Positions 1 through 64,000 of a stretch of 64,000 nt of DNA are shown in pieces. Location of the stretch: positions 1-64,000 of the forward strand of contig CAIKNP010000023.1 in assembly GCA_903828785.1 (NCBI GenBank), given 5' to 3'. Origin of the DNA: an uncultured Actinomycetes bacterium (GTDB lineage Bacteria > Actinomycetota > Acidimicrobiia > Acidimicrobiales > RAAP-2). Each line of letters begins with the position of its first letter. Position 1 is the stretch's first letter. The position numbers and the translations under genes were made by a program. Under the pieces are notes generated by a model. The model was not told the DNA's origin. It ran no database searches and was given only the letters and a program-made list of their open reading frames with translations.

Positions 1-3000
1 CACGAGATCGATCAGCGCCAGGGCGGAGCAGGCGTCGGGCCCCACCTCGAGCTTGAATTCGCTGCTGGACTCGCTGTACGCCGCCGCGCCGTAGTGTCGA
101 CGAACGCGCATTTGCTGGCTGAGACTGAGGGCCAGGGGCTTAATTTTGACGATGGGACGAGAGCGCAAGCCAACCTTGGCGGGCAAGACCTGCAGCGAGG
201 TGATTCCTAGACTCAGGCAACGGAGGCGTAGTTCGGCCAGTTCCAGCAGTCCCGATGCGGGTCGCGGTAGGGCGCCGTAGCGATCCGTCCACTCCACTCG
301 GAGGTCGGCCAGCTCCTCGAGAGTCTTGATTGCGGCCAGTCGGCGGTAGGCCTCGAGGCGAGCGTCTTCGGCTTCCACGTAACTCTTGGGGAGGTTGGCT
401 TCGCCCGGGACTTCGAGGGTGATGGGCACGAGTTCGGGCACCACGATACCTTTGGCCTCGTTTAAGGCTTCGGCTACCAACTGTACGTACATTTCGTATC
501 CGACGGCGGCCACCGGTCCCGATTGATCGTGACCGAGCAGATTGCCCGCTCCACGAATTTCGAGGTCACGCATCGCGATTTTAAAACCACTGCCGAGGGC
601 CGTGTTGTCACCGATGGTGCGTAAGCGTTCGAAGGCGGTCTCCGTGAGCGTCTTGTCACCGGGGTAGAAGAGGTAGGCGTAGGCTCGCTGATTGGCGCGG
701 CCCACCCGACCTCGCAATTGGTGCAGTTGACCCAGCCCCAGTCGATCAGCCCGATCGACGATCATGGTATTGACCGAGGGCAGGTCAATACCCGACTCCA
801 CGATGGTGGTGCACACCAGTACGTCGAAGCGGCGTTCCCAGAAATCAATCATGACGCGCTCGAGCGTTCCTTCGTCCATCTGTCCGTGGGCGATGACTAT
901 TCGCGCGTCCGGGACGAGTTGGCCGAGGCGTCGGGCCACTTCTTCGATATCCGAAACCCGATTGTGCACGAAGAACACTTGGCCTTCGCGCAGCAGTTCA
1001 CGGCGAATGGCTTCGGTAACCGCGGCCTCTTCGTACTCGCCAACGTGGGTGAGGATTGGGCGTCGATCGGCCGGCGGTGTGGTCACCATAGAAAGATCTC
1101 GGATACCAGCGAAGGCCATCTCGAGCGTGCGAGGAATGGGACTTGCCGAGAGCGTGAGCACGTCGATACCCACACTGCGGCTCTTTATGGCTTCCTTGTG
1201 CGTCACACCAAAACGTTGTTCTTCGTCGACGACGAGGAGGCCAAGATCTTTAAACTCCACCGAGTTCGACAACAAACGGTGCGTGCCAATAACGACGTCA
1301 ATGCTGCCATCGCGCAGTCCCGCCAGGGTCGCCTTCGTCTCGGCATCGTCGACGAAGCGGCTCAGTAGGGCGACCTTGACGGGAAAGCCGGCGAATCGTT
1401 CAGTGAAGGTGGCGAAGTGCTGACTCGCCAAGAGGGTCGTCGGCACCAAAACGGCCGCTTGCTTGTTGTCCTGCACCGCCTTAAATACTGCTCGAACCGC
1501 AATCTCCGTTTTCCCGAAGCCCACGTCGGCCACTACGAGTCGGTCCATGGGTCGCGGCGATTCCATGTCAGCCTTAATGGCTTCGGTCGCCTCCGCTTGA
1601 TCGGGGGTGAGCGCGAAGGGGAAAAGATCTTCCATCTCACTTTGCCAAGCGCTATCGGGGCTGAAGGCGTGGCCCACCGCCACGCTGCGCTGACGATAGA
1701 GATCAACGAGTTCCTGCGCCACCAAGAAAGCCGCCGCGCGCGCCTTGGCTCGGGTTTTCTGCCACTCCCCCGTGCCCATCCGTGACAGGGAAGGGCTGTC
1801 TCCCCCCGAGTAGGGCGTGATCGCGTCAAATTGCTCCGTGGGCCAGAGAATTTCACCGTCGCGGAACTGCAGTACCAGGTAGTCCCTGGTGGTCGCGTTC
1901 ATCGTTCGGGTCGTCGTCCCCGAAAATTTAGCGACCCCGTGGTGGCGATGGACCACGTAGGAACCAATGGCCAAGTCGTCGAAGAAACCGTCGACGTTGC
2001 GTGCTCGAGTACGAACCGCCCGGTGGGCCGCCCGCCGACCAGTGAGGTCGCTCTCACTCCACACCACAATGGCGGGTTCGCTGAGGGAGAAGCCGGCCGG
2101 CAGGGTCGACTCAAGAACCGTAAGTCGAACGTCGAGTACCCGGGCGGGGTCCGTTGTAACGTCGATGCCCTCGCCACGCAACTGCTCGGCCATTCGCTCT
2201 ACCGCCGCGGCGTTACTGGTCAGCACTACACCCCGCTGGGTCGGGGGCCAGGCCCGCACCTGCGCACCCATTCGGGCCACGTCACCCTGCGTCACGGGTG
2301 GCGACGTAAGCAAGTGCGTCGTTTCGGCGTACTCGACTCCGCTGGTCAGTTCGACGAGGTGTCGAGCCGCGAACACTTCGTCGTAGCTGCGGTGCAGCAG
2401 TGGTACTTCGCTGTCCGCTTGCCAGGTGGCGGCAACGGCGTTGGCTAACTCGCGCTCTTCTTCGAGTAGCTCTCGGAGTCGACTTTGGACGCGCGACGGC
2501 TCCACCACCACGAGTGTGGTGTCCCCGAGGACGTCGAGCAGGGTTCGGCGTTCGGGGGAAAAGAGTGACATCCACCCCTCCATCCCGTCGAAGAGGTCAC
2601 CCTGGGCAATGCGACCGAAAATGCCCTGGCCCCAGTCAAAGGTCCCACTGCGGCTTTCGGCTCGTTCGCGCGTTTCGAGCGAGGGCAGCCACTCACGGGC
2701 GGGGGCGATAAGAACCTCGCCGAGCTCGCGCGTCGAGCGCTGGTTGGCAATGTCAAAGGCGGCGAGTCGATCTAGTTCGTCACCGAAGAAATCCAGTCGC
2801 ACCGGCTCATTGGTCTGCGCGGGCCACACGTCAACAATGCCACCGCGCACCGCGAATTCTGCTCGGTGCTCCACAAGGTTTTCACGGCGGTAACCCAGAT
2901 CGACGAGTTCGCGCAAGAATTCGTCCCGGTCGTAGGAGGAGCCCAGGGTCATCCGCAGCGGCGCCCGGGGTTCTTCCGGCGAGAGAATCTGCGCTATGGC

Positions 3001-3360
3001 GCGGACGGGACTGATGATGATGCGCGGAATGTCGCCCTGGGCGATTCGCCACTCCAGCACTGCTCGTTCAGCCATGACCGAGGTATCGGGACTAACGCGT
3101 TCGAGGGGGTGGGTGTCCCACGCCGGCCAGCTGACCACGTCAATCGCACTCCCCCAAAGGGCGCGAACCGATTCAATCAGGAGATCGGCTTCGGCTGACG
3201 TGGTCGTCACGACGACCACGTGCTCACGGTCCAAACCCAGAGCCGCGACGGCGAGCGGGGTGGCGTAACTGCTGGGCACGAAGGAGCCACCGGCCTGCGC
3301 GGCACGAATGGCCGGAGCAATGTGCTCGAGGACCCGTCGAAGGCCGAGCGACTCAGCCAC
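1..3360 (-). CDS. mfd: Transcription-repair coupling factor Mfd (3' end cut by window edge)
   Basis: ATP-dependent DNA translocase that removes RNA polymerase stalled at lesions and recruits UvrA. About 1120 residues are visible; the last few dozen residues of the C-terminal TRCF domain lie beyond base 1. In order: UvrB-homology region (about residues 1-350), RNA-polymerase-interacting CarD-like domain (about 460-510), then the RecG-like translocase with Walker A in DVGFGKTE (near residue 607) and motif II DEEQRFG (near 710). The GTG start at 3360 overlaps the pth stop by 8 bp, so translation is probably coupled. It is the last gene of the prs-rplY-pth-mfd series typical of Actinomycetota. 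No ATG is available near the N-terminus. Confidence 0.95.
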   Translation of the reverse strand, partial: MAESLGLRRVLEHIAPAIRAAQAGGSFVPSSYATPLAVAALGLDREHVVVVTTTSAEADLLIESVRALWGSAIDVVSWPAWDTHPLERVSPDTSVMAERAVLEWRIAQGDIPRIIISPVRAIAQILSPEEPRAPLRMTLGSSYDRDEFLRELVDLGYRRENLVEHRAEFAVRGGIVDVWPAQTNEPVRLDFFGDELDRLAAFDIANQRSTRELGEVLIAPAREWLPSLETRERAESRSGTFDWGQGIFGRIAQGDLFDGMEGWMSLFSPERRTLLDVLGDTTLVVVEPSRVQSRLRELLEEERELANAVAATWQADSEVPLLHRSYDEVFAARHLVELTSGVEYAETTHLLTSPPVTQGDVARMGAQVRAWPPTQRGVVLTSNAAAVERMAEQLRGEGIDVTTDPARVLDVRLTVLESTLPAGFSLSEPAIVVWSESDLTGRRAAHRAVRTRARNVDGFFDDLAIGSYVVHRHHGVAKFSGTTTRTMNATTRDYLVLQFRDGEILWPTEQFDAITPYSGGDSPSLSRMGTGEWQKTRAKARAAAFLVAQELVDLYRQRSVAVGHAFSPDSAWQSEMEDLFPFALTPDQAEATEAIKADMESPRPMDRLVVADVGFGKTEIAVRAVFKAVQDNKQAAVLVPTTLLASQHFATFTERFAGFPVKVALLSRFVDDAETKATLAGLRDGSIDVVIGTHRLLSNSVEFKDLGLLVVDEEQRFGVTHKEAIKSRSVGIDVLTLSASPIPRTLEMAFAGIRDLSMVTTPPADRRPILTHVGEYEEAAVTEAIRRELLREGQVFFVHNRVSDIEEVARRLGQLVPDARIVIAHGQMDEGTLERVMIDFWERRFDVLVCTTIVESGIDLPSVNTMIVDRADRLGLGQLHQLRGRVGRANQRAYAYLFYPGDKTLTETAFERLRTIGDNTALGSGFKIAMRDLEIRGAGNLLGHDQSGPVAAVGYEMYVQLVAEALNEAKGIVVPELVPITLEVPGEANLPKSYVEAEDARLEAYRRLAAIKTLEELADLRVEWTDRYGALPRPASGLLELAELRLRCLSLGITSLQVLPAKVGLRSRPIVKIKPLALSLSQQMRVRRHYGAAAYSESSSEFKLEVGPDACSALALIDLV

Positions 3361-3976
3361 GAGACACGTTGATGCGACGTTGGGCCTCATCAAAGTCCAC
3401 GTCAATGAGGGTGGCAATCGCCTCGGCCGCGTTCGCGACGGCGGTTTGCGTTTCGACCCGACGCTCACCAGTGGGGCGCTGCAACACCCAGTCGCTCACC
3501 CGATCTTTATGAATGGGTCGTCCGATACCAATGCGCAGGCGTCCGAATTCTTGGGTCCCCAGCACCGAGACAATGGAGCGCAGTCCGTTGTGGCCCGCCA
3601 AACCTCCGCCCATCTTGCACTGCAAACGCCCGGGTTCGAGATCGAGGTCGTCGTGCACCACAATGAAATGTGACAGGTCGTCGAGAGAACTGCGGGTGAG
3701 GAGGGGCCGAACAGCGGCGCCGGACTCGTTCATATAGGTCGTCGGCACCGCCAGCGTCACCGGTCCGCGTGGCGTTGGCACGGTCGCTGAAACGCAGCGC
3801 TGGCGTGATTCCACCGAAAGCTTTGCGCCACGTTGACTGGCGAGGAGGCGAACAGCGTCGCCACCTACGTTGTGTCGAGAGCCTTCGTACTCGGAACCGG
3901 GATTGGCCAGACCGAGGATGACGAGTGTACTAGCGCTGCCCCGTCGACCACTCACGGCAAATCGCCGCAGTGTCAC
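3353..3976 (-). CDS. pth: Peptidyl-tRNA hydrolase
   Basis: Releases peptides from peptidyl-tRNAs that drop off ribosomes. Family motifs are visible: GLANPG near the N-terminus, the catalytic histidine in SRHNVGG, TYMNESG, and VHDDLDL with the conserved aspartate. Length (207 aa) is normal for the family. The GTG used here lies 6 nt after the rplY stop. A second in-frame GTG seven codons downstream (3955) is also possible because the core domain begins only at about residue 18; neither has a clear Shine-Dalgarno. Probably cotranscribed with rplY and mfd. Confidence 0.93.
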   Translation of the reverse strand: MTLRRFAVSGRRGSASTLVILGLANPGSEYEGSRHNVGGDAVRLLASQRGAKLSVESRQRCVSATVPTPRGPVTLAVPTTYMNESGAAVRPLLTRSSLDDLSHFIVVHDDLDLEPGRLQCKMGGGLAGHNGLRSIVSVLGTQEFGRLRIGIGRPIHKDRVSDWVLQRPTGERRVETQTAVANAAEAIATLIDVDFDEAQRRINVSRG

Positions 3977-3982
3977 GACGAA

Positions 3983-4567
3983 CTACGGGCGTTCGCCGGC
4001 CGTCTTGGCGGCGCGGCCCGCGCGCGTGTTCACGACGTTGTCCATTGGGTCACCCGCAGCGCTCACGCCTTCGGGGAGCACAACGTCCTTCACGTGAATC
4101 GCTTGTCCGGGGGTCAGCGCCGAAATGTCGACGTCGATGTGCGTAGGGATAGCGGTGGGACGAGCCAGAATTTCGATGCTGAACATCTGCTGGTCGACTT
4201 CCCAGTCAGCGTGACGCACTTCGACGGCATCGCCAATCATGTGCAGCGGCACCGTGGCGAGCGCTGGCTTGTTCGGGTCCACGACCTGGAAGTCGATGTG
4301 CGCGACGGTGCCACGCACGGGGTGACGCTGGATTTCTCGAGCCAAAACGGTGTAGGCCTTGCCGTCGGCGTCGAGGCTAATCAGGGTGTTCAAGCCCTGG
4401 CTACCCGAGACGGCCTGGCGGAAGGCCTTCGCGTCGACGGCGACGGCGACGGCGTCGACACCCTCGCCGTAGATGACGGCCGGGATCGACCCAGCGGTGC
4501 GTAGTCGACGCGAGTTGCGCGTCCCTTGAGCGCGCCCCGTTACCGCCTGCAGCGTGGTCTCTGACAT
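3983..4567 (-). CDS. rplY: 50S ribosomal protein bL25 (CTC-type general stress form)
   Basis: 5S rRNA-binding ribosomal protein of the long CTC type: an N-terminal L25 domain (about residues 1-95) followed by the beta C-terminal domain. The 194-aa start at 4567 is chosen because a strong AAGGAG lies just upstream at normal spacing; a GTG 15 codons further upstream (4612) is in frame but lacks such a site. A TAGACT hexamer (complement of 4622-4627) could be the -10 of its own promoter, giving a leader of about 48 nt. The low-complexity Ala/Gly/Arg C-terminus is normal for this family. Confidence 0.93.
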   Translation of the reverse strand: MSETTLQAVTGRAQGTRNSRRLRTAGSIPAVIYGEGVDAVAVAVDAKAFRQAVSGSQGLNTLISLDADGKAYTVLAREIQRHPVRGTVAHIDFQVVDPNKPALATVPLHMIGDAVEVRHADWEVDQQMFSIEILARPTAIPTHIDVDISALTPGQAIHVKDVVLPEGVSAAGDPMDNVVNTRAGRAAKTAGERP

Positions 4568-4658
4568 GACTTCTCCTTGAACGAATGGCTGGCCTGACCG
4601 TGGGTCACGCACAGGGTAAACAGTCTAGCGGAATAGCCACGGGGCCACATTCCGGTCC

Positions 4659-5633
4659 CTACAGTAGGTTTTCGCCGCCAAAGATGTCCGACACCGAATT
4701 GTCCTCGAAAATAGCGGCTATTGCGTTCGCCACGATGTTAGCCACCGAGAGAACCTCGAGCTTCTCGAAGCGCCGCTCGGGCCCAAGGGGCAAGGTGTCG
4801 GTCACCACCACCCGACTAACGGGGGCATTGAAGAGGCGCTCCACCGCGGGTGGGGAGAAAACGGCGTGAGTGGCCATTACCCAAATGTCCCCGGCGCCGT
4901 TGGCCTTCAAGAGGTCGCAGGCCGCGACAATGGTTCCGGCGGTATCAATCATGTCGTCGATTAGTACGCAGTGTCGCCCAGCGACCTCACCCACGATGTG
5001 ACGAGCTTCCGACACGTTCGCCTGGCCCTTGGGTCGCGTCTTGTGGACGAGGGCCAGATCGCAACCCAGGTGTTGGGCGTAGCGCTCGGCGACCTTGACT
5101 CGACCAGCATCGGGGGCGACGACCACGAGGTTTCGCGGATCGGCGTTTTCTTTCAAGTACTCCTCGAGAACGGGGGCGGCCACCAAGTGGTCGACGGGGA
5201 TGTCGAAGAAACCCTGAATTTGTCCCGAGTGAAAGTCCACCGACAAGACTCGTGTCGCGCCGGCTGTCTGCAACATGTCGGCGATGAGCTTGGCCGTAAT
5301 GGGCTCGCGGCCGGCCGACTTGCGGTCCTGGCGGGCGTAGCCGTAGTTGGGAATAACTGCGGTGATGCTCTTGGCCGACGCCCGCTTGGCCGCGTCAATC
5401 ATAATGAGTTGCTCCATGACGGCGTCGTTCACGGGTGACGAGTGTGTCTGCATGATGAAGACGTGCGCACCACGAATCGACTCATCAAAACGGCAATGGA
5501 TTTCGCCATTCGCAAATTCGCGCACGTTGGCTTCGGTGAGTTCGACGCCCAATTTGGCGGCAATGTCCCTCGCCAGTTCGGGGTGGCAACGACCCGTCGT
5601 GAGGACGAGGCGGCGCTTGGCGAGGGATTCCAC
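4659..5633 (-). CDS. prs: Ribose-phosphate pyrophosphokinase (PRPP synthase)
   Basis: Makes PRPP from ribose-5-phosphate and ATP, feeding nucleotide, His and Trp synthesis. At 324 aa it has class I PRPP synthase length. Visible are the ANGE metal/ATP-loop region, the YARQDRK flexible loop, the DFHSGQIQGFF region, and the PRPP-binding loop VLIDDMIDTAGT near residue 220-232. The GTG start at 5633 has only a closely spaced AGGA before it. In many Actinomycetota glmU precedes prs; here the upstream gene is a divergent hydrolase, so glmU is not linked. Confidence 0.95.
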   Translation of the reverse strand: MESLAKRRLVLTTGRCHPELARDIAAKLGVELTEANVREFANGEIHCRFDESIRGAHVFIMQTHSSPVNDAVMEQLIMIDAAKRASAKSITAVIPNYGYARQDRKSAGREPITAKLIADMLQTAGATRVLSVDFHSGQIQGFFDIPVDHLVAAPVLEEYLKENADPRNLVVVAPDAGRVKVAERYAQHLGCDLALVHKTRPKGQANVSEARHIVGEVAGRHCVLIDDMIDTAGTIVAACDLLKANGAGDIWVMATHAVFSPPAVERLFNAPVSRVVVTDTLPLGPERRFEKLEVLSVANIVANAIAAIFEDNSVSDIFGGENLL

Positions 5634-5670
5634 TTCCTAAGGCTACAAGACGGGAGGACCCTGCGTCTTC

Positions 5671-5676
5671 TACGAT
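5671..5676 (+). promoter_or_regulatory. -10-like TACGAT, leaderless spacing to 5683
   Basis: TACGAT ends exactly 6 nt before the ATG at 5683, so a start about 7 nt after the hexamer would place +1 on the A of the ATG. No Shine-Dalgarno is present. One of the set of such sites described in the findings. Confidence 0.5.
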
Positions 5677-5682
5677 TCCCTT

Positions 5683-6564
5683 ATGGAGAGTCTCGACCAC
5701 GATGAATTTTCTTCACTGGACGAGTGCGCCCTCGAGTTGGGCCTGCCTCGTGAGCGACGACTCGTGCGGCGCGGCGCGCTGGCGGTCGACGGACTACGGT
5801 GCCTGAGTTTTGTCGCCTGGGGTGAACAGCCGCGCCTCGTTCTGCTCCACGGACTGGGCCAAAGCGCCCGAACCTTCGACAGCGTCGCTCTCGCGCTCAA
5901 GCAATCCCTGCTCGCCCTCGATCTGCCGGGGCATGGCCACAGCGACGCCGCTCCGGCCACCATGACCACGGTCGATGAAGTGGCCCGCGACCTCATTGTC
6001 ACCCTTGATGCCCTGGTCGAAGCCCCCATTGTCCTCGTGGGCATGTCGCTGGGTGGCCTCTGCGCACTGGCGCTCATTGCCCAGCGTCCCGATTTGGTAA
6101 AACACCTGGTCTTGCTTGACGTCACTCCTGGGGTGACCCCGGGACGCGCCCAGCACGTTTTTGATTTCCTCGCGGGCCCCGAACGCTTCCCCAGTCGCGA
6201 GGCCATGGTGGAGCGAGCAATTGCCTACAATCCCCAGCGCAGTGTCTCTTCTCTCGAACGCGGGGTGGCGGCCAACGCCCGCCAACTCGCCGACGGGACC
6301 TGGGGTTGGCGATACCAGCTCCACCCCCACCCCCTGCGAGCGATGTTTGATGCGCCGGCACTATGGAACGCGCTCGCCGAGGCCCCCTGTCCCATCACCC
6401 TGCTCTACGGCGATCAGCCGTCCTCAGTTGTGTCGAACGATGATCTCGCGACCTTCGCGAGCCTGCGACCGCACGACCAGGCCGTCGTCATACCAGGGGC
6501 GGGTCATTCGCTCCAGGGCGACCGCCCCCTGGCCGTCGCGGCAGCGATTATGGCTAGCGAGTAA
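5683..6564 (+). CDS. Alpha/beta-fold hydrolase
   Basis: A 293-aa alpha/beta hydrolase of the epoxide-hydrolase/esterase-like superfamily; substrate unknown. The HGLGQ oxyanion-hole motif lies near residue 56, the nucleophile elbow is GMSLGG (Ser122), and the probable catalytic histidine is in GAGHSLQGD near the C-terminus. It is preceded by an extra N-terminal stretch of about 45 residues. No signal peptide, so cytoplasmic. Divergent from prs with a gap under 50 bp; its 3' end overlaps the convergent GyrI-like gene by 11 bp. Confidence 0.85.
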   Translation: MESLDHDEFSSLDECALELGLPRERRLVRRGALAVDGLRCLSFVAWGEQPRLVLLHGLGQSARTFDSVALALKQSLLALDLPGHGHSDAAPATMTTVDEVARDLIVTLDALVEAPIVLVGMSLGGLCALALIAQRPDLVKHLVLLDVTPGVTPGRAQHVFDFLAGPERFPSREAMVERAIAYNPQRSVSSLERGVAANARQLADGTWGWRYQLHPHPLRAMFDAPALWNALAEAPCPITLLYGDQPSSVVSNDDLATFASLRPHDQAVVIPGAGHSLQGDRPLAVAAAIMASE

Positions 6565-7027
6565 GCCGTCGCACCGGTCGACCAAAAGTGAGAATGCTCG
6601 ATTCGGCGTCGGGCGAGAAACGCGGATCGAAGAGTTCGACGAAGTAACCCTCCCTCGAGTCGTAGGGGGCGCTGGGTAGGTAGCGGTCGTAGAACCAGTC
6701 CATCGAGGAGCGCAGTCCCCCGAGCGAACCCGGATGCTCCGCGCAGAGGTAGTACCCCCCCTCAAAGCTAAAGGGAGCCAGGTCGACGGGCAGTCCGGGC
6801 ACCTCTTCAATCGCCGCGATGTAGAAGAGGGCGTCTCGCCGGTGGCTGGTCGAAAGGCCGAAGCGTCGAGTCGGGCGCAACCCCGACCCCATCAGCGATT
6901 CGTCGAGTGTGCGCCACAGTGCCGCTATGGACTCATCAACGAGCACCGCCGGGGTGCCCTCGCTTATGGTCAAGGACAAACCCCGCAAGGCCAGGTTGGG
7001 TAGTACGTACTCCTCAATTTTGAGCAT
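6554..7027 (-). CDS. GyrI-like small-molecule-binding domain protein
   Basis: A 157-aa protein resembling the stand-alone GyrI/AraC-effector-binding (SHS2 duplication) fold: an N-terminal strand region followed by a WRTLDESL helix, then a second half with DALFYIAAIEEV and the YYLCAEHPGS...LFDPRF region. No helix-turn-helix is present, so it is an effector-binding module rather than a classical regulator. ATG 7027 is preferred over GTG 7036 because GAGG lies 8 nt upstream of the ATG and overlaps the GTG. Family assignment rests on pattern resemblance only. Confidence 0.65.
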   Translation of the reverse strand: MLKIEEYVLPNLALRGLSLTISEGTPAVLVDESIAALWRTLDESLMGSGLRPTRRFGLSTSHRRDALFYIAAIEEVPGLPVDLAPFSFEGGYYLCAEHPGSLGGLRSSMDWFYDRYLPSAPYDSREGYFVELFDPRFSPDAESSILTFGRPVRRLTR

Positions 7028-7049
7028 TCCTACCACCTCGCAGCTGGGG

Positions 7050-7122
7050 CTCGCGGGGGAGGGCTCGAACCTCCAACCTACGGAACCAAAATCCGTCGTT
7101 CTGCCAATTGAACTACCCGCGA
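7050..7122 (-). tRNA. tRNA-Gln (UUG)
   Basis: A 73-nt cloverleaf on the minus strand. The 7-bp acceptor stem TCGCGGG/CCCGCGA has discriminator G, the anticodon stem ACGGA/TCCGT encloses loop TTTTGGT giving anticodon TTG, and the T arm contains GGTTCGAGCC. CCA is not encoded. Confidence 0.95.
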
Positions 7123-7223
7123 CCGAAAGTGTCAGAATCTTCGTAGATTCTTACTGAACCAACGAAGAGACTTAATACCAATACACCACACTAGAGCCTT
7201 AGCGTCCATCCAAAGGAAAGACC

Positions 7224-7925
7224 ATGTCCCACGTTGAAAGTTCCCGCCATTACGTCGCCATCGTTGATGACGACGCCGCCATTCGAAACTCACTGAGTCG
7301 CGCCTTGCGCATGGAGGACTACGACGTCGAATTATTCGCAGACGGATTAAGCGCGCTGAAGTCGGTTCAATTGCGCGCACCCGACGCCATCATTCTGGAC
7401 CTCCAACTGCCCGACATCGACGGACTCGAGGTTTGTCGACGAATTCGCCGTGGCGGCGACGCCACCCCCATTTTGATGTTGACGGCTCGTGACGCAGTCA
7501 ACGATCGGGTGGAAGGTCTGGACGTGGGTGCCGATGACTACTTGGTCAAGCCCTTCGATTTAGCGGAACTGCTGGCGCGCCTCCGCGCCCTGCTGCGTCG
7601 TCGTGCCACCCCGACGGGAGACGAAGCGGTACTTCGCTTCGAGGACCTCACCTTGTCCGTCGGCACCCGCGAGGTTATGCGAGGCGAACGACGTATTGAA
7701 TTAACCAAGATTGAATTCGAACTGCTCGAACTCTTCCTGCAACACCCCCGACAGGTGCTCACGCGCGAACAGATTCTCGATTTGGTCTGGGGCTACAACT
7801 TTGACTCGGGCACGAACTCCCTGGCCGTCTACATTGGCTACTTGCGTCGCAAGCTCGAAGAAGGTAACGAGGCGCGTCTCATCCAGACAGTCCGTGGCGT
7901 CGGTTACGCCCTGCGTAGTTCGTGA
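7224..7925 (+). CDS. OmpR/PhoB-family response regulator
   Basis: DNA-binding response regulator, 233 aa, resembling MprA/PrrA of Actinomycetota. The receiver domain (about 9-125) has the acidic triad DDD at 15-17, phospho-acceptor Asp59 in ILDLQLPD, Thr87 and Lys109 in LVKPF. The C-terminal winged helix (about 135-230) carries LTKIEFELLELF and the RGVGYALR wing. The ATG has a good AAAGGA Shine-Dalgarno. Its stop overlaps the start of the sensor kinase by 4 bp, so the two form one operon. Confidence 0.93.
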   Translation: MSHVESSRHYVAIVDDDAAIRNSLSRALRMEDYDVELFADGLSALKSVQLRAPDAIILDLQLPDIDGLEVCRRIRRGGDATPILMLTARDAVNDRVEGLDVGADDYLVKPFDLAELLARLRALLRRRATPTGDEAVLRFEDLTLSVGTREVMRGERRIELTKIEFELLELFLQHPRQVLTREQILDLVWGYNFDSGTNSLAVYIGYLRRKLEEGNEARLIQTVRGVGYALRSS

Positions 7926-9250
7926 ATCTCGATTTCCGCACTCGGGTGATTACGGCGGCGGTGACGGCGGCCATTCTCGCGGTTTTTATTCTTAGCGCTA
8001 CCTCGTACCTCACGACGCGTAACGCACTCGTGTCGTCGGCCGACCAGTCCTTGACGCAGGGCCTAGGCCAAGAGGAGTCTCCAATTGGGAATTTCTTCGT
8101 CTTCGCGAATGGTCAGACCGCCGCTTCGCAACTCCCCGTTGACGCGTACATCCGACACCTGGCCAAACTCAATAACCACCGCGAGTACTTCCGCACCGTG
8201 AAGTTCCAGAACAACTGGTACCGAGAACTCCTGGTTCCCGGCGCCTTCACGTCGAATTTTTCTTGCTCGGACGACAACTGCGTCCAGAGTAATAAGGGGG
8301 TCCAGGTCTATTGGGTCAACTTCGATGGCCCAATATCGGAACTGCGTACCTTGGTGCGAAACCTCTTGTTGGTCGCAGCCGTCGTGCTGGCGCTCGCGCT
8401 CAGCATTGGTCTCTGGCTCACGCAGCACGCCCTGCGCCCCCTCGAGCGAGTCACGAACGAAATTGAAGGAATCACCGAAGACGGTGACGTTTCCCGTCGT
8501 TTGCCGCAGGGCGGCCGGGACGAGATTGGGCGACTACGGAGGGTTTTCAACACGCTGCTCGCCTCCGTCGACCAAAGCCAGTCAATGCAGCGCCAACTCG
8601 TGCTTGACGCCAGTCACGAACTGCGTACGCCGCTGACCTCACTGCGCACAAACGCGCAGGTGCTGTCTCGAGCTCCGGAGCTCTCTCGAGAAGACCTCGA
8701 TCTCTTGACCCACGACATGCTGGCGCAAGTCGACGAACTTTCGAGCCTGGTCACCGACCTGGCGGAACTCTCTCGGGAGAATCGTTCGAGCAGCGAGCTA
8801 ACGCCCGTGCGCTTTGACGAAATCGTCGAGGACTGCGTCGAGACTTGTCGCACCTACGCCCGCATCAAAAAGATTCGCATCGAATTTGAATCCGTCTCGT
8901 CCGTAGTTGACGCCCGCCGCGAGCGGCTGACCCGTGCCGTGTCCAACCTCCTCACCAACGCCATCAAATTCACGCCGGAAGGCGGCGTGATTCACGTGAA
9001 CGCCGCCCCCGGCACCCTCACGGTGGCCGACAGCGGGCCCGGCATCGCTGAAGAGGATCGCGCCCACGTCTTTGACCGCTTCTGGCGAGCCCCCGCCAGT
9101 CGATCCCTGCCTGGCTCGGGTCTGGGCCTGTCAATCGTTGCCCAAGTCGTCGAGGAGTTCGGTGGACAGATTTCGATCGACCGGGATGAGACCTTGGGTG
9201 GTGCTCGTTTCACGATGTCTTTGCCCCTGCACGACCCGGCGAATCCCTAG
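7922..9250 (+). CDS. HAMP-domain sensor histidine kinase
   Basis: Membrane sensor kinase paired with the preceding regulator, 442 aa. TM1 is at about 8-28; an extracytoplasmic sensor region (about 30-142) contains two cysteines in CSDDNC; TM2 is at about 145-166. HAMP follows, then HisKA with phospho-acceptor His232 in DASHELRTPL, and a HATPase_c domain with the N-box NLLTNAIKF and G-box DSGPGI and GSGLGLSIV. Layout resembles MprB, which senses envelope stress in mycobacteria; the signal here is unknown. Starts at a GTG overlapping the upstream stop. Confidence 0.92.
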   Translation: MNLDFRTRVITAAVTAAILAVFILSATSYLTTRNALVSSADQSLTQGLGQEESPIGNFFVFANGQTAASQLPVDAYIRHLAKLNNHREYFRTVKFQNNWYRELLVPGAFTSNFSCSDDNCVQSNKGVQVYWVNFDGPISELRTLVRNLLLVAAVVLALALSIGLWLTQHALRPLERVTNEIEGITEDGDVSRRLPQGGRDEIGRLRRVFNTLLASVDQSQSMQRQLVLDASHELRTPLTSLRTNAQVLSRAPELSREDLDLLTHDMLAQVDELSSLVTDLAELSRENRSSSELTPVRFDEIVEDCVETCRTYARIKKIRIEFESVSSVVDARRERLTRAVSNLLTNAIKFTPEGGVIHVNAAPGTLTVADSGPGIAEEDRAHVFDRFWRAPASRSLPGSGLGLSIVAQVVEEFGGQISIDRDETLGGARFTMSLPLHDPANP

Positions 9251-9281
9251 GGGTCGAACTTCGGCTAGTGTTCTCTAAGCC

Positions 9282-9383
9282 ATGGGATCATTAATTAAGA
9301 AGCGCCGTAAGCGCATGCGCAAGAAGAAGCACAAGAAGATGTTGAAGCGTACGCGCTTCCAGCGTCGAGCTGCCGGTAAATAG
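9282..9383 (+). CDS. Small ribosomal protein bS22 (33 aa)
   Basis: Encodes 33 residues starting [19 protein letters not shown] and ending [11 protein letters not shown]. This matches the AURKAIP1/COX24-like basic peptide of Actinomycetota, identified in mycobacterial 30S structures as bS22. About half its residues are Lys or Arg, as expected for an rRNA-embedded peptide. The ATG lies 10 nt after a TAGTGT hexamer (9266-9271), implying a very short leader, and a strong hairpin follows at 9389. Easily missed because of its size. Confidence 0.9.
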
Positions 9384-9388
9384 CGATT

Positions 9389-9407
9389 CAACGCCCCTAG
9401 GGCGTTG
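9389..9407. terminator. Bidirectional hairpin between bS22 and ispE
   Basis: Inverted repeat CAACGCCC-CTA-GGGCGTTG (8-bp stem, 3-nt loop) immediately after the bS22 stop. The loop CTA is the reverse complement of the ispE stop codon, so the hairpin sits at the 3' ends of both convergent genes. No U-tract follows on either strand, so terminator function is inferred from position. Confidence 0.5.
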
Positions 9408-10134
9408 TCCACGTTGGAACCACTCTTACCGAACCGGCGGGACCCTGCACGTCCCCAGCCGCGGCTTCACTTTCGAGGTGACCCTCGAGGAACATGGTTG
9501 AGCCCGATCCAGCCAGTTGCACGTCACCCATCCGTCCCCGCGCCCATCGCAGAGTTTCGCCCAGTCGTGGCTCAACGAGGACGGCCGCCGCTTCCAGGTG
9601 ATTGCGCCCCCCGGGCCGTTCACCGCTGGCCACCAGTTGGTCGTAGGCGGCGTACACCGACGCGGTCGCTACCGAAAACGAGGGAAGCAGCAAAGTGACC
9701 GCTCGCCGCTCAAAGGGCAGGGGGGTGATGCGCTCCCCCACTCCCTCGACGACCGCGCGCCCGCCACGTTGACAAAACGGCACGTCTCCACCCAGCCTGA
9801 GCGCCTCCTCGTCACTGACCCCGCCCGCCCAGCGCAGGATGGCCGCCGCGTCGGCGCTGCCACCCCCTAGACCACCACCCAGGGGAATGTTTTTCTTGAC
9901 CTGGACCGCGGCGTGACGCTTCACGAGACGCAGGGCTCGCGTCACCAAGTTGCTTTCGTCAGTAGCGAGTTCGGGGGCGTTCGTGAAACGTAACTCGTCA
10001 CCGTCGGCGTCGATCTCGAGTTCATCCGCCAAGGAAAGAGTCGTCATTTCGCTGCGTATCTCGTGGTAGCCATTCGCTCGCACCCCAGTAATTTCGAGGT
10101 ACCAGGTCAGCTTTGCTGGGGCCAGCCACGTCAA
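9397..10134 (-). CDS. ispE: 4-diphosphocytidyl-2-C-methyl-D-erythritol kinase
   Basis: GHMP kinase of the MEP isoprenoid pathway; phosphorylates CDP-methylerythritol at the 2-hydroxyl. The N-terminal APAKLTWYLEITG motif, NGYHEI, the ATP-binding loop PLGGGLGGGSADAA (about 81-94), the substrate loop GGDVPF and the C-terminal LAGSGSTMF are visible. At 245 aa it is shorter than the usual 280-310, mainly toward the C-terminus. The TTG start overlaps the rsmA stop (TTGA), indicating translational coupling, as expected for the conserved rsmA-ispE pair. Confidence 0.93.
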   Translation of the reverse strand: MTWLAPAKLTWYLEITGVRANGYHEIRSEMTTLSLADELEIDADGDELRFTNAPELATDESNLVTRALRLVKRHAAVQVKKNIPLGGGLGGGSADAAAILRWAGGVSDEEALRLGGDVPFCQRGGRAVVEGVGERITPLPFERRAVTLLLPSFSVATASVYAAYDQLVASGERPGGRNHLEAAAVLVEPRLGETLRWARGRMGDVQLAGSGSTMFLEGHLESEAAAGDVQGPAGSVRVVPTWTTP

Positions 10135-10952
10135 CGCGAAGCCGCCAGTCGGGCAAACTCCTCAAGGCTTAGTTCCTCGGGGCGGCGCGTTTCGGCAACG
10201 TCGGCGCGCTCGAAGACCCCCTCGGTAGCCCAGTCGTGCAGTGAGCGACGCAACATCTTGCGTCGCTGAGCGAAGGACGTGCGAATCACCGTGAAGAGAT
10301 CCGCTTCCGAAACCAGATCTGGCGAAATGCGCACCTCGGGGCGCCGAACGATGGACACCAATGCCGAGTCAACCTTGGGCTTGGGCACGAAAACGTTGGG
10401 GCTGACCTTACCCACGACGGTGGCGTCGGCGAAATACTGAATGCGTAAGGACACTGCGCCGTAGGCCTCGTCGCCGGCGTAGGCGGCAAAACGTTCCCCC
10501 ACTTCCTTTTGCACCATTACCAGCATGCGCGTGATGGCCGGCACCGTTTCGAGCAGGTGCAGTACCAGTGGAGTGGCCACGTTGTAGGGCAGATTTGCCA
10601 CCACGACGGCAGTACGGTCCCCCAGCAGCGCCTGGTAGTCAGCGGTGAGGGCGTCGGCGTGGTGCACGACGACGCCGTGTGGGGCGACCACCGAAGTGAG
10701 TGGCTCAATGAGGTAACGATCGACCTCGATCGCTTCAACACGGGCCCCCGTTTCCACCAGCGCGAGGGTGAGCGATCCCAGTCCTGGACCAATTTCGAGG
10801 ACCAGATCATCGGAACCCACGTCGGCCAGACGAGCTATGCGGCGAACCGTGTTGGGATCGACCACGAAGTTCTGGCCCAAGGCTCGCGAGGGCTTTAGTC
10901 CGTACTGTTCGAATAAGTCGGCGAGGGAAGTTCGAGTGTGGGTCACCACCAC
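10131..10952 (-). CDS. rsmA: 16S rRNA dimethyladenosine transferase
   Basis: Methylates A1518 and A1519 of 16S rRNA, a late small-subunit maturation step. The Rossmann SAM-binding motif is LEIGPGLGSLT, the acidic loop is EAIEVDR, and the catalytic motif is VANLPYNV; LGQNFVVD near the N-terminus is the family signature. Length (273 aa) is normal. The start is one of three consecutive GTG codons and overlaps the 3' end of the upstream PASTA/RlpA-like gene, so the exact start is uncertain by 1-2 codons. Confidence 0.94.
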   Translation of the reverse strand: MVVTHTRTSLADLFEQYGLKPSRALGQNFVVDPNTVRRIARLADVGSDDLVLEIGPGLGSLTLALVETGARVEAIEVDRYLIEPLTSVVAPHGVVVHHADALTADYQALLGDRTAVVVANLPYNVATPLVLHLLETVPAITRMLVMVQKEVGERFAAYAGDEAYGAVSLRIQYFADATVVGKVSPNVFVPKPKVDSALVSIVRRPEVRISPDLVSEADLFTVIRTSFAQRRKMLRRSLHDWATEGVFERADVAETRRPEELSLEEFARLAASR

Positions 10953-11827
10953 ACTCTGACAGGTACGACACCCCTGCCGAGCGGAGCGAGTTGAGAAAAC
11001 TGCGTTTCATTGAGGTCAACGGCCCGATTGCCATGGGCGCCTTCACGGTCAGTGACGACGCAACTGATGACGTGGCCGTTACGTAAGTCCTTTACCCAGA
11101 TGCGCGTGCCGTAGGGCAAATACCACGTCGCACAGCGTCCCGGCACGTAGTTGTACCAGGTGGCCACACCGAAGTGCACCTTGGCGTGGCGAATCTTGGG
11201 GGCTTTGGGCGTGGGGGGAAGAAGCGGAACGTGCTTTTGTCCCGCCGGAACCTTCATCAAGTGCTCCACCGTAACGATGATGGGGGTGCCGACGGGCACT
11301 CGCTGACCCGGTCGGGGATACTGGATGAGAACATCATTCCATCGCCCAACTTTGGTGCCAATTCGTAAAACGATCAGATGGTAGGCGTGACGGTGGGTGA
11401 ACCACTGGGTGAAGGACTGATTTTGCCCCTGCAGATTCGGCGTGGAGAAATAGTGGCGGCGCTGATGGGAAGCAGGATGGGTGGTGGTGCGTACCTTGGC
11501 TGAAGGTGCCGGACGAAGCGAAACGAGCAGGGTCACGGTGGAGCGAACCGGGACACTGCTACCAGCGGCGGGGATTTCACCGACCACGCGTAGCCAGTTA
11601 GCGGTATTGGCGCCCGGACCCTTGGTGGTGAAGAAGAGCTGTTTTTGCTGCAGGGCCGCGTAGGCCTGCGTCCGGGTCATTCCAACGAGATTGGGCATGG
11701 CCTCAACGACGTGCGACGATGACGCTCCCGAAGTAACCGGAAACGCTGCCGCGCCCACGAAGAGCGAAAGGGTGGCTACCAACAGTCCGCGAGTTCTTCG
11801 CGGACGGCGGTGAGGTTCTATCCTCAG
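10943..11827 (-). CDS. Secreted PASTA + RlpA-like (double-psi beta-barrel) protein in the RpfB position
   Basis: Secreted cell-wall protein of about 294 aa. From the proposed start: basic N-terminus and hydrophobic core (about 1-36) with an Ala/Ser-rich cleavage region and no lipobox; PASTA-like repeat 1 (about 44-103, MPNLVGMTRTQAYAAL); PASTA-like repeat 2 (about 132-192); then an RlpA/3D-type double-psi beta-barrel (about 216-294) with GVATWYNY, LPYGTRIWV, VVTDREG and RAVDLNETQF. PASTA domains bind peptidoglycan or muropeptides. It lies between tatD and rsmA, where Actinomycetota usually carry rpfB; no transglycosylase-like Rpf domain is present. The start is unusual: a strong AGGAGG lies 7 nt before an in-frame CTG (11827), which begins a perfect signal peptide. 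Upstream TTG (11911) and GTG alternatives have no ribosome site. Confidence 0.8.
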   Translation of the reverse strand: MRIEPHRRPRRTRGLLVATLSLFVGAAAFPVTSGASSSHVVEAMPNLVGMTRTQAYAALQQKQLFFTTKGPGANTANWLRVVGEIPAAGSSVPVRSTVTLLVSLRPAPSAKVRTTTHPASHQRRHYFSTPNLQGQNQSFTQWFTHRHAYHLIVLRIGTKVGRWNDVLIQYPRPGQRVPVGTPIIVTVEHLMKVPAGQKHVPLLPPTPKAPKIRHAKVHFGVATWYNYVPGRCATWYLPYGTRIWVKDLRNGHVISCVVTDREGAHGNRAVDLNETQFSQLAPLGRGVVPVRVWW

Positions 11828-11937
11828 TGTTCTTCCTCCTGGGAGTAGCCGGTTCGATACAACAACCAACGGCTCAACGCTAGGCACTATTGACTCTTTT
11901 GGCAACTCCAAAAGCCAATTTTTTATTATTTTACCTG

Positions 11938-11953
11938 ATAAATAATTATTTAT
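11938..11953. repeat. 16-bp AT-only perfect palindrome at the tatD 3' end
   Basis: ATAAATAATTATTTAT is a perfect 16-bp palindrome overlapping the tatD stop codon, in the most AT-rich stretch of the window (about 11909-11955). Next to it (11895-11913) CTTTTGG-CAACT-CCAAAAG forms a hairpin followed on the plus strand by a T-rich run. Function unknown; it may hold the promoter or an operator for the PASTA/RlpA-like gene. Confidence 0.45.
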
Positions 11954-12741
11954 TGGATGGGAAGTTTAAATAAGCGAGCCGAGTTTTCAGCCGTTGCCCG
12001 CCGAAGAACTTCGGCCTCTTCGCCGCGAATTTCGGCAACGAAAGCGCCCACGAGGGAGACGTAGGCCGGCTCGTTGGGCCTCCCGCGGTGGGGCACCGGG
12101 GCCAGGAAGGGACTGTCGGTCTCAACGTGAAGGCGATCGAGTGGGACGAGACGAGCAGCTTCACGAAGACTCTCGGCGTTCTTAAAGGTCACAATACCCG
12201 ACAAGGAAATATCGCAGCCCCAGGACAAGCACCCTTCTGCATCAGCCGGTCCACCAGTAAAGCAGTGGATCACCGTCCGCGGGGGCACGCCCTCTGAACG
12301 GAAGATGTCAAAGAGATCGTCGAAGGCGTCGCGGGCGTGAATGACCAATGCCAGATCCAACTCGCGGGCCAAGTGGAGTTGGCGAACAAAGGCGTCGCGT
12401 TGGGCGTCGCGTGGTGAGTGCTCGTAGTAGTAATCCAGTCCACATTCACCGATACCCACGAGGCGCGGGTGGCCAGCGCGGGCCATGGCGATAATGGGCT
12501 CGAGATCCTCAGTGGCGCTATGAGGGTGCAGGCCCACCGTGGCGTACATCGCAACGTCGTGGACCAGTTCGCTTATCGCGAGGGCCTCACGGGAGGACTG
12601 CTCGCCCGTCCCGATGACGACCACCCGGTCAACACCGGCCGCGTAGGCCCGGTCCAGCGTGGCTAAGGCGTCGCCCTCGACCTTCCATTCGCTTAGGTAC
12701 TTATCCTGCAGGTGGCAGTGTGCGTCGGTCCAGCGACTCAA
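11950..12741 (-). CDS. tatD: TatD-family metal-dependent hydrolase (DNase)
   Basis: A 263-aa TIM-barrel amidohydrolase-fold nuclease (YcfH/YabD type). Metal ligands appear in TDAHCHL (residues 5-11), GECGLDYYY, the VIHARDA strand, VIHCFTGG and the late HVETDSPFL motif. The ATG overlaps the end of metG by 4 bp, matching the conserved metG-tatD pairing of Gram-positive genomes. Probably acts in DNA repair or turnover. Confidence 0.92.
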   Translation of the reverse strand: MSRWTDAHCHLQDKYLSEWKVEGDALATLDRAYAAGVDRVVVIGTGEQSSREALAISELVHDVAMYATVGLHPHSATEDLEPIIAMARAGHPRLVGIGECGLDYYYEHSPRDAQRDAFVRQLHLARELDLALVIHARDAFDDLFDIFRSEGVPPRTVIHCFTGGPADAEGCLSWGCDISLSGIVTFKNAESLREAARLVPLDRLHVETDSPFLAPVPHRGRPNEPAYVSLVGAFVAEIRGEEAEVLRRATAENSARLFKLPIQ

Positions 12742-14270
12742 CTGTCAGCCTTAATGCGTGGAAAGAGGGGCTCCCCCTTCACAATTGGGTTAGTGGGCTG
12801 GTAGAGCCCCCATTGGGCGGTATCGCCGACGAGACCGTCAGTCGGACTTCCCGTCAAGCCAATGCGCTCCCAGATCTGCTGACAAATGCTGGGCATGGCC
12901 GGAGTGGCCAAAATCGTCACGATACGAATAGCCTCCAAAGCGTTCCCGAGTACCGCACGAAGTTCATCGCCCGCGGGCAGCTTCCAGGGTGCCGTGTTCT
13001 CGAGGTAGGCGTTGGTCGCCCCAATGAGACCCCACGTGGCCTCGAGCGCGTGGTGCGGAGCAAAGCGGTTCCAGGCTTCCGTGGTGTCGGCAATCGCCCG
13101 CTGAGCAGCGTCGCGCAGGGGGGCCTCAGCCTGGGGCAACGGGCCCACCCCATCACACTTACCCGCCACAATGGTGCTTACTCGAGCCACCAAATTACCC
13201 AGGTTGTTCGCGAGGTCCGTGTTGTAACGAGCGGTGATGCCCTCCAGCGAGAAATCGCCATCATTGCCCAGGGCCGTTTCACGCAGCAGGTAGTAACGAA
13301 TGGGATCGACACCGTACTCGTCGGTGAGGAGTACGGGTGAAATATCCGTCAAACGCACACCCCCTTCCGCCGCCATGGTCTTAGAGAGTTTCTGACCTCC
13401 GACCAAGAGCCAACCGTGCACTTGAACGTGGTGGACGGGATCGAGTCCCGCCGCCATGCACATGGCGGGCCACCAGACGCAGTGAAAGCGAATGATTTCC
13501 TTGCCCACCAGGTGGTTCGACACGGGCCACCACTCCTGCACCTCATCGTCGTCGCGACCGTAGCCAATGGCGGTGAGGTAGTTGATAAGGGCGTCGTACC
13601 AGACGTAGAAAACGTGCTTGTCGTCCCAGGGTACGGGGATGCCCCAATCAATCGAGGTCCGGGTAATGGAGATGTCCTTTAAGCCGCCCTTGATAAAAGC
13701 GTGGGCCTCGTTGTACTTGGTTTCGGGGCTCACGAAGTCGGGATTGGCGGCGTAGAACTCGAGTAGGCGGTCCTCAAAGGCACTGAGGCGAAAGAACCAG
13801 TTGTCCTCTTCCATCTGCGTCAGGGGCCGGCCGTGGACGGGACATTTACCCTCGTCACTGGCCTCGAGCGTGAAATAGTCCTCGCAACTCACGCAGTAAA
13901 GCCCGCTGTAGGTGTCTTTGTAGATGTAGCCGTTTTCGTAGACCTGGGTCAGAAATTTCTGCACCGTTTCAAAGTGACGGGGCTCTGTCGTACGGATGAA
14001 GTCGTCGTAACTGACGTCCAAAGCGTCCCAGGCCTCGCGAAAGCGCAGTGACGTCCGGTCGGTCCATTCCTGGGGCGAAACACCGTTCTTGGCCGCCGCG
14101 TCGGCCACCTTTTGACCGTGTTCGTCGGTTCCCGTCAGGAACTTCGTCTCGTCACCGCGCAAGCGGTGCCAGCGCGCGACGGCGTCCGCGTTGACCGTGC
14201 AGTACGCGTGACCGACGTGGGGAGCATCGTTGACGTAGTAAATCGGGGTGGTCACGTAGAAACGGTTCAT
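12738..14270 (-). CDS. metG: Methionyl-tRNA synthetase
   Basis: Class I synthetase charging initiator and elongator tRNA-Met. The HIGH motif appears as HVGH near residue 19-22, the KMSKS motif as KLSKT near residue 294, and a zinc knuckle is formed by CVSC and CPVH around residues 125-145. At 510 aa it ends after the anticodon-binding helical domain and lacks the C-terminal EMAP/tRNA-binding dimerisation domain. A TAGAAT hexamer ends 6 nt before the ATG with no Shine-Dalgarno, so the transcript is probably leaderless. Confidence 0.95.
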   Translation of the reverse strand: MNRFYVTTPIYYVNDAPHVGHAYCTVNADAVARWHRLRGDETKFLTGTDEHGQKVADAAAKNGVSPQEWTDRTSLRFREAWDALDVSYDDFIRTTEPRHFETVQKFLTQVYENGYIYKDTYSGLYCVSCEDYFTLEASDEGKCPVHGRPLTQMEEDNWFFRLSAFEDRLLEFYAANPDFVSPETKYNEAHAFIKGGLKDISITRTSIDWGIPVPWDDKHVFYVWYDALINYLTAIGYGRDDDEVQEWWPVSNHLVGKEIIRFHCVWWPAMCMAAGLDPVHHVQVHGWLLVGGQKLSKTMAAEGGVRLTDISPVLLTDEYGVDPIRYYLLRETALGNDGDFSLEGITARYNTDLANNLGNLVARVSTIVAGKCDGVGPLPQAEAPLRDAAQRAIADTTEAWNRFAPHHALEATWGLIGATNAYLENTAPWKLPAGDELRAVLGNALEAIRIVTILATPAMPSICQQIWERIGLTGSPTDGLVGDTAQWGLYQPTNPIVKGEPLFPRIKADS

Positions 14271-14276
14271 CCCACC

Positions 14277-14282
14277 ATTCTA
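14277..14282 (-). promoter_or_regulatory. -10-like TAGAAT, leaderless spacing to metG
   Basis: Minus-strand TAGAAT with exactly 6 nt (GGTGGG) before the metG ATG. The near-consensus hexamer and the spacing predict transcription starting on the start codon. Confidence 0.55.
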
Positions 14283-14287
14283 CGAAC

Positions 14288-15148
14288 TCAGTTCGCGGAC
14301 TCACTTCGAAGTCGAAGGGCCAGCTCGTAGGTCTCACGGTGCACAACCCCCAGCGCGGCCACCACTTCGTTGACCGCATCTCGCACACTCGCGCCCCTAC
14401 CCAGTTGATCACGTAGAGCCGCCTCGACGGCGTCGGCGTCGGGGGCGCTGGTCGGAGCCGCCCCTTCGAGAACCACGACACATTCCCCCAGCATGTCTCG
14501 CGAGGCCAATGATGCACTCACCTCAGCCACGCTGCCCCGCAAAATCTCCTCGTGCAACTTGGTAAGTTCGCGCCCCAGGACCACCCGACGCTCCGGGAAT
14601 CGACGACTGAGTTCACTCATTGTTTGTTGCACGCGTTGGGGCGACTCGTAAAAGACGACGGTACGCTCTTCCTTCGCCCAAAGGTCGTACAGGGCCTGGC
14701 GCTCCCCCGCCTTGCGAGGCACGAAGCCCTCCATGCAGAAGCGCTCCGTAGGCAATCCACTGATCGAAAGAGCGGCGACGACGGCGCTGGGACCCGGAGC
14801 CGTCGACACACGCAGCCCGGCCGCGGCGACGGCGGCGACGACGCGAACGCCAGGGTCCGAAATGCCCGGCGTACCCGCGTCAGAGATCAGTACCACCACT
14901 TGGCCTCCTTCGACCCGACGAACGATTTCTTCGCACTGGGAGGCCTCGTTGTGCTCGTGCAGGGCGTGCAAGCGACCTTTAGAGGAGAAATTATGCGCCG
15001 AGAAGAGGGTGCGCGAGTGGCGGGTGTCTTCGCAATACACCGCATCGGCACTGGCCAAAAGCTCGAGCGCTCGGCGCGAAAGATCGCCGAGGTTCCCGAT
15101 CGGTGTCGCCACCACCATTAAGACTCCGCTGGATTCTTCGCTTTTCAT
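14288..15148 (-). CDS. rsmI: 16S rRNA (cytidine-1402-2'-O)-methyltransferase
   Basis: Tetrapyrrole-methylase-fold enzyme that 2'-O-methylates C1402 in the ribosomal decoding centre. Signatures: MVVATPIGNLGDLS, EDTRHSRTL, the LISDAGTPGISDPG loop and GPSAVVAALSISG. The 286-aa ORF starts at ATG 15148; an internal ATG ten codons in (15118), directly before VVATPIG, is an alternative. The short GACAAT-like hexamer just upstream suggests a near-leaderless mRNA. Divergent from the bL37 gene. Confidence 0.93.
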   Translation of the reverse strand: MKSEESSGVLMVVATPIGNLGDLSRRALELLASADAVYCEDTRHSRTLFSAHNFSSKGRLHALHEHNEASQCEEIVRRVEGGQVVVLISDAGTPGISDPGVRVVAAVAAAGLRVSTAPGPSAVVAALSISGLPTERFCMEGFVPRKAGERQALYDLWAKEERTVVFYESPQRVQQTMSELSRRFPERRVVLGRELTKLHEEILRGSVAEVSASLASRDMLGECVVVLEGAAPTSAPDADAVEAALRDQLGRGASVRDAVNEVVAALGVVHRETYELALRLRSESAN

Positions 15149-15192
15149 GGTCTCTATTGTCTCTCGTTTGGCTCAACCCCGGCGTGACCGGC

Positions 15193-15198
15193 TAAGAT
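15193..15198 (+). promoter_or_regulatory. -10-like TAAGAT before the bL37 gene
   Basis: TAAGAT ends 8 nt before the ATG at 15207, giving a leader of 0-2 nt. A possible -35 TTGGCT lies 19 nt further upstream (15168-15173), a slightly long spacer. No Shine-Dalgarno is present. Confidence 0.4.
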
Positions 15199-15206
15199 TT
15201 ACCTCT

Positions 15207-15290
15207 ATGTCAAAGCGGACCAACAAGCGAAAGCTACGCGCCAAGAAGAAGGCCAACCACGGCAAGAAGCCGAATTGCGGTCGCGGCTAA
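15207..15290 (+). CDS. Large ribosomal protein bL37 (27 aa)
   Basis: Encodes 27 residues beginning MSKRTNKRKLRAKKK and containing the KANHGKKPN block. That block is nearly identical to KANHGKRPN of mycobacterial bL37, a tiny basic peptide of the 50S subunit. The extra C-terminal CGRG is unusual relative to mycobacterial forms that end shortly after PN. It is monocistronic, with a hairpin terminator candidate at 15341. Too short for most gene finders. Confidence 0.85.
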   Translation: MSKRTNKRKLRAKKKANHGKKPNCGRG

Positions 15291-15340
15291 GCCCGCTTCG
15301 CCTTCGTTTTTCCTTCGTACCAAGGTTATTTCCACTCACC

Positions 15341-15360
15341 GCCCCGTCAGGGGGCTTATT
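15341..15360 (+). terminator. Hairpin terminator candidate after the bL37 gene
   Basis: GCCCC-GTCAG-GGGGC (5-bp GC stem, 5-nt loop) followed by TTATTT. It lies 50 nt after the bL37 stop and 25 nt before the end of the convergent membrane-protein gene. Confidence 0.5.
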
Positions 15361-15384
15361 TCGTCACGTCTGCTGGAAGCAGTG

Positions 15385-15714
15385 TTAGACCCGCGGTGGA
15401 ATGCCCTGAGGGTAGTACTTCTTAGCCAAGCGGTATTCCATGTAGAAGGCCAAACCAGGAACGAACCCGGCAAAGAACATCAGGGCCAGAATCGTAACGT
15501 TGAGTTTCGCCTTTAAGACGAACTGAAAACTCATAATCATGTAAATAGGGAAGAACACGATGCCGTGGGCTACTCCATCAATACGCTCAAAGAGCGACGT
15601 TGATTGCCAGAGACTGTGGTCCAGGGACTTAAGCGCTAAATGCAAGAACAGAAGCACGAGCGTCGTACCAGTTACGAACGACATCAGGCGATAACGACGA
15701 AAAGCAGCATCCAT
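15385..15714 (-). CDS. DUF3817-family integral membrane protein
   Basis: 109-aa protein starting MDAAFRRYRLMSFVTG, matching the DUF3817 family of small actinobacterial membrane proteins. About three hydrophobic segments (near 12-30, 45-65 and 75-95) and a basic tail follow. The chosen ATG overlaps the upstream stop (TAATG), indicating translational coupling; a second ATG 4 codons upstream (15726) is possible. Function unknown. Confidence 0.75.
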   Translation of the reverse strand: MDAAFRRYRLMSFVTGTTLVLLFLHLALKSLDHSLWQSTSLFERIDGVAHGIVFFPIYMIMSFQFVLKAKLNVTILALMFFAGFVPGLAFYMEYRLAKKYYPQGIPPRV

Positions 15715-16094
15715 TAGTGACCCCATAATTTCTTTTTCGGTTGTGTGGCGATGTCCGCCAAGTGATTGTTGTACGCCTCGAGCAACGGGTCTTCCGATTC
15801 TTCTTGAGCTGCGGCTTCGCGAGCGGCGGCGGCCTGGGCACGCATCTTCTCTTCGTATTCTCGGCGAGCGGCTTCTTGATGTTCGCTCACCCTTTCCATG
15901 TGCAGAAGCGCCCACCAGCCAAAAAACCCGAGAATGGCGAAGCAGGGCCATTCAATGGCGTAGAGAAAACTCAGTTGGTTACCCTGCAGCGCTCGGCCAA
16001 CCTGCCAGTAGGCCGCGGCTCCGCACATGGCCAGCCAGAGAACGAGTGCGAAGTGCAGCCCCCACCCACGTCTCGAAAAGTACTTTTCCTTCAC
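15714..16094 (-). CDS. Small conserved membrane protein with charged C-terminal tail
   Basis: 126 aa. Two membrane segments (about 12-30 and 42-63) carry the pattern YWQVGRA, GNQLSFLYAIEWP and FGWWALLH, which recalls a conserved actinobacterial family often labelled hypothetical or glucitol-operon-like. An Ala/Glu/Arg-rich, probably coiled-coil tail (about 68-105) follows. Start GTG is preceded by TAGAAT with 6-nt spacing, so leaderless. Divergent from ctaG, suggesting but not proving a respiratory link. Function unknown. Confidence 0.7.
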   Translation of the reverse strand: MKEKYFSRRGWGLHFALVLWLAMCGAAAYWQVGRALQGNQLSFLYAIEWPCFAILGFFGWWALLHMERVSEHQEAARREYEEKMRAQAAAAREAAAQEESEDPLLEAYNNHLADIATQPKKKLWGH

Positions 16095-16100
16095 CGTTCC

Positions 16101-16106
16101 ATTCTA
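16101..16106 (-). promoter_or_regulatory. -10-like TAGAAT, leaderless spacing to 16094
   Basis: Minus-strand TAGAAT, then GGAACG, then the GTG start codon of the small membrane protein; no space for a leader. Confidence 0.5.
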
Positions 16107-16131
16107 CCGTTATGCCCTTTTTCTTCGGTCC

Positions 16132-16137
16132 TAGACT
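16132..16137 (+). promoter_or_regulatory. -10-like TAGACT, leaderless spacing to ctaG
   Basis: TAGACT ends 6 nt before the GTG at 16144; predicted +1 coincides with the start codon. Confidence 0.5.
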
Positions 16138-16143
16138 TAGGCC

Positions 16144-16983
16144 GTGACGATGCACATGACCGGGGTCTTTACCTGGCACGATTGGAATCACTGGCACGTC
16201 GCCTTCCTACCCAGCGCACTGCTCCTCGCCGCCAGCCTCTTCTACCTTCTGGGTGTCCGCTCTTCGGTGGCGTGGCCCCGCAGTTGTACGGTCTGGTGGA
16301 GCCTGGGTGTGGTGGTCACATTCCTCGCCACTCAGTCGGTTCTGGGCGTGTACGACATGAGTTACTTTTCGGCACACATGATCCAGCACTTGTTGCTCAT
16401 CATGGTGGCGGCGCCACTCTTCGCCTTGGCGCGCCCCCTCGACTTGCTCTACGAGGCGGGACCCCCGTCATTGCGGCGTTGGCTCGACGGGTCACTCATG
16501 AAAGTGATCACCCACCCCCTCGTCGCCTTTGTGGCGTATTTCGTCTTCATCCCTTTGGCCCACTTGACGGGTCTCTTCACCGCAATGATGCACCACGAGT
16601 GGCTTCACCACCTGGAACAAATTGGCTTCCTCCTCGTGGGATATCTCTTCTTTCGCGCGGCCTTCGGGCGTGAGCGGGGTCGTACCTTGCACCCCGGTCT
16701 CCGGGTGGTCTTCGTAATGGCGGCGGTCCCGGTAGACACCTTCACCGGGCTGGCCATTTTGATGAGTGTTCAACTCCCCTTCGCGGGCTACCTAGACACG
16801 ACTCCCATGGGTACGAGTACCACCCAGGCCCTCGCAATTTTCCATCTCGGCGGTGCCATTATGTGGATAGGCGGCGACGCACTGATGCTTCTCGCCTGCA
16901 TACCTATCGTGGTGCAGTGGGTGCGCTGGGAAACAGTGCAGACCAAAGTCTCGGACGCTGAACTCGACCGACTCGGCCTCTAG
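16144..16983 (+). CDS. ctaG: Cytochrome c oxidase assembly protein CtaG (caa3 type)
   Basis: 279-aa polytopic membrane protein of the CtaG_2 family, needed for copper insertion or assembly of cytochrome oxidase in Gram-positives. About seven transmembrane segments carry conserved histidines, including HWHVAFLP, HMIQHLLLIM, MMHHEWLHHLEQIGF and IFHLGGAIMWIGGDALM. The GTG start gives a normal N-terminus. Its TAG stop overlaps the TAG stop of the convergent kinase within a shared CTAG. Confidence 0.88.
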   Translation: MTMHMTGVFTWHDWNHWHVAFLPSALLLAASLFYLLGVRSSVAWPRSCTVWWSLGVVVTFLATQSVLGVYDMSYFSAHMIQHLLLIMVAAPLFALARPLDLLYEAGPPSLRRWLDGSLMKVITHPLVAFVAYFVFIPLAHLTGLFTAMMHHEWLHHLEQIGFLLVGYLFFRAAFGRERGRTLHPGLRVVFVMAAVPVDTFTGLAILMSVQLPFAGYLDTTPMGTSTTQALAIFHLGGAIMWIGGDALMLLACIPIVVQWVRWETVQTKVSDAELDRLGL

Positions 16984-18017
16984 AGCAGGCCGGCCTCAAT
17001 CGCAATCTCTTCGAGGTCCGATTCGGGTCGAGCCCCGAGGTGTTGAATAACCTCACCCGCGCAGAGCGAGCCCAGTTCGGCCGCCTCAACTGGGTCGGCC
17101 CCCAGGGCGAGCGAATACAAAAAACCGGCGGCAAATAAATCGCCCGCCCCGTTTTGGTCCACTACGTGCTCCACGGCCATTGCCGGAACACTGACGACCC
17201 CGCCAAGATTCACCACGTCCACCCCGGCTGGCCCGCGCGTAATTGCCGCGAGAATACCCAGCTCCTCGAGGGCGTCGTAAGCCCGCGACAGCGTCTCGGC
17301 CTGGAAGAGCGCCATGATTTCGGTCTCGTTGGCTAAGAGCACGTCCACGTCGCTCACCACGAGATCTAAAAAGTCACGGCGATGACGATTCACACAGAAC
17401 ATATCGGACAAGGACAAGGCCACCATGGAGTCGTGTTCGTGGGCGAACTCAATCGTTCGGGCGATGGCGGCCTTCGCGGGTGGCAAATCATAAAGATAAC
17501 CCTCGATATAGGTGATTTCGGAGCGGGCAATCAGGTCCGAGCGAATATCACTGGGACGCAGTTGGTTGGAAGCCCCGAGGTAGGTGGCCATGGTTCGCTG
17601 TGCGTCGGGGGTGACGAAGACGTGACAGCGTCCGGTAGCACCCTCGTGCGATTCGGCGATGCTCAAATCCAGCTCGGCCCCCAAGGTGCGTAAGTCGTGG
17701 GCGAAACGCTCACCAAACTCGTCATCGGCTACTTTGCCGATGTAGCCACAGGTGCCGCCCAGCATGGCAATCCCGGCGATGGAATTAGCCACGGAGCCGC
17801 CCGACATCTGCACGGTGGGGCCCATGGCCTCGTAGTACGTCGCCAGCTCATCAGCCTCAATGAGCGTCATCGCCGCTTTGGTCAATCCCAAAGTGGCGTA
17901 CGCGTCATTGGCGTCCTGGGCGATGATGTCGAGCATGGCGTTGCCAATACCGGTGACGGCCAGGCGATTGGGCCCTGGTTTCTGGCGCAGCGAAACGGGG
18001 GTGGGCGTTGTAGTCAC
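16980..18017 (-). CDS. PfkB-family kinase, adenosine-kinase-like
   Basis: 345-aa ribokinase-fold sugar/nucleoside kinase. GIGNAMLDI near residue 23, the GGSVANSIAG substrate region and the PfkB signature 2 as DQNGAGDLFAAGF (catalytic Asp) are visible. The DQNGAGD variant and overall layout resemble bacterial adenosine kinases, which would recycle adenosine released by AhcY (gene at 57458). Only 41 bp separate its start from divergent pepN, and TACGCT lies 6 nt before the GTG. Substrate is inferred, not proven. Confidence 0.8.
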   Translation of the reverse strand: MTTTPTPVSLRQKPGPNRLAVTGIGNAMLDIIAQDANDAYATLGLTKAAMTLIEADELATYYEAMGPTVQMSGGSVANSIAGIAMLGGTCGYIGKVADDEFGERFAHDLRTLGAELDLSIAESHEGATGRCHVFVTPDAQRTMATYLGASNQLRPSDIRSDLIARSEITYIEGYLYDLPPAKAAIARTIEFAHEHDSMVALSLSDMFCVNRHRRDFLDLVVSDVDVLLANETEIMALFQAETLSRAYDALEELGILAAITRGPAGVDVVNLGGVVSVPAMAVEHVVDQNGAGDLFAAGFLYSLALGADPVEAAELGSLCAGEVIQHLGARPESDLEEIAIEAGLL

Positions 18018-18023
18018 TGGTCA

Positions 18024-18029
18024 AGCGTA
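18024..18029 (-). promoter_or_regulatory. -10-like TACGCT, leaderless spacing to 18017
   Basis: Minus-strand TACGCT followed by TGACCA and the GTG start codon. It lies in the 41-bp gap shared with divergent pepN. Confidence 0.4.
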
Positions 18030-18058
18030 ATTGCTCCGAGACGATAACGTTATGAATT

Positions 18059-20554
18059 GTGACTGCTCCTACCAATCCCTATCGCCTCGATCGTTCCGTA
18101 GTGCCTTCGGCCTACCAAATTTTCCTCGAACCTGACTTGGTGAATTTCCGCTTCAACGGTCGCGTCGAGATCGCCCTCACCGTGCACGAGGCGACGTCGA
18201 TGATTCGGCTCAATGCGTGCGAAATGTCCTTGACGACGGCCACGATTCACGTAGGTGACCAGTCCTTCACTTCAGCCGTCGCTGAACAGGACGAAATCTA
18301 CGAAACGGCGACCTTCGTTTTCCCCGAAGAATTGCCCCTGGGTGAGGCGGTGCTCAGCATCGACTTCGTCGGTGAGCTCAACGACAAACTGACCGGCTTC
18401 TACCGCTCCATCTACGTCGATCCTTCGGGAGACAAGCACGTCATCGCCTCCACGCAGTTCGAGAACTGCAGCGCTCGCCGGGCCTTCCCCTGCTGGGATG
18501 AGCCGGCCTTCAAGGCCACCTACGAAACGACGCTCACCGTCGCCACGGGACTGGCCGCCTTTTCCAACACTCGCGAGATTGAGCGGGAGGATCTCGGTAA
18601 CGGCACCACTCGTTTCCACTTTGCCCCCACCATGAAAATGTCGACCTACCTCGTGGCTTTCATCGTCGGGCCCTTCGAAACAACCGCCGAAGTTGACGTC
18701 GACGGTGTGCCCCTGCGCATCGTGTACCCCAAGGGCCAGGGCCACCTCACGCAGATGGCCCTCGACGCCTCAGCCTTCGGCCTGCGCTGGTTCACGAAGT
18801 ACTTCGGGATCTCCTACCCCGGGGACAAAATGGACATGGTGGCCATTCCCGACTTCAACGCCGGCGCCATGGAGAACCTCGGTTGCATCACCTACCGTAT
18901 GACCGACCTCCTCATCAACCCCGAGACCGCCTCGCTCAGCGAGAAGGAGCGCGTCGCCGGAGTGATTCACCACGAACTCGCCCACATGTGGTTCGGGGAC
19001 CTCGTCACCATGGAGTGGTGGCAGGGCATTTGGTTAAACGAAGCCTTCGCCACCTTCATGCAGGTTTTGTGCACCAACGCGTACCGACCCGAATGGGAAA
19101 TTCTGCGCGGCTTTGGCGTCGATCGTCAGTACTCCTTGATGATTGACGGATTGCACAGCACTCGACCAATTGAATACGAAGTGATCTCTCCCGACGACAC
19201 TCGGGGCATGTTCGACGTCCTGACCTACGAAAAGGGTGGGTCGGTGTTGCGCATGATCGAGCAGTGGTTGGGCGCCGACACCTTCCGTGACGGTATTCGT
19301 CACTACCTCAACAAGCACAGTTACGCCAACACCGTTACCGCCGACCTCTGGAACGCTCTGGAGGAAGCATCGGGAGAGCCGGTGGGCCAGATTATGGACA
19401 CCTTTATCTTGCAAGGTGGCCACCCCCTGGTTCGATTCGAAAACGGTCGATTGACCCAGGAGCCCTTCGCCTTCGCTCCGGCCACCGGCCCGAGCATGAT
19501 TGGCCAGTCGTGGCTCGTCCCCCTCTTCACTCGTTCACTCGACGGTGGCGAAGTGACTCGACACCTGCTCGGCAGCGAATCCATCGAGCTCGGTCCGAAC
19601 ACCTTGGTTAACGCCGGTGGTGCGGGGGTTTTTCGCACCCTTTACGGCGACGCTGAATTCGCTCCCGTCGCGGCGCGAATCAACGAACTCGAGGGGCTGG
19701 AGCGTTTCACGGTGGTGGCCGACGCGTGGAGCACCATGTTGGCGAGCGCCTTTTCGTGGAGCAACTTCCACGCCTTGGTCGCCAGCTTGGGCACCCAGGA
19801 TGAGCCACCCGTGTGGAACATTGTCGCCGAAGCCCTCGACTACGTCAATCGGGCACTCACCCCTGAGCAACGTCCGCAGATCGCGCGCATTACTCGTGAG
19901 TTACTGACCCCCCACTTTGATCGCCTGGGGTGGGAGCCCGCCAGCAATGAGGACGAGCTGGTCGGCCAGACCCGCGCGCAGGTGATTGGCCTACTCGGTC
20001 GAATCGGCGGTGACGAGGCCATTCTCGCCGAAGCTCGACGCCGTTTCGAGGCCGACGAGGTGCACGGCAACTTAGCCGCGGTGATTCTGCGACTCGTCGC
20101 GTCCGAGGGCCAGTGGGCGGATTACGAAGTCTTCATCGAACGGTACCGGCGCCGGGCCACGCCCCAAGACGAGCAGCGTTACCTCTACTCGCTTGGTGGT
20201 TTCGGCAACGACGACATCGCGCTTGACGCCGCCAGCAAGTGCTTCACCGAATTCCGAAGTCAGGACGCCAACTCCATGCTGGGCGTATTGTCCTCCAACA
20301 TGGTTTCGGGTCCCACTGTCTGGCGGTACATGGCCGAACGCTGGGAGGACGCCAACGCGCAGTTCCCCCACGACTCGCGCTCGTACGCCACGCGAGGAGT
20401 GCGAACCTTCATCTCGGATCGGGCCTTCGCCGCCGAGGTCGAAGCCTTCCACCGAGCTCACCCCATTGCGGGACAGCAGCGCAGCGTCGAACAGAGCCTC
20501 GAGACAATGAATTTTGGCTTGAACTTCGCCGAAACGCTGCGAGCGCAGTTTTAG
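18059..20554 (+). CDS. pepN: Aminopeptidase N (M1 family)
   Basis: 831-aa zinc metallo-aminopeptidase that trims N-terminal residues from peptides. The exopeptidase motif GAMEN is at residues 269-273 and the zinc site HELAH at 305-309, with the third ligand Glu in NEAFATF about 20 residues later. The C-terminal ERAP1-like helical domain is present, so the gene is complete. No signal peptide: cytoplasmic, consistent with final digestion of peptides imported by the Opp system. The GTG start lies 8 nt after TAACGT, so essentially leaderless. Confidence 0.95.
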   Translation: MTAPTNPYRLDRSVVPSAYQIFLEPDLVNFRFNGRVEIALTVHEATSMIRLNACEMSLTTATIHVGDQSFTSAVAEQDEIYETATFVFPEELPLGEAVLSIDFVGELNDKLTGFYRSIYVDPSGDKHVIASTQFENCSARRAFPCWDEPAFKATYETTLTVATGLAAFSNTREIEREDLGNGTTRFHFAPTMKMSTYLVAFIVGPFETTAEVDVDGVPLRIVYPKGQGHLTQMALDASAFGLRWFTKYFGISYPGDKMDMVAIPDFNAGAMENLGCITYRMTDLLINPETASLSEKERVAGVIHHELAHMWFGDLVTMEWWQGIWLNEAFATFMQVLCTNAYRPEWEILRGFGVDRQYSLMIDGLHSTRPIEYEVISPDDTRGMFDVLTYEKGGSVLRMIEQWLGADTFRDGIRHYLNKHSYANTVTADLWNALEEASGEPVGQIMDTFILQGGHPLVRFENGRLTQEPFAFAPATGPSMIGQSWLVPLFTRSLDGGEVTRHLLGSESIELGPNTLVNAGGAGVFRTLYGDAEFAPVAARINELEGLERFTVVADAWSTMLASAFSWSNFHALVASLGTQDEPPVWNIVAEALDYVNRALTPEQRPQIARITRELLTPHFDRLGWEPASNEDELVGQTRAQVIGLLGRIGGDEAILAEARRRFEADEVHGNLAAVILRLVASEGQWADYEVFIERYRRRATPQDEQRYLYSLGGFGNDDIALDAASKCFTEFRSQDANSMLGVLSSNMVSGPTVWRYMAERWEDANAQFPHDSRSYATRGVRTFISDRAFAAEVEAFHRAHPIAGQQRSVEQSLETMNFGLNFAETLRAQF

Positions 20555-20557
20555 TAT
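20552..20557 (+). promoter_or_regulatory. -10-like TAGTAT overlapping the pepN stop
   Basis: The first three bases are the pepN TAG stop codon. The hexamer ends 6 nt before the ATG at 20564, predicting a leaderless mRNA for the GDT1-family gene. Confidence 0.45.
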
Positions 20558-20563
20558 GGCGCC

Positions 20564-21157
20564 ATGAGCATCGGGGCACTGCTGGGGGTCTTCGCCCTCA
20601 TGTTTCTCCTGGAGTTACCCGATAAAACCATGATTGCTACCGTCGTGATGGCGACACGCGCCCGGCCTCGCAACGTCGCAATTGGCGCCTCGTTGGGCTT
20701 CGTGGTGCAGATGGCTCTGGCCGTCGCCGCCGGCAGTCTCCTCACCCTCCTGCCCGCGCAAATCAAGAATCTAATCGTGGCCCTGCTCTTCTTAGGCGGC
20801 GCGGCCTTCCTACTCTTGGTCAAGGAGAAGGAGGAAGAGGACGAAGGTACCGCCGAAGCCCAACGTGAACGCCCAGGCACGGCCTGGCGAGAAATGTTCA
20901 CGGCCTTTAGCGTCATTTTCATTGGCGAATTTGGTGACCTCACCCAGATTCAAGCGGCCAACTTTTCCGCCAAATACCACCAGCCCATCGGCGTTTTTCT
21001 CTCGGGGTCCCTCGCGCTGGTGCTGGTCGCCTTCATTGGTGCCTACGGGGGTAAGTTTCTCCAACGCTACGTAGCGCTCGAAAAAATTCGCTTCGCCGGT
21101 GGCCTGCTCTTCCTGGCCCTCGGTCTCTACTCCCTGTACCAATTGCGGCACTGGTGA
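20564..21157 (+). CDS. TMEM165/GDT1-family cation transporter (UPF0016)
   Basis: 197-aa protein with six predicted membrane helices in two homologous halves. The family's E-x-G-D-K/R-T motifs appear as LELPDKT (first half, near residue 17) and GEFGDLTQ (second half). The halves are joined by an acidic loop rich in Glu/Lys (KEKEEEDEG). GDT1 proteins exchange Mn2+/Ca2+ for protons; the Pro and Leu substitutions mark a subgroup seen in Actinomycetota. Substrate inferred. Its stop overlaps the next gene's start by 4 bp. Confidence 0.85.
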   Translation: MSIGALLGVFALMFLLELPDKTMIATVVMATRARPRNVAIGASLGFVVQMALAVAAGSLLTLLPAQIKNLIVALLFLGGAAFLLLVKEKEEEDEGTAEAQRERPGTAWREMFTAFSVIFIGEFGDLTQIQAANFSAKYHQPIGVFLSGSLALVLVAFIGAYGGKFLQRYVALEKIRFAGGLLFLALGLYSLYQLRHW

Positions 21158-21792
21158 AAACCACCGACGAACTCTTCGCCTTGGCTGAAACCACGAAGGG
21201 TTTCATGCCCAGCGATGAGGGCCGAGCGCTCTACCAGTTCGCCCTGGAAGCCAAAGGTCTCACCTGGCTCGAGTTGGGGGCCTGGTGTGGCAAGTCGGCA
21301 CTGTATTTAGGGGCGGCGGCGCAGGAACGAGGGGCCGCTCTCTTCAGCCTCGATCATCATCACGGCTCTGAGGAAAATCAGCGAGGCTGGATCTACTTTG
21401 ATGAAGAGTTAGTGGACCCCTTCGACGGACGACTCAACACCCTGCCCACGTGGCAACAGACCATCGCGCGAGCTGAATTAGAACAGACCGTCATCGGACT
21501 GGTGGGCGCCGCTGAAGTCATTGCTCCCCACTTCGTTCAGCCGCTCGATCTCTTTTTCTTCGACGGAGGCCACGGCCACGAGGTCGCGTGGCGTGATTAC
21601 CGAACCTGGACGCCCAAGTTACGAGTCGGGGGAATATTCCTGATCCACGACGTTTTCCCCGACCCCGCCGACGGCGGTCGGCCCCCCTTTGAAATCTACG
21701 AGCACGCTCTGAACAGTGACCTCTTTCGAGAAGTCGGTGCCCAGGGCTCGTTGCGAGCCCTCGTACGGATTAACGCCCCCGGACTGGGCTAA
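21154..21792 (+). CDS. Class I SAM-dependent methyltransferase
   Basis: 212 aa with a Rossmann SAM site LELGAWCGKSALYLG (about 39-53), the acidic SLDHHHGSEENQ strand and a late DLFFFDGGHGHEV motif, as in Methyltransf_24 enzymes acting on small molecules or sugars. Starts on GTG within the preceding gene's stop (GTGA), so it is translationally coupled to the GDT1-family gene. It converges with the glycan cluster, overlapping by 4 bp. Substrate unknown. Confidence 0.8.
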   Translation: MKTTDELFALAETTKGFMPSDEGRALYQFALEAKGLTWLELGAWCGKSALYLGAAAQERGAALFSLDHHHGSEENQRGWIYFDEELVDPFDGRLNTLPTWQQTIARAELEQTVIGLVGAAEVIAPHFVQPLDLFFFDGGHGHEVAWRDYRTWTPKLRVGGIFLIHDVFPDPADGGRPPFEIYEHALNSDLFREVGAQGSLRALVRINAPGLG

Positions 21793-22859
21793 CAGCGCTT
21801 ACAGCCCGCAGAGGTCAAGTCCAAGGTTTCGGGCAGACTGCCGTGTCGAAAGATGTCCGACGCCGCGCTGGAGTTCGACAAGGCGTCGGCGGCGAGCAAG
21901 ACCGCCGCCACCGTGTAGGTCGAGTGCTCCGCCGTGGGGAAGGTCACCTCTTGGGGATAGACCCAACCCGTCAGGTACGACCCGTCCGCTTGTCGGTGGC
22001 GCTTGGTGGTCGCGAAGAGTTCCAGCGCGCGACTCGCGTCACCGAGGGCGTCGAGCGTCAATACGCACTCCGCAGTCTCCGCGGCGGTCACCCAGTCATT
22101 CGTCGATACGCAGCGAACACCTCGTCCGGCCAATACGAAGCGCTCCCAACCTTCGTGGAGCCGCGCCAAGCCGGCTGGTCCAGTCATGGCTCCCGATAAC
22201 ACGGGGTAGTACCAGTCCATGGCGTAGTGACTCTTGGGGGCGAAGAGCTCGTGGTGGGACCCCAGGGCGTGTCCTAAGCGGCCGGCCGAGAGTTCCCAAT
22301 CGGGTCGAGGCTCATCCAGCTGGTCAGCCAGCGCGATGGCGCAACGCAAGGAATGAAAGAGCGAGGACGAACCCGTGAGGAGGGCGTCGTGTTCAACCAC
22401 TCCACGTTCGTCAAGACTCCAGGCGACGGCACCTTCGGGTTGCTGAAAACGCAGCACGAAATCAATGGCCCGCTGCACGACGGGCCACAGCCCGAGCACA
22501 AAATCAAGATCGCCGGTCGCCCGCAGGTAGTGCCATAGTCCGGTGGCCACGTAGGCACAAACGTTGGTGTCAATACGGGAACGCTCAACGACCTGGTCCA
22601 CGTAGTAATTGAACCAGCTTCCGTCGGCCCGCTGGCTAGCGGCCAGCCAGGCGAAGGCCCGACGGGCTTCGTCGAGATGACCAGTCACCGTCAAGGCCAT
22701 CGCCGCTTCGACGTGGTTCCACGGGTCGGCGTGTCCGCCAGGGAACCAGGGAATCTGCCCACTGGGAAGTTGCGCCGCCACGAGGTAGCGGGCACTTTGC
22801 GCGATTTCCGCCGACGTGAGGACCCCGGGTACACCCGCCATCGTGTGGGTCGAGCTCAT
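21789..22859 (-). CDS. Alpha/alpha-toroid protein (prenyltransferase/glucoamylase-like)
   Basis: 356 aa rich in Trp, Ala and Leu helices with repeated motifs of the six-hairpin glycosidase/prenyltransferase-like alpha/alpha barrel: ARYLVAAQLPSGQIPWFPGG, WNHVEAAMAL, WLAASQRADGSWFNYY, and EHDALLTGSSSLFHSL. Such folds hydrolyse glycans or act on prenyl substrates. No signal peptide. It is the last gene of a three-gene unit with a methyltransferase and a GT4 enzyme, so a role in a surface or storage glycan is inferred. The C-terminal CKRC tail is odd. Confidence 0.65.
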   Translation of the reverse strand: MSSTHTMAGVPGVLTSAEIAQSARYLVAAQLPSGQIPWFPGGHADPWNHVEAAMALTVTGHLDEARRAFAWLAASQRADGSWFNYYVDQVVERSRIDTNVCAYVATGLWHYLRATGDLDFVLGLWPVVQRAIDFVLRFQQPEGAVAWSLDERGVVEHDALLTGSSSLFHSLRCAIALADQLDEPRPDWELSAGRLGHALGSHHELFAPKSHYAMDWYYPVLSGAMTGPAGLARLHEGWERFVLAGRGVRCVSTNDWVTAAETAECVLTLDALGDASRALELFATTKRHRQADGSYLTGWVYPQEVTFPTAEHSTYTVAAVLLAADALSNSSAASDIFRHGSLPETLDLTSAGCKRC

Positions 22860-23572
22860 CGTGGTTTTTCCACGTAGACCACCAGCGACTTACCGAGCAG
22901 GGGGTTAAGCAGGGTATCGAGCCAGCGGGTAAAACGGGGTTTCCTCATCATGTCCCACACCAAGAACTGGTGGTAGCGCCGGACCAGCGGGTGGTCATTG
23001 TTACTGGTCCCCACCAGGCACTTCAGCCACCAGTAGGGGCTGTGTAGAGCGTGGGAGTAGTGGTGGCCCCGCACGCGGAAACCGGCGCGACGTAGACGTG
23101 ATTCCAGAACCGAGCGGGTATAGATGCGAATATGCCCGCCCGGCACGTTGTGATACTCCTCAGAAAGCCACCAATTGATGCGTTCCGGTCCGGTGCGCGG
23201 AACGGTAACCGCCATCGTGCCGCCGGGGCGCAACACGCGCCACAGTTCGCTCATCGCCACGGTGTCGGCTACGAGGTGTTCGAGGATCTCGGAACAGATG
23301 ACGCGGTCGAAGACCTCGTCGGCAAAGGGCAGCGCCAGGGCGTCACCCTGGAGGGCCACCGCGCGCGTCGTGGCGGGATCGAACTCGCCCTCCATAGCCA
23401 TGGCGTGGAACATTGACCGAGTCGACAGCATCTCGTCCCGACCGGCGTCGAGGGCCACCACGTGGGCGCCGTGGCGAAGAGTGGCGAAGGCGTGACGACC
23501 AAAACCGGCGCCAAGATCGAGCACCTCATTGCCACGACGCACGTCCAGTCGCTGGTAGTTCACCGTCAGCAT
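22856..23572 (-). CDS. Class I SAM-dependent methyltransferase (Methyltransf_11)
   Basis: 238 aa. SAM motif I LDLGAGFGRHAF near residue 19, acidic strand VALDAGRDEM, motif LPFADEVFDRVICSEILEHL and LRPGGTMAVTVP identify a Methyltransf_11 enzyme. A C-terminal block with HSPYWWLKCL is of the type seen in methyltransferases of glycan and lipid clusters. It overlaps both neighbours (TAATG with the GT4 gene), so the three genes are one transcriptional unit. Confidence 0.82.
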   Translation of the reverse strand: MLTVNYQRLDVRRGNEVLDLGAGFGRHAFATLRHGAHVVALDAGRDEMLSTRSMFHAMAMEGEFDPATTRAVALQGDALALPFADEVFDRVICSEILEHLVADTVAMSELWRVLRPGGTMAVTVPRTGPERINWWLSEEYHNVPGGHIRIYTRSVLESRLRRAGFRVRGHHYSHALHSPYWWLKCLVGTSNNDHPLVRRYHQFLVWDMMRKPRFTRWLDTLLNPLLGKSLVVYVEKPR

Positions 23573-24936
23573 TAGCGAAAGTCCACCGCTTCGGGTAGGT
23601 CGCGTCCCGCGAGGACGGCCTCGTAGCAGGCCGCCGTTCCCCGAGCCGTTACTTCCCAGGTGAAACGCTCCATCACTCGCGCCCTTCCGGCCCGACCCAT
23701 CGCGGCGCGCCGATCGGGATCATCCAAAAGGGTGGCGATGGCGGTGGCCAGAGCGGCGGGGTTATTTGGCTCAACGAGCACCCCAGCTTCGTGACCCATG
23801 ACTTCGGGCAGAGCGCCTCCAGTGGTGGCCACCACCGCAACGCCACAGGCCATGGCCTCAATAGCCGGAAGTGAAAAACCTTCGTAGAGACTGGGGATGA
23901 CGGCGATTTCCGCTTCGCCGTAAAGGCGAGCCATCTCTTCGTCGCTGACCCCCGAAATGGTGGTCACGCAATCGCTCAGCCCCAAGCGCTCGATCGCCCG
24001 GGCCACGGCCCCTTCACTCTTGGGGCGACCGATTATGACCAGGGCAATGCTTCGTTCACGACGTAGCAAGGCTGCCGCTTCGAGGAGGGGAACGAGTCCC
24101 TTCATGGCGACGTCTGAACTCGTCGTCACCATCAATCGACCGGGCTGAGGAATTGCCCCCTCGTAGGGTCGAAAGACCTCGTGGTCGACGCCCACCGGGA
24201 CAACGGTAAGTCGAGAAAGCGGCACGTCCATTTGCTGGTGGATATCTCGACGCGAGTTGTGCGACACCGTCAAGACGGCGGGCAGTTGCTGCACCACTCG
24301 TATTTGCATGCGCAAAAAGCCGTACCACCGCCAGGAGCCGAATCGCTGTTTCAACGATTCGGCGTGGGCGAGGGCGATGCGTCGATCCACGGTAATGGGG
24401 TGGTGCAGGGTCTCGAGTACCGGCCAACCGTCGTAATGCAGATCAAGAATGCCCGTCGCCATGCACTGGTTGTCGTGGAGCAGATCGAATTCTTCTCGAC
24501 GGGCGCGCAATACCTTTTTCACCCGCATACCGAAAGTCCAAGGCTCCGCGAATCCACCGGTCTTCGTGGTGAGGAATTCGACAAGGTCGGGCCACGAGCG
24601 AAACTCGGCCAAGGCCGGGGTTCGCCAAGGGTCGGGGTCGCGATAGAGGTCGAGGCTGGGAATAGGCGTGAAACCCACTCCCTCGTCGAGGAGGGGCCAG
24701 GGTGGACCTGAAAACACCTCAACGCTGTGGCCGAGGCGCACCAGCTCACGGGTGACGTGACGGGTGTACACGCCCTGCCCCCCGACGCGTGGATTCCCTC
24801 GATAGACCACGAAAGCGATACGGCGCTTACCCGCCTGCGCAGCTCGAGCGGCGACTGGTGTGGGGATGGGCAGGTCCCGCGTTCGAGCGAGGGAAGCCGC
24901 ACGCTTCGCGCGTCGATCAGACCGCCGAGACACCAC
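23572..24936 (-). CDS. Glycosyltransferase family 4
   Basis: 454-aa GT-B fold retaining glycosyltransferase. The N-terminal domain begins at RRIAFVVYRGNPRVGGQGVY (about residue 38). The donor-binding domain carries VPVGVDHEVF, the E-x7-E motif within PSLYEGFSLPAIEAMACG, and GVLVEPNNP. A basic N-terminal extension of about 35 residues precedes the fold. It heads the operon with the methyltransferase and alpha/alpha-barrel genes; acceptor and donor are unknown. Confidence 0.85.
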   Translation of the reverse strand: MVSRRSDRRAKRAASLARTRDLPIPTPVAARAAQAGKRRIAFVVYRGNPRVGGQGVYTRHVTRELVRLGHSVEVFSGPPWPLLDEGVGFTPIPSLDLYRDPDPWRTPALAEFRSWPDLVEFLTTKTGGFAEPWTFGMRVKKVLRARREEFDLLHDNQCMATGILDLHYDGWPVLETLHHPITVDRRIALAHAESLKQRFGSWRWYGFLRMQIRVVQQLPAVLTVSHNSRRDIHQQMDVPLSRLTVVPVGVDHEVFRPYEGAIPQPGRLMVTTSSDVAMKGLVPLLEAAALLRRERSIALVIIGRPKSEGAVARAIERLGLSDCVTTISGVSDEEMARLYGEAEIAVIPSLYEGFSLPAIEAMACGVAVVATTGGALPEVMGHEAGVLVEPNNPAALATAIATLLDDPDRRAAMGRAGRARVMERFTWEVTARGTAACYEAVLAGRDLPEAVDFR

Positions 24937-24947
24937 TGGTGAACCGA

Positions 24948-25277
24948 TTACAGTGAACGGTAACGGGGAACGTAGCCACCGACGCCCAGCGAGACCGACT
25001 CGGCGTTATCGATGTTTTCGTCAAGTCCACCAATGACTTCCGTAACCCACGAGAGGCGATCTTTCAGGATGCGCGTTACCCCACCCTGGAGCGTGTCGGT
25101 GGAGATGGCGCAACTCGAGCAGGCGCCGCCCAGTTGCACTTCAACCACGCCCGCTTCGACGTCGGCCCGAACCAGCACTAAGTCGCCACCGTCCGCTTGC
25201 ACCGAAGGACGCATTAAATCAATCAGGCTCTGCAGGGCCTTGAGGCGAGTTGAGCGTTCCTGATCGGTGAGTTCCAT
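24948..25277 (-). CDS. NifU-like Fe-S scaffold/carrier protein
   Basis: 109 aa corresponding to the Nfu domain: RPSVQADGGDLVLV, then the CSSC cluster-binding motif in GGACSSCAISTDTL, then TRILKDRLSWVTEV. It binds a 4Fe-4S cluster for delivery to client enzymes. A short divergent C-terminal tail ends PRYRSL. CAGAAT lies 6 nt before the ATG, one base off the leaderless pattern. Confidence 0.88.
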   Translation of the reverse strand: MELTDQERSTRLKALQSLIDLMRPSVQADGGDLVLVRADVEAGVVEVQLGGACSSCAISTDTLQGGVTRILKDRLSWVTEVIGGLDENIDNAESVSLGVGGYVPRYRSL

Positions 25278-25312
25278 CCCTCTATTCTGCCGTATTCGAC
25301 GTACTTCGTGCC

Positions 25313-25666
25313 CTAGGCCGAAAAATCGGCCAAGGCCTCGTCAAATGCCCGCAAGGCCCGCGGACCCCAAACGGTACCGGGGCCGCCGTTCATAGAAATG
25401 ACGACCCCCAGGGCTTCAGCCACTGCCTGGCGGCTCACGCCGGCTCGTGCGGCCCCGCGGGCGTGGGCCACAATGCAGCCATCGCACTCACGGGTTGCGG
25501 CGATCGCCAAGGCGAGCAGTTCCTTGGTACCGCTCGAAAGCTCGCCCGCAACCATCGCCGAACGCGAAAGTTCGGCAAAAGAACGAAAAACGTCGGGGAT
25601 AAGTTCACGGAGTTCGAGAGCGGGTTGGCGTAGCTCTTCTCGTATTTCGTGGGAATGTTTCATCAT
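25313..25666 (-). CDS. Carboxymuconolactone decarboxylase/AhpD-like protein
   Basis: 117 aa with the AhpD-type redox centre ECDGCIVAH (CxxC followed by His) in the central helix region, and LALAIAATRE before it. Small CMD-family proteins of this type act as peroxidase partners or disulfide reductases rather than true decarboxylases. The two adjacent ATG codons are preceded by GGAGGA. Divergent from carbonic anhydrase. Confidence 0.85.
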   Translation of the reverse strand: MMKHSHEIREELRQPALELRELIPDVFRSFAELSRSAMVAGELSSGTKELLALAIAATRECDGCIVAHARGAARAGVSRQAVAEALGVVISMNGGPGTVWGPRALRAFDEALADFSA

Positions 25667-25698
25667 CTTCCTCCGCCTTCGGTGTGATCAACATTCCT

Positions 25699-25704
25699 TA
25701 GAAT
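25699..25704 (+). promoter_or_regulatory. -10-like TAGAAT, leaderless spacing to 25711
   Basis: TAGAAT ends 6 nt before the GTG of the carbonic anhydrase gene. Confidence 0.5.
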
Positions 25705-25710
25705 AGAAGA

Positions 25711-26223
25711 GTGAACGTTATCGACCAACTTATTAAGCACAATGATGCGTACGTGGCCGGACACGGTCATCGCGAGTTACCCACGAGACCCCAATTGCAC
25801 CTCGCGGTTTTGACCTGCATGGACTCTCGCCTCGACCTCTTCGGGGCGCTCGGCTTGGACTTGGGCGAGGCGCACCTGATCCGAAACGCCGGCGGACTAG
25901 CCACCGATGACGCCATTCGTTCGCTCCTCCTTAGCCAGCACCTCCTCGGCACCCAATCCATCATGGTCATTCATCATTCGCGCTGCGGTCTCGAAACCTT
26001 TAAAGAAGAGGCCTTGCAAAGCGAACTCGAGTCGACGTTTGGCCAGCGCGCGCCCTTTGTTCTCGGCGGTTACGACGATGTGGATGAAAGCGTCCGCGAA
26101 ACCGTGCGAGCGCTGCGTGCGAGCGCGTTTGTCAATTCCACCGACATTCGCGGTTTCGTTTTCAATGTGGACGACGGTGATTTGCGAGAAATTTCACTCG
26201 AAGCACTCGAGGCCTCGAGCTAA
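25711..26223 (+). CDS. Beta-class carbonic anhydrase
   Basis: 170-aa zinc enzyme interconverting CO2 and bicarbonate. Zinc ligands Cys36 (in TCMDSR with the Asp38-Arg40 dyad), His89 and Cys92 (HHSRCG) are all present. The short length and layout resemble the small mycobacterial-type (Rv1284-like) subclass. GTG start with a leaderless-type promoter; a 16-bp palindrome follows 23 bp after the stop. Confidence 0.92.
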   Translation: MNVIDQLIKHNDAYVAGHGHRELPTRPQLHLAVLTCMDSRLDLFGALGLDLGEAHLIRNAGGLATDDAIRSLLLSQHLLGTQSIMVIHHSRCGLETFKEEALQSELESTFGQRAPFVLGGYDDVDESVRETVRALRASAFVNSTDIRGFVFNVDDGDLREISLEALEASS

Positions 26224-26246
26224 AGAGTCGTAGCACGACGTTCAAT

Positions 26247-26262
26247 TTCGCTCGCGAGCGAA
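26247..26262. repeat. 16-bp perfect palindrome between carbonic anhydrase and pfkA
   Basis: TTCGCTCGCGAGCGAA is a perfect palindrome 164-149 bp before the pfkA start. No U-tract follows, so it is as likely an operator as a terminator of the upstream gene. Confidence 0.5.
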
Positions 26263-26319
26263 CATTGTCCCCGACGGGTCTAGCGAGAAATAGTGTGTTT
26301 TCCCAAGCACGAGACCTCA

Positions 26320-26334
26320 CCCCCGAAGTGGGGG
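26320..26334 (+). promoter_or_regulatory. G/C hairpin upstream of pfkA
   Basis: CCCCC-GAAGT-GGGGG stem-loop followed by AAGTTAAAATT. The TTAAAATT at 26338-26345 could be a -10 element for pfkA or the AT tail of a hairpin. Confidence 0.35.
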
Positions 26335-26357
26335 AAGTTAAAATTCCATGAAAAGTT

Positions 26358-26378
26358 ACACTTTTCGACCTAAAGTGT
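26358..26378. promoter_or_regulatory. Inverted repeat in the pfkA leader
   Basis: ACACTTT-TCGACCT-AAAGTGT: 7-bp arms around a 7-nt spacer, 32 bp before the pfkA ATG and just downstream of the AT-rich promoter candidate. Position and symmetry suit a repressor operator. Confidence 0.4.
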
Positions 26379-26410
26379 TCACGGGGGTCCCAGGACAGTC
26401 AGGAAAATTG

Positions 26411-27442
26411 ATGCGCATCGGTGTTCTCACAGCTGGCGGTGACGCCCCCGGTCTCAACGCGGCTATTCGTGGCATTGGCCACGAGGCCCTACGCGACGGT
26501 CACGCATTTATTGGCATTAATAACGGTTGGGCGGGACTCGCCGCCGAGTACGCCGGACGACCCCTAAGCGCCGAAGACATTAATTACATCGTGGGCCAGG
26601 GTGGCACCATATTGGGCACCGCTCGTTACGACTTGGACAATCCCGCTGGCGGTCGCCAGCGCGTCCTCGAGGCCATTGGTGAACACTTCGACGCCGTTAT
26701 CGCCATCGGCGGTGATGGTACCCAGCGCATTTCGAATTGGCTCGCCGATCGAGGTGCTCCCATCGTGGGCGTTCCCAAAACGCTGGACAATGACCTAATG
26801 GGGACGGACTACTGCATTGGTTTTGACACGGCAGTATCCATCGTGGCCGAGTCGATTGACCGTTTAATCACGACGGCCGCCTCTCATCACCGCGTCATGG
26901 TGGTTGAAACAATGGGTCGAAGCAATGGCTGGGTAGCCGCGATGGGGGGACTGGCGGGAGGGGCCGACTTGATCATCGTGCCCGAGTTTCCCGTCACGAT
27001 GGACGAAGTCCGAGCCCACGTAAAGCACCGGCGAGCCTCCCACTACGGGTTTTCAATCATCGTCGTCGCTGAGGGCGTTGACATGGCCACCCTCGGTGGC
27101 CATGAGGCCGAAGCACTCTCCACCGAAGGGGTCCGGGGTGTTCGTTTGGCAACCCGCGGCGTAGGCAACTTCGTGGCCAACGCGATTGACGCCGAAGGGG
27201 GCGTCGAAGTTCGCACGACGGTACTCGGCCACCTACAGCGGGGAGGCTCCCCTACTGCCTACGACCGCATCTGGGCTACCCGAGTTGGCGTCGCCGCTTA
27301 CCGCGCGGTGGTCGATGGGCACTACGGCACGATTCCGGTGGTCCGGGGCAACGAGGTTGTGCTGGCTCCCCTCGGCGACGTCGCCCTAGGTCAGCGCCCC
27401 TTGCCGCGCGACCTCTACGAACTCTGTTCGACCTTTTCCTAA
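26411..27442 (+). CDS. pfkA: 6-phosphofructokinase
   Basis: 343-aa glycolytic enzyme making fructose-1,6-bisphosphate. ATP-site LTAGGDAPGLNAAIRG is at residue 6 onward; the GGDGT motif has Gly at the position that separates ATP- from PPi-dependent enzymes; PKTLDNDL carries the catalytic Asp; and METMGR-type VETMGRSNGWVA follows. Gly in GGDGT predicts ATP, while Lys in PKTLDND is typical of the group III (Streptomyces-like) enzymes. ATG 26411 is chosen for its AGGA at proper spacing; an upstream ATG at 26348 lies inside the inverted-repeat leader. It converges with tdk, overlapping by 4 bp. Confidence 0.92.
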   Translation: MRIGVLTAGGDAPGLNAAIRGIGHEALRDGHAFIGINNGWAGLAAEYAGRPLSAEDINYIVGQGGTILGTARYDLDNPAGGRQRVLEAIGEHFDAVIAIGGDGTQRISNWLADRGAPIVGVPKTLDNDLMGTDYCIGFDTAVSIVAESIDRLITTAASHHRVMVVETMGRSNGWVAAMGGLAGGADLIIVPEFPVTMDEVRAHVKHRRASHYGFSIIVVAEGVDMATLGGHEAEALSTEGVRGVRLATRGVGNFVANAIDAEGGVEVRTTVLGHLQRGGSPTAYDRIWATRVGVAAYRAVVDGHYGTIPVVRGNEVVLAPLGDVALGQRPLPRDLYELCSTFS

Positions 27443-28044
27443 TTCTCCGGCGGGCTTAGCGGATCCAGCTGGCCGGTTCGGTAGTGTTTGCGACACAGCA
27501 CCTGATAGTGCACGACCCCGTGCGTGACGTCACCGGTGAGGACTTGCGTGCCTTGACGGGCCACGACGCCGTTGACGACGCGCGCGTTGCAGCGCCCCTT
27601 CTGACCGCACCAGCAGCTCGAGGTCAGCGGCAACTCTTGACAGCGGTCAGCGATCGCGAAGAGCCGAGCGGAGCCGGGAAAAACATTCAACATAAAGTCG
27701 GCGGAGAGTCCGAAGGCGTGGACGTCGACGTTTTCGTCATCAACCATTTGGGCCAGACGATCGATTTGACCGACGCTCGCGAACTGGGCTTCGTCGATAA
27801 CTAAAATATTGTCACCGTTTTCGCGGAATCGGCTGATGTGATTCGCGAGATCTTCTTCGGGACTAACGGCGTAGGCCTCCGCCTCGATGCCAATGCGACT
27901 GGTCACCATGCCACCGGCACTGCGGTCACCAAAAGTCCACAGGGCCACGTCACTGCGCACTTCACGAAGTTGCCAGCACAGTTGCAGGGCGAGGGTGGAT
28001 TTACCCGCCGCCATGGTGCCGTAGGTAAAGGTCAGTTCGGCCAT
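27439..28044 (-). CDS. tdk: Thymidine kinase
   Basis: 201-aa type II thymidine kinase for salvage of thymidine. P-loop GTMAAGKST (about residues 8-16), the DEAQF motif, and a lasso-domain zinc site CWCGQKGRC with a later CRKHY. ATG 28044 is preferred over an upstream start at 28071 because GGAG lies 6 nt before it. Actinomycetota often lack tdk, so its presence is informative for salvage. Confidence 0.92.
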   Translation of the reverse strand: MAELTFTYGTMAAGKSTLALQLCWQLREVRSDVALWTFGDRSAGGMVTSRIGIEAEAYAVSPEEDLANHISRFRENGDNILVIDEAQFASVGQIDRLAQMVDDENVDVHAFGLSADFMLNVFPGSARLFAIADRCQELPLTSSCWCGQKGRCNARVVNGVVARQGTQVLTGDVTHGVVHYQVLCRKHYRTGQLDPLSPPEN

Positions 28045-28112
28045 CGTTACTCCATTCCTTGTGTCGTTCACGCTACACCGCCGCAGACCCTACTCAGCGA
28101 GACGCACACCGC

Positions 28113-28118
28113 TAGATT
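28113..28118 (+). promoter_or_regulatory. -10-like TAGATT, leaderless spacing to trmO
   Basis: TAGATT ends 6 nt before the trmO ATG at 28125. Confidence 0.45.
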
Positions 28119-28124
28119 TGAACT

Positions 28125-28577
28125 ATGAATATTCCCGTTCGCGCCATCGCTTTTATTCGAAACGACCGCGCCGAGGCGCTCGACGACAACTGGAACGAGG
28201 TGGTCAGCACTATTGAATTGGCCCAGGACGTCCCCAGCGAATCACTTCGTGGTCTCGAAGAATTTAGCCACATCGAAGTCGTCTTTTTTGCCGACTGGGC
28301 GCAGGACGTACCACCGGGACCCTGGCACCGCCACCCCCGAGCGAACCCCGATTGGCCCGACGTCGGCATCTTCGCCCAGCGCAACAAGGATCGCCCAAAT
28401 CGCATCCTGCTCAGCACCGTAGCGATTGAATCAGTGGAAAACCGAAGCATCCGTGTTCGCGGACTTGACGGCATTGACGGCACACCCGTGCTCGACATCA
28501 AACCAGTCTTCACTTGGTCTATTCCTGGAGTTCCCCTACGAGCGCCGCGCTGGAGTGACGAACTCAACGCCGAGTAA
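28125..28577 (+). CDS. trmO: tRNA (t6A37) N6-methyltransferase TrmO/TsaA-like
   Basis: 150 aa of the TrmO N-terminal beta-barrel (UPF0066/TsaA) family, which uses SAM to methylate t6A37 in tRNA. Seen: GLEEFSHIEVVFF, the HPR motif, GIFAQRNKDRPNRI and LDGIDGTPVLDIKP. It lacks the C-terminal domain of the longer E. coli protein, as do many bacterial members. Target is inferred from the family. Confidence 0.82.
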   Translation: MNIPVRAIAFIRNDRAEALDDNWNEVVSTIELAQDVPSESLRGLEEFSHIEVVFFADWAQDVPPGPWHRHPRANPDWPDVGIFAQRNKDRPNRILLSTVAIESVENRSIRVRGLDGIDGTPVLDIKPVFTWSIPGVPLRAPRWSDELNAE

Positions 28578-28580
28578 TCA

Positions 28581-29525
28581 CTAGTGCCCGCGTTGAACGC
28601 GGAGCTCAATTTCGTCACGTCGGGGGCAGGTGGCTGGACCGAAGGTGGCGATGGCAATTGACGCTGCGGCATTTGCTCGGGCGAGAGCCAAGGTCAGCTC
28701 TGTTCCGGCTAGCAGTTCGGCCAGCACCACACCGTTGTGGATATCGCCCGCTCCATTTGTGTCGATGACGTTGGTCGCAAAACCCGGTGATTCGATCACG
28801 CCGTCGGCACTAACGCCAACGCAGCCGCGGGCGCCGTCGCGTACAACCACACCCGAGCTCCCCCACTGTTGAAAGAGGGCGCGCGCGTTCATGGTGGCGT
28901 TGGTGGCCTTGGTCAGGTAGGTCGCTTCGGCGTTGTTACAGAGCAGCCAGTTACAGCGCGCCAGTACGTTTCGCAACAGGGTAAGCGGAATGTCAGCCAC
29001 GCGAGGACCGGGGTCGAAGGCTACGACAACTTCCTCTTCCAGCTCTTCGAGCCAAGCCACCACCACGTCAGCCAAGCCTGGGTAGACGACGTTGTATCCC
29101 GATAGGTAGACCACGTCGCCCGCACGCACCGCCACGGCGGCGAGGTCCGCCGACGACAAGCTGAGCTCAGCACCCGGCGACGTCACGAAGGTTCTCTCCC
29201 CCGAACGTTCGACCAACACCACGCAGGCTCCGACGTCACTACCCGGCCTCGCGGGCACCACCACGTCGATACCTTCGCTAACCAGCGACTGCTGGGCGAT
29301 AGTACTGAAGGGGCCCGTACCCAGTTGGCCGGCGTAACCCACTTCCACACCCTGACGCGCAGCTGCGCTCATGATGTTGAATCCACCCCCGGCGGTTACC
29401 AGTCGCTGATGGGCCAAAGCGTCGCCGCTACGAATGGGGAGAGCGTCGATGCGTAGGGCCACGTCAACCATTACGGTATCGAGCACAATAAGGCGGCCGC
29501 TAAACGAGCGAGGAGATGAGTTCAC
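28581..29525 (-). CDS. PfkB-family carbohydrate kinase
   Basis: 314-aa ribokinase-fold kinase. N-terminal GGGFNIMSAAARQG substrate motif, YAGQLGTG, and the C-terminal catalytic motif DTNGAGDIHNGV (Asp base, anion hole). The His-Asn after GAGD replaces the usual Phe-x-Ala/Gly. Convergent with trmO with a 3-bp gap. A TAGACC hexamer lies 8 nt before the GTG start. Substrate unknown. Confidence 0.8.
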   Translation of the reverse strand: MNSSPRSFSGRLIVLDTVMVDVALRIDALPIRSGDALAHQRLVTAGGGFNIMSAAARQGVEVGYAGQLGTGPFSTIAQQSLVSEGIDVVVPARPGSDVGACVVLVERSGERTFVTSPGAELSLSSADLAAVAVRAGDVVYLSGYNVVYPGLADVVVAWLEELEEEVVVAFDPGPRVADIPLTLLRNVLARCNWLLCNNAEATYLTKATNATMNARALFQQWGSSGVVVRDGARGCVGVSADGVIESPGFATNVIDTNGAGDIHNGVVLAELLAGTELTLALARANAAASIAIATFGPATCPRRDEIELRVQRGH

Positions 29526-29536
29526 GGCGTGGTGGT

Positions 29537-30352
29537 CTAGTGCGCCTTACTCAGCGCGGCCGAGAGCTGGCTCAAGGTGCGCAGAGCGACATTCATGAGT
29601 TTTTGCTGGTCCACAATTTGCCTCGCGGTCAGCGAGGCGTGTTTACCGGCGAGCAGCAGTATCTTGCTCTGGAGAAGGACGGTCTCCTGGCTGGCGTAGG
29701 AGGCGAGTCGCTGGTTGAAAAGAGGTGATGGTCCCGTCAGATGGCGCTGGATTGCTCGCAGAGCTCCGAGTCCATCAGTGAGTACCGCCGCGTCAGTAGA
29801 GAGGGCCTTACTCGAGGTGAGTGGACCGAGATCGCGCTGGACAACATTGAGGGCGCCACTGTTACCGATAATCCACGAGGCGAAGGGCGTAGGCTTGCCC
29901 ACTTCAAAACTGGTCAGCGAATTTACGTCCGCGGCGATTTCCGAAGTGATGTAATCCACGGCCTGTCCAATGCCGTAATACTGAACCGTGTTGGTCGTCG
30001 AGTTAATCGAGTCGACGGCCCTGACGAGGTCGTTGACGTCAAGGTTAAGCGTGTTCACCACCGCGGCGTAAGGGGCTGGGAGTTTGGCACTCATGGCGGC
30101 CTTGAGATCTTGCTGCAGACCCTGAATTGCCGCTACCGCCGCCTTGGAATTACTCGTCGAGGCACTCTTACAGGCCGCGGTAGTGCAAAAGAAGAACACC
30201 CGAATGGCGTTGTCCCAGAGGATGCCCGAAGTGGTGATGTTGACCACCACCGACGGCGTTGTGGCAGCCGACGCCGCGCCCAAGGACGTAAACGACCCAC
30301 CAATCATGACGGCCGCAATGGCCCAACAGCGAAGACGAAAGACACGAGTCAC
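29537..30352 (-). CDS. Secreted protein of unknown function
   Basis: 271 aa with a clear signal peptide (about 1-29, hydrophobic core AIAAVMIGG, cleavage after ASA). The mature part is rich in Ala, Ser, Thr and Leu with long helical stretches and a single CTTAAC cysteine pair near residue 56-61. No enzymatic motif recognised. A GAAGGAGA ribosome site precedes the GTG start. Lies 11 bp upstream of the PfkB kinase on the same strand, so possibly cotranscribed. Confidence 0.65.
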   Translation of the reverse strand: MTRVFRLRCWAIAAVMIGGSFTSLGAASAATTPSVVVNITTSGILWDNAIRVFFFCTTAACKSASTSNSKAAVAAIQGLQQDLKAAMSAKLPAPYAAVVNTLNLDVNDLVRAVDSINSTTNTVQYYGIGQAVDYITSEIAADVNSLTSFEVGKPTPFASWIIGNSGALNVVQRDLGPLTSSKALSTDAAVLTDGLGALRAIQRHLTGPSPLFNQRLASYASQETVLLQSKILLLAGKHASLTARQIVDQQKLMNVALRTLSQLSAALSKAH

Positions 30353-30565
30353 AGAGAAATCTCCTTCGGTCGTCCACCCTAGCGAAGAATTGTGCTTCGC
30401 GATTCAGCGGTACTTCGATGTGTTCGCTCGAAAGCTGCGGCCCGCGAGAAGGCCGAGCGACGCTTCCAAAGGCTCCACCAAAGGACTGCGAGGGCCAGGT
30501 CCTAGACGACGTGCCACTTTGCAGCCTGCCCGTAGAGGCTCGGGCCGCAAAGTCTTAGTGAATCT

Positions 30566-30760
30566 TTAGTCGCAGCAACTGTCTCGCCAGCCACAGCCCA
30601 CGCATTTGTAGTGAGCGTGTTCGGCACTCAGTGCTCCACCACAGTGGGGACACTCGTGAAAGACGCCATAGCGATTTTGGCACTCACTCAACAATGACGG
30701 CGCGGACACTTTTTCCATAACCCCAGCCTGACAAATCAACGTAGCCAGGTGGTGGACCAT
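30566..30760 (-). CDS. Small Cys-rich zinc-ribbon-like protein (64 aa)
   Basis: 64 residues; the C-terminal half carries CPHCGGAL, then CVGCGWRDSCCD: two CxxC knuckles 15 residues apart plus a terminal Cys-Cys. This pattern suits a zinc ribbon or a small metallochaperone. ATG 30760 is used; ATG 30718 would give 50 aa. Between the secreted-protein gene (stop side) and a divergent hydrolase. No close family named with confidence; function unknown. Confidence 0.6.
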   Translation of the reverse strand: MVHHLATLICQAGVMEKVSAPSLLSECQNRYGVFHECPHCGGALSAEHAHYKCVGCGWRDSCCD

Positions 30761-30823
30761 GCCAGCAACTGCTGAGTAAAGTTGGCGACTATCGCGTCTT
30801 ACGCGCCAGACCTGGAGAACACA

Positions 30824-31708
30824 ATGAACATTGAGCAGCATCTCATCAAACTGGTTGACGGTCGAGTGCTGGAAGTAGCTACCACCGGCGACGCCACCGG
30901 TCCAACGATTGTGTTGCAGCACGGAACCCCGGGTTCGATGTACACCCTGGCCGGCCACGCTGAAGCGCTCGCCGATCGCGGATTGTTCTTCATCTTGCCG
31001 TCTCGGGCGGGGTACGGGAATTCGACGCGTCGCGAAGGTCGTCGGGCCCGAGACCTGGTGGAAGACATCAATCAGGTCTTGGACGCCCTCGGACGCGACA
31101 CCTACGTGACCCTAGGTTTTTCTGGCGGCGGGCCCCAAGCGCTGGCCTGCGCCGCCTTGGGCGCACCACGTTGCCGGGGCGCCCTGTCCGCCGCCGGGGT
31201 GGCCCCCAACGTTCCCGACTTTGACTGGACCGAGGGAATGAGCGACGAAGCCCGGCAGGAGTTTTCGGACTTTCTGTCGGGTGGCCCCGGATTTGAAGCC
31301 TCCATTATGGAGGCCTACGAAGAGATGAAGGGGTGCACCCCCGACAACATGATGGCCGTGTGGCGCCCCTACTTTTCTGATGTGGATGCGGCCTCGATGG
31401 AGGCGGATGACCGGCGCATCCCCTTCGGCCTTGGTACGGGGCACGCCTTCGTCAACGGACCCTGGGGTTTCTACGACGACAATGTTTCGACGATGAGTGA
31501 ATGGGGGTTTTCCCTCACCGACATCAGCGTGCCCGTAGGCGTCTGGTACGGCAGTGAGGACCTTATGGTGCCCGCCCGCCACGGCGATTATCTCAGCGCC
31601 ACTATTCCCACCGCTCGTCAGCACTACTACCCCGCCGAGGGCCACATGTCAATCGTTTCCGAACACCGTGACGCCATCGCTGACGAGATGATCTCCTTCT
31701 TCCGCTAG
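30824..31708 (+). CDS. Alpha/beta-fold hydrolase
   Basis: 294 aa. Oxyanion motif QHGTPGS, nucleophile elbow GFSGGG (Ser), acid in YGSEDLMVP and catalytic His in AEGHMS near the C-terminus: a complete triad. The second Gly-rich turn GGGPQAL recalls esterases and proline-iminopeptidase-like enzymes. ATG 30824 has GGAG at 6-nt spacing and is preferred over the start at 30782. Substrate unknown. Confidence 0.83.
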   Translation: MNIEQHLIKLVDGRVLEVATTGDATGPTIVLQHGTPGSMYTLAGHAEALADRGLFFILPSRAGYGNSTRREGRRARDLVEDINQVLDALGRDTYVTLGFSGGGPQALACAALGAPRCRGALSAAGVAPNVPDFDWTEGMSDEARQEFSDFLSGGPGFEASIMEAYEEMKGCTPDNMMAVWRPYFSDVDAASMEADDRRIPFGLGTGHAFVNGPWGFYDDNVSTMSEWGFSLTDISVPVGVWYGSEDLMVPARHGDYLSATIPTARQHYYPAEGHMSIVSEHRDAIADEMISFFR

Positions 31709-31713
31709 TGCCC

Positions 31714-32748
31714 TTAGAAGGATGAGGCGTCGATAACGAAGCGGTACTTCACGTCGCTGTTGACGGTGCGGTCGTAGGCAGCATTGATGTAGTCGGCGGT
31801 AATAACTTCGACCAGACTCACAATCTGGTGCTCAGCGGCGAAGTCAATCATTTCTTGTAACTCGCCCATGCCGCCGATCATGGAACCCGTCAACTGCCGT
31901 CGTCCAGCGATGAGCAGTTCTTGGTTGATGGTCACGGGGAAACCGGAGAGTCCCACAATACAGAGCGTGCCGTCGAGCGCCAGCAAATTGAGGTAGGGGT
32001 CGAGGGCAATGTCGGCGGAGGTCGAGTTGATTATGAGGTCGTAGCGACCATCGTGCTGTGCCAGGGCGTCGGGGGCGCTGGTCACAACGAACTCGTCCGC
32101 CCCCATGGCCAGGGCCGAGGCTTCCTTGCTCGGTGACTGTGAAAAGACCGTCACGTGAGCACCGAGCGCGTGGGCGAACTGTACTCCCATGTGCCCCAAG
32201 CCACCCAAACCAATAATGCCCACCCGCTTGCCCGGGCCCGCTCCCCAGTGCTTCAGGGGTGAGTAGAGGGTGATACCCGCACACAGCAAGGGCGCGGTGC
32301 CGGCCAAATCAACCGCATCACTCAGCGTTACGGCGTAGCGTTCGTCAATCACAAACTTGTCGCTGTAACCACCAAAGACAATGTTTCCGTCAGCGTCCTT
32401 CGTGTTGTACGTACCCGTACCCTTACTGCAGTACTGGTCGAGACCACGAAGGCAGGAGTCGCATTCGCGACAGGCTTCAATGAAGACACCTACGCCGATG
32501 CGCTGGCCGGGAGCAAATTTCTCAACGTCACTACCCACTGCGGTGACCACCCCAACAATCTCGTGACCCGGCACCATGGGAAAGAGCGAAGGACCCCACT
32601 CCTCGCGCACTTGGTGGATATCAGAGTGGCAAATGCCCGAAAATAAAACATCAAAGGCGACGTCGCGAGGGCGTAGCTCGCGTCGTTCAAATTCGAAAGG
32701 AACCAGTTCAGTACTGGCATCGAGGGCGGCGTACGCGCGGGTCTTCAT
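31714..32748 (-). CDS. Zinc-dependent NAD(P)-alcohol dehydrogenase (cinnamyl-ADH/YahK type)
   Basis: 344-aa medium-chain dehydrogenase reducing aldehydes. Catalytic zinc ligands CHSD and GHE, structural zinc cysteines in CRECDSCLRGLDQYC, and the NADP Rossmann motif GLGGLGHMG are present. The Ser/Gln/Ser stretch after the Rossmann strand suits NADPH preference. AGTAGGAGATC precedes the ATG. Convergent with the hydrolase at 30824, with no gap to speak of. Confidence 0.9.
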   Translation of the reverse strand: MKTRAYAALDASTELVPFEFERRELRPRDVAFDVLFSGICHSDIHQVREEWGPSLFPMVPGHEIVGVVTAVGSDVEKFAPGQRIGVGVFIEACRECDSCLRGLDQYCSKGTGTYNTKDADGNIVFGGYSDKFVIDERYAVTLSDAVDLAGTAPLLCAGITLYSPLKHWGAGPGKRVGIIGLGGLGHMGVQFAHALGAHVTVFSQSPSKEASALAMGADEFVVTSAPDALAQHDGRYDLIINSTSADIALDPYLNLLALDGTLCIVGLSGFPVTINQELLIAGRRQLTGSMIGGMGELQEMIDFAAEHQIVSLVEVITADYINAAYDRTVNSDVKYRFVIDASSF

Positions 32749-32889
32749 GATGATCTCCTACTTTGGGTGCTCGTTGAGGTTAGCGGCTCTCGAGAAACTC
32801 TTGGCGGAGTAGCGAGGGTGTAATCCTCAGCCCCCTCGATTGCGTGCCCGACGCCAGGTGCCACCCCACTGCGACGAGCAACGCTGTTC

Positions 32890-33426
32890 TTAGAGGGTGG
32901 TGCGAACACCCCGAGCGATGCGCAGGAGCGTCTGATAGGAAACGTTGTAACCATCAACGATGATCTGGGTCGCTTGGTACTTTCCACTCGCCGGAAAAGT
33001 CCAGGAGATGTGTCCACCGAATTTGGGAATACGCGCAGTCGTGCACGCCGATCGCTGAATCTTGAAGCAACTGGTGGAAACGGTCGCCACCAGGCCGTTA
33101 ATAGTAACGGTCGCGAAGACGACCGGCGAGTCACTCTGGCTCGCCGTGTGGCAGGTGCCGGCACCGCGTTCAAAAATATCCACCCCGGGCGCAGAATTAT
33201 CAAGGCCACCCTGCCCACCGAGCACGAAAACCGACAGGGAGTGATCTGGACAATACGTACCACCTTGTATCTGAAAATTCGGAACGTTGAAACCACCTAA
33301 GTAGGTGGGGACGTGAACACCAAATTTCACCTGACCCTGCACCGCTGGCTCGGCGGACGCCGGATTGGCCAGTAGAAGAGTGACGCCGAGCGCCAGGGTG
33401 CTTAACCGAAACAAGGTGGCTTTCAT
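32890..33426 (-). CDS. Secreted protein of unknown function
   Basis: 178 aa with a signal peptide (about 1-25, cleavage after ASA). The mature protein is Gly/Val/Thr-rich and probably all-beta, with four cysteines (GTYC, GAGTC, TSCF, SACT) able to form two disulfides. No motif recognised. TAAGAT lies 9 nt before the ATG, so near-leaderless. Confidence 0.65.
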   Translation of the reverse strand: MKATLFRLSTLALGVTLLLANPASAEPAVQGQVKFGVHVPTYLGGFNVPNFQIQGGTYCPDHSLSVFVLGGQGGLDNSAPGVDIFERGAGTCHTASQSDSPVVFATVTINGLVATVSTSCFKIQRSACTTARIPKFGGHISWTFPASGKYQATQIIVDGYNVSYQTLLRIARGVRTTL

Positions 33427-33628
33427 ATGCTCGTTATCTTAGGGGCGTGTGCGCCAGCCAAGGAACATCAGTTGCGGAAATGTATGAGAGCGACATCCAG
33501 CACTTCACCAAAAGTGCGCAGCGACCGATCAGATCGCTACCAGGACCGCGATTGCCTCAGCGAGCGACGAAAGCACTAGTAGTTTTGCACTGTCGGTCAG
33601 ATTGCAGAGCCCCCGAGGAAAAGAAAGT

Positions 33629-35017
33629 ATGAGAGCTAAGAAACTGTGCGTCATTGGCGGGGGCGGCGTACGTAGTCCCTTCGTGGCCCGCACCATCGCT
33701 CGAGCCGCCACTGAACTGAACATCGGCGAGGTGGTGTTTTTCGACATCAATGCCGAAAAACTGGGTCTTTACGGTGTCCTCGCCCAGGAGATTGCCCGAC
33801 GAATTGCCCCCGAACTCGTCTTTTCCCTCTCAACGGACGAGCGGCGTGCTTTAAGCAACTGCGATTACGTCATTACCAGCATTCGAGTTGGTGAGGACGC
33901 CTCACGCGTGGCGGACGAGGCTCTTATCTCGGCTCACGGTCTTTTGGCGCAGGAAACAACGGGCGCCGGAGGTTTCTCCATGGCCATGCGCTCAATTCCC
34001 GCACTGACCCACTACTGCGAACTCGCACGAGAAGTCGCCCACCCCGATCACCTCATACTCAACTTCACGAATCCAGCCGGACTGGTGACCCAGGCCCTGC
34101 TCGACCAGGGATTTCCCGCCGTTGGCATTTGCGATACGCCACTGGGTCTGATGCGCGAACTAGCGCAACTCCTCAGCGTTGAGCGTGATCGTTTTTGGTG
34201 CAATTCATTTGGACTGAACCACTTGTCGTGGTTTAGCGACTTTCGCGTCGACGGAGTGGACGTTAGTGAACTCGTCATTCACCATCCTCGCCTCTTTGAA
34301 GCGACGGAGATGCGCGTCTTCGAACCGGACATTCTGGCGATCGCCGATGGGCACTTGCTCAATGAGTATCTCTACTTCTATTACTACAACAAGCGCGCGG
34401 TCGATCGTTTTGCCACCAGTGCGCCGACGCGCGCGCAGCTCATTAGTGACGTCAATTTCCGCATGTCGGCCGCCCTACGAGAACTCGACGTCAGTACGCA
34501 TTTTGATGAGGCCTTGCGGATCTTTTTTGAGTGGACCAGTATTCGGGTCAACTCCTACTTTCAGAACGAGTCTGGAACCAAGCGGGTCGCGGTAGAAGAG
34601 TTCCCCAGCGCCGACGAGTTCATCCTGGGCCAAGACAGCGGAGGATACGCGGGGGTGGCGGTTGACTTGATTCGCGGATTCACGGGCGTCGGGGTGACCG
34701 ACATGGTCCTCTCAACCCGAAACCAGGGGGCCATCAAGGGGCTGGGTGACGGAGACGTTGTTGAGGTCATGTGTCGCGTGGCCGATGGTCGCATCGAACC
34801 GCACGCCCAAAATGACATTCCCACCTCGATCATGAACCTCATTTCGACCGTCAAGGAGTACGAACGCCTCTCGGTGCGCGCAATCCTTCACCAAGACCGC
34901 AGCGCCGCGGTGAAGGCTTTGACCGTGCATCCGCTGGTCGGTAATTTCGACATTGCGACGACCCTCGTCCGCGAATTGATCGAGCAGAATGCCCCCTCGC
35001 CTGGAGCGTGGACGTGA
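33629..35017 (+). CDS. Glycoside hydrolase family 4 enzyme
   Basis: 462-aa NAD+- and Mn2+-dependent glycosidase of the GH4 family (6-phospho-glucosidase or alpha-galactosidase class). N-terminal Rossmann motif VIGGGGVRSP, NFTNPAG, the metal-site cysteine in GICDTPLG and histidine in GLNHLSW. ATG 33629 follows GAGGAAAAG and is preferred over the start at 33602. Its TGA overlaps the next gene's GTG, so the enzyme and a PfkB kinase form an operon for sugar catabolism. Exact glycoside not predictable by eye. Confidence 0.9.
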   Translation: MRAKKLCVIGGGGVRSPFVARTIARAATELNIGEVVFFDINAEKLGLYGVLAQEIARRIAPELVFSLSTDERRALSNCDYVITSIRVGEDASRVADEALISAHGLLAQETTGAGGFSMAMRSIPALTHYCELAREVAHPDHLILNFTNPAGLVTQALLDQGFPAVGICDTPLGLMRELAQLLSVERDRFWCNSFGLNHLSWFSDFRVDGVDVSELVIHHPRLFEATEMRVFEPDILAIADGHLLNEYLYFYYYNKRAVDRFATSAPTRAQLISDVNFRMSAALRELDVSTHFDEALRIFFEWTSIRVNSYFQNESGTKRVAVEEFPSADEFILGQDSGGYAGVAVDLIRGFTGVGVTDMVLSTRNQGAIKGLGDGDVVEVMCRVADGRIEPHAQNDIPTSIMNLISTVKEYERLSVRAILHQDRSAAVKALTVHPLVGNFDIATTLVRELIEQNAPSPGAWT

Positions 35018-35946
35018 ATCCCTTCGTAGCCGTCTACGGTCACATGCACGTGGACGTTCTCTTCGATATCGACACCATGCCCCCACTGGGCAGCGAGGTG
35101 GTCGCTAACAATCTGGCCGTCGCGATTGGTGGCGGGCCCTGCGTCTACCCCTACCACCTGGCGAAGCTTGGGGTACCCAGTGTGCTGGGTACCGTACTCG
35201 AAGATGACCTTGTCTCGGATATGGCCCGCAACTTACTCAAAGAGTTGGACTATCGCAACATCCGTGAGTTCAGTCTGGGAATAGAGAATCCCGTTGTTAT
35301 CACGAGCGTCTTTACTTCTCCCAGCAGTCGTTCCTTTGTGAGCTACCCCGCCGTACGGCAAAGCCCCTTAGATGCAGAACAGTTACTGAACCTCATTGGC
35401 AACTGCTCAGTCACCATGAATCCGCACGACGCGGAGCTCTCTCAGGAGTTGCGACGAAGGGGGATTCGTCTCATCGCCGATTCCTCCGTAAACCGTGGCC
35501 TGACCATGGACCAGTACGAAGACGTTTTACCAATGGTGGAATTCTTTACACCCAGCGACTTCGAGGCCACCGCCATCTGTGGCGAAGATGATCTCCTGCG
35601 CTGCCTCGACATTCTGGGCGAATCACTCCATCATCCGATTATCACTATGGGTGCGCGGGGCCTCTTAGTGAAGAGCGAAGGGCGTTACCTCCACTTACCC
35701 GCAATCCCTGGTCTGCAATGCGTCGATACCACCGGAGCCGGCGACAACTTTGTGGCGGGCTTGATGTACGGCATGTATCGAGACTTCGATCTTCTACGCA
35801 CCCTCATGCACGCCAACGTCTTTGGCGGCCTCTCCACCGAGGTGTACGGCTGTTACCGCAGAGACTTCAGCGCCGAACTCGTCAGCGAGACTCTCGCTCG
35901 CCATCTCGAGCCTCGCGAGGTGACCAGCGTCAGCGACATTCACTGA
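35014..35946 (+). CDS. PfkB-family carbohydrate kinase (GH4 operon)
   Basis: 310-aa ribokinase-fold kinase. VAVYGHMHVD at the N-terminus, GGGPCVYPYHLAKLG in the substrate region and catalytic DTTGAGDNFVAGLMYG. GTG start within the GH4 stop (GTGA). Together with GH4 it probably phosphorylates the sugar released by the glycosidase. Start could also be the GTG two codons upstream (35008). Confidence 0.85.
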   Translation: MNPFVAVYGHMHVDVLFDIDTMPPLGSEVVANNLAVAIGGGPCVYPYHLAKLGVPSVLGTVLEDDLVSDMARNLLKELDYRNIREFSLGIENPVVITSVFTSPSSRSFVSYPAVRQSPLDAEQLLNLIGNCSVTMNPHDAELSQELRRRGIRLIADSSVNRGLTMDQYEDVLPMVEFFTPSDFEATAICGEDDLLRCLDILGESLHHPIITMGARGLLVKSEGRYLHLPAIPGLQCVDTTGAGDNFVAGLMYGMYRDFDLLRTLMHANVFGGLSTEVYGCYRRDFSAELVSETLARHLEPREVTSVSDIH

Positions 35947-36007
35947 GGCGGACACCATTACGGAAGTAGTCTTACGGGCGAGTCTTGCCCATACCGAAGG
36001 AGAAATG

Positions 36008-36283
36008 ATGCACGGAATTATTCGTTCCTACAAATACGAACGAGAGAACGGCCCCGAAATCGCGAGCCAGGCGAATGGAGCATTCAAGGAAATCTTGATG
36101 GCGCACGATGGTTTTATCGATTTTCACTTCATCGACTCCGGTGACGGCGAAGGCGCGGCAGTCTGCTTCTTCGAAAGCAAAGAAGCAGCCGAGGCCTCGA
36201 CCTTCTTGGCCGGTGGCTACATTCACGACCACCTCGCGGCACTGATGCCCAACATGCCCCACATCATTGAGGGCTCGCTCTAG
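36008..36283 (+). CDS. ABM-like dimeric alpha/beta-barrel protein
   Basis: 91 aa resembling the antibiotic-biosynthesis-monooxygenase ferredoxin-like fold: GIIRSYKY first strand, a helix with EIASQANGAFKEIL, FIDFHFIDSGDGEGAAVCFFESKEAAEAS. The second of two adjacent ATGs is chosen because AAGGAG then has normal spacing. Lies 60 bp after the kinase, so perhaps in the same operon. Function unknown. Confidence 0.65.
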   Translation: MHGIIRSYKYERENGPEIASQANGAFKEILMAHDGFIDFHFIDSGDGEGAAVCFFESKEAAEASTFLAGGYIHDHLAALMPNMPHIIEGSL

Positions 36284-36777
36284 TCGCTGCGATCAGGCAG
36301 TGTGGGCGACGTGCCGAGGGTACTGAGCGCGGTCCCCGACAGGCGGTACGTCGTCCACTCGCTCAGCGCCTCAGCTCCCAGGGTCTCGTAGAAATCAATC
36401 GCCGATTGGTTCCAGTCGAGCACGTTCCACTGAAAACGTGGGTAGCCGCGGTCGACGCACAAAGCGGCGAGGTGACGCAAGAGTGCTGTCGCGCAGCCTC
36501 GATTGCGAAATGCGGGACGGATGAAGAGGTCTTCAAGATGTATTCCCTGTTCGCCCGTCCAGGTTGAGAAATGCAGAAACCAAAGGGCGAATCCAGCGAT
36601 CGTCCCGTCCACTTCCACGAGTTCACAAAACACTTGTGGATGAGGACCCAAGAGAGCACGACGGAGCTGATCGACAGTCGCTCGCACCTGATCGAGCGAC
36701 TGTTCGTACGACGCGAGTTCGCGAATGAGTGACGACACTTCATCGAGATCGGCTTCTTCTACGGGGCGAATATGCAC
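36280..36777 (-). CDS. GNAT-family N-acetyltransferase (SSAT-like)
   Basis: 165 aa. Acetyl-CoA site in LEDLFIRPAFRNRGCATALLR (R-x-R-G-x-A form) near residues 81-101, and the following WNVLDWNQSAIDFYETLGA typical of the diamine/polyamine-acetyltransferase (SSAT-like) branch. The last 25 residues are a poorly conserved tail. Starts on GTG with TAGCGT 6 nt upstream. The 3' end overlaps the ABM-like gene by 4 bp. Confidence 0.82.
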   Translation of the reverse strand: MHIRPVEEADLDEVSSLIRELASYEQSLDQVRATVDQLRRALLGPHPQVFCELVEVDGTIAGFALWFLHFSTWTGEQGIHLEDLFIRPAFRNRGCATALLRHLAALCVDRGYPRFQWNVLDWNQSAIDFYETLGAEALSEWTTYRLSGTALSTLGTSPTLPDRSD

Positions 36778-36783
36778 GACCCC

Positions 36784-36789
36784 ACGCTA
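36784..36789 (-). promoter_or_regulatory. -10-like TAGCGT, leaderless spacing to 36777
   Basis: Minus-strand TAGCGT, then GGGGTC, then the GTG start codon of the acetyltransferase. Confidence 0.4.
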
Positions 36790-36804
36790 GTGATCGACCT
36801 TGGC

Positions 36805-36810
36805 TAACGT
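36805..36810 (+). promoter_or_regulatory. -10-like TAACGT, leaderless spacing to 36817
   Basis: TAACGT ends 6 nt before the GTG of the aquaporin gene; divergent from the acetyltransferase with only 39 bp between starts. Confidence 0.4.
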
Positions 36811-36816
36811 GAAGCG

Positions 36817-37494
36817 GTGCGTCTCCTGCGAGAAGTCTTGGCTGAATTCATCGGAACCCTCCTGCTCGGGGTCGTTGTCGTGGGGGCCGGGATTGCGGGA
36901 GGTCGCCTCACTGGTTCCGTGCCGGCCGTCGCTCTTCTAGTGAGCGCCGCCGTCAGCGCCGCGGGCATCTATTTCCTCATCAATCTCTTCGCCCCCGTCT
37001 CTGGTGCTCACTTCAACCCACTGGTTTCCTTCGCCGATGTCGCCTTGGGGCACAACAGCTGGCGTCGCGCGTTCGCCTACTTACCCGCTCAAGTCGCGGG
37101 GTGCTCTTCGGGGGCGCTCCTGGCCAACTTTCTCTTCGGCCTGCCCATCTTTGAAATTTCGAGACAGAGCCGCGCCAGCGGGCCCCACTTCTTTTCAGAA
37201 GTTCTGGCCACCGCGGTCTTACTCGTCGTGGTCTTTGGTCTGCTTCGAAACGGCAATCATTCACGAATTGCGGCAACCGTATCGGCCTACATTTTTGCCA
37301 CAATTTGGTTCTCGAGTTCGACCTGCTTTGCGAACCCCGCTATCGACATTGCCCGCATGCTCTCGAATTCGCCCACGGGGATTGCCCCCTCGTCGGTCCC
37401 TTCCTTCGTGGCGGCTCAGATTATCGGCGCCGTCATGGCCATCGGGGCCGTTCGCTATTTTTTTCCCCTTGACGACCCCAACATCACGAAGTAG
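36817..37494 (+). CDS. MIP/aquaporin-family channel
   Basis: 225 aa, about six membrane helices. The two half-helix signatures are SGAHFNPLVS (NPL instead of NPA) and CFANPAIDIARML (NPA kept). The second form, NPA followed by a small hydrophobic and I-AR, is typical of a bacterial MIP branch often found near arsenic genes; no arsenic genes are seen here. Substrate may be water, glycerol or metalloid acids. Confidence 0.85.
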   Translation: MRLLREVLAEFIGTLLLGVVVVGAGIAGGRLTGSVPAVALLVSAAVSAAGIYFLINLFAPVSGAHFNPLVSFADVALGHNSWRRAFAYLPAQVAGCSSGALLANFLFGLPIFEISRQSRASGPHFFSEVLATAVLLVVVFGLLRNGNHSRIAATVSAYIFATIWFSSSTCFANPAIDIARMLSNSPTGIAPSSVPSFVAAQIIGAVMAIGAVRYFFPLDDPNITK

Positions 37495-37497
37495 TCC

Positions 37498-38358
37498 TCA
37501 GCCCGGTTCAGCCCCCGTGGCAATGGGGCGCGCGCGGTCGTTACTGTACTGCGACCACGAGCCGGGGAAGAGTCTCCCCACCCCCAGTCCCACCCACTCC
37601 ATCGTCAAGAGATTGTGGCAGGCGGTTACCCCACTGCCGCAGTACGAAATGACGGGCGTCCCCGGCTCCACGCCGGGCTCCGTAAAGGCAGAACGCACCT
37701 GCGCCGGATCGAGCAAGAATCCATTGGCGTCGAGGTTGGCTCGACAAGGAATACTCTGGGCGCCCGGGATATGACCAAAACGCGGATCAACGGGGTCGGG
37801 GGCTCCCTCGTAACGATCGCGGTTTCGTGCATCGATAACAACACCGGCAAAGTCAACGACCTCATCGATTTCGGCAAGGGAGGATTGGGGCCAGGGCCGC
37901 ACGCTGAAAGTGCCCGGCGCGCGAGGTGGAGCGCTGCCGACCTCGAGGGGACCGTCGTAGGCGTTCACTACCCCGTCGAGCAAGGCGGCCGCTCGACCGA
38001 TGCTGCGCAACATCCACACCAGTCGCGCCGCAATAACACCTCCCGCGTCGTCGTAGGCCACGACGACGCTGTCGTCAGAAATACCGTGTCGCGCCATGCC
38101 GTCGGCAAAAATCTCGGGGGCGGGTAGCGGGTGTCGACCGTGCTCGGGTGAACCAGGAGCGGCGAGCCAGTCATCCAGGTCGATGAAAATCGCCCCAGGC
38201 AGGTGCCCCGCCTGATAAGCCTCGAGGCCAGAACGTCCGTCGAGATACCAGCGACTGTCAACCAATACAACGTGGTCACGGTTTTGGTCCAGCCAGGCTC
38301 GATCAATAATTGGGCTCCGAAGTTCCACGTCCTTTATGGTAGGTCGAGGAAAAGACAT
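37498..38358 (-). CDS. Sulfurtransferase, tandem rhodanese (thiosulfate/3-mercaptopyruvate type)
   Basis: 286 aa with two rhodanese domains: an inactive N-terminal one (LVDSRWYL, YQAGHLPGAIFIDLDDWL) and a C-terminal one (VIDARNRDRYEG, GHIPGAQSIPC) bearing the catalytic Cys in YCGSGVTAC. The GSGVTA loop favours 3-mercaptopyruvate sulfurtransferase, while the preceding family motifs do not exclude thiosulfate. ATG 38358 begins the conserved region; an upstream start at 38424 would add a non-conserved extension. Confidence 0.87.
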   Translation of the reverse strand: MSFPRPTIKDVELRSPIIDRAWLDQNRDHVVLVDSRWYLDGRSGLEAYQAGHLPGAIFIDLDDWLAAPGSPEHGRHPLPAPEIFADGMARHGISDDSVVVAYDDAGGVIAARLVWMLRSIGRAAALLDGVVNAYDGPLEVGSAPPRAPGTFSVRPWPQSSLAEIDEVVDFAGVVIDARNRDRYEGAPDPVDPRFGHIPGAQSIPCRANLDANGFLLDPAQVRSAFTEPGVEPGTPVISYCGSGVTACHNLLTMEWVGLGVGRLFPGSWSQYSNDRARPIATGAEPG

Positions 38359-38719
38359 ACTCCAACCACCGTCGTGACGAATGAGTCTGGCGAAAGTTGC
38401 CACCGGTACTGCGTGCAGCACCATCGAGGGCGGTCGACTCGGCTCTCGTCCCTACCGCCGCCCCTGCGAAGAGAAAATCTCGACGAGCACTCTGTTAACG
38501 GGCTCGGGCGAATCGGTGCACCTACTCCTCGGAGCCATGCGTCACCCCGGTGCGGGCGGGTCCACCCATCATTTCGTAGCTCCCACGGCCTCTCTCAATC
38601 GCTGACTGGCGAGCCCTCGAGAGTGTCGTAACGGGCTCGTCGTTGCTACGCCACCGGTCGATGGCAATGGTGGCGGGGACAGCATTACGTTTCCACCTTG
38701 CGCTGTAGAATCAAAAGCG
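38359..38719. other. Intergenic region, no gene recognised
   Basis: 361 bp between the divergent sulfurtransferase and permease genes. Small open frames exist on both strands, but none has both a ribosome site and a protein-like composition. A TAGAAT hexamer at 38706-38711, 8 nt before the permease ATG, is the only clear signal. Confidence 0.5.
38706..38711 (+). promoter_or_regulatory. -10-like TAGAAT for the permease gene
   Basis: Consensus-like hexamer ending 8 nt before ATG 38720, giving a 0-2 nt leader. Confidence 0.45.
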
Positions 38720-40198
38720 ATGCGTACCATTTTGGCGTCCTTGTCGACGCCACTCTTTCTCCACGGCGTACTTGCCTCACTGCGCTCAGCGGTCGCCATG
38801 TTCTACGAAACCTTCTGGCCCCTCATTCTGGGATTTGGGCTCGCCGGAGTAATCCAATCCTTCGTCAGTCGAGCGGCCATGGAACGCTCACTCGGTACCC
38901 ACCGGCCACGGGCTATCGCCCGAGCGGCCTTCTACGGTGCCATCTCTTCGTCGTGCTCCTACGCCGCCTCGGCCATGACCCGATCGCTTTTCGCCAAGGG
39001 GGCTGACTTCACGTCAGCGCTCGTCTTCTTGGTGGCCTCCACCAATTTGGTTTTCGAACTCGGGGTAGTACTGACTGTATTGATGGGCTGGCAGTTCGCC
39101 ATGGCCGAGTATCTTGGCGGCTGCATCATGATTGTGCTCTTAGCCCTACTGAGCGTGTGGTGGTTTGGCGCCCGAGACCTACGAGAGGCTCGTAGCCGGG
39201 CCGAGACCTTTGAGGGTTCGACTCCCGCGACCAGCGATCATGAAGCCTTCGCCGAACAATCATGGTCACGCAAGATTCGCTCCAAGGGAGCCTGGGCCGA
39301 CGCCGCGGCGTACACGCTCGCCGATCTCACCATGCTTCGACGCGAGTTACTCATTGGATACCTTGTTGCGGGCGCTTTAGCCACAGAAGTTCCGCCCTCC
39401 TTTTGGAACATACTTTTCGTGCACGGGCACGGCGCCGCGACCGGCCTTGAAAACGTCCTGGTCGGACCCCTCATTGCCATCGCGAGTTTCGTCTGTTCCA
39501 TCGGGAATGTTCCGCTTGCGGCCGCCCTCTGGCACGGGGGAATTTCGTTTGGCGGAGTCATCTCCTTCCTCTTTTCAGATCTCATTACCCTGCCGCTGCT
39601 CTTGATTTACCAGCGCTACTACGGTCGCCGGGTCACGCTGAAAATTCTCGGACTGTTCTGGTTGGTCATGTCCTTCGGCGGCATCGTGACCGAAGGCATC
39701 TTTCGACTCGCCGGGATACTCCCCACCAAGCGTCCCGTCGCTATTGTTCCGAACCACTGGCGCGTGGACCTCACCTTTTTTCTCAACTTGCTCGCCCTTG
39801 TTCTCTTCCTCCTCATGCTTTGGCTGGCCCAGCACCGACTGGCTTGGGGCGGTGGACGGCGAACAGCGACGGATCCGGTATGCGGCATGGAGGTAGATCT
39901 CTCCCACGTCGCGGCGTCCACCATCTGGCGAGACCAGAGCATTGTCTTCTGTTCGGAACGCTGTCGTCTTCGTTTCGTGGACGCACCCGAGCGATTCGCC
40001 CCTTCGAACACCAAGGAGGAAACGATGGATATCGAAGCTCACTCCGCGACGATCGCCATCGATCCCATTTGTGGCATGTCGGTTGACCCGGACCACGCGG
40101 CCGGCCAGGAGACTTTCGATAACGTGATGTACTACTTCTGTAGCGAGGGCTGCGCTCGGCGCTTCGCGGCGGAGCCCGGGGCGTTCACCAGCTCCTGA
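38720..40198 (+). CDS. YraQ/ArsP-type permease fused to two YHS domains
   Basis: 492 aa. The membrane part (about 1-380) has the duplicated permease pattern of the DUF318 (YraQ/ArsP-like) family: WPLILGFGLAGVIQSFV, SSSCSYAASAMTRSLF and VFLVASTNLVFELG in the first half, and VGPLIAIASFVCSIGNVPLAAALW in the second. It is followed by two YHS metal-binding domains: DPVCGMEVD with FCSERCRLRF (about 385-430) and DPICGMSVD with FCSEGCARRF (about 447-490). YHS domains are linked to copper and other metals, so metal or metalloid efflux is inferred. An internal AAGGAGG with ATG at 40025 lies between the two YHS domains (see separate entry). Confidence 0.85.
   Translation: MRTILASLSTPLFLHGVLASLRSAVAMFYETFWPLILGFGLAGVIQSFVSRAAMERSLGTHRPRAIARAAFYGAISSSCSYAASAMTRSLFAKGADFTSALVFLVASTNLVFELGVVLTVLMGWQFAMAEYLGGCIMIVLLALLSVWWFGARDLREARSRAETFEGSTPATSDHEAFAEQSWSRKIRSKGAWADAAAYTLADLTMLRRELLIGYLVAGALATEVPPSFWNILFVHGHGAATGLENVLVGPLIAIASFVCSIGNVPLAAALWHGGISFGGVISFLFSDLITLPLLLIYQRYYGRRVTLKILGLFWLVMSFGGIVTEGIFRLAGILPTKRPVAIVPNHWRVDLTFFLNLLALVLFLLMLWLAQHRLAWGGGRRTATDPVCGMEVDLSHVAASTIWRDQSIVFCSERCRLRFVDAPERFAPSNTKEETMDIEAHSATIAIDPICGMSVDPDHAAGQETFDNVMYYFCSEGCARRFAAEPGAFTSS
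40025..40198 (+). CDS. Possible internal start: free 57-aa YHS-domain protein
   Basis: Within the permease frame, AAGGAGG (40013-40019) sits 5 nt before an in-frame ATG (40025), the best Shine-Dalgarno in this region. Initiation there would give a 57-aa soluble YHS protein MDIEAHSATIAIDPICGM onward with both CGM and FCSEGC cysteine motifs. Either the locus makes both a fusion and a free metal carrier, or a former stand-alone YHS gene was fused by loss of a stop. Inference from sequence only. Confidence 0.4.
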   Translation: MDIEAHSATIAIDPICGMSVDPDHAAGQETFDNVMYYFCSEGCARRFAAEPGAFTSS

Positions 40199-40231
40199 GC
40201 TGCCCCAAGGCAAGCTCTTGCGTCGTGACCG

Positions 40232-41035
40232 CTAATTACTGGCCTCGCCGTAGTTAAACGTCGTAACGCAGCCACCGTCGACGGTGACAATTGAACCCGT
40301 CATGAAGGAAGCAGCGTCGGACGCTAAGAACAAGGCCACCTCGCCCACTTCAGTCGGCTGACCTTGTCGTCCCAGCGGCTGCATTCCCGCGGCCTTTTCA
40401 CGAATGGCAGTCGCCGCAGCGAAGGCGTCGGGCGATAGTTGCGACGCCCGCCGCCCTAGCCCAGTGTCGATATACCCCGGGCAGATGGCGTTCACCCGAA
40501 TACTATCTGGACCATAGTCCACGGCCATTTGACGGGTCAGGTTAATGATTGCGGCCTTCGAGGCGCAGTAGGCGGCGGCGTTGGGCGCCGCGATCAAACC
40601 GTAGGTGGAGGCGGTGTTGACGATGCGTCCGTCGCCCTGCGCCAGGAAGTGCGGAATGGCGTACTTGGAACAGAGGAAGGTGCCGCGTAGGTTCACGTTG
40701 ATTACTCGGTCGAAGTCGTCGGGCTCAATTTCGTGGAGTCGGAGCTTTCCCCCTCCAATGCCCGCATTGTTCGCGAGAATGTCGAGCCCGCCAAATCGCG
40801 TCACGGAGGCAGAAATAAGGTTCTCCACTTGCTCCACGTCGGAAACATCGGCGGCGACAAAATAGGCGGTCCCCCCGCTCTCGCTGATCTCACGGACGGT
40901 GCGTTCGCCATCGTCGCTCAGTACATCAGACACGACCACTTTCGCCCCCGCTGCAGCGAAGGCCATCGCAATCGCTCGCCCAATGCCGTTACCCGCTCCG
41001 GTAACAATCGCCGTCTTGCCATCAATCCTGTTCAT
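40232..41035 (-). CDS. Short-chain dehydrogenase/reductase
   Basis: 267-aa classical SDR. NAD(P) motif TGAGNGIGRAIA (about 12-23), Asp after the second strand (SDVLSDDG) favouring NAD, NNAGIGGG, catalytic Tyr-Lys in YCASK, and the C-terminal SFMTGSIVTVDGG. AGGGGGAG precedes the ATG. Substrate unknown. Confidence 0.88.
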   Translation of the reverse strand: MNRIDGKTAIVTGAGNGIGRAIAMAFAAAGAKVVVSDVLSDDGERTVREISESGGTAYFVAADVSDVEQVENLISASVTRFGGLDILANNAGIGGGKLRLHEIEPDDFDRVINVNLRGTFLCSKYAIPHFLAQGDGRIVNTASTYGLIAAPNAAAYCASKAAIINLTRQMAVDYGPDSIRVNAICPGYIDTGLGRRASQLSPDAFAAATAIREKAAGMQPLGRQGQPTEVGEVALFLASDAASFMTGSIVTVDGGCVTTFNYGEASN

Positions 41036-41261
41036 TGACTCCCCCTCTTCGTTCTTTCATTCTGCCACCACAACCCATGCGCACTCAGCACTGGCGTCAG
41101 CGGTACGAATTGCCATCGCTGCCTCTCGTACCTCGACGAGGATGACCGACGAGAGTCGGCGATGGGCTCCCGCGAAAGAACTCTGGGGCCGCACGATTGC
41201 CCCATGCGAAGGACGGGAGGATCCCCCGCCAGGCTCCGCCGGCCACCACCAATCTGATCGG

Positions 41262-41334
41262 TGCCCCCGGCAAGATTCGAACTTGCACCTCAGGCCTTAG
41301 GACGGCCGCGCGTTATCCATTTCGCTACGGGGGC
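41262..41334 (-). tRNA. tRNA-Arg (CCU)
   Basis: 73-nt cloverleaf on the minus strand: acceptor stem GCCCCCG/CGGGGGC, discriminator A, anticodon loop GTCCTAA with anticodon CCT, T arm with AGTTCGAAT. The first pair of the anticodon stem is a C-T mismatch. CCA is not encoded. Confidence 0.92.
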
Positions 41335-41408
41335 GAGTAACTAATGCTAGGGCAGAGTACTCGGCGGGTGGGCGTGGGCCGGGTCAGAAGGTTGACGCCT
41401 CGCCCTCT

Positions 41409-42914
41409 ATGCTTACCTTCATTCTTCGCTTTGGTGTCAGCTTGCTACTCGCCGCCAGCTCGTGGATAGGAGCTGGCACCGCACAGGCTAGGGCAGCGCT
41501 GCCCACGCCCAGCGTTCACGCTTGGTCCTCACTCGCGTTGCCGTCGACGACGACCTGGACCAATTTGCTCTACGCCGAGGGGCGATGGGTGGCCATAGGA
41601 TCGGGCTCAGTCTTCGCCTCCTCCGTCAACGGCTCACAGTGGACCACCAGAACGGTCCCCACTGGGGACTGGCGCAGCATCGCTTTCGGTAATGGCCACT
41701 TCGTTGTTCTGTCCGGCGACGACGCGTCGAACAATCCCACTGAATTACTCTCAAGCAACGGCGTGGACTGGCGAGCGGCTCCCGGTCCCGGTGGTTCGTG
41801 GTCGAGCCTCACCTTTGGGCTAGGTCGCTTTGTCGGCGTCAGTGCTCAAGGCCAACTCATGACTTCAACAACGGGTCGCAACTGGACAGTCACCTGGCAC
41901 GCCATTAGCTTCAATTTCACTTCGGTGGCCTTCGGTGACGGAGAATTCATGGCCGTCGACCAACTCCACGGCGACGCCCTGCTCTCCTTCAACGGTCTGG
42001 TTTGGAGTTTTTGTCCCATTGCCTCCCTCGGGGAGGCCTGGCTCAGGATTACCTACGGGAACGGAGACTTTCTGGCCAGCGACGCGGCCGGGGTGGTCGC
42101 GACCACCATGCGGGGGTACTTCTGGGCCCGGCATCCGGCCCACCCCAGCAGCGCGCAGACATTCGGCTGCAACACCTTCCTCTCTGTCGACGGTCAACGC
42201 GCCAGTGTTGCCCCCTACGGTGGCCCCTGGCGATCGGTGGGCTCACTTCCGGGACCTTTGGTCACGTGGGTTTCCGCCGCTTACGGTGATGGGCACTTCG
42301 CCGTTTTAAGCGATACCGGAAGCTTCGATCAAGCGGCGGTGACTGGATCCTGCCGCGAGACCTTGCCGACGCCCCCACAACAGGTATCGGGCAACGTCGA
42401 GAGTGGTCAAGTGTGGACGTACCAGCATCCGCCCGCTCAACCAGGGAGTTCGCCCGTCGCGAGCTACCTGGTGACCATCAAGAACGGTCACACTTCCGCA
42501 CACTGCGCAGCGCCGGTCTATTACGAGCCCAACTGCATCATCAAGGGCCTCGTTAACCACGAGGTCTACTACGTCAGTACCCAGGTTCGAAACAGCCTGG
42601 GTTTCTCAGCCCCCACCGATCCACAGTTCGTGATTCCGGTACCCGTCGGCGCCCTCGCCGTGCGCGGCCAGGTAGTTCAGGGCGCACTCGTTCTCCAAGT
42701 AACCGGTATCGCCGCGAACGCCCTGGGTTTTTACCCCGTGACCACGGTGTACGTCCACGTAGGTTCGAGCGTCGATACCTGTCGCCCCAGTCCCTTTGGT
42801 CAGTGTCTACTGACCCTTCCCCTCCCCTCGGCCGGTCGCCAAGCGCTCTACGCCACCTACGTCGGCTATGGTCATTCCTACACTTCAGCGACCAGTTTCG
42901 TCTCCATTCCCTAA
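41409..42914 (+). CDS. Secreted beta-propeller-like repeat protein with Fn3-like domain
   Basis: 501 aa with signal peptide (about 1-30, cleavage after AQA). From about 40-310 there are repeated units of about 40-45 residues with the pattern W-x-x-I/L-A/T-F/Y-G-x-G-x-F-V/L followed by S-S-x-N-G-x-x-W, as in sialidase/BNR-like propellers. A fibronectin-III-like segment (about 320-410) and a beta-rich C-terminal domain follow. No catalytic residues recognised. Such proteins are common at the surface of Acidimicrobiia-like bacteria. Function unknown. Confidence 0.7.
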   Translation: MLTFILRFGVSLLLAASSWIGAGTAQARAALPTPSVHAWSSLALPSTTTWTNLLYAEGRWVAIGSGSVFASSVNGSQWTTRTVPTGDWRSIAFGNGHFVVLSGDDASNNPTELLSSNGVDWRAAPGPGGSWSSLTFGLGRFVGVSAQGQLMTSTTGRNWTVTWHAISFNFTSVAFGDGEFMAVDQLHGDALLSFNGLVWSFCPIASLGEAWLRITYGNGDFLASDAAGVVATTMRGYFWARHPAHPSSAQTFGCNTFLSVDGQRASVAPYGGPWRSVGSLPGPLVTWVSAAYGDGHFAVLSDTGSFDQAAVTGSCRETLPTPPQQVSGNVESGQVWTYQHPPAQPGSSPVASYLVTIKNGHTSAHCAAPVYYEPNCIIKGLVNHEVYYVSTQVRNSLGFSAPTDPQFVIPVPVGALAVRGQVVQGALVLQVTGIAANALGFYPVTTVYVHVGSSVDTCRPSPFGQCLLTLPLPSAGRQALYATYVGYGHSYTSATSFVSIP

Positions 42915-42981
42915 TCGCCGCGGCTCGGGCCCGCATCCTTCGGATTGGCGGAGTCTCGCCACTTACTAACCTTGAACGACC

Positions 42982-44679
42982 GTGGCTATTCTCCTTGACC
43001 TTCAAAAAGTTTCCTTCCAGGGATTCGAGCGTGCCATTCTCGAAGACCTTTCTCTCACCGTTTCCACTGGCGACCGCATCGGTGTGGTGGGGATAAACGG
43101 CGCCGGCAAATCAACACTCCTGCGCATCGTGGCCGGTGTCCTCCAACCCGACGGTGGCGTCCTTCGCCGCCCCCAGACCGTTCAAGTCGGCTACCTGGAA
43201 CAGATTCCTCGGCTTCCCGACGGGACCGTTCGAGAAGCGCTGGGGTCGGACTGGCGCGTTGACGCCGCTCTCGACCGACTCGGCATGCTGGGTTCGGTCG
43301 ACAGCCAGATCAAGCACCTTTCTGGAGGTCAGCTCAAGCGCGTCGCCCTCGCGCAACTTTTCGCCAGCGACTACGACGTTCTCATTATGGACGAACCAAC
43401 GAACCATCTCGACCTCGGGGCGATTCAGTGGCTGGAGCAGCAGATCAAGAATTTCAAGGGGGCCGTGGTACTGGTCAGCCACGACCGCTTCCTCCTCGAT
43501 CAAGTCACCACCCGCATGCTCGAGGTCGATCGCGGGAAAACCTTCGTTCACGCCGGGGGCTATTCACAGCTTCTCGAAGCCCAAGCCGAGCGCGAGGAAC
43601 AGGCCGAGAACGCCGAGAGAATTCGAAAGAATCTGGCTCGGCACGAATTGGCCTGGCTTCGTCGAGGCGTGAAGGCTCGATCAACCAAACCCCAAGCCCG
43701 CATTGACGCGGCCGAACGACTGCTCAACACCCGCAAGGAGGCCGCGGCTCGTGAGGGCTCGATGGAGTTTGCCGTCGAGGCCCCCCGGCTCGGCACGATG
43801 GTGATCAAGGCCCACCAAACCCACTTCGCCTACCCCAATTCGGCGCCACTCTTGAAGGAAGTAAACCTCGAGCTCGGTCCCGGCGATCGCATTGGCGTCG
43901 TGGGGCCAAACGGTGCCGGTAAATCGACCTTCATCTCGGTACTGGCCCAGCGCTTAGAACCCACCGCCGGAACGGTCAAGCACGGCCCCACCGTGGTGAC
44001 CGCGTTTTTTGACCAAGAGGGTGGCAACTTCGACCTGGAAAAGACGGTTCAGGAGTTAGTAGCTGGGCCCCAAGGCGTCCCCGACTCCCCCGCCAATCTC
44101 GCCATCATGAAGAGTTTCTGGTTCACTGGGGCCCTCACCAAAACGAAGGCCAAGGATTTGAGTGGTGGTGAGAAACGACGCTTGCAGCTGCTCCTGGCCT
44201 TGAATCAGCGGCCCAACGTGCTCTTCCTCGACGAGCCCACCAACGACCTCGACCTCGAAACCATCCGCCTTATCGAAGAGTTCTTGCGCATGTGGACGGG
44301 CACCCTGGTCGTGGTCTCGCACGACCGAACCTTTCTCAGCCGCACCACGGACCGGCTACTCGAGGTTCACCCAGACGGTTCGCTGCGCGACATTCGCGGT
44401 GGTATCGACGCCTGGATTGCTCGCTCGATGGGCGTCGGCGTTGTCGATTCCGCCGCGGAGCGATCCTCGAGCAACGAGGGTGGCGGGGTCTCAAAGTCCA
44501 AGCAACTACGCGAAACGCAAAAAGAGGTGTCGCGTCTTGAACGAAAGCGCGAAACCCTCACGACCAAAATCGCCGACAGCAGCGACCGCGCGGAGCAATC
44601 ACGCCTCGGCGCCGAATTGGCCCAAGTCTTAATAGACCTGGCTAAAGCCGAAGAAACCTGGCTACAGCTGGCTGACTAG
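42982..44679 (+). CDS. ABC-F family ATPase (Uup-like)
   Basis: 565-aa soluble protein with two ABC cassettes and no membrane domain. Walker [10 protein letters not shown] and GPNGAGKST, signatures [13 protein letters not shown] and [15 protein letters not shown], Walker B with [12 protein letters not shown] and [12 protein letters not shown]. The ABC-F linker (P-site tRNA-interaction motif) lies between cassettes, and a C-terminal charged coiled coil (about 500-560) is as in Uup. These proteins relieve stalled ribosomes or confer antibiotic protection. GTG start; TAACCT nearby suggests a 2-3 nt leader. Confidence 0.9.
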
Positions 44680-45575
44680 TCGTGTTCGGCCAGGAAGGCT
44701 TCGAGCACCGCGAAGTAGGGATCGGGCTCTTCGATGAAGGGCTCGTGAGACGAGTCTTCGAAAATGACCCAACGCACGTCGGGGATGTTGTCCATAAAGG
44801 GTTGGATAGTGGCCGGGGTGGCCTCGTCGTAGCGGCCCGACAGCAAGAGGGTGGGTGCCGCAATGTGCTGCACGCGATCAACCACGCTCCAGGTCCGCAA
44901 GGTCCCGATGACGTGGAACTCGTTGGGGCCATTCATCACGTTGTAAACGGTGGAGTCATCGGCCATGTACTCGTGGGTCTTTTGCACCTCGGGTGGCCCG
45001 GGGACGACGCGGCAGACGTGCTTGGCGTTAAAGACTTCCGTCGCCGCGAGATACTCGGGATCATTGTACGTACCGGCGGCTTCGTGGCGCTTGAGCGTTT
45101 CATTCACCTCGGGCGGGAGCTCAGCACGAAGACGATTGGCCTCACTGACCCAAAGGTCCATCGACGCGGGAGAGTTAGACAGAACGAGGGCCCGTAAGCC
45201 TCGAGGCTGGCGGATACCGTGTTCGGCCCCCAACATGCCACCCCAGGATTGACCGAGGAAGTAATAGTTATCGGCGATACCCAGGTGCTCGAGCAAAAAA
45301 TCCAGCTCCCTGAGGAACAGGTCCACCGTCCAGAACTCGGCACCCTTGTCACGGAGGTGGGTGGAGCGGCCACTGCCGAGCTGGTCGTAGTGAATGACCG
45401 GTCGGCCGGTACGCGCGATCGTGGCAATGGACCAGACGTAGTCTGAGGTGGCGCCTGGACCGCCGTGGGCGACGACCAGCGGAGTGAGGTCCGACGACAA
45501 GTCACCGGTGATGCGATACCACGTCTGGTACCCGAGAAAGGGGGCAAAACCTTCGCTGCTCGCTGCGGGAATCAT
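44676..45575 (-). CDS. Proline iminopeptidase-like alpha/beta hydrolase
   Basis: 299 aa. [10 protein letters not shown] oxyanion motif, DQLGSGRS, nucleophile in GQSWGGMLG, Asp in SGRYDEATP and His in EDSSHEPF: a full PIP triad. PIP enzymes remove N-terminal proline from peptides. It lies 19 bp after oppF in the peptide importer operon, so it probably processes imported proline peptides. ATG 45575 is preferred because AGGAG lies 5 nt before it and overlaps the alternative GTG 45581. Confidence 0.85.
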
Positions 45576-45594
45576 GGTCACTCCTCTAATTGAT

Positions 45595-46581
45595 TTAGTT
45601 CGAGAGATTGCGGGGGTAGTGGCAGGCCACTTGCCGTCCGGTCGTCAGCGTCACCAGGGTCGGCGTTTCGACCTTGCACTTTTCGGTGGCCACGGGACAA
45701 CGAGGGTGAAAGGAACAGCCCGAGGGTCGGTCGCTGGGGTCGGGTACGTCGCCACTAATCAAAATACGTTCACGCTTAGGGGCGTCAGTGTCGTTCAATT
45801 CGGGTACCACTGACAGTAGGGCCTCGGTGTAGGGGTGGTGAGGTAGGTCGTAGAGGTCGTCGGCGTCACCGACCTCAACCATTTGCCCCAGGTACATCAC
45901 GCCCACGCGATCCGACACGTGGCGCACCACGCCTAGGTCGTGGGCAATGAAGACGTAGGTCAACTGCAGTTCTTCTTGCAGGTCGGCCATGAGGTTGAGC
46001 ACTTGGGCCTGCACCGAAACGTCGAGCGCCGAAACGGGCTCGTCGGCGATGACCAGTGAAGGGTTGAGTGAGAGCGAGCGGGCGATGCCGATGCGCTGGC
46101 GCTGCCCACCCGAAAACTCGTGGGGGTAGCGATTCAGGTACGACTTGTCGAGACCGACGAGCACGAAGAGCTCACCCACCCGGTCCATAATTTCGTCTTT
46201 AGTGCCCACCTTGTTGACACGCATGGGGTCGGCGACGATGTCACCCACCGTTCGACGGGGATTCAAGGAGGCGTAGGGATCCTGAAAGACCAGTTGCAGG
46301 TTACGCCGAATTGGTCGCATCGCTCGCCGCGACAAGGTGGTGATGTCAACCCCATCGAACTCTATGGACCCCGAGGTGACCGGTTGTAATTGCACGAGGC
46401 AGCGAGCCAGAGTGGACTTGCCGCAACCTGATTCGCCGACGATGCCGAAGGTCTCACCACGACGCACTTCGAGGTCCACCCCGTTCACCGCGGTGACCAC
46501 GCGCTTGGAGCCCATGGCCCCGCCGCGCAAGACAAAGGTCTTCACAATATTGGTACCGCGAAGCAAGATATCGTCAGGCAT
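45595..46581 (-). CDS. oppF: Oligopeptide ABC transporter ATP-binding protein
   Basis: 328 aa. Walker [10 protein letters not shown], signature [14 protein letters not shown], Walker [14 protein letters not shown], and the C-terminal oligopeptide_C domain with CSFHPRCP and two more cysteines (Fe-S-like CxxxxxC pattern). Pairs with OppD. GAGGAG precedes the ATG; overlaps the end of oppD by 8 bp. Confidence 0.92.
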
Positions 46582-47596
46582 CGATTTCTCCTCGTAGGAC
46601 CTTGCCGCGCAACTCCACCTTCTGGGCCGGACTTAGCCAGCAAGCGTTGAGATGATCGGCGTCGCCGTGCAGCGCTGGCCGAGTGGCGCACTGATCCATG
46701 ACGAAGCTGCAGCGTGGCGCGAAGGCGCATCCTTCGGGGACGTTAAGTGGTGTAACGGCGTTGCCCGGAATAGTCGCGAGGCGCTCAGTACGAACACCGG
46801 TACGGGGCACGGCACCCAGCAAGCCCCAGGTGTAGGGGTGCTGGGGATTGCGCACAACGTCAATTTCGGGGCCAATCTCGGCCGGACGTCCGGCGTACAT
46901 CACAACGACGCGATCGGCCATTTCGGCAATGACGCCCATGTCGTGCGTGATAATGATGATTGAGGATCCGTAGTTCTCCTGCAGGCGGGTCATCAAGTCC
47001 AGGATCTGGGCCTGGGTTGTTACGTCCAGTGCGGTGGTCGGTTCGTCCGCGATGAGCAGTTTGGGGTTGCACGAAAGGGCCATCGCAATAACCACTCGCT
47101 GTCGCATGCCACCGGAGAACTCGTGGGGGTAGGAGTCCACCCGTCGACCCGGATCGGGGATGCCGACCTCACCTAGTAGCTCAATAGCCCGAGCGCGCGC
47201 CTGTTGCTTGGTCAGGTCGGTGTGCGCCCGCAACTGCTCGACAATTTGCCACCCCACTTTGTACACGGGGGTGAGGGCCGTCATCGGGTCTTGGAAAATC
47301 ATGCCAATTTGACCACCACGAATGGGCCGCATCTGGGTATCGGAGAGGCCGAGGATTTCCTGACCCTGGAACCTCACGCTGCCCGAGATGCTGACGTTCG
47401 CGTCACGAGTCAGTCCCAGCATGGTGTACATGGCAACCGACTTGCCCGAACCGGACTCGCCGACGATACCGACAGTTTCCTTCGCTCCCACAGCGAAGGA
47501 CAGCCCGTCCACGGCGCGAATTATTCCGCCGCGGGTTGAGAAGGACACCTTGAGATCGGTGGCTTCGAGAATGGGAGTGGACTCAGGAGACAACAC
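46574..47596 (-). CDS. oppD: Oligopeptide ABC transporter ATP-binding protein
   Basis: 340 aa. Walker A GESGSGKS, signature [12 protein letters not shown], Walker [14 protein letters not shown] and the cysteine-containing C-terminal domain with CAFAPRCSF. The GTG start lies inside the end of oppB (14-bp overlap) with GAGG just upstream. Confidence 0.92.
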
Positions 47597-48554
47597 GAAC
47601 CCTCGGATCGATGACGGCGTAGAGGATGTCCACTACGGCACTGGCCAGAACGACGAAGAAGGCCCCGTACATCACCGTACCCATGATCACGGGCAGGTCG
47701 AGGTTGGTCAACGAGTTGTAGGTCAACATACCGACCCCGGGCAGCCCGAAGACGACCTCGATGAGTAACGCGGAACCACCGATGAGGGCACCGATGTCCA
47801 GACCAAAGAGCGAAACGATGGGTATGAGGGAACACCGCAGCGCGTGCCGGTAAAGGATGCGCCGCTCCGATAGCCCCTTCGCTCGGGCGGTGCGGATGTA
47901 GTCCTCATTCATGGCGTTAACCATTTCCGAACGCAACACGCGGGCGTAAATACCGGCGTAGAGCACGGCCAGAGTGAGCCAGGGAAAGAGCAGGTGAACC
48001 GCCCACTGCAGGGGATTCTGGGAAAGCGGGGTGAAACCCGTTGACGGCACCCAGTGGAAGACCGACGAGTGCAGACTGGTTTGGGTAATCAGTTGCACGA
48101 CCTCACCCAACCAGTAGGCCGGGATTGAAACGGCCGCGATACCTACGAACATTATGAAGGGATCGATGAACCTACCCCGGTTCTTCGCGGCGATGACACC
48201 CGCCCAGACGCCAAAGACCATCCACAGAACCGCGGCGCCGAACACCAGCGAAAGGGTTACGGGCGCAGCTTGCGTGATTTGCGGAATGACCTTGTCGCCA
48301 ATGTTTACGTAGGACGAGAGGTCCTGCTTGATGAAGAGGTGGTACATCATTAAGCCGTAACGGATGGGGATGGGACGATTCAGCCCGAAGGTCGCTTCCA
48401 CCGCCTTTAGGGTGGCGGGTGAGGCTGATCGCCCCGCAATGCGCGCCGCGGGATTGACGCCGGGCGTGGCGAAGAAAATAAGAAACACCAGCACACTGAT
48501 CGAAAAGAGCACCAGCACTGCCGAGATCAGCCGCTTGGTCACGAAGCGAAGCAC
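47583..48554 (-). CDS. oppB: Oligopeptide ABC transporter permease
   Basis: 323 aa. N-terminal RFVTKRLISAVLVLFSISVLVF membrane anchor, then an extracytoplasmic loop and about five further helices with the EAA-type loop RSEMVNAMNEDYIRTARAKGLSERR that contacts the ATPases. ATG overlaps the oppC stop by 1 bp. Confidence 0.92.
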   Translation of the reverse strand: MLRFVTKRLISAVLVLFSISVLVFLIFFATPGVNPAARIAGRSASPATLKAVEATFGLNRPIPIRYGLMMYHLFIKQDLSSYVNIGDKVIPQITQAAPVTLSLVFGAAVLWMVFGVWAGVIAAKNRGRFIDPFIMFVGIAAVSIPAYWLGEVVQLITQTSLHSSVFHWVPSTGFTPLSQNPLQWAVHLLFPWLTLAVLYAGIYARVLRSEMVNAMNEDYIRTARAKGLSERRILYRHALRCSLIPIVSLFGLDIGALIGGSALLIEVVFGLPGVGMLTYNSLTNLDLPVIMGTVMYGAFFVVLASAVVDILYAVIDPRVRVVS

Positions 48555-49591
48555 TAGACCGAACCTCGCAGTTTGGCCTTGGGGTCAAAGGCGTCGCGGA
48601 AGCCGTCACCCAGAACATTGAGCGCTCCGCAAGTAATCACTATCAAAATTCCTGGCGCCAGTGCCACCCATGGTCGCGTGTAGAGCAGGTCCAGACCGTC
48701 GTTCAACACAGTTCCCCAACTGGCGCTGGGAGGCTGGACGCCAATGGAAAGGAAGGACAGCGCTGACTCGGTGAGGATGTTAAAGGCCACCATCAAGGGG
48801 AAAAAGACAATGACGCTGGGCATGACATTTGGCAAGATTTCCCTTCGCAGAATGTGCCAGTCACTCGCGCCCGAACCGATGGAAGCCTGAATGAACTCGC
48901 GCTCGCGCAGTGAGAAGACCAAACCTCGAATCGGGCGGCCCACGTAGGGAACGTAGACCCCCGCAATGATCAAAATCGGCAGCAAGAGTGAACCAGCTTG
49001 GATATGGATAAAACCCAGGTTCAGACCACTGGTCAGCAAAATGACCGAAAGTGAAATGGCCAAGAGATAAATGGGGAAAGCCCAGATAACGTCGAAGAAG
49101 CGCGACATAATCCAGTCGATAAATCCGCCGTAGTACCCGGCAACCATACCCATGATGGTGGCCAACAAACTGCACAAAATGGCCGAGGTAAAGCCAATCA
49201 GCAGCGAGACTCGGCCTCCGTAGAGCAGCCGAGCAAAAACGTCGCGGCCGAGGTTATCCGCTCCAAGAAAATAGTGTTGAAAGTCCCAGGTTGGCCCGAT
49301 GGGGTTGACCCCTAAGCCAAGGCCTTGGGTATTGGGCTGCATGACCTGGATGGTCTGTCCGTTCAGTACGAAAGAGCCGTTGAGATTGGTATTGAAGGGA
49401 TTGAGGTGCGTTACGAGGCTCACGTACAGAGGGGAGGCGATGGAAATGGCCGCAATGGCAACGAGAACGACGAGTCCGACAATCGCGCCCTTGTTGCGCC
49501 GCAATTGGCGCACGCTGGAACGCCAGGGGCCCTCGGGAGCCTTGGGCAATTCGCTCAATGTCAAGGATGGAGGAGACACTGTGTCACTCAT
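48554..49591 (-). CDS. oppC: Oligopeptide ABC transporter permease
   Basis: 345 aa, DppC/OppC type: N-terminal cytoplasmic segment, RRNKGAIVGLVVLVAI first helix, GADNLGRDVFARLLYGGRVSL family signature, and an EAA-type loop near SLREREFIQASIGSGAS. A TAGAGT hexamer ends 6 nt before the ATG, so oppCBDF has a predicted promoter of its own after the terminator that separates it from oppA. Confidence 0.92.
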   Translation of the reverse strand: MSDTVSPPSLTLSELPKAPEGPWRSSVRQLRRNKGAIVGLVVLVAIAAISIASPLYVSLVTHLNPFNTNLNGSFVLNGQTIQVMQPNTQGLGLGVNPIGPTWDFQHYFLGADNLGRDVFARLLYGGRVSLLIGFTSAILCSLLATIMGMVAGYYGGFIDWIMSRFFDVIWAFPIYLLAISLSVILLTSGLNLGFIHIQAGSLLLPILIIAGVYVPYVGRPIRGLVFSLREREFIQASIGSGASDWHILRREILPNVMPSVIVFFPLMVAFNILTESALSFLSIGVQPPSASWGTVLNDGLDLLYTRPWVALAPGILIVITCGALNVLGDGFRDAFDPKAKLRGSV

Positions 49592-49597
49592 CGTTAA

Positions 49598-49603
49598 ACT
49601 CTA
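49598..49603 (-). promoter_or_regulatory. -10-like TAGAGT, leaderless spacing to oppC
   Basis: Minus-strand TAGAGT, then TTAACG, then ATG of oppC. Lies between the oppA terminator and oppC. Confidence 0.45.
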
Positions 49604-49750
49604 CCAATTTTGCTGAAGCGCGAATCGTATTGGTGAAGAGGCAGTGGGGCGTCGCAGAGAGCTCGACGTCGTCGCCCTGGGTCCGGGCAGACCAGCACCG
49701 AAGGAAGGCCCGCACCGAGCCAAAGAGAACGAAGCGTAGGGAGTTCGTAG

Positions 49751-49797
49751 CAAAGAAAACGGTCGCCGAACCCCCTCGCAGGAGTTCGGCGACCGTT
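49751..49797 (-). terminator. Strong rho-independent terminator after oppA
   Basis: Perfect 14-bp stem AACGGTCGCCGAAC/GTTCGGCGACCGTT (49758-49771 with 49784-49797), 12-nt loop, followed on the minus strand by TTTTCTTTG. It lies about 40 bp after the oppA stop, so oppA mRNA probably exceeds that of oppCBDF. Confidence 0.85.
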
Positions 49798-49834
49798 CAA
49801 TCAAACGACGTCGCTAGATAGCAGCGTTCTACGA

Positions 49835-51541
49835 CTAATGAACCTGCAACTGGTCAACGTACATGTAGAACTCCAGCGAGAACTGGTAATTCTTAATTCG
49901 CTTGGAGATGAAGTCAATCTGCTTCGGGTTAAACAGCGGAACCCACGGCGCATAATTCGTCATGATTTCCTTGTCCAAGGCACCCCACATGGCATTCGCC
50001 TTGACGGGGTTGACCAACTGCTCCTTCTCCGCCGCACTCATCTTGGTGGTGAGCGAAGGGACGCAGAGTCCGGCAATGTTGATCGAGTTCGTTGATCCCT
50101 TGTGGAAGTTCTGGCAACCAAGCAGGACGTTAATAAAGTCCGAGGCCGCCGGGTAGTCCTGGTACCACTGCGTCAAGGAGATCTGAACCTTGTTATTCGT
50201 GTTCTGAATGTAGGTGAACTCAATCGAAGGTGACAAGGCCTTCAGCGTGGCCTTGTAGCCGAGGGATGTCAATACGCCCTGGAGATACTCACCAACTTGC
50301 TTGTTCACGGTGTCGGTCTGACAAACCACCGCAACCGCCATGCCCTTGGTACCCGAAGCGGCGACGAGCGCCTTGGCCTTCGCCAAGTTCGTGCCGGTGT
50401 ACGTGTTTGAGGCGGTCGAGTTGTAGGGGCAGAAGTCAACGTGGCCCGGGAAGTTCGGGGGCAAGATGGTGCAGGTGGGAGTGGCCAGATTGCTACCACC
50501 GAAGATGTTGACGAGTTCCTTCTTGTCCACCGCGTAGTTCATCGCCTGACGGACCTTCAAGTTGTTGAAGGGGGCCAAGTTGGTGTTCATCACGGCGTAC
50601 CAGTTCGCTGTCAAGGTGTGCACTTGCACTTGAGCGGCGTACTTCTGGGAAAGCTCCTGAAGTCGGTCGGCCGGAATTGCGTCGAACACCCAGTCGCCCT
50701 GACCATTTTCCACTGACGTTACCTCGGAGGAGGGAGTACCACCAAACACCATTTCAATAGAGGTGGGGTAGCCTTGGGGCTGCGCCGCTGGGCTCCACAC
50801 CTTGAAGTAGGGGTTGCGCTTCATGACCAACATGGAGTTGGGGTTGTACGAAGCGAAGTAGTACGCACCGGTGGTTGGAATCGGCACGTTGCCCATGTCG
50901 TGGGTAGGCGTCGAGGCGGGAAGAATCGATCCGAATGGTACCGCCAGCTGGTCGAGGAATTCGGCGTCGGGCGTGGTCAAATTGAAAGTGACCTGGTTCG
51001 TGGCGGCGTTGACCACCACTCCCTCGGTCAAGGTGCAGGTCGCGGGCTTAGCGACGCAGGCGTCACCACCAATAATCCCGTTGTACCAAGAACCCGAGTT
51101 CGGGCTCAGCACCTTGAAGAGACGCACGAAGGTCGCGTACACGTCGTTCACGGTAACCGTCTGACCGTTGGAGAACTTGATGCCCTTACGCAAGGTGAAG
51201 GTGTAGGTCTTGCCACCATTCGTCACGACGGGCAACGCGGTTGCGAGGTCGGGAACAACAGTGAACGATCCCACACCACTGACCTTTTGAAAACTCACGA
51301 GGCCGTCGTACGAGGCCTGATAGAGCTGCCAGTACTGGAGGGTGTAGTTCACCTGGGGGTCCAGGGTGCCTCCACCGGTCGACGCCAGCAACTTGATCGT
51401 CCCACCGGCGTGGGCCGGCTGGTACGCCATTACGCCATTGGAGCCGGCGGCACTTGACGACGCGACGTTAACCAAAGCCAACGAACTCATCAAGCCAACC
51501 GCGACCGCTCCTCGCAACAGAGTAGAAGTCAATAGTTTCAC
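49835..51541 (-). CDS. oppA: Oligopeptide ABC transporter substrate-binding protein
   Basis: 568 aa of the SBP_bac_5 family. The signal peptide (about 1-32) ends in ASSSAAGS and has no lipobox cysteine. Typical features follow: GTIKLLASTGGGTLDPQ, LVSFQKV, a conserved ALPVVTNGGKTYTFTLRKGI block, and VRQAMNYAVDKKELV. The absence of lipidation is unusual for a Gram-positive-type SBP. GAAGGAGA precedes the GTG start. Transcribed first, followed by a terminator, then the permease and ATPase genes. Confidence 0.92.
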   Translation of the reverse strand: MKLLTSTLLRGAVAVGLMSSLALVNVASSSAAGSNGVMAYQPAHAGGTIKLLASTGGGTLDPQVNYTLQYWQLYQASYDGLVSFQKVSGVGSFTVVPDLATALPVVTNGGKTYTFTLRKGIKFSNGQTVTVNDVYATFVRLFKVLSPNSGSWYNGIIGGDACVAKPATCTLTEGVVVNAATNQVTFNLTTPDAEFLDQLAVPFGSILPASTPTHDMGNVPIPTTGAYYFASYNPNSMLVMKRNPYFKVWSPAAQPQGYPTSIEMVFGGTPSSEVTSVENGQGDWVFDAIPADRLQELSQKYAAQVQVHTLTANWYAVMNTNLAPFNNLKVRQAMNYAVDKKELVNIFGGSNLATPTCTILPPNFPGHVDFCPYNSTASNTYTGTNLAKAKALVAASGTKGMAVAVVCQTDTVNKQVGEYLQGVLTSLGYKATLKALSPSIEFTYIQNTNNKVQISLTQWYQDYPAASDFINVLLGCQNFHKGSTNSINIAGLCVPSLTTKMSAAEKEQLVNPVKANAMWGALDKEIMTNYAPWVPLFNPKQIDFISKRIKNYQFSLEFYMYVDQLQVH

Positions 51542-51574
51542 TACATCTCCTTCAATTTGATTTCACGCCATTTA

Positions 51575-51602
51575 GCGTTAAACAGTCATTATTACCCGTC
51601 AA
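51575..51602 (-). promoter_or_regulatory. Promoter candidate for oppA
   Basis: Minus-strand TTGACG (complement of 51597-51602), 16-bp spacer, TAACGC (51575-51580), giving a leader of about 30 nt to the oppA GTG. A near-palindrome TTTAGCGTTAAA overlaps the -10 and could be an operator. Confidence 0.45.
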
Positions 51603-51670
51603 CGACCGCTGAAACAACTCTATTGGGCCAATAATTGCGCCGTACGCCTCAAACTGAGCGAAACCTTCCT

Positions 51671-52597
51671 CTAGCGGTAACTGGAAAGCAGTTGGTGCAC
51701 GACAGAACGAAAGGTATCGTTATCGACCTCGCAGCCGACCAGGACATGGGACTGGCTGTGCTGCATGCCGCGGTCGATCAAGGTCGCCCCGCGAGAGTGC
51801 TGGCCCTGCGTCTCGACCTGGACAACCACCCCCTGTTTGACGATGGCCTGCGGATTGAGAAGCTCGTAGATGGCCATGGCGTCGTGCATGATTACGTTGC
51901 GGTTTCCGTACCACTGTTGGTGAAAGACGGCGTACGCCTCGAGCATGTTGGCCGTACGCATTCCCACTTCGTTCCCCTGGGTGCGCAGTCTCTCCAGATC
52001 CTCATCGTTTAAGAAGGCCTGGTGCGTCAAATCGAGAGGCATGAGGGTAATGGGCCAGGGCTGCTTGAAGACCTCATCGGCTGCTTCAGGATCGAACCAG
52101 ATATTGAACTCGGCGGCTGCGGTGACGTTGCCGTGGAACGACGCCCCGCCCATGATGACCAGTCGTTCCACTTTCGCTACGACTTCGGGGTAGCGCTGGG
52201 CTAAAACGGCGAGGTTGGTCAGTGGGCCAATTGCGACAACCGTGGTCGGGGCTTCCAGAATGAGGTCGCGCAGAACGTCGACCCCGTGACGCGAGTCGAG
52301 TTGCACGTCCGGCTCATCCCAGACGAGGTCCCCCAGACCGTCTTGCCCGTGCACGTCACCGCCCACGTAATTGGTGGGTGTGAGTGGTTCGGCGCACCCG
52401 GCGGCGACAATGACGTCGGGACGTTTCGCCAGAGCTACCAGCCGACGGGCATTGAGTGCGGTGTCCTCCAGGGGCGAGTTGCCGGCAACGGCGGTCAGGG
52501 CCACCACGTCCAGCTGGTCACTCGCCAGGGCCATCAAAATTGCGACGGCGTCATCAACACCGGGGTCCGTATCAATAATTATGCGCGTGCGAGCCAT
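51671..52597 (-). CDS. Inosine/uridine-preferring nucleoside hydrolase
   Basis: 308 aa. Signature DTDPGVDDA at residues 9-17 (Ca2+-binding Asp cluster), AGNSPLEDTALNA, IGPLTNLAV, FNIWFDPEAAD and the late HDAMAIYEL Asp/His motif. Cleaves ribonucleosides (or related N-ribosides) to base and ribose. Its start lies within the ribokinase gene (19-bp overlap), so the released ribose is likely phosphorylated by the partner gene. Substrate class inferred. Confidence 0.9.
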   Translation of the reverse strand: MARTRIIIDTDPGVDDAVAILMALASDQLDVVALTAVAGNSPLEDTALNARRLVALAKRPDVIVAAGCAEPLTPTNYVGGDVHGQDGLGDLVWDEPDVQLDSRHGVDVLRDLILEAPTTVVAIGPLTNLAVLAQRYPEVVAKVERLVIMGGASFHGNVTAAAEFNIWFDPEAADEVFKQPWPITLMPLDLTHQAFLNDEDLERLRTQGNEVGMRTANMLEAYAVFHQQWYGNRNVIMHDAMAIYELLNPQAIVKQGVVVQVETQGQHSRGATLIDRGMQHSQSHVLVGCEVDNDTFRSVVHQLLSSYR

Positions 52598-53427
52598 GTT
52601 TCAACCTCTTTCATCGTCGGGAGTGCTCCCTGAGCGCCGAGCGCCTGGGTGGCGAGTGATCCAGCGGTCACCGCGAAGCGCAAAGCCACCTCGGGCGAGG
52701 AGCGCAATACATATTGCGCGGTGTAGGCGGCGCAAAAGGCGTCACCCGCGCCAACGGTGTCCACGACCTGAACGGGTGGCGCGCTTGCTCGAGTCACTTC
52801 TTTGCCGTAGGCGTAGTGCACGGCACCGCGAGCACCCAAGGTCACTACGCAGTGGGCCAGGGTGGCCAGGTCGACGTACTCGGCCTCAATCTCGTTCGCG
52901 ATAACGACGGCGCAGCGACGCAAGGTCTCGGGGGATACCGGACGAGCCGGCGCCACATTCAAAATGAAATTCGGGGCGGCCTTGGCCACCGCGTCAACGA
53001 CGGACTCGTCCACTTCCATCTGGGCGAGCACCACGTCAAAGTCGCTGAAGTCGACATTGGCCACGTCCAGGTGGGCATTAGCTCCACGGGCGACGATGAT
53101 CATGTTCTCACCCGCTGCGTCCACCGTGATGTACGCCGTACCGGTGGGGGCGCTGTCTCGTTGAATGTGACTGGTGTCAACGCCGGTCCGGGACAAAACG
53201 TCAATCATCCACTCCCCCGACGCGTCGTTACCCACTCGAGCAATCAAGGTGGTGGCGAGTCCCAAGGCGCTCAGTGCGGCGGCCTGGTTCGAAGCCTTTC
53301 CCCCGGGCAGGCGCAGTGGGTCACTCGCCAGGATTGTTTCACCCGGTCGTGGCAAAGTACTGCATCGCACCACTTCATCAACGTTGGCACTCCCTACGAC
53401 GCCGACCCGCAAGCGGGTCGAACTCAC
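52579..53427 (-). CDS. rbsK: Ribokinase (PfkB family)
   Basis: 282 aa. GSANVDEVVR first strand, the ribokinase motif LPGGKASNQAAALSALG, and the catalytic DTVGAGDAFCAAY. GTG 53427 overlaps the stop of the substrate-binding-protein gene (GTGA), so it is operonic. Makes ribose-5-phosphate from ribose set free by the nucleoside hydrolase; other pentoses are possible. Confidence 0.85.
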   Translation of the reverse strand: MSSTRLRVGVVGSANVDEVVRCSTLPRPGETILASDPLRLPGGKASNQAAALSALGLATTLIARVGNDASGEWMIDVLSRTGVDTSHIQRDSAPTGTAYITVDAAGENMIIVARGANAHLDVANVDFSDFDVVLAQMEVDESVVDAVAKAAPNFILNVAPARPVSPETLRRCAVVIANEIEAEYVDLATLAHCVVTLGARGAVHYAYGKEVTRASAPPVQVVDTVGAGDAFCAAYTAQYVLRSSPEVALRFAVTAGSLATQALGAQGALPTMKEVETWLARA

Positions 53428-54518
53428 GAGGCCGGAAGGAAAGCGTTGGTGTAGAACGAACCAGGAGCAGGTACCTTCGAGATGAGCTTGATGCTCTTCA
53501 GCGCGGTGGCCAGGGTCGTCCACTGACCGCTGGTCTGCGTAAAGTACTTGCCACTGGCGTTGGTCAGGAAGGGTACCGTCAACTTCCAACCCATCTGGTT
53601 GTAGGCGGGGCTGTAGCCACTGTTTGGGTACGCCGCGGTGAACATGGCCGCGGCCTTCGTGGGGTTGGCAGCCGCCCACTTGGTCCCCTGCGAAACCGCC
53701 TTCATGAACTTCTTGATGGTGGCCGCGTTAGCGCTGGCGTAGGACTTCGTCACGGCGTAGACCCACACCGGAATGTTGGGACAACCGACGGCGGTACCAA
53801 GTACCTGCACTTCGGAACCCTTGGTTCCGGAGCCGACGAAACCAGGAATTTCGTAGTTTGTCGTCGACGTCGAAACATTAACAACGCCCTTCAGCAAGTC
53901 GGTAAGGTCGTTACCCGACGGATTGGTAACCACCTTCACTTGCGACCTGGAGAGTCCGGCGTGCTTCAAAACGAAGGGGATCATCGACTCGGTCCAGGTG
54001 TCACCGTAGGAAAAAATGGTCTTGCCCTTCAAGTCCTTGGTGATGGTTCCCGCCGTGAGATGGGCCCCGGGCTTAGCGAAGAGCGCCCAGTTGTTCTTCA
54101 TGGAGTAGTTGGCAATCGACTCGACGGGCACACCAGCGTTCACCGCAACCCCCATGTCAGTGGTGGTAACGAAGCCAATGTTGGCGCCGCCAGTGGTCAA
54201 GAGGTCGGTTGTTGTCGACGTGTTCGGCGGGAACTTTACCTTCACCTTGAGGCCATTGGCCGCAAAGTAACCCCGGTCCTGCGCGACAACCAGCGGGGTG
54301 AGTTCGAAATCGGGACCCGGAAAGTCGTAGGCGAAGGTCACGTTCTTCGGCGGTGTGGCGCCGAGCGTGACACCGGTCGGACCCGAATCACCAGTGGCAC
54401 CAGTAGCACCCGTATCGCCGGTCGGACCGGTCGGACTGCTGGCCCCGGAAACACCCGCCAGGGTCAAGGTAACGAGCGACGTGGCAACGAGCATCGCACC
54501 GATGATTCGAATCTTCAT
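53424..54518 (-). CDS. NMT1/SsuA-type ABC substrate-binding protein with collagen-like segment
   Basis: 364 aa. Signal peptide (about 1-27, no lipobox), then a short run of about seven Gly-X-Thr/Ser triplets (GPTGDTGATGATGDSGPT; about 31-50), then the periplasmic-binding fold with FAYDFPGPDFELTPLVVAQDRGYF, TTGGANIGFVTTTDMG and NWALFAKPG. This is the THI5/NMT1/SsuA group that binds pyrimidine precursors, sulfonates or nitrate-like ligands. Heads an operon with ribokinase and nucleoside hydrolase downstream and the permease and ATPase upstream. Confidence 0.85.
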   Translation of the reverse strand: MKIRIIGAMLVATSLVTLTLAGVSGASSPTGPTGDTGATGATGDSGPTGVTLGATPPKNVTFAYDFPGPDFELTPLVVAQDRGYFAANGLKVKVKFPPNTSTTTDLLTTGGANIGFVTTTDMGVAVNAGVPVESIANYSMKNNWALFAKPGAHLTAGTITKDLKGKTIFSYGDTWTESMIPFVLKHAGLSRSQVKVVTNPSGNDLTDLLKGVVNVSTSTTNYEIPGFVGSGTKGSEVQVLGTAVGCPNIPVWVYAVTKSYASANAATIKKFMKAVSQGTKWAAANPTKAAAMFTAAYPNSGYSPAYNQMGWKLTVPFLTNASGKYFTQTSGQWTTLATALKSIKLISKVPAPGSFYTNAFLPAS

Positions 54519-54561
54519 GATTTCCCCTTAACTTCTCATTCTCGTAGTGACAGAAGCGAGA

Positions 54562-55368
54562 TTATCGCTTCGCCACGGCCTGTCTCAACCTTAAACGACG
54601 CCGGCGAGCAGTGGAGCGTCGCAACCACGGGGTGGCCCAAATTTCGCAGGCCACCACCAAGAGAAACCACGAAATGCCGACAATGGTCATCAGGATGGTT
54701 GATCCGTACACGGCAGCGGTGTTGAAATTGGCGTTGGCGTGCTGCTGGAATTCCGCCAAGTTCGATCCCGTCGAACTGGCTAACTCCCCAATGATGGCCC
54801 CGGTCACGGCGTAGGTTGCTCCAATTTTGAGGCCGCTGAACAAGGGACTCACGGATGCCGGTACTTCAATCTGCCAGAAGGTCCGAAATTTGCCGGCGCC
54901 GTACACCTTGGCCAAGTTGAGCAGATCGGGGTCCACGTGGCTTAGTCCGTCGACGATAGAAACGGTCACGGGAAAGAACACAATCCACGCCACCACGATG
55001 ATGATGGGTCGAATAGTTAGCCCGAAAATCAAGACCAGTGGCGTGGCCAGCGCGATAATCGGCACGGCCTGGGAGAGCACCAGCAGGGGATAAATCAGTT
55101 TCTGAATGAACCGGACCTTGGCCATGACGACACCCAGGGAGATTCCCAGGATTGCCCCACAGAAAAAGCCGTAGACGGTCTCGCGGATGGTGCCGAGTAG
55201 GAGTGGCCACAGCGTGCTCCAGTTTCCGGTGATGGACGCAATAGCAGCCAGCGGCCGAGGAGCGATAAAGGAATCGACGTGGAAACCCACCACGATGGCC
55301 TGCCACGTGAGCAGCAAGAGCACGATGGAAAGAATCGGAATCCCGAGGTTACGCAGAACCTTATTCAT
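54562..55368 (-). CDS. ABC transporter permease (SsuC/ThiX type)
   Basis: 268 aa, about six helices. The EAA loop IDGLSHVDPDLLNLAKVYGAGKFRTF and N-terminal LLLTWQAIVVGFHVDSFI match the nitrate/sulfonate/pyrimidine permease group. Basic C-terminal tail. Overlaps the ATPase gene by 8 bp and lies 43 bp before the SBP gene. Confidence 0.88.
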   Translation of the reverse strand: MNKVLRNLGIPILSIVLLLLTWQAIVVGFHVDSFIAPRPLAAIASITGNWSTLWPLLLGTIRETVYGFFCGAILGISLGVVMAKVRFIQKLIYPLLVLSQAVPIIALATPLVLIFGLTIRPIIIVVAWIVFFPVTVSIVDGLSHVDPDLLNLAKVYGAGKFRTFWQIEVPASVSPLFSGLKIGATYAVTGAIIGELASSTGSNLAEFQQHANANFNTAAVYGSTILMTIVGISWFLLVVACEIWATPWLRRSTARRRRLRLRQAVAKR

Positions 55369-56116
55369 GCGACTCTCCGTACAGCAGCTTCATGATCTGG
55401 GCCTTGAGCGCAACGAACTCCATGGTGGTCAAGGAGTCGAAATTTCGTGGTCGCGGGAGCGGATTCGTAAAGTCGGCAACGATACGCCCGGGACGAGGTG
55501 ACATCACAATGACGCGGTCCGACAGGAAGATGGACTCGTCAACGTCGTGGGTGATGAACAAGACCGTTCGACCCGACTCCTTCCAGACCTCGAGGAGCCA
55601 GCGCTGCATATCGAGGCGGGTCTGCGCATCGAGTGCGCCAAAGGGCTCGTCGAGCAACAACAAGGGATGAGGGGTAACGAGGGTGCGCATGAAGGCAACG
55701 CGTTGGCGCATGCCCCCCGACAGCGCCTGGGGATAATGGTCGAGAAACTCACCCAGGCCGTACCGATTGGCCAGCACCTCGGCCTGGTCACGATCCTCAA
55801 TGCGTACCCGGCGCGTCAAGTGCGCCACCATCATGATGTTGTCACGAACGGTGCGCCACGGAACCAGAAGGTCTTTTTGCAGCATGTAGCCAACGTGTCC
55901 CGTTGAGCCAATGATGCTTTCACCATTCAGGGCGATACTCCCAGCGTCGGGTGCCAAGAGACCCGCGACCAGATTAAACAGGGTGCTCTTGCCACAGCCC
56001 GAGGGGCCAACGATGGAGACGAAGGAACCTTCTTCGATGGTGAGGTCGGTCGGGGCCACCGCAACCTTGTCGGCGAAGGTCTTCGAAACTCCCGTCAGAC
56101 TGAGCAAAGTAGACAC
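55361..56116 (-). CDS. ABC transporter ATP-binding protein (SsuB/ThiZ type)
   Basis: 251 aa. Walker [12 protein letters not shown], signature [13 protein letters not shown], Walker B LLLLDEPFGALDA and H-loop ITHDVDES: the TauB/SsuB class. First gene of the five-gene importer operon. TACATT lies 6 nt before the GTG start, and no Shine-Dalgarno is seen. Confidence 0.9.
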   Translation of the reverse strand: MSTLLSLTGVSKTFADKVAVAPTDLTIEEGSFVSIVGPSGCGKSTLFNLVAGLLAPDAGSIALNGESIIGSTGHVGYMLQKDLLVPWRTVRDNIMMVAHLTRRVRIEDRDQAEVLANRYGLGEFLDHYPQALSGGMRQRVAFMRTLVTPHPLLLLDEPFGALDAQTRLDMQRWLLEVWKESGRTVLFITHDVDESIFLSDRVIVMSPRPGRIVADFTNPLPRPRNFDSLTTMEFVALKAQIMKLLYGESHE

Positions 56117-56122
56117 CCGTCA

Positions 56123-56128
56123 AATGTA
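56123..56128 (-). promoter_or_regulatory. -10-like TACATT, leaderless spacing to the importer operon
   Basis: Minus-strand TACATT, then TGACGG, then GTG of the ATPase gene. Confidence 0.45.
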
Positions 56129-56307
56129 CCCCGCCGAACACTCACTCTTGGACGCTCGCCGCGGCCGCACGAGGTCGTTTTCAGCGGTCTACGCTCGCAC
56201 TCTCCCTGACCGCTTCGCCAATCTGGCCTCGTCACGGACTAGGTGCCAGGTCCTCGGCCCTCCCCCTTCGACTCCTTCTCCTAGTGGCGAGTAACCTCGG
56301 ATGTCTC

Positions 56308-57387
56308 ATGGCACTTTCTATTGGCATCGTCGGTCTTCCCAACGTCGGCAAATCAACGCTCTTTAATGCGCTGACGAATAACAACGTATTGGCGGCGAAT
56401 TACCCCTTCGCCACCATTGAACCCAACGTGGGTGTGGTCGCCGTCCCCGACGGTCGTTTGGCCAAGTTGGCCAGCGTCTTTAGCTCCGAACGCATTTTGC
56501 CCGCCTCGGTGACCTTCGTCGACATTGCCGGCATCGTCAAGGGGGCCTCCGAAGGGGAAGGACTGGGCAACCAGTTCCTCGCGTCCATCCGTGAATCGAA
56601 CGCCATCTGTGAGGTAGTACGGGTATTCGTCGACGACGACGTTATTCACGTGGACGGTCGCATCGATCCGGCCAGCGACGTGGCCACGATTGAAACGGAA
56701 CTGATCCTGGCGGACTTGCAAAGCATTGAAAAAGTACTCCCCCGCCTTGAACGTGACGCCAAGCGTCTCCCCGACGTCGCGGCCAAGCTCGCAGAAGTCA
56801 AGAAGGTGCAGGCCTTCTTGAATGAGGGCAAGGTGCTCTCTCGCGCCGGAGCCATGGTCGATCACGAGGCCGTCGCCGATCTGCACCTCCTCACCGATAA
56901 GCCCTTCATCTACGTCTTCAACGTCGACGAAGAAACCCTTGGCAACGTCCAACGACGGGCCGAACTCGAAGCCTCGGTCGCCCCCGCACCTTGCGTGATT
57001 CTCTGTGCCAAAATCGAGGCCGAGTTGTCCGGTCTCGACGAGATTGACGCCCTCGAGCTGCTCGAGTCCTTTGGCCAATCCGAATCGGGGCTCGCCCAGT
57101 TGTCCCGCGTGGGCTTTCAGGTTCTCGGCTTGCAGACCTACCTCACCGCTGGGCCTAAAGAAACCCGAGCCTGGACCATACGCCAGGGCGCGACAGCCCC
57201 CGAGGCGGCGGGCGAGATTCACACCGATTTTCAAAAGCACTTCATCAAGGCCGAGGTCGTCGCCTTCGATGACCTCATGGAATACGGCACTATGGTGGCG
57301 GTGCGAGCGGCCGGTAAGGCGCGTATTGAGGGTAAGGACTACGTGATGCGCGACGGCGATGTCGTGGAGTTCCGCGTCGGCGCATAG
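56308..57387 (+). CDS. ychF: Redox-regulated ATPase YchF
   Basis: 359-aa Obg-related P-loop ATPase acting on ribosomes. G1 GLPNVGKST, switch region, G3 [28 protein letters not shown] in place of NKxD (marking ATP rather than GTP use), and the C-terminal TGS domain with a conserved [15 protein letters not shown] end. ATG 56308 starts the canonical MALSIGIVG; an upstream start at 56284 adds a non-conserved leader. Confidence 0.95.
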
Positions 57388-57457
57388 CCTAGAATGGCCG
57401 TGGCGGTCGCGACAGAGGTCCACGCCGGCGAGCAGTTCCCCATCTACTAGGAGCATT

Positions 57458-58900
57458 ATGACCTCTTCCTTTGACTTTAAAGTTGCTGACCTTTCCCTGG
57501 CCGACTTCGGCCGTGCCGAAATAGCGCTGGCCGAACATGAGATGCCCGGCCTGATGGCCATGCGGGCCGAGTTCGCGGCCAGCCAGCCCCTGAAGGGCGC
57601 GCGCATCTCTGGTTCACTGCACATGACGATTCAGACGGCCGTCTTGATTGAGACCTTGACCGCCCTGGGGGCCGACGTTCGTTGGGTAAGTTGCAATATT
57701 TTTTCGACGCAGGATCACGCGGCGGCGGCGGTCGTCGTTGGCCCCAACGGTACGGTGGAGAACCCTCAGGGCGTCCCCGTCTTCGCGTGGAAGGGTGAGA
57801 CGCTCGAGGAGTACTGGTGGTGCACCGAACAATTGTTGCGCTGGCCCGGCTTCAGCGGTCCGACCCTGCTGCTCGACGACGGTGGCGACGCCACCTTGTT
57901 CGTGCACAAGGGTCTCGAATTCGAGCGCGCGGGATTCGTCCCCGCCCCCGACTCGGCCGAATCGGCCGAGTACCGGATCATCCTCGAACTCTTGCAAAGC
58001 ATCATTAGCCGAGGTGAAAGCGTCTTTGAACCCATGGCTAAGGGCATCATTGGCGTTTCGGAAGAAACGACCACTGGCGTTATGCGCCTCTACGAGATGG
58101 AGCGCGACGGCACCCTCTTGTTCCCCGCCATCAACGTGAACGACGCGGTTACCAAGTCAAAGTTTGACAACAAGTACGGCGTGCGCCACTCCCTGATTGA
58201 CGGGATCAACCGCGCCACCGACACCTTGATTGGTGGCAAAGTCGCCATCGTCTGTGGCTACGGCGACGTGGGTAAGGGCTCAGCCGAATCCCTCCGTGGC
58301 CAGGGCGCCCGGGTCATCGTCACCGAAATCGACCCCATCTGCGCACTGCAGGCAGCGATGGACGGCTACCAGGTCACGACCTTAGAAGAGGCCCTCCCCT
58401 ACGCCGATATCATCATCACCGCGACGGGTAACCGCGACATTATTACGGTTGACCACCTTTTGATGATGAAGCACTTGTCCATCTTGGGCAACATCGGGCA
58501 CTTCGACAACGAAATCGACATTGCCGGCCTCACCAACTTGCCGGGTGTCGTGCGCGAGACGATTAAGCCCCAGGTCGACAAGTGGACGTTGCCGAACGGA
58601 CGGGCCATCATTGTCCTCTCCGAGGGACGTCTCTTGAACCTGGGTAACGCCACCGGACACCCGAGCTTCGTCATGAGTAACTCCTTCACGAACCAGACCA
58701 TGGCTCAGATGGAGTTGCACGCCAGCGCCGCCACCTACGACAAGAAGGTCTACGTCCTGCCCAAGCACCTCGATGAGAAGGTGGCTCGACTTCACCTTGA
58801 CGCCCTGGGCGTGAAGTTGAGCGTGCTCACCAAGGAGCAGGCCGACTACATCGGTGTGCCCGTTGACGGCCCCTACAAGCCCGACACCTACCGCTACTAG
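57458..58900 (+). CDS. ahcY: Adenosylhomocysteinase
   Basis: 480-aa NAD+-dependent enzyme hydrolysing S-adenosylhomocysteine to homocysteine and adenosine. Domains seen: substrate part with [27 protein letters not shown], and [18 protein letters not shown]-binding [18 protein letters not shown]; and the C-terminal [14 protein letters not shown]...YKPDTYRY dimer tail. TAGGAGCATT precedes the ATG, and TAGAAT at 57390-57395 could be its -10 (leader about 55 nt). Adenosine product links to the kinase at 16980; homocysteine links to the next gene. Confidence 0.96.
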
Positions 58901-58990
58901 TTTCTGGTGGCGGTGGCCACCCGGTGTTGCGTTCCTGACTAGATTCAATTGATGGGCCCACCAGGAGGTGGGCGCATTGTGGAGGGTGTC

Positions 58991-59932
58991 ATGGACAACA
59001 CTTCATCAACCGTGCTGGACGCCATTGGCGCGACTCCCCTGATTTGCGTCGAAGGTATCTGGCTAAAACTGGAGTACCTCAATCCCTCGGGGTCGATCAA
59101 GGCCCGCATGGCCAAGTTCATTATTGAACGTGCGGAACGTGAGGGATTGCTACGCGCCGGGGACACCATTGTCGAGGCTTCGAGCGGTAATACCGGTAAC
59201 GCCATGAGCATGGTGGCCGCCGTCAAGGGCTACCGCATGCTGGTGGTAATGCCCGACGGCCTCAGCGCAGAGCGCTCAGCCATCTCAACGGCCTTCGGGG
59301 CGGAGTTAGTGACGGTGGGTACCTTTCACGTCAACGGCGCCTTGGAGGTCGCCAAGGAGCTGGGTCAACGCCCCGGCTTCTTCGCCCCCCAGCAGTTCGA
59401 GTCGGAGTGGAACGTTGAAGAAAATCGCGAGTGGCTGGGCGCGGAAATCCTCGCTCAGCTGCCGGCCGGTCGAATCCCCGACGCCTTCATTATGGGGGTG
59501 GGCACCGGGGGCACACTCATCGGGGTGGGCCAGGCCCTGCGGGCGGCCAATCCCCACTTCTCCCTGGTCGGGCTCGAACCCAGCGAGTCCTGCACCATTT
59601 TGTGTGGCGACACCGGACTGCACCGCATCGAGGGCATCGCCGACGGCTTCGTGCCGGGCATCTACGCTCGCCACGCCAAAGAGGTTGACGAAGTCGTTGC
59701 GGTGCACAGTGACGACGCCATCGCAGAGATGCGGCGTCTGGCCGCCCGACACGGTTTGCTAGTGGGACCGAGTTCGGGCGCCAATATGGTGGCCGCGCAG
59801 CGCATTCGCGAACAACATCCCGAGTACCAAACAATCGTGACCGTGATGTGCGATGAGGGTGAAAAGTACCTAAGCGACTACTACATTCCCGAGGTACGCT
59901 CGGTATCGCTCGACTCGCTCAATCTGCTCTAA
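58991..59932 (+). CDS. Cysteine synthase-family PLP enzyme (CysK/CBS-like)
   Basis: 313-aa fold-type II PLP enzyme. NPSGSIKARM contains the Schiff-base lysine, EASSGNTGNA is the substrate loop, and VGTGGTLIGVG is the phosphate-binding loop; VGPSSGANMVAA is late. ATG 58991 follows GGAGG and is preferred over the start at 58949. It lies directly after ahcY, so use of homocysteine (cystathionine beta-synthase) is as plausible as O-acetylserine sulfhydrylase. It lacks CBS regulatory domains. Confidence 0.85.
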   Translation: MDNTSSTVLDAIGATPLICVEGIWLKLEYLNPSGSIKARMAKFIIERAEREGLLRAGDTIVEASSGNTGNAMSMVAAVKGYRMLVVMPDGLSAERSAISTAFGAELVTVGTFHVNGALEVAKELGQRPGFFAPQQFESEWNVEENREWLGAEILAQLPAGRIPDAFIMGVGTGGTLIGVGQALRAANPHFSLVGLEPSESCTILCGDTGLHRIEGIADGFVPGIYARHAKEVDEVVAVHSDDAIAEMRRLAARHGLLVGPSSGANMVAAQRIREQHPEYQTIVTVMCDEGEKYLSDYYIPEVRSVSLDSLNLL

Positions 59933-60819
59933 TTGCTCGAGGTCCCAGCGTCGCGATATCCGGCGAAGATATCGGTCACCACTCCTTCGAGCCCCATGGG
60001 GTTGGTGACCCGCTTGAAGAATTCTGTGCCCATGGCCTCACGGAACTCGTCCTTGGTCATGGCCATCCAGCCCGAGTCCGGGGAAATTTGAGAGGCGTGC
60101 GCCGCCAGGGCGTCGTACTTGAAGTCAGTGACGCTCGAGACATCAATCGCGGCTCCAATTTCGTCGTCGGGCGTGCCCATGTCAATCTCGTTACCATCCT
60201 CGTCCAGTGGACCGACATCGGGCGCCCGATCAATGCCCTGCGCGAGTTCCTCCTCGCGCTTGATGCGGTCTTCCTCCTCCCAGCGGGCCCTCAAGACCGC
60301 CATGCGCGAGGCGGGAATCGCGTTGAAATACAAGGTCGGCTCGTAGTCGATTAATTCGAGGGCGCGCATGGTGATGCGGTGGGCTTGAATGTGGTCGGGG
60401 TGTCCGTAAAAGCCGATTTCGTTATAGGTCATGATTACCTGGGGTCGTTCCTCCATGAGGATGGCGGCCAAAGCGGTCGCCCCGTCCTCCACCGGGGTCG
60501 CCCAGAAGCAGTCGGGGTCGGCGTTTTGGGGCCAACCCATCATCCCGGAGTCCCGGTAACCCAGGCGGACGAGTCGGGAGATGCCCAACACCGCCACGGC
60601 CTTGTCAAGTTCGACCCGGCGCACGGCCGCGACCAGGTCGCCGTCATGGTGGTCCTGGTCAGGCTTGGCGCCGTCGGGGGCGTCACCGCACTCGCCGTTG
60701 GTGCAGGTCACCAGAACGGTACGCGCACCCTGCTCGTGGAGGAGCCGGTACAGCCCGCCCGTCCCGGAGGCCTCGTCGTCGGGGTGAGCGTGAACAGCGA
60801 GGAAGGTCAGTCCGCTCAC
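59929..60819 (-). CDS. PIG-L-family deacetylase (Mca/MshB-like)
   Basis: 296-aa zinc N-deacetylase of the LmbE/PIG-L family. Zinc ligands AHPDDE near residue 10 and GHPDHIQAH near 136, and TCTNGECGD. The central acidic insertion (about 190-240) recalls mycothiol S-conjugate amidase Mca, which detoxifies thiol conjugates. Its stop overlaps that of the cysteine-synthase-like gene; its start overlaps the second PIG-L gene by 4 bp. Confidence 0.83.
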   Translation of the reverse strand: MSGLTFLAVHAHPDDEASGTGGLYRLLHEQGARTVLVTCTNGECGDAPDGAKPDQDHHDGDLVAAVRRVELDKAVAVLGISRLVRLGYRDSGMMGWPQNADPDCFWATPVEDGATALAAILMEERPQVIMTYNEIGFYGHPDHIQAHRITMRALELIDYEPTLYFNAIPASRMAVLRARWEEEDRIKREEELAQGIDRAPDVGPLDEDGNEIDMGTPDDEIGAAIDVSSVTDFKYDALAAHASQISPDSGWMAMTKDEFREAMGTEFFKRVTNPMGLEGVVTDIFAGYRDAGTSSN

Positions 60820-61631
60820 GACAATCCTTCGAAGAGATCCCCACCGCGTAGCGCGGCGGCGTCGCGACGCCAGGGAAGTTGGTAGTACTCGGTGCCAAAG
60901 AGGAGTTCGAACATATCAGGGTCCATCGTAACGAGGTCCCGGTTGTCGGTCTGCGAGGCGTGTAGGGCAATGGCTTGTTGTTTGCGGGCACTGAAATTCG
61001 AGACCTTCATGACGACATCGACGGAATCGTCAGCGATGTCGGGCACCGCGTGCTCGATCCAGGCGGGCAGGAACATGTCCGTACCTCGCGCGCGACTCAA
61101 AAATTCGCTCATCACGCTGTGGGGCGTCACCGGGTAGAAGAGGCGTTGGGCCGAACGGGACAATTCCACCGCCCGCCGGGTCACCGTATTAGCCATGACG
61201 TGGTCCGGGTGGCCGTAGTAGCCATTCTCGTCGTAGGTCACGACCACACTGGCGTCTTCTTCGTCAATCAAATTGGCGATGACCGTAGCGGTGGCCTCGA
61301 CATCACAGTTGATGAAGGCTTCCGAGAGATCGTTGTGGGGCCAGCCCCGCATGCCCGAGTCACTAAAGCCCAGCGACACTTGGCGCTCGAAGCCGACGAG
61401 GTCACCCGCGTACTGCAGTTCCATCGCGCGCGTCGCGCGGGTGACGAGGGAATTGTGCCCCTCCTGTGACCCCGCGCGATTCTGATCGTCGATGCCGAAC
61501 TGTCCGTTGGTGCAGGTGACCAAGACACAGTGGTAGCCCCGCTCGGCGTAATAGGAAGTGATACCGGCGGTAAAGAGGGATTCGTCGTCGGGGTGCGCGT
61601 GAACGCAAAGCAGGCTGGGACGTTTTGTCAT
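60816..61631 (-). CDS. PIG-L-family deacetylase (MshB/Mca paralogue)
   Basis: 271-aa paralogue of the next gene: AHPDDES near residue 12, TCTNGQFG, LGFSDSGMRGWPH and GHPDHVMANTV. It lacks the central insertion of the neighbour, so the pair could divide deacetylation and conjugate-cleavage roles as MshB and Mca do in mycothiol metabolism. TAATCT ends 6 nt before the ATG. Specific substrate inferred only from family. Confidence 0.8.
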   Translation of the reverse strand: MTKRPSLLCVHAHPDDESLFTAGITSYYAERGYHCVLVTCTNGQFGIDDQNRAGSQEGHNSLVTRATRAMELQYAGDLVGFERQVSLGFSDSGMRGWPHNDLSEAFINCDVEATATVIANLIDEEDASVVVTYDENGYYGHPDHVMANTVTRRAVELSRSAQRLFYPVTPHSVMSEFLSRARGTDMFLPAWIEHAVPDIADDSVDVVMKVSNFSARKQQAIALHASQTDNRDLVTMDPDMFELLFGTEYYQLPWRRDAAALRGGDLFEGLS

Positions 61632-61637
61632 GAAACG

Positions 61638-61643
61638 AGATTA
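61638..61643 (-). promoter_or_regulatory. -10-like TAATCT, leaderless spacing to 61631
   Basis: Minus-strand TAATCT, then CGTTTC, then ATG of the PIG-L gene. Confidence 0.45.
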
Positions 61644-61683
61644 GAACCTGGCGAGCGAGACTATGCGTCTCGTGGGCGGCCGT

Positions 61684-62315
61684 CTAGTTGAGGGCGTAAT
61701 AGAGCGGGAGGGCGACGAAGAACAACAAGCTCAGATCCGTCGAAATGAAACTGAGGCCGACGGCGATCAAGTAGCCAAAGGCCCCGGCGCCGATCGGCAA
61801 CGCAGGTGTCGCCACGCGGCCCCATCATCGTGATTGACCCAGGTGTTGGGGCGACGGATAATGAGGGTGAACAAGAACAACCAACTGAGGGCCATCAGGG
61901 TGGCCAGCACGGCGTAGAGCGCTACCGCCGCTCGCTGGTCACTGCGGTTACCGTGTTCCATGGCCTGGGCGAGGACTGAGGTGGGAAAGGAGAGGATGAC
62001 GGCTCCAAAAATAATTCCTACGTTGGCCCACATCAAGTGTTTGTCGACGGAGTGCAGCTTGGCAAAGACCATGTGATGATTCACCCACATGACCGCCACG
62101 TAGAAGAAGGAAGCGGCGAAAGCCAAGTAGGCCGGCCACTGAGCAGCGAGACTGTGCCCGAGGTGGCCCGCGCTGAAGCCGTGGATGTAGACATCGAGGA
62201 TGAGTAGCGTCATCGCGATAGCAAAGACGGCGTCACTGAAGAAGGCGGTGCGCTCGGCGGCGAGCAGCGCAACGAGCTGCCGCTCTTGTTCGTTCGTTTT
62301 ATTTTCTTCGCTCAA
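61684..62315 (-). pseudogene. TMEM175-like channel gene with a frameshift near the 3' end
   Basis: The main frame (61767-62315) gives 182 aa: AERTAFFSDAVFAIAMTLLILD (the first helix with the family FSD motif), then three more helices with VMWVNHHMVFAKLH and a late LIIRRPNTWVNHDDG. It then ends in an unrelated tail. The -1 frame from the GGGG run (plus 61820-61823) continues instead as a family-like last helix, ending FFVALPLYYALN at a TAG (61684-61686). One missing G would explain it, as would -1 slippage. TTG start with GGAGG upstream. Family: TMEM175/DUF1211 potassium channels, usually around 200 aa, so the joined length (about 210) fits. Confidence 0.75.
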
Positions 62316-62423
62316 CTCGGCCTCCGCCCCGTGACACTAGCAAAGGCCCTTCAATCAACCGCCGCGGCTTCGCGTGGCGCAGGAGAGATGCCGCGGCCCT
62401 CGCGGCGAGGCCCGCGGAAGGTT

Positions 62424-64000
62424 TTACGAGGTGGCGAGTTGCACGATGCGCACGACGAGCAGAGCCCCCGCCAGCAGAAGGTAGCTCATCTGGGCTCGCA
62501 TCAACCAGCGTCGGGGCCGCGAAGAGTTCATGGGAGCGAGCAGGGCCAGTCGCGGGGTACGCCAGTCCCGGCGGTCACCATCGAAGGTGGGCCGGCGACC
62601 TTGACGACGTATTCCTACGGGCAAGCCCAGGAGCAGCGCGAGGGCGGCGACGGCGAAGAGCCCTTCCAGCAGCGCCACCACGTTGACGCCGACGAAGAGG
62701 GTAGACACCATCATGGTGATTGACAGCACCACGAGGGTCGCGACAATGCTCACCGCGATGACGTTGAGCCAGCGAGCGTTGACCCAGGGCCCCATGAGCT
62801 CCTTATCGTTGCAAAGCAGAAGCACGTTGATGGTGGTACTGGGCAGCATCAGACCACAGATGGCCTGCACCGCCAAGGTAATGAGACCGAGGGGGGCGTG
62901 AGGAATGAGCGCCACCGTGCCCGCCAGGGCGAGGAGGAGAGCGAAGGCCCCGTAGAAGGCTTTGGCGTCGCGGAGGCGCGCGTTGAGGCTGGCGCCGAGG
63001 CTATTAGTGGAAAAGTCCCCCAGGGCGTACGAACTGGCGAGGGTCACCGCCGCCGCCCCGATGACGGAGGAGTTAAGGAGCAAGATTGCGAACAGGGTGC
63101 CCGATCCGTGACCCACGTAGTGCTTCAGGCCGTTCGCCACCCCGAGCGCGTCGGTGAAGCTACTCGTCCCCCCGTGGGGGGCCAGGGTGGCGGTGGCGCC
63201 AATGATGGCTCCGGCCCCGATGACCACGATGATTGAGCCAATCATCGTGTCGGCCCGCTCGTAGTTGAGCCAACGGGGGGTGATCTTCTTGTCAACGATG
63301 TTGGACTGCTGGAAGTAGAGCTGCCAGGGAGCCACCGTGGTGCCGATGATGGAGATAATGAGCAACACCGCCGCCGAGGTGGCCCCGCCGCGGATACCGG
63401 GTCCTACGGCGTGCGAAAGCATCGGAGCGAAATGGGGTTTGGTCGAGAGGACCAGGGGGACGATAACGAAATTGACCAGTACGAAAAGCATCATGAAACG
63501 CTCCCAGCGCTGGAAGGAACCCGAAGCGGTAACCGCGAAGAGCAGCACGACGGCGACCGGGACCGAAACGAAGGGTGAGACGCCGAAGTAGCGCATGGCC
63601 AGGGAGATGCCAATGAATTCGGTAATGATGATGAGAAAATTCAAGAACAGGATTGACGAGATTGACACGTTGCCCCAGGTCTTGCCGAAACGTTCGCGGA
63701 TGAGCCGTCCGTGGCCCACGCCCGTCACCGCACCGAGCCGCGCCACCATTTCTTGGACGACCACCAGAACGGGAACGAGCAGCGGCAGAGTCCACAGCAG
63801 GGTGTAGCCGAAATTTTGACCCGCCTGGGCGTAAGTGGCCACACCGCCAGCGTCGTTGTCACCGACCATGACGATGAGACCGGGACCCATGATGGCCAGA
63901 AGCGTGAGGAGGTGTCCCCGCGCGCCCTTGCGGGAGCCGGAGTCGTGGGCACCGATTGAGCCAAACGCTCCGGTGATCTGCTGGTGAGACGCCGTGGGTT
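62424..64000 (-). CDS. Nramp-related metal transporter (5' end cut by window edge)
   Basis: At least 525 aa visible; the frame is open through base 64000 with no start codon in the last 110 bases, so the N-terminus lies outside. About eleven membrane helices. The TM1 region reads MGPGLIVMVGDNDAGGVATY, where canonical Nramp has DPGN; the TM6 region reads GTTVAPWQLYFQQS, where canonical Nramp has A-x-x-M with MPH. The loss of the Asn and Met ligands places it among Nramp-related (NRMT-like) carriers rather than standard MntH, so Mg2+ or another cation is possible. Hydrophilic loop rich in Arg (about 440-470). Confidence 0.82.
   Translation of the reverse strand, partial: PTASHQQITGAFGSIGAHDSGSRKGARGHLLTLLAIMGPGLIVMVGDNDAGGVATYAQAGQNFGYTLLWTLPLLVPVLVVVQEMVARLGAVTGVGHGRLIRERFGKTWGNVSISSILFLNFLIIITEFIGISLAMRYFGVSPFVSVPVAVVLLFAVTASGSFQRWERFMMLFVLVNFVIVPLVLSTKPHFAPMLSHAVGPGIRGGATSAAVLLIISIIGTTVAPWQLYFQQSNIVDKKITPRWLNYERADTMIGSIIVVIGAGAIIGATATLAPHGGTSSFTDALGVANGLKHYVGHGSGTLFAILLLNSSVIGAAAVTLASSYALGDFSTNSLGASLNARLRDAKAFYGAFALLLALAGTVALIPHAPLGLITLAVQAICGLMLPSTTINVLLLCNDKELMGPWVNARWLNVIAVSIVATLVVLSITMMVSTLFVGVNVVALLEGLFAVAALALLLGLPVGIRRQGRRPTFDGDRRDWRTPRLALLAPMNSSRPRRWLMRAQMSYLLLAGALLVVRIVQLATS

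Follow-up and report, generated by a model that had tools for sequence, protein, structure and literature searches.

The gene between tatD and rsmA

The DNA analysed here, a stretch of 64,000 nucleotides called the window below, carries five neighbouring genes on its minus strand, in the order metG (12738..14270), tatD (11950..12741), a gene designated X (10943..11911), rsmA, also known as ksgA (10131..10952), and ispE (9397..10134). The genes metG, tatD and ispE were assigned from the list of open reading frames and from conserved gene order, and the start of rsmA overlaps the stop of X by 10 bases. In many actinobacteria, the locus between tatD and rsmA is the home of rpfB, a gene that breaks dormancy. 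X lies between tatD and ksgA/rsmA, the position by which an RpfB is recognised. A previous sequence-only reading of the window had placed X in the rpfB position of this gene order, and both the open reading frames and the relatives described below agree with it. The span that it gave to X, 10943-11950, was correct at its lower end only; position 11950 is the stop of tatD, and the frame of X ends at 11911.

Counted from the first TTG, X has 322 amino acids, a length that depends on a start that is uncertain. A candidate start is the CTG at 11827-11825, which is preceded by GGAGGA as read by eye. If this start is used, residues 29-63 (11723..11827), also read by eye, would be a probable signal peptide. 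Just ahead of the signal peptide, many members of the genus have a stretch resembling GGTGGAGATCTGAG, and its counterpart in the window, at 11825-11850, is GGAGGAAGAACACTGAGG. A CTG start with its ribosome-binding site would explain this stretch, and it is from such features that we infer the start codon and the cleavage of the signal. An Rfam search at gathering thresholds, which covered the window and L001, returned two tRNAs only and no riboswitch for X or for the stand-alone rpf gene described below.

The Pfam PASTA profile matched X with an E-value of 4.9e-12 (46.1 bits, cut-off 23.2), the best stretch being residues 72-131. The DPBB_1 profile matched residues 261-320 with an E-value of 8.3e-5, which is under Pfam's own cut-off. 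At E-values up to 1, there was no Pfam match in X to Rpf (Transglycosylas, PF06737), to DUF348 or G5, or to the 3D domain. An AlphaFold2 model, for which 34 proteins of the genus served as input, had a mean pLDDT of 74 and a pTM of 0.40. The N-terminus and the linkers of the model are of low confidence, and the mean pLDDT of ten-residue blocks is 66-96 within two PASTA-like units and a barrel. Taken with the open reading frame and the Pfam matches, the model describes X as a PASTA-PASTA-DPBB protein that is predicted to be secreted. The first PASTA domain, residues 69-131 (11519..11707), was identified by Pfam, the model and structure matching, and a second PASTA kinase, discussed below, carries a domain of this type at its C-terminal end. 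The second, residues 154-217 (11261..11452), is diverged and was placed by the model together with a partial HMM match at residues 185-215. The double-psi beta-barrel (DPBB), which is RlpA-like and extends over residues 245-322 (10946..11179), was identified by Pfam, alignment, the model and structure matching. All three domains are on the minus strand. The combination of PASTA and DPBB and the lack of an Rpf domain, both proposed beforehand from the letters, were thus borne out by Pfam and the model, and the signal peptide, also proposed beforehand, is probable. Of the two PASTA-like repeats proposed, the first was confirmed by Pfam, and the second, weak by sequence, is supported mainly by the predicted structure.

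Searches with Foldseek and VIA-align related the first PASTA domain to those of PknB and penicillin-binding proteins (PBP), residues 69-134 superposing on PknB PASTA with a VIA-align Z of 9.8. The matches of the barrel were PA4485 of Pseudomonas (4avr; VIA-align Z 13.3, 1.5 A over 78 residues), the papain inhibitor of Streptomyces, a loosenin and expansins. The barrel is called RlpA-like because the profile alignment shows NDRGP and IID in the sequence of PA4485. Against the NCBIfam rlpA model (TIGR00413), X scored 15.5 bits, far from the curated 82.15. The possibility was considered that the C-terminus conceals an Rpf fold, which would have spoken against the sequence-only reading, but it was rejected, the model and the structure matches both being DPBB. 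Membership in the YabE-type 3D group was likewise rejected on the absence of a 3D match in Pfam. YuiC and MltA do not occur among the best 50 structural matches listed for the barrel, which is not evidence against kinship.

Occupants of the slot in the genus and the phylum

X was matched in 60/60 of the same-genus genomes examined. At the locus itself, it is present in 63/63 genomes of the genus (62 plus G019); the locus reading comprised 67 rows that represent 62 distinct genomes, five rows being second copies. The DPBB was found in 62/62 distinct genomes and PASTA in 56/63 (55/62 plus G019), with one to four copies. On 59/61 stretches of the genus other than the window, X is accompanied by both tatD and rsmA, and the other two are cut by contig ends. 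Because every one of the 60 genomes matches and the order at the locus is conserved, X is not a chance frame, and the homologues between tatD and rsmA on which the earlier interpretation depended do exist. The 10-base overlap of X with rsmA recurs in every row that has rsmA except L003. In G019 (L244), the locus encodes two PASTA domains and a DPBB; a long loop is inserted after the first cysteine of this barrel, and Pfam DPBB_1 misses the copy. With PF03330, one DPBB was found in 57/61 genus genomes, and G019, G024, G034 and G044 were missed though X is present. At the thresholds used, X is the only DPBB detected in the genomes of the genus, and it is more constant than Rpf.

The distribution of Rpf was less regular. 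The sequence-only reading had proposed a search for an Rpf domain elsewhere in the genome, and one was found on contig C16. This single PF06737 match in the window's genome (G000:C16:86531-86710) belongs to a stand-alone Rpf of 157 amino acids, whose N-terminus resembles a signal peptide and whose sequence includes CEVAGNW. Across the genus, a Pfam Rpf match was present in 39/61 genomes and missing in 22/61. The matches in the genus end at profile position 65-72 of 77, which indicates a shortened or diverged end of the Rpf domain. Rpf was found in 39/55 genomes in which X has PASTA vs 0/6 in which it has none (p 0.0005, a value that includes a seventh PASTA-less genome, G169, also without Rpf). 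Since the PASTA-less rows form one early-branching grade, this contrast represents one or a few events, and it is not independent evidence of complementarity.

The slot was then compared in two sets of loci obtained via rsmA matches: 60 from the order, which represent 58 families (two loci each from f1 and f7), and 40 from elsewhere in the phylum, with a single locus for each family. The counts come from local HMMs whose seeds were taken partly from the same loci. In the order, 17 loci hold a DPBB, 16 an Rpf (including L065, which is weak, and L063 and L089, which are partial) and 25 are empty, that is, with a tatD-rsmA gap of at most 157 bases and no domain; L087 and L095 were left unassigned. 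A Pfam check of 30 proteins of the order gave Transglycosylas in 14, DPBB_1 in 14 and SLT in 2, and another Pfam check covered 10 proteins. In the rest of the phylum, there were 8 DPBB, 6 Rpf and 4 3D loci, and at 22 none was found, several of these being truncated or having tatD out of reach. DUF348-G5 accompanies 7/8 DPBB, 3/4 3D and 6/6 Rpf loci outside the order, and it occurs in 0/33 of the DPBB or Rpf loci within it. These counts indicate that the cutting domain and the adaptor both vary at the slot and that the DPBB occupies it regularly. L088 and L093, from two different families of the order, have two Rpf matches each at the rpfB locus, those of L088 lying within one protein. Genomes of the order sample had no Rpf match in 7/17 cases where the locus holds a DPBB vs 2/25 where it is empty (Fisher p 0.019, with ancestry uncorrected and the remaining 18 loci excluded, of which 16 hold an Rpf and 2 are unassigned).

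The proposal that X is an actinobacterial case of domain replacement was accordingly upheld in that the slot does exchange wall-cutting domains, but the DPBB is no isolated case, since it also occupies the slot elsewhere in the phylum. The change that is specific to the genus is the gain of PASTA and not a swap of Rpf for the barrel.

Exchange at this locus has a precedent. Passages of Ravagnani 2005 (PMC1084345) describe RpfB/YabE domain displacement between tatD and ksgA, and the words RlpA and double-psi do not occur in its available text. According to portions of PMC4499186 on YuiC, the Sps domain is a pared-down form of MltA whose reaction yields an anhydro product. PPA2239 of Propionibacterium acnes is annotated as DUF348-G5-DPBB_1 in excerpts of PMC3224659 and PMC3848858. 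RpfB (DUF348-G5-Rpf), as portrayed in the passages of PMC1084345, has in common with X the locus, secretion (predicted for X) and the logic of an adaptor joined to a wall-cutting domain. However, X lacks DUF348/G5 and Rpf, its adaptor is PASTA and its C-terminal domain a DPBB. YabE/SpsB of Firmicutes (DUF348-G5-3D, in the order tatD-rnmV-ksgA) resembles X in the displacement locus and in an MltA-related C-terminal barrel, going by passages of PMC1084345 and PMC4499186; the barrel of X is DPBB_1 and not 3D, the adaptor is another one, and no gene lies between X and rsmA. The DUF348-G5-DPBB proteins (PPA2239 in excerpts of PMC3224659; L100, L109 and L135 by Pfam) also carry a C-terminal DPBB on an RpfB-like protein, but these rows mostly keep AH-x-LP, DRGP and DUF348-G5 and have no PASTA.

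The active site of the barrel

In the alignment, Asp299 (11015..11017, minus strand) takes the position of the RlpA catalytic Asp. The same column holds a Ser in E. coli RlpA (RVISLS), which was fetched for comparison. Passages of PMC9712689 report that E. coli RlpA is inactive because its catalytic Asp is replaced by Ser. Since that inactive protein has Ser at this very position, Asp299 is likely the catalytic residue of the X barrel. Asp288 (11048..11050, minus strand) is the Asp of a DRGP-like motif, here DREG, and a disulphide is likely between Cys284 and Cys260 (11060..11134, minus strand). Thr251, Cys260, Cys284 and Asp288 are kept in 63/63 rows of the genus. Asp299 is kept in 62/62 readable rows, row L187 ending before it at a contig end. 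Equivalents of Cys260 and Cys284 are missing in 7 DPBB rows of other classes.

X therefore has the DPBB fold and the catalytic Asp of RlpA, but not the two sequence motifs for which we use the labels AHRTLP and DRGP, taken from the alignment. In the genus rows, AHRTLP has become CATWYLP or similar, and DRGP has become DRE, DRQ, DKE or similar. With both motifs altered, the active site of X is remodelled. Loss of the motifs does not by itself set the genus apart, because L083, L084 and L049, from outside the family, deviate from them as well. Compared with E. coli RlpA, the only RlpA used for this comparison, X lacks the TASGE region and the AH of the AHRTLP-type motif. Pseudomonas RlpA (DPBB and SPOR), as described in parts of PMC8820737 and PMC9712689, likewise joins a lytic barrel with a catalytic Asp to a separate peptidoglycan-binding domain; X has PASTA instead of SPOR, and on the opposite side of the barrel. 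In family f7, barrel HMM matches were also obtained in L199 and L200.

A lytic function is not the only one that such a barrel could have. The DPBB_1 match is under the Pfam cut-off, and DPBB folds also occur in expansins and in the papain inhibitor. The possibility was considered that X acts on the wall without catalysis, in the manner of an expansin or loosenin; PASTA and barrel would then both bind wall polymers, and the barrel would loosen or mark the wall and do no cutting. The altered AHRTLP and DRGP in the aligned genus rows are consistent with this, as are the expansins and a fungal loosenin among the nearest folds, and decay does occur at the locus, for in family f7 the DPBB protein L046 is without both aspartates and in L099 the catalytic position is taken by Glu. 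However, every readable row of the genus keeps both aspartates, the residues that go missing in clear cases of decay, and we regard a non-cutting X as less likely than not.

Likely source of the PASTA domain and proposed role of X

On a tree of tatD and rsmA, the presence of PASTA in X needs one change (SH-aLRT 98). The tree has 63 rows, namely 62 of the genus (without G019) and, to root it, L040, which belongs to a different genus of the family; it was a quick tree without bootstrap, with 19/60 inner branches open. The seven PASTA-less rows of the genus branch early. In other genera of the family (L040, L260, L261, L268), the DPBB is present and PASTA is absent. Among 296 genomes of the class, matches covering both PASTA and the barrel are confined to the genus, and PASTA was found in 0/19 of the barrel matches from outside it that were read (3 within the family and 16 outside). 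DUF348-G5 was matched in 13/16 of the barrel proteins read from outside the family, two of them weakly. In our samples, PASTA in X was gained once, within this genus. While RpfB/YabE-type domain displacement and the DUF348-G5-DPBB annotation are already known, the PASTA part is, in the same samples, special to the genus. The open-licence literature that was searched yielded no PASTA-DPBB protein; in the available portions of PMC7154730, PMC3989709 and PMC3987819, PASTA and RlpA/DPBB-type terms occur only apart.

Two PASTA kinases are encoded in the window's genome. One, on contig C27, is PknB-like and has HRD and DFG. The second (G000:C1:116865-118652; L154/L202) is a predicted pseudokinase, and its C-terminal PASTA matches X. 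Most genomes of the genus have clear full matches to the second kinase, and a few, such as G052, have weaker kinase matches. The HRD aspartate is lost in 28/28 readable rows of the genus, and DFG is exact in one. Ten genomes of other families were compared by their best kinase match, and HRD and DFG are retained in nine of these (L231-L238, L240); HRD is lost in L241 of G066 and also in G100, of the same family. L240 and L241 were omitted from the alignment of the catalytic loop. The second kinase of the genus is thus predicted to be a pseudokinase, and we know of no study of it.

The C-terminal PASTA of this kinase and the PASTA of X have in common the signature 'LYF-T-GPG...W'. For 118/123 PASTA domains of X, the best match other than X is the C-terminal PASTA of the genus kinase. 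An HMM made from X PASTAs only gave 26 kinase C-terminal PASTAs a median of 82 bits and a minimum of 64. With the same HMM, the other classes of kinase PASTA had medians of 11-17 bits and a maximum of 40.5, two extra X-type copies inside genus kinases being set aside. For the G100 kinase, the score was 10.5 bits at the C-terminal end and did not exceed 24.9 anywhere. In a tree of PASTA domains (62 columns, 237 rows, 125/233 inner branches open), one change splits the 151 X and kinase-type rows, a group without internal resolution, from 86 others. Furthermore, an X-type PASTA is present in the kinase of 5/5 readable genomes whose X has none (G013, G016, G040, G056, G169); in G006, the kinase is cut by a contig end, and in G052 it was not found. 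Transfer from kinase to X is the likely direction because these early-branching genomes already have the kinase PASTA. Parsimony favours an origin of this PASTA in the kinase within the genus, followed by one copy into X.

The opposite history, in which PASTA is old in X, was lost several times early and was copied from X to the kinase, or in which both came from an older source, would be helped by the shortness of the domain, the poor resolution of the PASTA tree and the open branches of the quick species tree. We regard it as unlikely, since other genera of the family have X without PASTA, one gain fits the tree where losses would take several events, and the genomes with a PASTA-less X have kinases with the X-type domain.

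We give about an even chance to the reading that X is a secreted, PASTA-targeted wall-remodelling protein of a lytic-transglycosylase-like kind, with its PASTA copied from the kinase. X would be secreted and would remodel peptidoglycan from the rpfB slot, its DPBB acting like RlpA/MltA-type lytic transglycosylases. Asp299, as catalytic acid/base, would cleave the glycan, and Asp288 would help to hold it. The PASTA would bind peptidoglycan or muropeptides and so put the barrel at sites of wall synthesis or turnover, a role like that of SPOR in RlpA and possibly that of DUF348-G5 in RpfB and YabE. According to PMC3145798, the PASTA of PknB is a muropeptide binder that directs the kinase to mid-cell and poles. 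PknB-type kinases have a PASTA fold like that of X, and X and the kinase of the same genus share the X-type PASTA itself; X differs from them in lacking a kinase domain and in its predicted secretion. If the domain was copied once from the PASTA at the extracellular C-terminus of a receptor, the predicted membrane pseudokinase, then enzyme and receptor would probably recognise the same wall feature. Through such activity, X may serve in growth or resuscitation.

The alternative that X is a secreted protease inhibitor, related to the papain inhibitor of Streptomyces and anchored to the wall by PASTA, appears highly improbable, for although NCBIfam Papain_Inhib gave a weak match (E 0.0027, 17.7 bits, cut-off 150) and 5ntb is among the PDB matches (profile E 1.3e-5, Z 9.8), 4avr outranks 5ntb in both profile and structure matches, and other families hold Rpf, 3D or DPBB wall-type proteins at the same locus.

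The wall-remodelling reading may be carried further, to a matched effector-receptor pair in which the enzyme acts at sites surveyed by the PASTA pseudokinase and the receptor tracks its substrate or products without kinase activity. This extension is speculative, and we think it rather unlikely. The PASTA domains of kinase and X from one genome are no closer than pairs across genomes, and their distances gave a partial r of 0.56 vs 0.46 for the X-barrel control (20 genomes; G022, with no C-terminal kinase PASTA row, was skipped). Because the pairs are no closer and r is not clearly above the control, an ongoing partnership of kinase and X is unsupported by sequence. If true, the pair would offer lineages in which Rpf can be missing another route than muropeptide signalling from Rpf to PknB.

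Displacement of domains at the rpfB locus has been published for Actinobacteria compared with Firmicutes, and here both halves of the gene are exchangeable inside one phylum, the cutting domain being Rpf, DPBB, 3D or nothing and the adaptor DUF348-G5, a low-complexity linker or PASTA. For the newest adaptor, the likely source can be named, the ectodomain of a pseudokinase. It can now be tested whether the ligand-binding module of a sensor can be moved onto a wall enzyme, so that the two would share one address. Where relatives have no detected Rpf, X is a candidate for wall remodelling or resuscitation.
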